From: a bacterium BMS3Abin01
GTDB taxonomy: Bacteria; Actinomycetota; Thermoleophilia; BMS3ABIN01
Direction of reading: 5' to 3'
DNA length: 37,613 bases
NCBI GenBank assembly: GCA_002897715.1
Contig: BDUA01000037.1
Span: forward strand, 1-37,613
Made by a program: the position numbers and the translations under genes. Below, one piece after another: positions 1 to 37,613 of this stretch. The notes beneath the pieces are model-generated. The model ran no database searches. It was given only the letters and a program-made list of their open reading frames with translations, and was not told where the DNA came from. Each line of letters starts with the position of its first letter. Position 1 is the first letter of the stretch.

Positions 1-1
1 C

Positions 2-2077
2 CTCTATTACAAGGACACGCGCTTCCTTTCCCGGCTGGTGCTGCGGCTGATGGAGGAACGGCCGCTGCTGCTCAGCTCGACTATCCTGGCGGACAACGCC
101 GGCCTGGCCGTCGACCTGATGAACCCCGACCTGCCCCGCGGCGATGATACGGTGATCCCCCGCGGCGCGGTGCACCTTTTCCGGGCCAAACTGCTTTGGC
201 GGGCCACCTGTTACGAGCGCCTGACCATTCACAACTATGGCAATTCGGCCGTGAACCTGGGCTTCTCCCTGGTGGTTGATGCCGATTTCGCCGACATCTT
301 CGAGGTGCGCGGCGCCACCCGCAAGCAGCGGGGGCGGCTGCTGCCGCCGCAGGTGACGGAGGATTCACTGCTGCTGGCCTATGAGGGACTGGATGGACGC
401 GTCCGCCGGACGCGACTGCGCTTCGCTCCGCCGCCTGTCAAGATCGATGAGTCCGGTATCCGGTTCCAGCTGAAGCTGGAACCGCGGGGCGAAGCGCGTT
501 TCCAATGGACGATTTGCTGTGAGCTGGAAGAAGAGGGGGGGACGGGCGCCGGCGGGGGGCCGGCTCACTCCCCGGCGGCGGATACTGCGCCGAAAGAAGG
601 CAGGTCGGGGGACTGGTACAGGCAGGCCGAAAAAGAGGCCGAAGCCGCGCGCCTGGACACCGCGGCCGGCGACCCGGAACTGGACTCATCCAACAGCCAG
701 TTCAACGACCTGCTGGCCTGCACCATCGCCGACCTCCATATGTTGCGGACCGAGACGGAATACGGACCTTACCCTTACGCCGGCGTGCCTTGGTACAGTA
801 CGGTCTTCGGCCGGGACGGCATCATCACGGCGCTGGAGTGCCTCTGGTACAATCCCGGGCTGGCGCGCGGCGTGCTCAGCTACCTGGCCGCCAGGCAGGC
901 CGACAGGGACAGCCCGGCGCAGGACGCCATGCCGGGAAAAGTGCTCCATGAGGTACGGGTCGGCGAGATGGCCGCCCTGGGCGAGGTGCCCTTCGCCCTT
1001 TATTACGGCTCCGTTGACGCTACGCCGCTTTTTGTCATGCTCGCCGGCGCCTATTACCTGCGCACCGGCGACCTCTCCTTCGCCCGCTCGCTCTGGCCCC
1101 ATGTGGAGCGCGCGCTGCAGTGGATCGACCGCTACGGCGACCTGGACGGTGACGGCTTCGTGGAGTACTCGCGCCGCTCGCAGCAGGGTCTGCTGCATCA
1201 GGGCTGGAAGGATTCGCAGTACTCGGTCTTCCACCGTGACGGCACGCCGGCTGAGCCACCCATCGCTCTCTGCGAGGTGCAGGGCTATGTGTATGCCGCC
1301 CGCAGAGCGGCCGCCGCCCTGGCCCGGGGGCTGGAGATGGAGGAGGCGGCGCGGGACCAGGAACGGCTGGCAGAGGAGCTGAGGCGGCGCTTCGAGGAGG
1401 CCTTCTGGTGCGAGGAACTCTCCACCTATGCTCTGGCGCTTGACGGAAAGAAACAGCAATGCCGGGTAGTGACCTCCAACGCCGGGCATTGCCTCTATAC
1501 CGGTATCGCCGGGGAGGAGCGCGCCCGGCGGGTGGCGGCGACCCTGACCGCCGAGGAATCCTTCTCCGGCTGGGGGATCCGCACGGTGGCGGCCGGAGCA
1601 GTCCGTTACAACCCCATGGCCTATCACAACGGTTCGGTATGGCCTCATGACAACGCGCTGGTCGCCGCCGGGTTCGCCCGCTATGGCCTCAAGGAAGAGG
1701 CCGCGAAGGTTCTCACGGGCCTGTTCGATGCCGGTGTCTACTTCGACCAGCACCGCCTGCCCGAACTGTTCTGCGGCTTTAACCGCCGCGCCGGCGCCAG
1801 TCCCACCCTGTATCCGGTCTCCTGCGCCCCCCAGGCCTGGGCCTCGGGCTCGGTGCTGATGCTGCTGCAGGCCTGTCTGGGGTTGGAGGCGCGCGCCGCT
1901 GAAAACAAACTGATATTCACCAACCCCTATCTGCCGGAGTTCCTCAAGGAGCTGCGTATCAGGCGGCTGCGGGTGGGAGACGCCAGTCTCGACCTCTCCC
2001 TGACCCGGCACGAGAACGACGTAGGCATCAACGTCCTGTTCCGCGAGGGCCACGCCGACGTGGTCGCCGTGAAATAA
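2..2077 (+). CDS. Glycogen debranching enzyme / amylo-alpha-1,6-glucosidase family protein, 5'-truncated by the window edge
   Basis: Frame is open upstream of the listed GTG at 38 and reads LYYKDTRFLSRLVLRLMEERP, typical of the N-terminal region of bacterial amylo-alpha-1,6-glucosidases. Downstream motifs include PWYSTVFGRDGIITALE, GKVLHEVRVGEMA and YNPMAYHNGSVWPHDNALVAAG. Confidence 0.9.
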   Translation, partial: LYYKDTRFLSRLVLRLMEERPLLLSSTILADNAGLAVDLMNPDLPRGDDTVIPRGAVHLFRAKLLWRATCYERLTIHNYGNSAVNLGFSLVVDADFADIFEVRGATRKQRGRLLPPQVTEDSLLLAYEGLDGRVRRTRLRFAPPPVKIDESGIRFQLKLEPRGEARFQWTICCELEEEGGTGAGGGPAHSPAADTAPKEGRSGDWYRQAEKEAEAARLDTAAGDPELDSSNSQFNDLLACTIADLHMLRTETEYGPYPYAGVPWYSTVFGRDGIITALECLWYNPGLARGVLSYLAARQADRDSPAQDAMPGKVLHEVRVGEMAALGEVPFALYYGSVDATPLFVMLAGAYYLRTGDLSFARSLWPHVERALQWIDRYGDLDGDGFVEYSRRSQQGLLHQGWKDSQYSVFHRDGTPAEPPIALCEVQGYVYAARRAAAALARGLEMEEAARDQERLAEELRRRFEEAFWCEELSTYALALDGKKQQCRVVTSNAGHCLYTGIAGEERARRVAATLTAEESFSGWGIRTVAAGAVRYNPMAYHNGSVWPHDNALVAAGFARYGLKEEAAKVLTGLFDAGVYFDQHRLPELFCGFNRRAGASPTLYPVSCAPQAWASGSVLMLLQACLGLEARAAENKLIFTNPYLPEFLKELRIRRLRVGDASLDLSLTRHENDVGINVLFREGHADVVAVK

Positions 2078-2279
2078 CGGAGGCGCCGAACCATCTTCAG
2101 CGGCTTTCCCCTGGAAAGAGGGACGCAAGTCATGCCCCTTAGCGTGTAATTACAACAAGAAAAGGGGAGAAGGCCCGCCGGCCGCCTATGTGTGATTCGC
2201 TGTCCCGGCGGGTATGCTAATAAGACGAAATTAGTCTTAAATCAGACCCGCAGACAGAGAAACCAAAGGAGTGACTGCC

Positions 2280-2720
2280 ATGTGTGAGGAGCATGCCATA
2301 GGCTGCCATTGCGGCCGGAGTTCCGCCAGCCTGATGTTCCGGGATGAGATATTCCCTGAGGAGATAGTCGGCGCCGTGTATTGCCCCGTCTGCTCGGGTG
2401 AGCGGGAGTTCGATGGTGACACCATGATCGCCGACAACGGCTGGCTGATTGAATATGACATGGAGGCGGCGCGCTTCTTCCAGGGCCGGGTCCCGGAGAT
2501 AGCCGCCGAGATGTCCCCCGGCGCCCTGTTCGACGGTGGCTATGCCACCTGGCGCGGCGTATATCCCGGTGACCACATCGACAGCGCCCGTGAACGGCAG
2601 GAACTGCTGGACCTGGCCAGGACCGACAAGCTGAGGTATTTCCAGGAGTTCAAGCAGTGGGGCCTGAAGCGCATGGAGCGTCTGCGGCTGGACGGGTGGC
2701 GGAAGGCGCAGACGGATTGA
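2280..2720 (+). CDS. Conserved hypothetical Cys-rich (zinc-ribbon-like) protein
   Basis: ORF 2271-2720. ATG at 2280 follows AAAGGAG. N-terminal Cys pairs MCEEHAIGCHCG and YCPVCSGE. Confidence 0.65.
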   Translation: MCEEHAIGCHCGRSSASLMFRDEIFPEEIVGAVYCPVCSGEREFDGDTMIADNGWLIEYDMEAARFFQGRVPEIAAEMSPGALFDGGYATWRGVYPGDHIDSARERQELLDLARTDKLRYFQEFKQWGLKRMERLRLDGWRKAQTD

Positions 2721-2879
2721 AGTTGCCTCTGGCCTGGATGCAACAGGTTTGAAAAGAAAGGAGATAGTAAAAAAATGTCATAGATTAAGTCTACTATTTG
2801 TCACCCGGCAAATAGCCGATAGATTATGGGCCGGAGAGACCGGACTTCTTCCCTTCTCTCCCGCAAGGCGGGGTTCTGT

Positions 2880-4646
2880 ATGGTAAAGAGGTTGATGGTC
2901 CAGGTCAGATCGTTGCCGCTGAGCGTGAAAATGATGGTGACGATGCTGACACTCTCATTGGTGCCGTTGTTCGTCGCCGGTTACTTCGTGCAGAAGACCG
3001 CCTATAACCTCATGCTCGAGAACAAGCGCAGCGATCTGATCACCCATACCGGAGAAGTGGCGAACACCCTCAGCCGGGAGATAGAGAATCACCTCGCCGA
3101 GGCGGCGGCCATCGCCGGGAACAAGGTCGTAAGACAATATGCCGACAACCCCGCACCCGGTGATGGGTCCGGGAAGATGGTGACCACCGTTAACGCCTTC
3201 CTTACCATGCACGCGGAGATCAAGTCCATTTTTTTTGTGGATCTGGACAGCGGCAAGGTCATCTTCTCCACATCCGACAACCTGGGTCAGTACCTCGGCA
3301 ACCGTTCCTTCATAAAACAGACCGCTACCGGCGTGAAATGCACATCGGCGCCCTCGCGGGACGGCGGCAAGGATGTCATCTATTATTCGGCGCCGGTGAC
3401 CAACAGCCAAAATCGTGTTGTGATGGCGGCGGTCAGTACGGTCGCTGCTGAAAGCTTTTGGGAGCCCCTGCAGGAGGACAGCAAGTTCCGCGGTCCGGGG
3501 TCGGTGGCGATCATAACCGACGAGTACGGCGTGCGCATCGGCCACGGGTCTGACCGGGGCATGATCTACAAGGCGTGGGCGCCGCTTCCCCGGGAGACGG
3601 TGACCGCCCTCCTGGACGAACAGCATTATGGCGCGGATATCACCGAGATAGAGGCCACTGATTACCCGGAGATAATGGCGATAATACTGGGCGCAAGGAC
3701 CACCCAGACCTTCACCAGTCAGCTGGATATGAGCGGCGAGACCTACGAGTTCGGTATCAGCAAGATCCCGGGGAAGCAGTGGACGGTGATGACCGCCGTC
3801 CCCCATTCATCCTTCCTGGGCGCTCTGGACGCACTACGGAAAGGGATGATGGTAATCATCATAGTGACGGCGTTGATCGTTACCGGCGTAACGTTGATTG
3901 CCAGCCGGTTCGTCTCCAAGCCCATCCGCCTGCTGGTGTCATCGGCCCAGCAAATGGCCGACGGTGATTTTACCGTCCGGGTGCCGCCGATCTATGACCG
4001 CGAACTGGGTTGCCTGTCGGACGAGTTCAACAAGATGCGCGCCAAAGTGGCTGAGACATATAGCGAACTGGAGCAGGGATACCTGGATATGGCCAAGGCC
4101 CTGATAGCGAGTCTGGAAGCCAGGGACCATTACACCGCCGGTCATACCGAGCGCGTGGGCCAGTATGCGGTGACGCTGGCCCGCAAGCTGGGGCTGGACG
4201 ATGAAGAGACGATGAAGATCAAGAAGGCAGCCGACCTGCACGACATCGGCAAAGTCGGCGTATCTGATTCGATACTGCTGAAGCCCGGCAAGCTCAGCCC
4301 GGAAGAATTTGCCGAGATCAAGCGGCATCCGGGAAAGAGCGGGGAGATCGTGCGCTATCTGGGGTTCCTGCGGGATATTGTCCCCGCTATCGAAGGACAC
4401 CATGAACGTTACGACGGCAAAGGCTATCCCCGGGGTCTGAGGGGGAAGAATGTCCCCCTGGGGGCCCGGATCCTGGCCGTAGCGGATGCTTACGACGCCA
4501 TGACCACCAAGCGAGCTTATCGCGATGCCTTGAGCCATGAAGTCGCCATCAGGAACCTGAAAGAGGGGGCCGGCGGCCAGTGGGACCCTCACATCGTCGC
4601 TGCCTTCCTGGAGATAATCGAGACTGAGAGGGGCGAGGGTCAGTAA
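2880..4646 (+). CDS. Membrane sensor with extracellular Cache-like domain, HAMP and HD-GYP domain (putative c-di-GMP phosphodiesterase)
   Basis: N-terminal TM, second TM at MMVIIIVTALIVTGVTLIASRFVSKPIRLL followed by HAMP, then HTERVGQYAV, HDIGKVGVSDSILLKPG, HHERYDGKGYPRGLRG and ADAYDAMTTKRAYR. Start moved from 2826 to ATG 2880 because 2826 lacks an SD. Confidence 0.9.
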   Translation: MVKRLMVQVRSLPLSVKMMVTMLTLSLVPLFVAGYFVQKTAYNLMLENKRSDLITHTGEVANTLSREIENHLAEAAAIAGNKVVRQYADNPAPGDGSGKMVTTVNAFLTMHAEIKSIFFVDLDSGKVIFSTSDNLGQYLGNRSFIKQTATGVKCTSAPSRDGGKDVIYYSAPVTNSQNRVVMAAVSTVAAESFWEPLQEDSKFRGPGSVAIITDEYGVRIGHGSDRGMIYKAWAPLPRETVTALLDEQHYGADITEIEATDYPEIMAIILGARTTQTFTSQLDMSGETYEFGISKIPGKQWTVMTAVPHSSFLGALDALRKGMMVIIIVTALIVTGVTLIASRFVSKPIRLLVSSAQQMADGDFTVRVPPIYDRELGCLSDEFNKMRAKVAETYSELEQGYLDMAKALIASLEARDHYTAGHTERVGQYAVTLARKLGLDDEETMKIKKAADLHDIGKVGVSDSILLKPGKLSPEEFAEIKRHPGKSGEIVRYLGFLRDIVPAIEGHHERYDGKGYPRGLRGKNVPLGARILAVADAYDAMTTKRAYRDALSHEVAIRNLKEGAGGQWDPHIVAAFLEIIETERGEGQ

Positions 4647-4680
4647 AGGCATGAGAGCCTAACACAGGGATACGATATTT

Positions 4681-5190
4681 ATGGGCGACAAGATCAGATT
4701 GGGGATCAGTTCCTGCCTGCTGGGACAGCGGGTTCGCTATGACGGGGGCCATCAGCAGGATCGTTCCCTGGCCGGCACGCTGGGGCGGTTGTTCGACCTG
4801 GTCCCGGTCTGTCCGGAAGTGGAGGCCGGCCTGGGTGTCCCCCGGGAGCCGATGCGCCTGGTGGGAGGCCCGGGCCGGTTGCGTCTGATCACCGTCGACA
4901 CCGGCATCGACCTCACGGCCAAAGTGGACGGATGGGCGCGGAACAGGCTTAAGCAGTTGCGGGACGAGGAACTGTCAGGGTTCATCTTCAAGGGCGGATC
5001 GCCCAGTTGCCGCCTGGCCGGCGGCATCTTCGCCCGCGTTTTCATGGATACCTTTCCCCTGGCGCCGGTGGAGGAGGATGACCGTCTGGGCGACCTCGCT
5101 GTCAGGAAGGATTTTATCGAACGCGTCTACGTCTTCAGCCGCCGCCGGCAGACGATGCCCGGAAAACAGGAACGAACACCGTTGAGTTGA
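4681..5190 (+). CDS. DUF523 family protein (TudS-like)
   Basis: Motifs ISSCLLGQRVRYDGGHQ, PVCPEVEAGLGVPREPMRL and FKGGSPSC. Confidence 0.85.
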   Translation: MGDKIRLGISSCLLGQRVRYDGGHQQDRSLAGTLGRLFDLVPVCPEVEAGLGVPREPMRLVGGPGRLRLITVDTGIDLTAKVDGWARNRLKQLRDEELSGFIFKGGSPSCRLAGGIFARVFMDTFPLAPVEEDDRLGDLAVRKDFIERVYVFSRRRQTMPGKQERTPLS

Positions 5191-5227
5191 GAGCGGCAGC
5201 GGGGCTGGGGCAGTTCCGCCGGCGCCC

Positions 5228-5560
5228 CTACAGGAGCCCGGCGATGATGTTGGTAATGAGGATGGCGAACACGGCGCCGATGGTGATAGCGATCGCCTGG
5301 GCCAGATACCGTTGCCACCTGGGGAAATGCAGGTCGACCGGCGCCGCCGGGACTGCGGGTGTGGAAGCGCCGGCGATAATGGGACGACTGTAGTTTCTTA
5401 GCCCTCGCTGAGCTTTTCTCCGCCTGGAGGTCCGCGTGGCCTGGGGCGTGGAGGTCTGAAGCGAAACCAGGTAGGCGGCTACGATGACAGCCAGCATCAC
5501 GCCGAAGAACATGAAGCCGAGTCCGGCCAGAATCGGATGCTTTTTACACCATTTTCCCAT
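5228..5560 (-). CDS. Small membrane protein, unknown function
   Basis: 110-aa ORF with two hydrophobic segments (LAGLGFMFFGVMLAVIVAAYLV; AITIGAVFAILITNIIAGLL). Confidence 0.55.
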   Translation of the reverse strand: MGKWCKKHPILAGLGFMFFGVMLAVIVAAYLVSLQTSTPQATRTSRRRKAQRGLRNYSRPIIAGASTPAVPAAPVDLHFPRWQRYLAQAIAITIGAVFAILITNIIAGLL

Positions 5561-5676
5561 TACCCTGTTCCTGCCTTCAGGATGATAATTCCTACCCTTT
5601 TCAGTATATGAATGATACCATCATCCGGCCGGATTGAACATAGCCGGTAACGGCAGGGCACCGTTATGGGTGGTGT

Positions 5677-5889
5677 TTACGCTGCGCCCATCCGGCTGTG
5701 GTCCATATCCCCGATATCCTGTGGCTTGAGCCCGGCGGAAGAGGCAGTAACCGTCATCTTCTCTCCGGGGTCGTGCTCCAGGCCGACCTTGCACGCCTCG
5801 CATATATGCAGGCCCAGGCACATCTCATATTCCAGGGGACTGTCACAGCTGACACAGGTTTTGAAATGTTTTTTTAGCATAACCCTCAC
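5677..5889 (-). CDS. Small zinc-ribbon-like protein
   Basis: 70-aa ORF with CVSCDSPLEYEMCLGLHICEAC. Confidence 0.55.
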   Translation of the reverse strand: MRVMLKKHFKTCVSCDSPLEYEMCLGLHICEACKVGLEHDPGEKMTVTASSAGLKPQDIGDMDHSRMGAA

Positions 5890-5950
5890 CCCTGAGGTGT
5901 TATTGATGGACAGGAGACATACAGAACCTATGTAGTTGGGTTAGTTATTA

Positions 5951-5964
5951 TATACAACTGTATA
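5951..5964. promoter_or_regulatory. Candidate operator palindrome TATACA-AC-TGTATA between divergent genes
   Basis: Perfect 6-bp arms with 2-bp spacer in an AT-rich divergent intergenic region. Confidence 0.3.
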
Positions 5965-6054
5965 GCCTTTTTGAAGGTTTTAAATAAAATTGAGCATTGA
6001 ACGCCTGAATGATAGGGTCTTTCAAATGTCTGGATAAATATGAAAGGAGAACAG

Positions 6055-6462
6055 TTGAACAGACGCACGGTATTGATGGCGGTATTGGCCGGGCTGCTGC
6101 TGGTGGCGATGGCGTTACCCGCTGTAGGCTGTGGCGGTAGCGGCGCGGAGGCGGCGGTTCAGGACTTTATGGACGCATCCAAGAACAAGGATTGCGACAA
6201 GATGGTCAGCTACATCGACCTGGAGGCTCCGGAATTCTCTGGCCTGGGGGTCACCAAGGAGGCCCTGGTCGCGTCCTGCAATGACAGCATGGACCTGGGT
6301 GAAGTTGTGAGCTACAAGATCGTCAATGTGACCGAGGATGGCGACACGGCCACAGCTGAGGTGGAGGCGACGACCAAGACCAACGGCGAGGAGAGTACCG
6401 ATTCCACGACCTTTAAACTGGTCAAGAAGGACGGGGAGTGGAAAGTGGGCCCCTCGTTCTGA
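6055..6462 (+). CDS. Putative lipoprotein, DUF4878-like
   Basis: Signal peptide with lipobox-like LPAVGC, followed by a small NTF2-like pattern (VQDFMDASKNKD...TTFKLVKKDGEWKV). TTG at 6055 is preceded by AAAGGAG; the ORF track starts at 6040. Confidence 0.65.
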   Translation: MNRRTVLMAVLAGLLLVAMALPAVGCGGSGAEAAVQDFMDASKNKDCDKMVSYIDLEAPEFSGLGVTKEALVASCNDSMDLGEVVSYKIVNVTEDGDTATAEVEATTKTNGEESTDSTTFKLVKKDGEWKVGPSF

Positions 6463-6480
6463 CGCTTTGAGGAAGTGAAG

Positions 6481-6518
6481 GGGGATGCGCCCGCCAGACG
6501 GGCGCATCCCCCTTTTTT
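6481..6518. terminator. Rho-independent terminator after the 6055 lipoprotein gene
   Basis: 13-bp perfect stem GGGGATGCGCCCG / CGGGCGCATCCCC, 5-nt loop, then TTTTTT. Confidence 0.93.
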
Positions 6519-6525
6519 GGTTACA

Positions 6526-6795
6526 TCAGCCGCGGCCCAGAGTGTCCCTTTTTTCTTCGAATTCGGCTTTATCGATCTCACCCTTCGCATATCTTTTATG
6601 GAGTATGTCCAGGGCCGTCTCGCTGGTATTTCCCGGGCCGGTAACGCTCCGGTTGCCGCCTGCCTGAATCTGCCGGAACAGCCAGACGATGAACAGGATA
6701 ACGGCGATCAGCACCGCCGCCCAGAAGACCATCATGATGATGCCGCCGGCGATACCGAAGCCGGTTTCAGAGTGTCCCCAGTCCCAGCCGTGCAT
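6526..6795 (-). CDS. SHOCT domain membrane protein
   Basis: One TM segment, C-terminal ALDILHKRYAKGEIDKAEFEEKRDTL. Confidence 0.85.
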   Translation of the reverse strand: MHGWDWGHSETGFGIAGGIIMMVFWAAVLIAVILFIVWLFRQIQAGGNRSVTGPGNTSETALDILHKRYAKGEIDKAEFEEKRDTLGRG

Positions 6796-6820
6796 GATTC
6801 ATCCACTCCTTTATCCATCA

Positions 6821-7021
6821 TTATTCGCAGTAGCGCCGGCGCTCCTCGTATTCGTCCCTGTCTATCTCTCCACGGGCGTACCGCTTTTTCAGCACCTCCA
6901 GCGGAGTCTCCACCGGTATCGGGGTGCCAGGATTGAGAATGCTCCTGCCGGAACCGTTGCCGGCGTAGAACAGGAACAGGAAAACGGCTATGAACAAAAA
7001 CCCAATGAACGCGATTCCCAT
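6821..7021 (-). CDS. SHOCT domain membrane protein (paralog of the 6526 gene)
   Basis: TM segment plus PLEVLKKRYARGEIDRDEYEERRRYCE. ATG at 7021 is preceded by AAAGGAG, so it is preferred over 7105. Confidence 0.83.
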   Translation of the reverse strand: MGIAFIGFLFIAVFLFLFYAGNGSGRSILNPGTPIPVETPLEVLKKRYARGEIDRDEYEERRRYCE

Positions 7022-7148
7022 TGCTATCTCCTTTGTTGCCGTGTGTATTGCCGTCTGCGCACGGACGCTGATTTCCTTGTTCTTATTAGTATGCCCACCA
7101 CGCATGAAAGAAACATAAAGCGTTGATTAAGAGTTGATTAAGGAAAGA

Positions 7149-7173
7149 AGAGACGCCCCGGTGGGGCGTCTCT
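7149..7173 (-). terminator. Rho-independent terminator-like hairpin downstream of the 7201-7644 gene
   Basis: 11-bp perfect stem AGAGACGCCCC / GGGGCGTCTCT, 3-nt loop; the minus strand continues into T-rich TCTTTCCT. Confidence 0.75.
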
Positions 7174-7200
7174 CTGGCTCCTCTTCCATTTACCTGGTGG

Positions 7201-7644
7201 TTACCTTCCCATGTGTCCACCGGGGCCCGGGCCGTAACCCTGGCCGGTTTCCGGGGCACCGCTACCCATATGATCCTGATAGGTGCCGTCGCCCATGTGC
7301 TCGTTCATGGTCTGCTGCATATCTTCCCGGGTCTGATCACTCATATGGCCGGTTCCATCAGCGCCGTGGTGCTGCTCCATGGTGCCGTCCTGCATGTGCT
7401 GCTCCATGGTGCCGTCCTGCATGTGCTGCTCCATGTTCTGCCTGTGCTCTTGCGTCTGGTTTCCGCAGACTTCGCTGATATCCGTGACTCCTTCAGTGAT
7501 ACCGCTGCCGGTGGTTTCGCCGCCCCACATGGGCATGCCGCCGTAATCAGGGGTCGTCCCCTGGGTGGTCTGCGCCAGGACCACTGCGGCTCCGGCCAGC
7601 AGGACCACTACCGAAAGGATCGTTATAGCGATTGCTTTTGTCAT
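7201..7644 (-). CDS. Exported Met/His/Gln-rich repeat protein (possible metal-binding)
   Basis: Signal peptide MTKAIAITILSVVVLLAGAAVVLAQ, then repeated MEQHMQDGT units, HHGADGTGHM and GGHMGR. Confidence 0.65.
   Translation of the reverse strand: MTKAIAITILSVVVLLAGAAVVLAQTTQGTTPDYGGMPMWGGETTGSGITEGVTDISEVCGNQTQEHRQNMEQHMQDGTMEQHMQDGTMEQHHGADGTGHMSDQTREDMQQTMNEHMGDGTYQDHMGSGAPETGQGYGPGPGGHMGR
7371..7435. repeat. 27-bp direct tandem repeat, about 2.4 copies, inside the Met/His-rich gene
   Basis: GCTGCTCCATGGTGCCGTCCTGCATGT at 7371-7397 and 7398-7424, partial at 7425-7435. Confidence 0.95.
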
Positions 7645-7734
7645 TTCTGACCTCCATCTGGATTTGATCTCAATGCTATTATCGCCGCCGGTGATGAAGG
7701 AGCAATTAAGCGTTTGTGAAGATTATATGAAGAT

Positions 7735-8517
7735 TTACTGGAGCAGAAGGCGCTGCCAGACGGGGAAATGGTCGCTGGCGGCGGTGTCCTTCCAGACCCG
7801 GTTGTCGATACCGGCCATACCGCGGACGAAGATATGGTCGAAGGTGAAACTCATGAATCCCGCCTTGAGGGTAGGACCGGCCCCGGCCGAAACCCGTCTG
7901 AGTCCCACCTGGCGGAACCGTTCCTCCAGCTTCTTGATGTTCTTGGCCTTGATGGTATTGAAGTCGCCGCCAACCAGCACGTATCCCTGGTCTTCGCCGG
8001 CGATATCGTCCACCAGCGAACGGAACTGCTCGTAGCGTTTGCGGGCGCTCAGGGCGAAGGTCTCGGTGTGGACACTGTAGGCGACCACATCCCGTCCATC
8101 GACCGCCACGTGGGCCCGGGCAGCGATGCGGCGCTCGCCGGTGCGGGGACTTTCGTGCGGCAACAGCAGCTTGGCGCTGCCGGAGATCTCCCACCGCGCC
8201 AGCACGGCGTTTCCGAATTTTTTACCGGTGCGGCAATGCACCGAAGCGGGGAAGTACACATAGTTGAGTCCGAGGGAGCGGGCGATGGCATCCACACCTT
8301 CGTCGTCCATCTCCTGCAGCAGCATGATATCGGCGTTGCGCAGCTGGTCTGTCTCATTCAGTTCGGCGATGGCGGTGTCGATTTCGCGCGCGAACTTGAT
8401 GTTCCAGCTCACCACGCTGAGCTCGCCGGAGAACCTGGCTGAGCCGCCGGCGTAGCTCCCCTCATAGCGGGGCCCGTCCGGTTTACAGAAGTTCTCGGTG
8501 TCGCCGGTGGCGGCCAT
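7735..8517 (-). CDS. Endonuclease/exonuclease/phosphatase family protein
   Basis: VVSWNIKF, MLLQEMD, GGDFNTI, TFDHIFV and ASDHFPV are the EEP fold motifs. Confidence 0.9.
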   Translation of the reverse strand: MAATGDTENFCKPDGPRYEGSYAGGSARFSGELSVVSWNIKFAREIDTAIAELNETDQLRNADIMLLQEMDDEGVDAIARSLGLNYVYFPASVHCRTGKKFGNAVLARWEISGSAKLLLPHESPRTGERRIAARAHVAVDGRDVVAYSVHTETFALSARKRYEQFRSLVDDIAGEDQGYVLVGGDFNTIKAKNIKKLEERFRQVGLRRVSAGAGPTLKAGFMSFTFDHIFVRGMAGIDNRVWKDTAASDHFPVWQRLLLQ

Positions 8518-10595
8518 CAGTCCTTGTCATCATTCCCGTTGTTTTTCTTTACCGCATCCAGCCATCCTCGCATGACCTGGTTCAGGTGCTCAGCGCCGAC
8601 GATCTCCTCCTCCGGCAACTCCCACGCGGCCGGGAACAGCACGAAGGGGTGGGCCTGGTCGCCACCCAGACCGCCGTGGCTTCCCACCAGCTCCTCAAAG
8701 GCGGCCACTTCGTCGGTGACCGGGTCGTAGAAGCTGTTGACCATGATGTCCGCCACATGGGGAAAACCATCGGTGCGCTTCAAGTGGGCTGCTGCGTTGG
8801 CGCCGAAGTACGCCAGTGGGTTCTTCCCCTGGAAACGGTCCTCCTCCAGGAAGTATACGCCATTGGCGCCGATGGCCAGCGGGCCCTTCTCCGCGGAACG
8901 GACCATCACGAAACCGATGCCGGGATGGTTCGCCAACCCCTGCAGAAGGCCGGGAAAAGCCCCGTCTATCTGTTCCAGGGTCATGCGTTCCTTCCAGTCG
9001 GTGAAATAAATCAGCCCCAGGTTACCGGAGGCCATCACGATCGCCTCTTCCTTCTCGCCGGCGATCTTCTTCTTGTCCTCCAGGGCATCGCGCTCCGGAC
9101 CCAGCATCACCTCGCCCTCGCTGGTCTTTTTCTTGACGGCCAGCCGGAGCGCCTTGGCGGAAAGCTGATGCTGGTCCCCCTGGATCGCGTCCGTTAGCGG
9201 CGCGCTCAGGTAGCTCCAGTGTTCGGCGACGGCCCCGGTGGTTCCCACCTTGACCTTGCCGGCCACCAGCTGTTCCACGTATTCCTCCAGGGTGATGTCA
9301 TAGCGTTGTTTGAAGGTCGCCCCCTGGCTCTGGCCGTGGTCGGAAAGGATGACGAAATCATAGGGACGGGGAGCCTGCCGGGAGGCGGCCTCCAGCCGTT
9401 CGAACTGTTGGTCCAGCTTGCGCAGGACCTCCAGCGTGTCCTCGCGCTCGACTCCCGAATGATGAGCCACCTCGTCATATCCGAACAGGGTGACATAAGC
9501 TGACGGGATGCCGGCGAACATGTCGCCTATGAGCGTATAGATACTCAACTCCCTGATGATGGTGGTGGTGGCCGCCCGGATAAAGGCGAACTTGAGACCC
9601 CGGTGTTCCAGCCGTGGCTGCACGTCACGCTGGCGCTGCCGTCGCTTGCTCCTGAGTTCCAGGAAGATGTCCCAGAGGGCCAGCATGAAGGCCCGAAGGA
9701 AGTTATAGGGATCGATAAAGAACATGTAGAAGCTTCTCTTGTGAAAATCAGACGCCTTCGGGTTCTTGACCGTGCTCATGGTGAACACAGTGATGGGGGC
9801 CTCTCCGGAGAACATGTTGCTGAGACTGAGGCCGCCGTCTGCCAACAGCCCCTTGCCGCTGGACTGCCGCTTCTCGATCTCGGAGATATCGCTCATCTGG
9901 CTGGATACCATCAACCGGCCCGTGTCCTTCTCGTACCAGCGGAAGGCGGGGATATCGTAGTTGTTCCCCAGCAGGATGCCGGCCTGGCTGGCCCCGGTCT
10001 GGGACGAGAGGTCACACTCCCAGCCGGCGAGGCGGTGGCTCCCCTCTACCAGCCAGCGGGCCATGATGGGGGCGTGGCCGTTACGGATGGCCCGGAGCAG
10101 CACCGGTTTGGCCAGTCCGTCTATCTCCAGGAATATCACTCCCGGCACATCGGACTCGACCGGCTTTAACTGCTTGGTGACCTTTCTTTTCAGCACATTG
10201 CGGTAGTAGGACTCGTCGTCATCTACGGAGAACAGGCTGGTAAGCAGGGTGTTGACCGCGGCTAAGCCGATGGCGATAAACAGCGGGTCCCATACATTGA
10301 TGATATCGATACCCGGGACGATCACCGAAGCCAGCCAGATTATGAAACCGTTGAGCACCAGCGTGAACAGGCCCAGGGACAGGATGCTCAGGGGCAGGGT
10401 CAGATAGACCAGTGTCGGCCATAGCAGGGCGTTGAGGATGCCGATGCCAGCGGCGAGGGCAATCACCGACCAGATTCCGTCGATCCTGAAACCGGGAAGC
10501 ATGCCGGACAGCAGGTATAGGCCCAGCGTGGTGATAACCCAGATGGCTACCAGGCGTTTGATTTTAACCCTGAACTTTCGTCTCGACCCACTCAT
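8517..10595 (-). CDS. Holin-like 4-TM domain fused to an alkaline phosphatase/phosphodiesterase superfamily domain
   Basis: N-terminal four hydrophobic helices (RLVAIWVITTLGLYLLSGMLPGF...) resembling the PF04020-type family, then GVIFLEIDGLAKPVL, FGYDEVAHHSG and FVILSDHGQSQG metal-binding motifs. Confidence 0.85.
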   Translation of the reverse strand: MSGSRRKFRVKIKRLVAIWVITTLGLYLLSGMLPGFRIDGIWSVIALAAGIGILNALLWPTLVYLTLPLSILSLGLFTLVLNGFIIWLASVIVPGIDIINVWDPLFIAIGLAAVNTLLTSLFSVDDDESYYRNVLKRKVTKQLKPVESDVPGVIFLEIDGLAKPVLLRAIRNGHAPIMARWLVEGSHRLAGWECDLSSQTGASQAGILLGNNYDIPAFRWYEKDTGRLMVSSQMSDISEIEKRQSSGKGLLADGGLSLSNMFSGEAPITVFTMSTVKNPKASDFHKRSFYMFFIDPYNFLRAFMLALWDIFLELRSKRRQRQRDVQPRLEHRGLKFAFIRAATTTIIRELSIYTLIGDMFAGIPSAYVTLFGYDEVAHHSGVEREDTLEVLRKLDQQFERLEAASRQAPRPYDFVILSDHGQSQGATFKQRYDITLEEYVEQLVAGKVKVGTTGAVAEHWSYLSAPLTDAIQGDQHQLSAKALRLAVKKKTSEGEVMLGPERDALEDKKKIAGEKEEAIVMASGNLGLIYFTDWKERMTLEQIDGAFPGLLQGLANHPGIGFVMVRSAEKGPLAIGANGVYFLEEDRFQGKNPLAYFGANAAAHLKRTDGFPHVADIMVNSFYDPVTDEVAAFEELVGSHGGLGGDQAHPFVLFPAAWELPEEEIVGAEHLNQVMRGWLDAVKKNNGNDDKD

Positions 10596-10666
10596 ACCAT
10601 CACATTCTTACAGAAAAGCGATTGGTATGACCAGAGATGGCGGCCGGCAGTCCATGACTTCAGCGC

Positions 10667-11773
10667 TCAGGAGGCGGGAAAGGATAGGGTAATCCGGGTG
10701 CCGGTGCCGGGAGTGCTGGCGGCGCTGATACCGCCGCCCATGGCTTCCACATAGCTCCTGGCGATGGTGAGGCCGATGCCGCTGCCGCCGCTGTCGCGGG
10801 AACGCGACTTGTCGGCCCGGTAGAAGCGGTCGAATATGTGGGGCAGGTCGGCGGCGGGGATGCCGCCGCCGCTGTCGGCGACGACCAGGAACACGCGGCC
10901 CTCATACCGGTCCGCGGACAGGGTTACGCCGCCGCCGCCGTCCGTATGCCGCAGGGCGTTGTCCAGCAGGTTTATCATTACCTGGTCCAGCTTGTCCTCG
11001 TCGGCGGTGACGGTGACCCCCTCGTTCTCTCCGTCGATGGTGAGGGAGACCCCCTTGGCGACGAATCGCGGCTCCATCTTCCGGCGCACCCTCTCCAGGA
11101 AACCCGCCAGGGGGATGGAGACCGGGTTCAGTTGCTCTTCTCCCGATTCCGCCCGGGAGAGCTGCTGCAGGTCATCCACCAGGCGGTTGAGGCGGCCTGC
11201 CTCCTGCCTGACCAGATCATAGGTCTCCTTCTCGGCGGGTACCACACCGTCGGCCAGGCCCTCCATGTAGCCGGATATGCTGGACAGGGGGGTGCGCAGC
11301 TCGTGGGCGATATTGGCCATCAGGTCGCGTCGCTGCTGCTCCGATTGCTCCAGGCTCTCGGCCATGCGGTTGAGGCTCTGCGCCAGGTTTCCCAGCTCAT
11401 CGCTGGAGCCCTCCTTCACCCTTCGGCTGAAATCGCCGGCAGCTATCTGCCGGGTGGCCGCCGCCATCTCGTGAACCGGACGGGTTATACGACGGGATAT
11501 AAAAAAGCTTACTACCACCGCCGCCGCCACCGCCGCCAGTCCTCCCCACAGCAGGGCGTAATTGAGCGCTTGGCGGAAAGCCCGGTCCAGGTCGGTGCTC
11601 ATGGAGGACATCATGCCGCCCATGCCGCCGCCGGTCATGTTGCGCAGGTGCTCACTGTAGGAGCTCAGGGTCAGCTGGCGGGTGATAATTATGATGACGC
11701 CGATGCCTACCGCTATTACCAGCAGGAAAGTCGCCAGCAGTTTCCATCTGAGTTGCAGCCCCTGCTTGATCAC
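10667..11773 (-). CDS. Sensor histidine kinase with HAMP domain
   Basis: Two TMs, HAMP, H-box ANIAHELRTPLSSISGYME, N-box DKLDQVMINLLDNALRHT, G-box GGSGIGLTIARSYVEAMGG. Confidence 0.95.
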   Translation of the reverse strand: MIKQGLQLRWKLLATFLLVIAVGIGVIIIITRQLTLSSYSEHLRNMTGGGMGGMMSSMSTDLDRAFRQALNYALLWGGLAAVAAAVVVSFFISRRITRPVHEMAAATRQIAAGDFSRRVKEGSSDELGNLAQSLNRMAESLEQSEQQRRDLMANIAHELRTPLSSISGYMEGLADGVVPAEKETYDLVRQEAGRLNRLVDDLQQLSRAESGEEQLNPVSIPLAGFLERVRRKMEPRFVAKGVSLTIDGENEGVTVTADEDKLDQVMINLLDNALRHTDGGGGVTLSADRYEGRVFLVVADSGGGIPAADLPHIFDRFYRADKSRSRDSGGSGIGLTIARSYVEAMGGGISAASTPGTGTRITLSFPAS

Positions 11774-12498
11774 CGCCCGGCCTCCAGCTTGTAGCCGACG
11801 CCCCTGACGGTCCTGAGGTACCGGGGCTCGGAAGCGTCCGGCTCCAGCTTCTTCCTCAGCTTGGCCATGTGCACGTCCACTACCCGCGGGTCACCATAAT
11901 AGGTGTAGCCCCATATGCTCTCCAGCAGCTGCTCCCGGCTGAGGACGATGCCGGCGTTGGCGGCCAGCGCTGCCAGGATATCGAATTCGCGGGCGGTCAG
12001 GTCCAGCTCGCGGTCGCCTATCTTCGCCAGGTGGCGTTCGGTGTCCACCAGGACGGGGCCGGCCCGGAATACTCCGGTAGCAGCACCGGCGGCCCCGGTC
12101 CTGCCGCCCCGCCGCAGGATGGCTTTGACCCTGGCCACCAGTTCCCGCGGGCTGAACGGCTTGGTCAGGTAGTCGTCGGCGCCCATGCCCAGACCCACCA
12201 GCTTGTCCGCCTCATCGGCTCTGGCGGTCAGCATCAGGACCATGGGGCCGTCTTCGCCGCAGACGGTGCGGCAGACTTCAAGCCCGTCCATCTCCGGCAG
12301 CATCAGGTCCAGCACTACCAGGTCCGGCCGTTCGCTGCGGACCATCTCGATGGCGCGCACGCCATCAGCGGCCTCGCTCACCTGGAAGCCATCCTTTTCC
12401 AGGTAGGAGCGCACCAGCTTTCTCACGTTGGCCTCGTCGTCGACTACGAGTATTCTGGTCTTTGTCGTTCCGCCGGCCCGGACGGACCCCATCCTCAC
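11770..12498 (-). CDS. OmpR/PhoB-family response regulator
   Basis: Receiver motifs VDDEANVR, DLVVLDLMLPEMDG, KPFSPREL, and winged-helix TAREFDILAAL...RVVDVHMAKLRKKLEPD...VRGVGYKLE. 4-nt overlap with the kinase gene. Confidence 0.95.
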   Translation of the reverse strand: MRMGSVRAGGTTKTRILVVDDEANVRKLVRSYLEKDGFQVSEAADGVRAIEMVRSERPDLVVLDLMLPEMDGLEVCRTVCGEDGPMVLMLTARADEADKLVGLGMGADDYLTKPFSPRELVARVKAILRRGGRTGAAGAATGVFRAGPVLVDTERHLAKIGDRELDLTAREFDILAALAANAGIVLSREQLLESIWGYTYYGDPRVVDVHMAKLRKKLEPDASEPRYLRTVRGVGYKLEAGR

Positions 12499-12534
12499 AG
12501 GTTCGGGCCTGCCGCGGCCGGGAACGATTCGCGT

Positions 12535-13284
12535 TCAGACAACGGCCTGGAAGTCATGATGCCAGTCCAGTATAAGTTCCGCCCTATGGATCTCCGGTTC
12601 GGGTCCGGTCTTCGGAGCGTTATAATCGATGCCGGTGAATTCCAGCAGTTTCTCCTTCATCCAGGTATCGAACCGGTGCTCCGAGCGGGTAAAGCCGCGG
12701 AACGACTTATCCGGATCCTCGACCAGGGCGAAGGTGATGAGGGTATCGTCGCCGGGAGAGGTCTGCAGATACCATGTTTCCCGCGCCAGGCCGCCGCGCT
12801 CCAGGTAGTTCCTCAGTTCGTCGACACGCGGCCCCTTAAGCTCCTCGAACCAGGCCCGGAGCTGGTCGGCCTTACCTTCCACCACCGGCGATGCCGAAGC
12901 AACGGGTATGGCGTGGGCCACCGCGTCGACCTGTAAACTGCAGAGCACATCGGGGAGAGGCGGGATGTCTTCGGCTTTGGTGAAATCGATACCGGTAACG
13001 TAGAAAAGCTGTTCCTTCAGCCAGGTATCATAGGGTGAGTCGGCGGCCGCCCAGCGGCCCATGGCCAGGCCGATATCTTCGGCCTCCAGGTGAAGGATCA
13101 GCAGATCGCCTCCCCGGGTGGACTTCTGTATCCAGGCGAACTCGTGGGTGATGCCGTTGCGGTTGCATGATTCAGCCAGCTCCACTCTGCGCTTGCCCAT
13201 CGACTCACTGAAGATGAGCCGGGCCTCGTCCGTTTTCCCCGGCGAGACAGGTATTGCAAATGATGTGGATTCCATGGTTACCAT
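12535..13284 (-). CDS. Internally duplicated two-domain protein, possibly DUF6176/alpha-beta-barrel-like
   Basis: Two halves align by eye: YDTWLKEQLFYVTGIDF versus FDTWMKEKLLEFTGIDY, each preceded by IPV...K...R..EL.....R.G/GL...E/TW.QxS/T. Confidence 0.6.
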   Translation of the reverse strand: MVTMESTSFAIPVSPGKTDEARLIFSESMGKRRVELAESCNRNGITHEFAWIQKSTRGGDLLILHLEAEDIGLAMGRWAAADSPYDTWLKEQLFYVTGIDFTKAEDIPPLPDVLCSLQVDAVAHAIPVASASPVVEGKADQLRAWFEELKGPRVDELRNYLERGGLARETWYLQTSPGDDTLITFALVEDPDKSFRGFTRSEHRFDTWMKEKLLEFTGIDYNAPKTGPEPEIHRAELILDWHHDFQAVV

Positions 13285-13491
13285 CCCCTTTATTCATCAA
13301 TAGTTGAACGTAGGTTTCTATTGCTTTGTTTCCCGCGAGAAGGGTTTCTGAAACTGCTGTTATTCTATTTCAGGAGAAGGCCTCCGGCCGGACCGGTCGA
13401 AAGGGGGGGAGACATTTCATCGCCGGATAGATAAAATATCAGGGTCAGTAATATCCGGGGTCGTCCCGGCCCAGCCAGGAGGTATTGGAAA

Positions 13492-13902
13492 TTGAAACGA
13501 GCGCTGCTTTTAGCCACGGTACTGGTCTTCGGCTCCCTGTTTCTGCAGGCCTGCGAAGTCTCGACTACCGAGATCACTGATGTGAAGATATGTGATAATA
13601 TGACCGGGGATCAGTGCGATGCGGACATGCAGATAGTCAGCGCCACTGCTCCAGCCTTATTTTGCAGCGGCCAGATGGACAACGCGCCGGAAGGTACCAC
13701 CCTGAAGATCACCTGGCGCTACCTTACCGATGATCAGGATATCGATTCCGTGACCCTGACCGCAGAGAAGGGCGGCGGCGGTCCCTTTAGCTCGTCGCTG
13801 TCCAGGCCTGACAGCGGCTGGCCGTCGGGCAAGTACGAGGTAGTGCTGGACCTGGGCACGGACAATTCCGAGCCCATTCATAAACAGTTCGAAATAATGT
13901 AG
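13492..13902 (+). CDS. Putative lipoprotein, unknown function
   Basis: TTG start preceded by AGGAGG; signal peptide with lipobox LQAC. Confidence 0.65.
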   Translation: MKRALLLATVLVFGSLFLQACEVSTTEITDVKICDNMTGDQCDADMQIVSATAPALFCSGQMDNAPEGTTLKITWRYLTDDQDIDSVTLTAEKGGGGPFSSSLSRPDSGWPSGKYEVVLDLGTDNSEPIHKQFEIM

Positions 13903-13962
13903 AGCAACGCATATCGTCTGACAACGGCTTGAGCCCCGGAAGTCCGGAGAACGGGAGCAGTA

Positions 13963-16005
13963 ATGGCTGACGAAAGCAGGGAGCAGAAGGCGACAGGCGG
14001 TGACCGGGGCGAACCGGTCGATCCGCCGGAGGTTGATGAGGCCATCCAGGTCCTCGCGCGCGAGAGACGTACCTTCCCGCCGCCGCCGGAGTTCAGCGAA
14101 CATGCCTACATCAAGAGCATGGAGCAGTATGAGCAGATCTACCGGCGCTCCATGGAAGACCCCGAGGGCTTCTGGGCCGAGATGGCCGAGGAGAATATAG
14201 ACTGGTTCCGTAAATGGGACCGGGTGCTGGAATACGACTTCGGCATCCCCGAGATCTCCTGGTTCCAGGGCGCCGAGCTCAACGTGTCCTACAACTGTCT
14301 GGACCGCCACCTGAAGACCTGGCGCCGCAACAAGGCCGCCCTCATCTGGGAGGCTGACGACGGCAGCTACCGGACCTTCACCTACCAGCAGCTGGCGCAC
14401 GAGGTCAACCGCTTCGCCAATGTTCTGCAGAAGCATGGCATCGTGCGGGGCGACCGGGTGACCCTCTACCTGCCGATGATTCCCGAGCTGGCCATAGCCA
14501 TGCTGGCCTGTGCCCGCATCGGCGCCATCCACAGCGTGGTGTTCGCCGGCTTCAGCGCCGGTTCGCTCGGCGACCGCATCCGCGACTGTGGCGCCCGTAT
14601 GCTGATCACCGCCAACGGCGGCATGCGCGGCGGCCGGGTGGTGCCGCTGAAGGCTAACGCCGATGAGGCGCTGCGGCACTGTACCACGGCGGAGAAAGTG
14701 ATTGTGGTTGACCGGGTCAAGGGCAGCGCCGTGGCCATGAAAGAAGGGCGCGATCTCTGGTGGCACGAGGAGATGGCGGCGGACGATATCGAGGATTTCT
14801 GCCGCCCCCAGGAGCTGGATGCCGAGGACCCGCTGTTCATCCTGTATACCAGCGGCTCTACCGGCAAGCCCAAGGGGGTACTGCACACTACCGCCGGCTA
14901 CCTGGTCTATGTTCATCTCACCTTCAAGTGGATCTTCGATTACCACGAGGAAGATACCTATTTCTGCGCCGCCGACATCGGCTGGATCACCGGCCACAGC
15001 TATATCGTCTACGGGCCCCTGAGCAACGGCGCCACCAGTATCATGTTCGAGGGGGTTCCCACCTATCCTAAACCCAACCGTTACTGGGAGATCATCGACC
15101 GCCACCGGGTGAGCATCCTGTATACGGCGCCTACGGTCATCCGCGCCCTGATGAAGGAAGGGTCCAAATGGCTGGATGGATTCTCGCTGAACAGCCTGAG
15201 GTTGCTGGGCTCGGTAGGGGAGCCCATTAACCCGGAGGCCTGGATGTGGTATCACCGCCACGTGGGCAAGAGCCGCCTGCCCATCGTCGATACCTGGTGG
15301 CAGACGGAGAACGGCGGCATCCTCATAACACCGCTGCCGGGGGCCACCACCCTCAAGCCGGGTTCGGCCGGACGCCCCTTTCCCGGGGTCTCACCGGAGA
15401 TCGTGCGGGCCGATGGTTCGCGCGCCGACGCCAACGAGGGCGGTTACCTGGTGATCGACAAGCCCTGGCCGGGCATGATACGTGGTACTTACGGCGACCC
15501 GGAGCACCGGCGCGTCAAGGAAGTGTATTTTGACCGCTTCCCCGGCAAGTATTTCTCCGGTGACGGCGCCAGCGTCGACGAGGATGGTGATTACTGGATC
15601 CTGGGCCGTATGGATGATGTCATCAACGTCAGCGGCCATCGCCTGGGAACGGCCGAGATAGAGTCGGCCCTGGTGTCGGATGAGGCGGTAGCGGAGGCGG
15701 CGGTGGTCGGCTTTCCCCATGAACTGAAAGGCAGCGGACTTTACGCCTTTGTCATCCTCAAGGAGGGTTACGACGGCACGGACGAGATGCGCCAGGTGCT
15801 CAGGGCTCACGTGCAGCAGGAGATCGGCCCCATCGCCAAACCGGACAAGGTCCAGTTCACCCATGGCCTGCCCAAGACCCGCAGCGGCAAGATCATGAGG
15901 CGCATCCTCCGGAAGGTAGCCGCCGGCGAGGTGGACGACCTGGGCGACATATCGACCCTGTCCGATCCCGAGGTGGTGGAGGATATAGTCGCCGGGCGGC
16001 TGTAA
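13963..16005 (+). CDS. acsA: Acetyl-CoA synthetase (AMP-forming)
   Basis: [46 protein letters not shown], and C-terminal [15 protein letters not shown]. Confidence 0.96.
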
Positions 16006-16199
16006 GCCACGGCTGTTTCCGTGGTCACCCGGGGGGCGGGCTGGTCGCCGCCCAGGGCCCTGGTGAGCAGGAGAAGGAGCCCGGCCAGGATGAACACGGC
16101 GATGACGCCGCCGATGATCAGGAGCCGGGACCAGTCCGATGGCGGCCCGGGTGCGTCGCCGGCGGCCGGTGCCTGGCGGTTACGGCTGTCCTGCCCCAA
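15807..16199 (-). CDS. Small single-TM protein converging on and overlapping the acsA 3' end
   Basis: TM segment [29 protein letters not shown] at 16199 is preceded by GGAGGGG. The ORF extends about 199 bp antisense into acsA. Confidence 0.4.
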
Positions 16200-16300
16200 C
16201 TTGTTACCCCTCCGTTGATTGAAAGCCACGTGATACGCAGTCTATATTTTTTCCCGAATACGTGCCATGATGCTGCCGCCCCGGCGGGGTGTCGCCGTAT

Positions 16301-16329
16301 TTGACTCCACCCGGGCCGTCTGATAAATT
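16301..16329 (+). promoter_or_regulatory. Candidate sigma70-type promoter of the pyr operon
   Basis: TTGACT (16301-16306), 17-bp spacer, TAAATT (16324-16329). Confidence 0.5.
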
Positions 16330-16350
16330 AAGCGTGCACATATAAACCCT

Positions 16351-18013
<1,663 letters not shown>

Positions 18014-18024
18014 CAGGATGATTT

Positions 18025-18067
18025 GTCATTCCGAAGAGCGAGCCGGAGGCGAGCGACGAGGAACCTG
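18025..18067. repeat. GTCATTCCGA-type interspersed repeat unit in the pyrB-pyrC gap
   Basis: GTCATTCCGAAGAGCGAGCCGGAGGCGAGCGACGAGGAACCTG resembles the CGTCATCCCGAGCGCAGCGAGGGATCTG unit at 25599-25626. Confidence 0.7.
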
Positions 18068-18095
18068 TTGTTAAAGTAGCAAAAGGATAACGGCC

Positions 18096-19415
18096 GTGAA
18101 AGCAACGATAGCCAAAAAAGGCACGAAAGCCACCATGACAATCAGGGACGCTCACCTGTTCGATCCCGTACAGGGACTGGACACTGTAACCGATGTCGTC
18201 CTGGAAAAAGGGATGATAGCCAGGATCGGCAAATCAGCGGGTGGAGGAAAGGACGGCCGGGTGCTTAAGGCGGACGGCCGCCTGCTGCTCCCGGGATTCG
18301 TAGACCCCCACGTACACCTGCGCGCCCCCGGACGGGAGGACGAAGAGGATATCGCCAGTGGCACGCGCGCCGCGGCCAGCGGCGGCTATGTAGCCGTGTG
18401 CGCCATGCCCAACACCGACCCGGTGGCCGACAACGCCGCCGTACTCCAGTCCCTTATCGAGCAGGCGGAGGCCGAAGCCGTGGTGCGGGTCGCCTTCATG
18501 GGCGCCATCAGCCATGGGCTGGACGGCGAACGCCTGAGTGATATGTGGGACCTGGCTGACGCCGGCGCTGTGGCCTTCACCGACGACGGCAGTCCGGTGG
18601 ACAGCGGCGGCCTGCTCCGGGCGGCGTTCAGGGCTGCGGAGCTGGTGGGGTTGCCGCTCAGCCTGCATTGTGAGGACCGGACCCTGTCGGACCGGGGACA
18701 TATGAACGAGGGTGGGGTCTCGGCGGAGCTGGGCCTGGCGGGCATACCCTGTGTCGCCGAGACGGCCGCCGTGGCCCGGGACCTGGACATAGCCGTCTTT
18801 GAGGGCGCCCGCGTCCACGTGGCCCATGTGAGCTGTGCCGGGTCGCTGGGGATAATCCGGGCGGCCCGCGACCGGGGCGCTACCATAACCTGTGAGGCGA
18901 CGCCGCACCACCTGTTGCTGAGCGATGAGGCGGTACGTGGCCTGGATACCGGTTTCAAGATGAACCCGCCGCTTCGGGGTGAGGACGACCGCCGGGCTCT
19001 GGTAGCGGCCCTGGCCGGGGGAACCATCGATTGCATCGGCACCGACCATGCTCCCCACGCCGGACAGGAGAAGGAGGTCCCCTTCGAAGAGGCTCCCTTC
19101 GGCGTCATCGGCCTGGAGACCGCCTTCGCCATGCTGTACACGGAACTGGTCGAGGACGGCGATGTGCCGCTGGAGACGCTGGTGACAGCCATGTCCGCCA
19201 ACCCGGCGCGGGCCTTCGGCCTGCCGCTGCCGGCCATCGCCGAGGGTGAGGAAGCCAACCTCTGCCTGGTGGACACGGAACAGGAATTCAATATCGAACC
19301 GGACCGGTTCCGGAGCAAGTCGCGCAACACGCCCTTCGCTGGTCGAAGGGTCAAGGGGCAGGTACGGCTGACCATCGCCGCCGGCCGCGTGGCTTTCAGG
19401 GAGGAAAATGTCTAG
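18096..19415 (+). CDS. pyrC: Dihydroorotase
   Basis: DPHVHLRAPGREDEEDIASGTRAAASGGY, MPNTDPVADN, CEATPHHLLL, GTDHAPHAGQEK. Start could instead be the internal ATG (MTIRDAHLF) at 18135. Confidence 0.95.
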   Translation: MKATIAKKGTKATMTIRDAHLFDPVQGLDTVTDVVLEKGMIARIGKSAGGGKDGRVLKADGRLLLPGFVDPHVHLRAPGREDEEDIASGTRAAASGGYVAVCAMPNTDPVADNAAVLQSLIEQAEAEAVVRVAFMGAISHGLDGERLSDMWDLADAGAVAFTDDGSPVDSGGLLRAAFRAAELVGLPLSLHCEDRTLSDRGHMNEGGVSAELGLAGIPCVAETAAVARDLDIAVFEGARVHVAHVSCAGSLGIIRAARDRGATITCEATPHHLLLSDEAVRGLDTGFKMNPPLRGEDDRRALVAALAGGTIDCIGTDHAPHAGQEKEVPFEEAPFGVIGLETAFAMLYTELVEDGDVPLETLVTAMSANPARAFGLPLPAIAEGEEANLCLVDTEQEFNIEPDRFRSKSRNTPFAGRRVKGQVRLTIAAGRVAFREENV

Positions 19416-20588
19416 CAAACAAGTGACAACAGGTTTACCCGCTGCCGCGGTTCTGGAGGACGGTACCGTCTACCGCGGCCATGGTTTCGGCGTCCCCGGA
19501 GCCGTCTTCGGCGAGGTGGTGTTCAATACCGCCATGACCGGCTATCAGGAGGTGGTTACCGACCCTTCCTACCACGGACAGATGGTGACTTTCACCTATC
19601 CGCTGATCGGCAACTACGGCGTGAACAAGATCTTCAGTGAGTCGGGAGAGGTACATGCACGCGCCGTCATTACCCGCGAGGCTCATAATCTGGATCGCAA
19701 CTGCACCGCTGAACAGGGCTGGGTAGACTGGCTGGCAGAGCGGGGTGTTACCGGTGTAAGCGGTATCGATACCCGGGCGCTGACCCGGCGCATCCGCAGC
19801 CGGGGCGCCATGCGCGCCTGTGTCTACTGGGGCGATTTCGATGAAAAAGAGATAGCGTCCAGGATCAGGGAGACGCCGTCCATGGCCGGGCGGGACCTGG
19901 TCGCGGAAGTCACCTGCGATGAGCGTTATGACCTGGAGTTCCTGCGGGGCAAGAGGCGGGTGGTTGTGCTCGATTTCGGCGTCAAGCGATCCATCATCAA
20001 GAGCCTGGGAGCCGCCGGCTGCAATGTCTCCATCCTGCCGGCCAACACCCATGCCAACGAGATTCTGGCCCTGGAGCCCGACGGAGTCTTCCTTTCCAAC
20101 GGACCGGGCGACCCGGCGCCGCTCGATTACGCGGTGAACACGGTACGGCGTCTGCTGGGACAGTTGCCCGTTTTCGGCATCTGCCTGGGCCACCAGATAC
20201 TCTGCCTGGCGTTGGGGCTGGAGACCTACAAGCTCAAGTTCGGGCACCGGGGGGTCAATCACCCCGTGAAGGACCTGGGGTCGGGCAAGGTGGAGATAAC
20301 CTCGCAGAACCATGGTTTCGCGGTGGCGCCGCCGGCCGCCATAAGCGAACGACTTGAGCGGGCCTGTTCCGGCAAGACCTTCTTCGAGGCGCCGCCTCCG
20401 GAGGACCTCATACTCGCTACCGATTTCGGCACGGCCACCATCAGTCATCTCAACCTTTACGACGGCACGGTGGAAGGTATCCGTTGCCGCGAGGTACCTG
20501 CCTTCTCCGTGCAGTATCACCCCGAGGCCAGCCCCGGGCCCCATGATTCCCATTATCTGTTCGACGAGTTCGCCGGGCTGATGTCCTG

Positions 20589-20589
<1 letters not shown>
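19408..20589 (+). CDS. carA: Carbamoyl-phosphate synthase small subunit
   Basis: [54 protein letters not shown]. Confidence 0.97.
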
Positions 20590-23772
<3,183 letters not shown>

Positions 23773-23798
<26 letters not shown>

Positions 23799-24564
23799 CC
23801 TCTACCAGTGCTCGGTGGTGGAAAGCCGGACCGTGGGCGCCTACCACCTGATTGCTTTCGTCGCCGGTGAGATAGCCGCGGTGGCGCGGCCGGGCCAGTT
23901 CGTCATGATCAGGCAGTCGGGTCCGGCGCTGGATCCTTTATTGCCACGCCCCATGGGCATTCACGATGTGGAAGCGGACCTGGTGAAGGTCCTCATCGAG
24001 CCGGTGGGGAAGGGGACGGTGGTGCTGACGGATGCCAGGGTAGGTGACCGCTTCAGCGTCCTGGGCCCTTTGGGCAACGGTTTCGACCTGTCGGGGGAAG
24101 GGCCGGCGGTGATCGTCGGTGGCGGTGTAGGCGTGGCGCCGCTGGCGCTGCTGGCCGGGACACTGGCCGGGCGGGGCCGCGATATACGCTGTCTGCTGGG
24201 TTTCAAGACGCGGGTACAGGCGGTGGCGGCCGGACTGTTCCGCGATGTGGATGTGGATATCTGTACCGAGGACGGAACCATGGGCCGCAAGGGCGTGGTC
24301 AGCGATCTGCTGGCGGAGTGCCTCATCGGCCTGGGTCCTGCCGCCGCCGGGGTGGAGCTGTTCACCTGTGGTCCCGGTGCCATGATGCGGGCCGTTGTCG
24401 ACGCGGCACGGGAGTGCGGCGCCGACGCCCAGGTATCGGTGGCCACCCACATGGCCTGCGGCGTCGGCGCCTGCCAGGGCTGCGTGGTCCGGGTCGACGG
24501 CGAGTACCGCTGCGCCTGTAACCAGGGGCCGGTATTTCGGGCAGGTGAGCTGGAATGGCGGTGA
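23773..24564 (+). CDS. pyrK: Dihydroorotate dehydrogenase electron-transfer subunit
   Basis: [23 protein letters not shown], Fe-S Cys cluster [30 protein letters not shown] 23773 is preceded by AGGAG. Confidence 0.93.
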
Positions 24565-25478
24565 ACATGGAATCGTCGCTGGGGCCGCTGCGGCTGCGCC
24601 ACCCGATAATCAACGCGTCCGGAACCTTCGATGTGCTGGCGGCGGACAGGGTGCTGGCGGCGGACCTGTTCGCCGATTTCCCCTTTGCCGCCTATGTGCC
24701 CAAGACGGTCACTTTAAAGCCGCGGGAGGGCAATCCGCCGCCCAGGCTGTATGAGACGGCCGCCGGTCTGCTCAACTCCATCGGTCTGGCCAACAAGGGG
24801 ATAGACGCCTTCATTGCCGATGACCTGCCGCGGCTGGGAAGGCTGCCGGTGCCGCTAATCGCCAGTATCGCTGCCGAGGAGACCGACGGCTACGGCCGCT
24901 GTGCCGGTATGCTGGATGGGCATGACGAGGTGGCGGCGCTGGAGCTCAATGTTTCATGTCCCAACGTGGAGCTGGACGGAAAGGCGCTGGGTTGTGACCC
25001 GGATCTTACCGCGCGCGCCACGGCGCAGGCGCGGGCTGCCACCGGCAAGTTCCTTATCGTCAAGCTGACTCCCAATGTCACCGATATCCTGGCTCTGGCG
25101 CACGCTGCGGTGGAGGCGGGGGCTGACTGCCTGTCGGTGATCAACACCGTACACGGCATGGTTCTGGATCCCTGGACCCTGAAGCCGGCGCTGGGGCACG
25201 TCACCGGTGGTCTTTCCGGGCCGGCGATAAAGCCGGTGGCCTTGCGCGCCGTCTATCTCATAAGCCGTGAACTGGATGTACCGGTAATCGGCATGGGGGG
25301 CGCCACCAGCGCCAACGACGTGCTGGAGTTCATGGCGGCCGGGGCCACTGCCGTGGCCGTCGGCACCGCCAGCTTCCGCGACCCGCTGCTGGCAGCTCCA
25401 CTGGTGCAGGAACTGGGACGCCAGATGGAGCTGCGTGGCATCGCCTCACCGGAGCAACTGGTGGGCCGGTCGCACTAA
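24555..25478 (+). CDS. pyrD: Dihydroorotate dehydrogenase, class 1B catalytic subunit
   Basis: NASGTFD, KTVTLKPREGNPPPRLYET, ELNVSCPNVE, NTVHGM, GGLSGPAIKPVALR. Confidence 0.95.
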   Translation: MAVNMESSLGPLRLRHPIINASGTFDVLAADRVLAADLFADFPFAAYVPKTVTLKPREGNPPPRLYETAAGLLNSIGLANKGIDAFIADDLPRLGRLPVPLIASIAAEETDGYGRCAGMLDGHDEVAALELNVSCPNVELDGKALGCDPDLTARATAQARAATGKFLIVKLTPNVTDILALAHAAVEAGADCLSVINTVHGMVLDPWTLKPALGHVTGGLSGPAIKPVALRAVYLISRELDVPVIGMGGATSANDVLEFMAAGATAVAVGTASFRDPLLAAPLVQELGRQMELRGIASPEQLVGRSH

Positions 25479-25487
25479 GCCAACGCC

Positions 25488-25626
25488 GTCACCCCGAGCC
25501 ACAGGAATCGTCACCCCGGACCGCCAATGCCTGTCACCCCGAGCCGCCAATGTCTGTCATCCCAAGCCGCAGGCACCTTCACCCAGAGCCACAGGCATCG
25601 TCATCCCGAGCGCAGCGAGGGATCTG
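25488..25626. repeat. Array of six degenerate 22-23 bp units (GTCAYCCCGAGCC...) ending in a palindromic CGTCATCCCGAGCGCAGCGAGGGATCTG unit
   Basis: Unit starts at 25488, 25510, 25533, 25556, 25578 and 25600. Confidence 0.85.
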
Positions 25627-25641
25627 CTTTTCCGCCATGCA

Positions 25642-26355
25642 TTACCTGTTGGGAATGTTCACATCCGGTACCTGTATGTTCTCCAGCCCTTCGATGTCAG
25701 ATAGCGCCGTAACGGTCACGTTGGACGGCAGGATGAACAGGTCATCGGAAACGTTGCCGACGTCCTTGTAAGCGAACTCGATGACCTCGTCTTCTTCGCC
25801 CGGCGCCTTGACTTCTATCTTGGTAGGCAGCCCCTGGGGTCCTTTCAACTCGATGGTGACGCTGCCGCCGCCGGGTACATTCATCTGCCACGTGTCACCG
25901 GACTGGTTGCCGGGGAAGAGGGCAAACGTCTGTATCATGGCCGCGGGGCTCATTCCCCACCAGGACTGGCCCTGGGCACCGACACCGGATGATTCGGTTG
26001 CGGTATCCCCGTCCACTATCCACAGTTTGTCCTGGATGTCGTTATAGATTACATAGGAAGACTTGTCGGTAGGGTCCTGCCAGCGCCAGCTGCCGTCTTT
26101 TTGGGACCAGGTGACCAGCATTTCCCCGTTTTGCGAGACATCCACGGTGGCCTCCAGGTCCTCCAGGTCGCTCATCTGGCTCTCGAAGTCGCTCGAAGTG
26201 CCCGAACCGGTGCCCTCCGCCGTGTCCGCGGCCACAGTAGCCGCGTTATCTTCCGTAGTCGTGCCGCTGTCCTGGCCGCCGCAGCCGGCCCAGGCCAGCA
26301 TTACCATAAGGGTCAGGGCAGTCGCAGCGATTATCAACGGTGATCTCTTTTCCAT
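25642..26355 (-). CDS. Putative lipoprotein A of a tandem paralog pair
   Basis: Lipobox AWAGCGGQD; EATVDVSQNGEMLVTWSQKDGSWRWQDP; ends in a beta-rich domain with IEFAYKDVGNVSDDLFILPSNV. Confidence 0.8.
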   Translation of the reverse strand: MEKRSPLIIAATALTLMVMLAWAGCGGQDSGTTTEDNAATVAADTAEGTGSGTSSDFESQMSDLEDLEATVDVSQNGEMLVTWSQKDGSWRWQDPTDKSSYVIYNDIQDKLWIVDGDTATESSGVGAQGQSWWGMSPAAMIQTFALFPGNQSGDTWQMNVPGGGSVTIELKGPQGLPTKIEVKAPGEEDEVIEFAYKDVGNVSDDLFILPSNVTVTALSDIEGLENIQVPDVNIPNR

Positions 26356-26411
26356 TTCTCTCCTTTTATAGCTTTTTGGTGACCGGTAACCTGGCCGGAA
26401 GCGATATCGTC

Positions 26412-27011
26412 CTACCGGGATATTACTACATCCGGAGGCAATTCAAACATACTATCCGGCACATCATCGATATCGGTATAAGTATATTCAAGTACCTTGG
26501 TCTCAACGCCTTCCTCTTCGATTACCATCTTGCTGGGGAGATTCTTCGGCCCCAGGAATTCGACGGTTATTATGCCGAACGGATATTTGATTTCAACCTT
26601 TTCTCCTGATATAGGTCCGGAACTGAGCGTGTAGTTCCTCATGAAAGATGAAGGGTTCTTGGCTTTCCAAAGGCCCTCCGTTCCGGTGACTACGCTGGCC
26701 GAACCCCCCTGAACCTCCCAGGCTGTTCCCATGTCGGCGTTATAGATCACATAATGGTCCGGATCATCCGGATCCTGCCAGCGCCAGCTGCCGTCTTTTT
26801 GGGACCAGGTGACAATCGTCTGGCCGTTCTGGGATACTTCGACAGTAGCCTGGAGATTATCGAGGTCGTTCAGGACGCTCTCAATGTCCCGGGGCTGCGT
26901 GGCCTTGTAGGTCCTGGTCACTGTATCCTGGCCGCCACATCCCGCCCAGGCCATCAGGGCCAGCAGGACCGGGACGATGACGATGGATCGGATCCTTGGC
27001 ACTTTTGTCAT
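26412..27011 (-). CDS. Putative lipoprotein B of a tandem paralog pair
   Basis: Lipobox AWAGCGGQD; QATVEVSQNGQTIVTWSQKDGSWRWQDP; LEYTYTDIDDVPDSMFELPPDV. Start set at ATG 27011 with AGGA upstream; the ORF track starts at 27032. Confidence 0.8.
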   Translation of the reverse strand: MTKVPRIRSIVIVPVLLALMAWAGCGGQDTVTRTYKATQPRDIESVLNDLDNLQATVEVSQNGQTIVTWSQKDGSWRWQDPDDPDHYVIYNADMGTAWEVQGGSASVVTGTEGLWKAKNPSSFMRNYTLSSGPISGEKVEIKYPFGIITVEFLGPKNLPSKMVIEEEGVETKVLEYTYTDIDDVPDSMFELPPDVVISR

Positions 27012-27167
27012 CATGATCCTTTCATGGTGCAATCTTGGATAAATACCGCGCTAATGATTAAAAAATATCACAAATGGAGAATATCCGTTAAAGGAAATGC
27101 GTCATAGAATCGTAATCGGGGAATTCATCTTGCAAAGGTCGTCTATCAGCCCATATAATACCGTCTG

Positions 27168-27497
27168 ATGCCTCCTTCCGAACCGACATCGACAACCCCG
27201 GCAAGGACCCTGGAACAGCGTCTCGAAGCACTACAGCGCGCTAATGAGATTCGCTCCAAGAGGGCCCGCCTGAAGAAGGACCTGAAGCAGGGGATCGTCA
27301 AGATCGACGAGATACTGGACGATCCGCCGGAGTACATCAAGACCGCCAAGGTCGTGGATGTGCTACTGGCCATCCCCAATTGCGGCAAGGTTAAATCCAC
27401 CAAGGTGCTGAACCATTGCCGCATCAGCCCCAATAAGACCGTCAGCGGCCTTTCTGAGCGGCAAAGGCGGGAGCTGGTCGCCTTTTTTCGCTCCTGA
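27168..27497 (+). CDS. mihF: Actinobacterial-type integration host factor
   Basis: RLEALQRANEIRSKRARLKKDLKQG...VVDVLLAIPNCGKVKSTKVLNHCRISPNKTVSGLSERQRRELVAFF. Confidence 0.92.
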   Translation: MPPSEPTSTTPARTLEQRLEALQRANEIRSKRARLKKDLKQGIVKIDEILDDPPEYIKTAKVVDVLLAIPNCGKVKSTKVLNHCRISPNKTVSGLSERQRRELVAFFRS

Positions 27498-27513
27498 GCG
27501 GAGCCCAATTCCT

Positions 27514-28086
27514 GTGCGGAAAGGCAAACTTCTGGTGATTTCCGGTCCCTCCGGGGTTGGTAAGGGGACTTTGATCAACAAGGTCCTGCCGCGCCTGGAA
27601 AGGACCTGTCTCGCCCGGTCCGCTACTACCAGGTCCAGGCGTCAGCATGAGCAGGATGGGCGGGAGTATTTCTTTCTCTCCCGTGAGGAATTCGAGAAGC
27701 GCGCGCGCCGCGGCGATTTCATCGAACATGTAAGCTATGGCTCTAACCTGTACGGTACGCTGCGGAGCGAGGTGGAACGGAACCTGGAGTCCGGCCGTAA
27801 CGTGATTCTGGAGATCGAGGTGGAAGGCGCCATGGCGGTGCGCCACCAGATGCCGGAGGCGGTGCTGTTCTTCATCGCGCCTCCCTCGTTCGACGAGTTG
27901 AGAAAGCGTCTCATCGGCCGTGATACGGAGATCTCCGCCGAGATCGAGACCAGGCTCGCCCGCGCCGGGGAAGAGCTTGCGTTGCAGGACAAATTTGACT
28001 ACATTGTAATCAATGACGATATAGACAGGGCAGCCGATGAACTGGAACAGAAGATCATGACTTGCCTGGAGGGAGGAAAGACTTGA
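27514..28086 (+). CDS. gmk: Guanylate kinase
   Basis: [50 protein letters not shown]. Confidence 0.95.
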
Positions 28087-28313
28087 ACAATCCCAGAATC
28101 GATGTATTGCTGGAAAAGGTGGACTCCAAGTATGCGCTGGTGGTTATGGCGGCCAAGCGGGCGCGGCAGATTAACAACTACTATCGTAACCGCGATGAAG
28201 GCAGTATCGACGATGTGCCGCCGCCACTGGTTGATACTCGCAGCAAGAATATCCTCACTATCGCTCTGGAGGAGATAGCGTCGGACAAGATCTCCTATCG
28301 TTACCGCGCCTGA
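28083..28313 (+). CDS. rpoZ: DNA-directed RNA polymerase omega subunit
   Basis: [33 protein letters not shown]...[17 protein letters not shown] at 28083 follows GGGAGGAAAGAC and overlaps the gmk stop. Confidence 0.93.
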
Positions 28314-28344
28314 CGGGAGCTCCGTAGCGCGGCAAGGCGCGGCC

Positions 28345-29553
28345 ATGGAATCTTCAGGTAATAAAATCGTCCTCGGAGTAACCGGCAGTATCGCCGCCAC
28401 CAAGTCTGTTGAACTGTTGCGGTTGCTGCGCCGCGCCGGACACGATGTCCACGTGGTGATGACACCCGCCGCCGGGCATTTTGTCGGTGAGGCGGCCATG
28501 GCGGCTCTCAGTGGACACCCGGTGGCGGCAGAGCAGTTCGACTTCGACGCCGACGCATCCCCCGGTTTCACTCATATCGACCTCTCGGACAGCGACCTGC
28601 TGGTGATAGCGCCGGCGACCGCCAATACCATCGGCAAGATGGCGGCGGGCATCGCCGACAACCTTCTGTTGACCGCATATCTGGCCATGGAATGTCCCGT
28701 GGTCATCTGCCCCGCCATGAACCAGAGAATGTGGAACCATCCCGCCGTCAGTGACAATGTGGGCAGGCTGGTGGAGCGCGGAACGATACTTGTACCCCCC
28801 GAAAGGGGCGGACTTGCTTGCGGCGAAGAGGGTATAGGCAGGCTGGCCGAGCCGCGTGTGATCCTGGAGCGGATACAGGATCTGCTTGGTGAAAGCAGGG
28901 AGCGTGACCTGGAAGGCGTCAGGGTGCTTGTCAGTGCCGGCGGCACCAGGGAGCCCATCGATGCGGTCAGGTTTATCACCAACCGTTCCAGCGGCAGGAT
29001 GGGCGTAAGTGTCGCCGAGGCGGCTCACGCCCGCGGCGCCCTCGTGACCCTGGTGGCGGCCAACTGTTCGCTGCCTGTTTCACCGGGTGTCAACCGCGTT
29101 GACGTGACGACCGCTGACGAGTTGCGGCAGGCGCTGGAAACGGCCTTTGATGACTGCGATGTGTTGGTAATGACAGCGGCCGTTTCCGATTACAAGGTTT
29201 CGGTGGAAGAAGCCACGGGAAAGATTCGTAGTAATGAAAGAAAGTACTTGCACTTGGTACAATCTGCTGATATTGTGTCTGCTTTAGGAAGCAACAGCAA
29301 CGGCAGGATGGTAGTGGGGTTTGCGGCTGAGTATGGCGAAGACGGTATTGGCCGGGCTCGGCGAAAGATGCGGGAGAAGAATCTTGATATGATGGTTTTT
29401 AATGACATCTCCCGTAAGGACATCGGTTTTGAAACCGGTAGCAACGAGATCACGATTCTGCTACCCGATGATGATGACTATTTCGTAAGCAGGACATCCA
29501 AACTGGAGTGCGCGCACGAGATTCTGGACAAGGTTACGAGCAGGTTGACCTGA
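28345..29553 (+). CDS. coaBC: Bifunctional phosphopantothenoylcysteine decarboxylase / phosphopantothenate-cysteine ligase
   Basis: VLGVTGSIAATKSVELLRLL, APATANTIGKMAAGIADNLL, CPAMNQRMW, SAGGTREPIDAVRFITNRSSGRMG. Confidence 0.96.
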   Translation: MESSGNKIVLGVTGSIAATKSVELLRLLRRAGHDVHVVMTPAAGHFVGEAAMAALSGHPVAAEQFDFDADASPGFTHIDLSDSDLLVIAPATANTIGKMAAGIADNLLLTAYLAMECPVVICPAMNQRMWNHPAVSDNVGRLVERGTILVPPERGGLACGEEGIGRLAEPRVILERIQDLLGESRERDLEGVRVLVSAGGTREPIDAVRFITNRSSGRMGVSVAEAAHARGALVTLVAANCSLPVSPGVNRVDVTTADELRQALETAFDDCDVLVMTAAVSDYKVSVEEATGKIRSNERKYLHLVQSADIVSALGSNSNGRMVVGFAAEYGEDGIGRARRKMREKNLDMMVFNDISRKDIGFETGSNEITILLPDDDDYFVSRTSKLECAHEILDKVTSRLT

Positions 29554-29671
29554 CAGGAACGGGAGAATATGGACGGAGCCGGTTTGGGTTACGGTTGAGT
29601 CTAGTTCTGTTGGTGGGCATCCGGCAATCAGCCGGTAGGTAGGGGAGGCCTTCACAGGGTCTCGATCCTTA

Positions 29672-29687
29672 TCCCGTTTAAACGGGA
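29672..29687. promoter_or_regulatory. Perfect 16-bp palindrome TCCCGTTTAAACGGGA upstream of the 29707 gene
   Basis: Direct read; 19 bp before the ATG at 29707, just upstream of AAGGAG. Confidence 0.45.
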
Positions 29688-29706
29688 CGTAAAAAGGAGT
29701 GAAAGA

Positions 29707-30564
29707 ATGCAGAAAATCTACAGCGACATGGATTTACTCGACGCACTGAGGAGGGAGAGTGATGATGGTCTGATGGGACCCACCTATCACGGCTATCTCA
29801 AAGGGCCGAACCGTCCCAGCGCCGAGGCGATCAGGGCCCGATTCGGAGGTTGGACCAACGCTGTACGTAAGGCCGGCATGATTCCGGCGGCGCGCCGCAC
29901 CAATAAGGAAATGAGGAAGCTGGTCAAGATGGGCAAGGTGGATGCCAAGTACCCGGCCCTGAGAATGGGCATGAGCGTCCGCGAGCTTAAGGTATCGGTG
30001 GGGCTTGAGAAGCCACGCAAGCCGACCAAGGAGCGTTACATCGATGAAGGTGTGCGCATCGCCAGGAAATTGGGCAGAGCTCCCAATTTTCACGAGTTCA
30101 ACCGTTACACCAAGACGGTCACGGCGTGGAATCCATATCGCCTCTATGGCCGTGACTGGAAAGCATTCAAGCGGGATGTCGAAAAGCGTTTGAAGGAGAA
30201 GACCAAGGCCATACCCAAGGCCAAGGCCAAGACCAAAGCGAAGCCCAAGAGCAACGCCAAGGCAAAACCCAAGGCTAAGGCAAAGCCCAAGGCTAAGTCT
30301 AAGACTCAAGCAAAACCGAAGACCAAACCCAAGGCCAAAGCAAAAGCCAAGCCCAAGGCAAAGCCCAAGGCAAAGGCAAAAGCAAAGCCCAAGCCCAAGC
30401 CCAAGGCCAAGGCAAAAGCAAAAGCAAAAGCCAAGCCGAAGCCCAAGACTAAGACCAAAACTAAGCCGAAGGCTAAAGCCAAACCGAAGGCTAAAGCCAA
30501 ACCGAAGCCGAAGCCCAAGGCTAAAGCCAAGACCAAGGCCAAGACCAAGGCCAAGAAGAAATAA
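29707..30564 (+). CDS. Protein with N-terminal homing-endonuclease-associated-repeat-like segments and a C-terminal Lys/Pro/Ala-rich histone-H1-like tail
   Basis: SD AAAAAGGAG. LLDALRRESDDG...PSAEAIRARFGGWTNAVRKAGM resembles the HNH/homing-endonuclease-associated repeat pattern. Tail residues 165-285 are almost entirely K, A, P, T with no acidic residue. Confidence 0.8.
   Translation: MQKIYSDMDLLDALRRESDDGLMGPTYHGYLKGPNRPSAEAIRARFGGWTNAVRKAGMIPAARRTNKEMRKLVKMGKVDAKYPALRMGMSVRELKVSVGLEKPRKPTKERYIDEGVRIARKLGRAPNFHEFNRYTKTVTAWNPYRLYGRDWKAFKRDVEKRLKEKTKAIPKAKAKTKAKPKSNAKAKPKAKAKPKAKSKTQAKPKTKPKAKAKAKPKAKPKAKAKAKPKPKPKAKAKAKAKAKPKPKTKTKTKPKAKAKPKAKAKPKPKPKAKAKTKAKTKAKKK
30199..30561 (+). repeat. 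Degenerate hexanucleotide (AAGGCN/AAGCCN) repeats encoding the KAKPKAK tail
   Basis: Continuous AAGGCCAAG / AAGCCCAAG / AAAGCAAAA runs. Confidence 0.9.
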
Positions 30565-30597
30565 CAGCAGCTGCAATGGTTGTGCAACCGAATATGG

Positions 30598-30626
30598 CAG
30601 CGGAGACCCGTGGTCTCCGCTGTTTT
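30598..30626 (+). terminator. Rho-independent terminator downstream of the Lys/Pro/Ala-tailed gene
   Basis: 11-bp perfect stem CAGCGGAGACC / GGTCTCCGCTG, CGT loop, then TTTT. Confidence 0.88.
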
Positions 30627-30675
30627 CGGTGAGTCATCCGATACCTAACTTTGCTTGAGACAGGAGGCGCTTCTT

Positions 30676-30804
30676 ATGATTTGTTCCGGCAGGAAACCCA
30701 GAAGACTCAGGACCCTGTTGTTCGGTATGATGGTCGGCCTGATGATCGGACTGATGTTTGCCCCTCGCCCGGGCACGGAGATCATCCAGAAGATCAGGGG
30801 CTGA
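30676..30804 (+). CDS. 42-aa YtxH-like membrane microprotein, absent from the supplied ORF track
   Basis: ATG 30676 preceded by CAGGAGG. MICSGRKPRRLRTLLFGMMVGLMIGLMFAPRPGTEIIQKIRG* has the YtxH-like G...G.L.APR.G pattern. Confidence 0.6.
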   Translation: MICSGRKPRRLRTLLFGMMVGLMIGLMFAPRPGTEIIQKIRG

Positions 30805-30899
30805 CCCCGAGCCTTCATCATCGTTCACGGTTTAAGCGGATATAGCCCGCCCGTCGACGACGATGATAATATTAAGAGTAGGAACAGACTACCCCGGTG

Positions 30900-32762
30900 A
30901 TGGCTGACAACGAGAAATCAACCCCTATCTCCAGGCTGCTGGACCTGTTGCCGATGGAACCCGGGATATATGTCTTCCGTGATGACGCCGGCCGGGTATT
31001 GTATGTCGGCAAAGCCAAATCGTTGCGTAAGCGGGTGATGTCTTATTTTCGCGACTCCGGACCGGGCATCGATAACAAGCGTATCGCTCGCATGCTGAAG
31101 CGTGTCCACGATTTTGATTTCATGGTGACTTCCAGCGAGACAGAGGCGCTGTTGCTGGAGTCCAATTTCATCAAGCACCACCGGCCACCGTACAATATCT
31201 CTCTGCGCGACGACAAATCCTATCCCTATGTGGCTGTGACGCTCGGTGAGGAATTTCCCAGGGTGATGTTAACCCGCAAGTCTCATCGTCCCGGGGTCGC
31301 CTATTTCGGACCCTTCACCAATACCGGCATGGTACGTAAGACCCTGGACCTGCTGGGCAAGGTATTCCCTTATCGCAAGTGCCGTGGCATCGAGCCCGGC
31401 CGTCACTCCGGTACCCCTTGCCTCAATTACCACATAGGCCTCTGTATGGCTCCCTGTGAGGGCAAGATCGATGCCCGGGCGCATCGCCGGATAATCGACC
31501 AGGTGATCCGCCTGCTGTCCGGCAAGACGGAAGGGCTTGCCGGACAGCTGGAGGTGGAGATGAAACTGGCGGCGGACGACCAGAACTTCGAGAAGGCCGC
31601 CATCCTGCGCAACCGTTTGAAAGCGCTGGAACACCTGGTGGAACGACAGCAGGCGACGGCGCTGGGCGTGGACTGCATGGACGTGATCGGCGTATACGCC
31701 GAAGGAGATACCGCCAATGTCCAGGTGTTGCAGGTCCGTGACGGCTCCCTCAGCGACCGCCGCAGCTTTTTCCTGAAGAACGTAGCCGGCGAGTCGGAGA
31801 CGGTGATGCTGGAGCAGTTCATGGTCCAGTATTACAACGAAGCTATCGGCTATCCACCGCAGGTGGTGGTTCCCTTAGGCTTTACCAGGGCCGGGGTAGT
31901 GGAGAAGTACCTTTCGGAGAAGAAAGGGTCCCATGTTGATGTGAAGCCGGCGCGGCGGGGCCGGCGGCGGGAACTGACCCGCATGGCTGAGCAGAACGCG
32001 GCCCTGGCGCTCAGGCACGACCAGTTGCGCGAACAGGAGCAGAAGGGCCGTCCTTACCGGGCGCTCAGCCGGCTCAAGCGGGAGTTGGGGCTGGGCTTCA
32101 TCCCCACGCGGATTGAATGTTATGACATCTCCAATATCGGCGGCGAGCACGCGGTGGGATCCATGGTGGTGTTTGAGGACGGCGTTCCCAGCCCCTCCCA
32201 CTACCGCAGGTTCTCCATCAAACAGTCGGCGGGACCGGACGATCCTGCCATGATGTCCGAGGTGCTGGCCCGCCGCTTCTCACGCAAACGGCTGGACTCT
32301 GAATACGGGGATGCCAGTTTCTCCGCTCGCCCGGACCTGATAGTCCTGGATGGCGGCGCCGGTCAGGTTTCGGCGGTGACCGCCGCCCTGGCGGCCATCG
32401 GCGAGAAGGACGTATCCGTGCTGGGCATCGCCAAGCGGTTCGAGGATATCTATCTGCCATCCAGGCCGGAGCCGTTGCGGTTGCCCCGCGATTCCGAAGC
32501 GTTGGCCCTGCTTAAACGGTTGCGTGACGAGGCCCACCGTTTTGCCGTGAACTATCACCGGCGGCGGCGCGACCAGGCTGTGAGCAACTCCATCCTCGAC
32601 GAGATTCCCGGCATCGGCCCGGCGCGCAAGAAAGCTATCCTGGAATATTTCGGCTCCCCCGAGCGGTTTCTTGCCGCCAGCCGGGATGAACTGGAGGCGG
32701 TCCCGGGGCTGCCCGCCAAGGTTGCAAGGGAGGCATATGCCCATGTCCACCGGTTCGGCTAG
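30900..32762 (+). CDS. uvrC: Excinuclease ABC subunit C
   Basis: EPGIYVFRDDAGRVLYVGKAKSLRKRVMSYF, ECYDISNIGGEHAVGSMVVFEDG, LIVLDGGAGQVSA, C-terminal HhH IPGIGPARKKAIL. Start ATG 30900 or GTG 30897. Confidence 0.97.
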   Translation: MADNEKSTPISRLLDLLPMEPGIYVFRDDAGRVLYVGKAKSLRKRVMSYFRDSGPGIDNKRIARMLKRVHDFDFMVTSSETEALLLESNFIKHHRPPYNISLRDDKSYPYVAVTLGEEFPRVMLTRKSHRPGVAYFGPFTNTGMVRKTLDLLGKVFPYRKCRGIEPGRHSGTPCLNYHIGLCMAPCEGKIDARAHRRIIDQVIRLLSGKTEGLAGQLEVEMKLAADDQNFEKAAILRNRLKALEHLVERQQATALGVDCMDVIGVYAEGDTANVQVLQVRDGSLSDRRSFFLKNVAGESETVMLEQFMVQYYNEAIGYPPQVVVPLGFTRAGVVEKYLSEKKGSHVDVKPARRGRRRELTRMAEQNAALALRHDQLREQEQKGRPYRALSRLKRELGLGFIPTRIECYDISNIGGEHAVGSMVVFEDGVPSPSHYRRFSIKQSAGPDDPAMMSEVLARRFSRKRLDSEYGDASFSARPDLIVLDGGAGQVSAVTAALAAIGEKDVSVLGIAKRFEDIYLPSRPEPLRLPRDSEALALLKRLRDEAHRFAVNYHRRRRDQAVSNSILDEIPGIGPARKKAILEYFGSPERFLAASRDELEAVPGLPAKVAREAYAHVHRFG

Positions 32763-33291
32763 CCTGCTCAGGGAAACCTACACCACCTGCTTTGGAAACG
32801 GTTTGCTGCTATGGCGGGAAGGGGCGCTAGTCGCTCATTCCCTGCCGGGGCGACCGGCGCCACCACCGATGGCGGCTGCAGTATCGCCGCAGTCCGGGGA
32901 GGATACCGACATAGTGGAGGTATCTACCGGAAAGGGCCTGGCGGAGATGTTGCGTGAATACTTCACCGGCAGGCCCGTGAGTTTTCCCGTGGGCCTGCCA
33001 CTGGCATGGCCACGTCTGAGCCCGTTCGCGGCGGCGGTGTTCGCGGCGCTTGCCGCCATACCCTACGGTGAGACCCGCAGCTACTCCCGTTTGGCGGCGG
33101 CGGCCGGTTACCCGGGGGCGCAGCGGGCCGTGGGAACGTTGCTGTCGTGTAACCCCTTTCCCATTATCCTTCCCTGCCACCGCGTTATTCGCGCCGATGG
33201 CAGTCCGGGCGGGTACTCGTCCGGGCGGGAATGGAAGCTGCGGCTGCTGGGGATGGAGGGCTTCCCCGGAAATAGGATAGAATCAGGGTAA
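32737..33291 (+). CDS. ogt: Methylated-DNA--[protein]-cysteine S-methyltransferase
   Basis: IPYGETRSYSRLA...RAVGTLLSCNPFPIILPCHRVIRADGSPGGYSSG (active-site PCHR). ATG 32737 preceded by AAGGGAGG. Confidence 0.9.
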   Translation: MPMSTGSASLLRETYTTCFGNGLLLWREGALVAHSLPGRPAPPPMAAAVSPQSGEDTDIVEVSTGKGLAEMLREYFTGRPVSFPVGLPLAWPRLSPFAAAVFAALAAIPYGETRSYSRLAAAAGYPGAQRAVGTLLSCNPFPIILPCHRVIRADGSPGGYSSGREWKLRLLGMEGFPGNRIESG

Positions 33292-33344
33292 CAGGGGGCG
33301 GATGCTCATATTGCCGCTGTCGCGGAACCGTCAAAGGCGGATAA

Positions 33345-34217
33345 ATGCATAGTCATGTGGAAATGATTATTATCACCGGCGAGTCCGGAGCCGGAAAATC
33401 TCACGCCATGGCTGCCTTTGAAGACGCCGGCTTCTTCTGCATCGACAATCTGCCGCCTCAGATGATCGAGGCTACCGGCGATCTTTTTGTCCACAAAGGC
33501 AGCAAGGTGAAACGCGCGGCCGTAGTGACCGATGTGCGCGGCGGTGAGTATTTCGAAGAGATCGGCAAGTGTCTCAAAGAGCTGGAAAACAAGGACATTC
33601 CCTTCAAGCTGCTGTACCTCGAAGCCTCCAGTGAAGCCCTGCTGCGCCGCTTCAAGGAAACGCGGCGGCCCCATCCCCTGGCGCCGGACGGTGATGTACT
33701 CAAGGGAATCCAGCTGGAAAAGAAAAAACTGGTATCGCTGAAGAAACGCGCCGACTGGGTCATCGACTCATCCGAATACAACGTACACGAACTGAGGTCC
33801 TATATCATCGAGAATATCGTGCCCCAGCGCACCGGCGGCATGATTGTTACCATCAGCTCTTTCGGCTATAAGTACGGCACGCCTCTGGACGCGGACCTGG
33901 TCATCGATATCCGTTTTCTCCCCAATCCCAACTATATCCCTGCCCTCAAGGCGCGAACCGGCATGGACCGGGATGTCAAGGACTATATCTTTAATAACGA
34001 GATCGCGGCTGAGTTCCTGGAGAAGCTGTCACCGCTCATGGACTTCATGCTGAAGATGTATGTGGCTGAGGGCAAATCCAACCTGATTATCGGTATCGGC
34101 TGCACCGGCGGGCGCCACCGGTCGGTAGCGGTGGCCGAATGGCTGGCCGAGCGGTATCGGTCTGATGAATACGGCTATAATATAATCGTCCGCCACCGGG
34201 ACATAGGCAAGGATTGA
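33345..34217 (+). CDS. rapZ: RapZ/YvcJ family nucleotide-binding protein
   Basis: Walker A GESGAGKS, FFCIDNLPP, VVTDVR, C-terminal SSFGYKYGTPLDADLVIDIRFLPNPNY, GIGCTGGRHRSVAVAEWLA. Confidence 0.95.
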   Translation: MHSHVEMIIITGESGAGKSHAMAAFEDAGFFCIDNLPPQMIEATGDLFVHKGSKVKRAAVVTDVRGGEYFEEIGKCLKELENKDIPFKLLYLEASSEALLRRFKETRRPHPLAPDGDVLKGIQLEKKKLVSLKKRADWVIDSSEYNVHELRSYIIENIVPQRTGGMIVTISSFGYKYGTPLDADLVIDIRFLPNPNYIPALKARTGMDRDVKDYIFNNEIAAEFLEKLSPLMDFMLKMYVAEGKSNLIIGIGCTGGRHRSVAVAEWLAERYRSDEYGYNIIVRHRDIGKD

Positions 34218-34226
34218 TACTCAGGA

Positions 34227-35156
34227 TTGTCTTTTACCATATCGGTAAAACAGGAGCTCAACCACGTAGCCCGGAAACGGCCCTGTTGCCGTACGGCGGA
34301 ACTTGCTTCGCTTTTCCGCGCCGCCGGCAGTTTCCACATCCAGGGCGGGGAACGATACGGTCTTCATGCCTCCTTCGGTCTGTCGGCCACAGCCCGGACC
34401 GCAGTGTTGCTGGTCAAGTCCTTCAAGCTACCCCTGGAAGTGAGGGTACATGAAGAGCACCGGCTGGGACAGCACAAACGCTACGAGATACGGATCGAAG
34501 GCAGCGGGCGGCTGGTCCAGTTCCTCAATGAGATAGGGGTTCTGGCGGACGACCTCTCCCTGCAAGAGAAGATACCGCAACGGATAGTGCGGTGTTCCTG
34601 CTGCCGCGACGCCATGCTCCGGGGCGCCTTTCTGGCGGCCGGGTCGGTCAGCAAGCCGGGGGCTCCGGCGCACCTGGAGATCTACTCCCGCAGCATCGCT
34701 TATCTGGAATCGGTCCGGGATGTGGCGTCAGCGGCGGATATCCGCCTGACCATCTTGCGGCGCCGGCACAACTCTGCCGTTTACACCAAGAACCTGAAGA
34801 CCATCAAGGATCTCCTGGTAGCTGCTGGTGCCCACCAGTCCGTGCTGGAGATGGAGCAGCGTTCCATACTCGGCGCCGTCAAGGTCGATGCCAATCGCCG
34901 TGCCAACTTCGATCAGGCCAATGCCGTCCGCTGCGGCCGCGCCGCCGCCCGCCAGATCCGGGCGATCCGGGAACTGCAGGGGCGTAGCTTCTGGGCCAAC
35001 CTTCCTTCCGGGCTTATCGAGATGGCTCAACTTCGCCTGGAACATCCATCTCTCACCATCGCCGACCTGGGCAGGAAAGCCGAGCCACCATTGAGCAAAT
35101 CGGCGGTCAACCACAGGCTGCGCCGCCTGATACGGATAGCAGAAAGGGGCGAATGA
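34227..35156 (+). CDS. whiA: WhiA family sporulation/cell-division regulator
   Basis: SFTISVKQELNHV, AELASLFRAAGSFHI, CCRDAMLRGAFLAAGSVSKP, C-terminal HTH LEHPSLTIADLGRKAEPPLSKSAVNHRLRRL. TTG start. Confidence 0.93.
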   Translation: MSFTISVKQELNHVARKRPCCRTAELASLFRAAGSFHIQGGERYGLHASFGLSATARTAVLLVKSFKLPLEVRVHEEHRLGQHKRYEIRIEGSGRLVQFLNEIGVLADDLSLQEKIPQRIVRCSCCRDAMLRGAFLAAGSVSKPGAPAHLEIYSRSIAYLESVRDVASAADIRLTILRRRHNSAVYTKNLKTIKDLLVAAGAHQSVLEMEQRSILGAVKVDANRRANFDQANAVRCGRAAARQIRAIRELQGRSFWANLPSGLIEMAQLRLEHPSLTIADLGRKAEPPLSKSAVNHRLRRLIRIAERGE

Positions 35157-35247
35157 TCGCCGACTCCGGAGGGGGTTACGAATATCCGCCCATGTGGTAG
35201 AATTCCCCGGTATCGCAAATAATCTCTACCGTAGGAGGAGAACGTAG

Positions 35248-36246
<999 letters not shown>

Positions 36247-36257
36247 GCGGCCAATCC

Positions 36258-37436
36258 GTGAAGAAAAGCGTCAGGGACATAGACGTGAAAGGGAAGCGGA
36301 CCCTGGTCCGTGTGGACTTCAATGTCCCCCTGTCCGGGGGAAGGGTTGTGGATGATACCCGCATCCGTGCCGCTCTGGCAACCATTGAATACCTGCGGGA
36401 TAATGGCGCGCGGGTCATACTCATCTCCCATCTGGGCAGGCCTGAAGGCGGTCCTGATGATTCGCTCAGGATGGATCCGGTGGCGGCGCGACTCTCCGAG
36501 CTTCTTGGAGAAAAGGTGATGAAGCTGGACGATTGCGTCGGCGCCGCTGTGGAAGAACGGCTGGCGGAGCTGCCTGCGGGCGGGGTGGCACTGCTGGAGA
36601 ACAGCCGGTTTCACGCCGGAGAGAAACAGAATGACGCCGATTTCGCCGCGGCGCTGGCGCGCCTGGCGGATATTTTTGTGAATGACGCTTTCGGCACAGC
36701 CCACCGGGCCCATGCCTCCACCGCCGGCGTAGCCGCCTATCTCCCCGCTGTGGCGGGATTCCTGGTGGAGAATGAACTGCGGCAGCTATCGCGGCTGCTC
36801 GATGACCCGGAACACCCCTTCGTGACCGTTCTCGGCGGCGTAAAGGTATCCGACAAGATCGGGGTCATCGACCGTTTTCTCGACGTCGTAGATGCCATTC
36901 TCATCGGCGGTGCCATGTGCTTCGGCTTCCTCAAGGCTCAGGGGATCGATATCGGCGCGTCGAAAGTGGAGGAGGAGGCGGTAGGGACGGCGGCGGCGGC
37001 CCTGGAAAAGGCGGCGGACTCCTCCTGCCGGTTGTTGCTGCCCACGGATCTGATAGCCGCCGCGGGTTTTTCCCCTAACGCTGACAACAAGGCGGTGACG
37101 GTGGACAGGATCCCCAGGGGCTGGATGGGCCTGGATATCGGCCCGCTAACAGCTTCTACCTATGTCGACGAGATAGAGAAAGCCAAAACGGTATTCTGGA
37201 ACGGTCCCATGGGGGCCTTCGAGATGAAACCTTTCGAGATGGGGACCAGGGCGATCGCCGAAGCCATGGCTTCGGCATCAGCGCTGACCGTCTCCGGCGG
37301 TGGCGACACGGTGGCCGCCCTCAACCAGTTCGGCCTGGGTGGCAGACTGGACCATGTCTCCACCGGCGGCGGCGCCGCTATGGAGTTTCTGGAAGGCAGG
37401 GAACTGCCCGGTATCGCCGCCCTGCTGGACGCCTGA
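36258..37436 (+). CDS. pgk: Phosphoglycerate kinase
   Basis: RTLVRVDFNVPLSGG, LISHLGRPEGG, VLGGVKVSDKIGVID, TVFWNGPMGAFEMKPFEMGT, SGGGDTVAAL. GTG start at 36258; the ORF-track start at 36198 lies in gap. Confidence 0.96.
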   Translation: MKKSVRDIDVKGKRTLVRVDFNVPLSGGRVVDDTRIRAALATIEYLRDNGARVILISHLGRPEGGPDDSLRMDPVAARLSELLGEKVMKLDDCVGAAVEERLAELPAGGVALLENSRFHAGEKQNDADFAAALARLADIFVNDAFGTAHRAHASTAGVAAYLPAVAGFLVENELRQLSRLLDDPEHPFVTVLGGVKVSDKIGVIDRFLDVVDAILIGGAMCFGFLKAQGIDIGASKVEEEAVGTAAAALEKAADSSCRLLLPTDLIAAAGFSPNADNKAVTVDRIPRGWMGLDIGPLTASTYVDEIEKAKTVFWNGPMGAFEMKPFEMGTRAIAEAMASASALTVSGGGDTVAALNQFGLGGRLDHVSTGGGAAMEFLEGRELPGIAALLDA

Positions 37437-37437
37437 G

Positions 37438-37613
37438 TCAGCTGACGGCGGTTTCCGCCGTGACCATGTCTATCACCGGCAGGACGAATGTCTCGTCGCC
37501 CAGCAGTTCATCGACCAGCGATTGTGGCGCCGTGCGGTAGTGGAGTGTGGCCTTGATGGTCAGGGGCAGCGCCACGCCTTCCGGCAGCGGGATCGAGTAG
37601 CTGTCGGTGACCG
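37438..37613 (-). CDS. C-terminal fragment of a minus-strand protein, truncated at the window edge
   Basis: Minus strand reads VTDSYSIPLPEGVALPLTIKATLHYRTAPQSLVDELLGDETFVLPVIDMVTAETAVS*. This resembles C-terminal segments of multihaem cytochrome-associated proteins (weak recall). Confidence 0.5.
   Translation of the reverse strand, partial: VTDSYSIPLPEGVALPLTIKATLHYRTAPQSLVDELLGDETFVLPVIDMVTAETAVS

Follow-up and report, generated by a model that had tools for sequence, protein, structure and literature searches.

Lysine-rich tails resembling histone H1 are known in bacteria on HU, on AlgP and PhaF, on Hc1 and Hc2 and on some enzymes. In actinobacteria, Lys-rich tails have been described on DNA-binding proteins, and the sigma factor HrdB shows that a specific DNA binder can carry such a tail as well (PMC7398561). 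HU bears one in mycobacteria (HupB) and Streptomyces (HupS) (PMC5676037, PMC11229371). The tail of HupB is required for nucleoid association (PMC5676037), and stable DNA binding depends on the tail in both HupB and TopA (PMC5676037, PMC7398561). AlgP of Pseudomonas, which spaces polyphosphate granules, consists of a helical N-terminal domain followed by a 154-aa tail of KPAA repeats (PMC9239181). Hc2 of Chlamydia and BpH1 of Bordetella contain Lys-rich repeats and are each variable in length, and the H1-like Hc2 has been reported to bind RNA and to repress translation (PMC2848022).

The gene described here encodes an HNH-repeat protein with a Lys/Ala/Pro tail and lies at 29707-30564 on the plus strand of the window, the whole stretch of 37,613 nucleotides that was analysed, which comes from a draft genome of 1.5 Mb. 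Translation gave exactly the bounds first read, with the ATG at 29707, the TAA ending at 30564 and a product of 285 aa. The gene has its own Shine-Dalgarno sequence, AAGGAG at 29694-29699 (+), 7 nt 5' of the ATG. The sequence-only reading had also placed it about 2 kb from mihF, whose product matches PF22525 (H2TH_5), and the distance is indeed 2.2 kb, with mihF upstream. The "strong terminator" of the same reading stood in part: its 10-bp stem at 30599-30621 (+), followed by GTTTTC, is genuine, but the T-run 3' of the stem counts just four, and the hairpin is unlisted by the automatic terminator scan because that scan needs five. GC-rich hairpins of a similar kind lie 3' of the gene in most relatives. 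Beyond the terminator, a 42-aa ORF (window 30676-30804) has a weak match to YtxH (PF12732; 23.7 bits, below the cut-off), and a similar ORF start is also seen 3' of the gene at locus L021.

The HNH repeat family is known by name from DNA-cutting homing endonucleases, and the literature search yielded only a table of modelled repeats. A Pfam search with the 165-aa N-terminal part placed the protein in this family: residues 5-58 (repeat 1; 29719-29880, +) match PF18780 (HNH_repeat) with 44.4 bits and E 2e-11, against a curated cut-off of 26 bits, and all 14 aligned orthologs match it as well. Residues 102-165 by themselves give a sub-threshold match (18.5 bits, E 0.0027). In a profile comparison with hhalign, the whole domain is collinear with HNH_repeat proteins from the class that have three repeats (probability 97.6, E 5e-12, 159 columns), and we therefore read it as three repeats with a shortened middle one. 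The middle repeat covers about residues 65-104 (29899-30018, +) with three predicted helices, and repeat 3 covers residues 108-160 (30028-30186, +). Both repeat segments recognized in the initial reading hold, the second through this collinearity and its weak match to PF18780, but the shortened repeat between them had been missed.

No nuclease domain was found in the 285-aa protein by Pfam, NCBIfam or PADLOC, which agrees with the earlier failure to see an HNH, LAGLIDADG or GIY-YIG catalytic motif; HNH_repeat is its sole Pfam domain, and the HU domain PF00216 is absent from the Pfam result. The protein is a PF18780 member and is neither a homing endonuclease nor an HU protein. HNH-repeat proteins without a nuclease are common in the class, and the suggestion that the repeat was exapted from endonucleases gained no support in its original form. 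AlphaFold predicted three to four helices per repeat but left their packing uncertain (mean pLDDT 80.6, pTM 0.49); an AF2 model restricted to repeat 1 was of low quality (pLDDT 61). Repeats 1 and 3 contain invariant basic and aromatic residues. Sequence and fold searches of the PDB found no significant solved structural relative of the domain, and no match in the fold searches of PDB and viral structures reached E 0.001. The proposal that the repeats form a sequence-reading module gained no support. The PDB sequence match 8vd6 ("CAP repeat", E 2e-4) was discarded, as its score adds up five weak matches to short repeats that are almost the same.

The tail occupies residues 165-285 (30199-30561, +), which is exactly the longest stretch of the protein free of Asp and Glu. 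Its 121 residues (K59 A30 P18 T9 S2 I1 N1 Q1) fall mostly into KA and KPKA units, similar in composition to the KPAA type of AlgP/PhaF, and the H1/AlgP-like character first assigned to it is upheld. The tail does not look like a simple recent DNA expansion, since its synonymous codons are mixed (AAG 42/AAA 17; GCC 13/GCA 11/GCT 5/GCG 1) and the only period that TRF detected is 6 bp long, with 70% matches. Nor is it a matter of chance, because every complete ortholog keeps a Lys-rich tail, of 53-131 residues and a net charge of +21 to +68, while length and sequence drift and charge and composition are retained. Among about 60 other HNH_repeat reading frames of the class, some from overlapping loci, none has a Lys tail (at most six Lys per 50 residues), which suggests that the tail is peculiar to this one family. 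NCBIfam matches to EntB/EntC and TolA reflected tail composition only, far below cut-off, and were rejected. In three relatives (L022, L027 and L033) contigs break inside the tail or at its start, as expected of repetitive DNA, and contig ends at the tail are a likely cause of truncation or omission of the gene in MAG annotation.

The protein has the Lys-rich, H1-like C-terminal tail of HU, HupB and HupS, and like HupB and HupS, which are also actinobacterial, it would join a folded DNA-binding N-terminal domain to that tail. Whereas their N-terminal domain is HU, here it consists of HNH repeats, and the family's HU is a separate protein. AlgP and PhaF share a helical N-terminal domain, a long Lys/Ala/Pro repeat tail and an H1-like composition (PMC9239181), but their N-terminal domain is unrelated by Pfam. 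Hc1 and Hc2 of Chlamydia and BpH1 of Bordetella share the Lys-rich repeats (PMC2848022) but lack HNH repeats, whereas the tail here is attached to a highly conserved folded domain.

The genomes compared are MAGs, and the family set comprises 19 genomes of an uncultured Actinomycetota family, whose named relatives were deposited as Thermoleophilia, Gaiellales, Actinobacteria or Actinomycetes MAGs. The survey of the architecture in related genomes that had been proposed found the gene once in each of 15 family genomes; the remaining four have assembly gaps at the locus. In G013 the contig stops directly after the leader described below, in G001 coaBC and uvrC are truncated and on separate contigs, and in G014 and G018 both of these neighbours are missing. 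Gene order is fixed, with coaBC upstream in 13 of 13 named relatives and uvrC downstream in all 10 whose sequence reaches that far. The gene is a single-copy core gene of the family.

The mean amino-acid identity of the repeat domain to 13 orthologs is 89%, compared with 83% for both mIHF and RpoZ, 82% for HU (eight relatives) and 59-66% for Gmk, CoaBC, UvrC and RapZ. The share of fourfold-degenerate sites that differ is 61% in the repeat domain and 49-60% in the neighbours. As the silent sites have diverged like those of the neighbours, the conservation reflects purifying selection, the strongest in this gene neighbourhood, and not recent transfer. Outside the family, a search of 399 genomes of the phylum yielded two matches, one weak and the other close but partial. 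A 107-aa protein of another class (L120; G306 contig C42, 221-544) consists mainly of repeat 3, with about 90% identity over 51 residues; it has no Lys tail and lies on a 3.2-kb contig, 3' of a 53-aa Cys-rich ORF. This copy may stem from transfer or from contamination, and the evidence fits either. No relative was found in the viral contigs and phage collections searched, and none in the plasmid collection beyond a match in Halobacterium salinarum that is weak and covers 61 residues.

Directly upstream of the ribosome-binding site, the window contains three hairpins of a putative leader RNA, all on the plus strand: P2 (29621-29635; CCGGC-AATCA-GCCGG), P3 (29645-29663; GAGGCCTT-CAC-AGGGTCTC) and P4 (29672-29687; TCCCGT-TTAA-ACGGGA). 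Measured from the start codon, their stems keep a fixed distance in 13 (P2), 12 (P3) and 12 (P4) of 14 orthologs, against a mean of 1-2 in dinucleotide shuffles (1.8 for P2), in a position test whose zones were picked with the data already in view. Compensatory changes affect five of the seven modelled pairs of P3 and four of the five of P4. Alignments made by sequence alone misplaced the stems, which was corrected with a covariance model built from four in-phase sequences. In the resulting alignment of P3 and P4, which was fitted to the structure and is thus biased in favour of pairing, 98% of the cells are paired and 9 of 12 pairs show two-sided changes; moving the partner 1-3 columns along lowers the pairing to 31-60%. 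The leader has a conserved secondary structure with compensatory changes. Its folding energy is only moderately below that of shuffles (z -0.1 to -3.0), and the case for it therefore rests on covariation and position. The palindrome noted upstream of the gene is real, but it is P4, the last hairpin of the leader, and does not represent a conserved DNA site: pairing is kept in a stem whose sequence varies, and on these grounds a DNA operator was rejected.

The covariance model R1, which spans P3, P4 and the ribosome-binding region, matches 29635-29709 (+) with 35.7 bits, the sole match in the source genome. Across the family it finds one site each in 16 of the 19 genomes, 14 of them directly 5' of the gene. 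The match in G013 lies at the contig end, where the gene would start, and that in G018 is weak (E 0.19); the leader of G002 (L021) was missed in the family search and found in a smaller one (E 0.002), all these E-values being rough. By this model, confident occurrences are restricted to the upstream region of this gene. Leaders of ribosomal proteins under autogenous control likewise place covarying hairpins directly 5' of the start of one conserved basic protein, but no Rfam family reaches its gathering threshold on the leader described here. The conserved, folded leader probably provides dedicated control of the gene. The motif GGTAGG lies just 5' of P3 in the window (29638-29643) and in most relatives (leaders of L021-L033). 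A second copy adjoins the start codon in most relatives (AGAGAGGTAGGA), but the window departs from it there. The motif may serve as a repeated recognition site for a protein or the ribosome.

From its anatomy and conservation we infer that the protein works in a nucleoid-like manner. With moderate confidence we regard a lineage-specific nucleoid-associated, H1/HupB-like DNA-binding protein built on HNH repeats as the best explanation. The first reading had named a nucleoid or DNA-binding protein, and that suggestion is strengthened by the single copy, the exceptional purifying selection, the tail of every complete ortholog, the lack of Lsr2 and the tail-less HU, although DNA binding itself, like compaction, abundance and autoregulation, is here a deduction. 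The three small helical repeats would hold nucleic acid, most likely double-stranded DNA, while the disordered, strongly positive tail would add non-specific affinity and neutralize the backbone. The tail might thereby help to compact, coat or bridge the chromosome, as do the tails of HupB, HupS and histone H1. The transcript would start with the multi-hairpin leader, whose simplest reading is that the level of the protein is controlled, perhaps by the protein itself. Against a nucleoid role, Lys-rich tails also bind RNA and other polyanions, and the structure searches supplied no solved relative.

No Lsr2 was found in the 19 family genomes, where a control was detected. HU is encoded by a separate gene and is, in most of them, a tail-less protein of 92 aa. 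The presence of both HU and mIHF speaks against a nucleoid role, in that the protein does not obviously replace either. We interpret this as the Lys-rich tail, which HU carries in mycobacteria and Streptomyces, being borne here by a different protein. A second HU-type protein of 110 aa, with a short C-terminal extension containing Pro, Ala and Glu, was seen in G018 (L096).

Some ribosomal proteins stop their own translation by binding their own leader, and an RNA- or ribosome-associated protein might behave similarly here: repeats and basic tail would bind RNA, and surplus protein would bind the hairpins of its own leader and stop translation. The covarying hairpins directly upstream, found with confidence before this gene only, would be expected of such an RNA-binding, self-regulating protein too, and a conservation at least equal to that of RpoZ and HU would also fit, as would the activity reported for Hc2 (PMC2848022). 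We nevertheless consider this reading unlikely: the repeat family takes its name from DNA-cutting enzymes, the Lys-rich tails described in actinobacteria sit on DNA-binding proteins (PMC7398561), and neither Pfam nor NCBIfam matched a ribosomal-protein or RNA-binding domain.

Quite unlikely, in our judgement, is a sequence-specific regulator of a gene set, with the repeats recognizing a DNA motif and the tail doing no more than raise affinity. The helical repeats have a helix-turn-helix-like spacing in the predicted model, and the invariant basic and aromatic residues and the precedent of HrdB (PMC7398561) are compatible with it, but no conserved DNA operator was recognized at the gene's own promoter region, where the sequence of the palindrome varies, and the structure searches returned no significant helix-turn-helix regulator. 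The likeness to AlgP (PMC9239181) would suggest a granule organizer of the AlgP/PhaF kind, whose tail would link granules of polyphosphate or PHA to the nucleoid. This is very improbable: the N-terminal domain matches HNH_repeat and neither the AlgP nor the PhaF family in Pfam, and the polyphosphate role in particular is unlikely, since none of the 19 genomes has a match to either family of polyphosphate kinases (PF02503, PF03976), although controls were detected. A degenerate homing endonuclease or some other kind of selfish element, which the name of the repeat family and the lone repeat-3 copy on a short contig of another class might evoke, is hardly credible and already contradicted by the fixed synteny, the single copy, the strength of purifying selection and the plasmid, viral and phage searches.

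The nucleoid reading can be extended to a tentative proposal, possible at best: that a new type of bacterial chromatin protein has formed around the HNH repeat, in its lineage no less conserved than HU and IHF, that it bears the H1-like tail found on HU in other actinobacteria, and that it sets its own level by binding a dedicated leader RNA. An H1-like tail on HNH repeats was seen here in this family only. If the proposal is right, a lineage is able to gain a core chromosome protein built from an unusual domain, restricted to one family and equipped with its own leader RNA, and a function could be assigned to the HNH repeat family. Through the leader, self-regulation by a chromatin protein becomes open to direct testing.

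Tail-less three-repeat HNH_repeat proteins of about 230 aa from other families of the same class share the collinear domain and the lack of a nuclease, but they have about 25% identity, no Lys tail, no covariance-model match to the leader nearby and, where checked, different neighbours. They often occur once per genome. Such a protein is present in most f4 genomes and in some other families of the class (L016, L049-L078, L107-L113), and in G026 (L107) a sigma-factor-like ORF, recognized by eye, lies near its gene.
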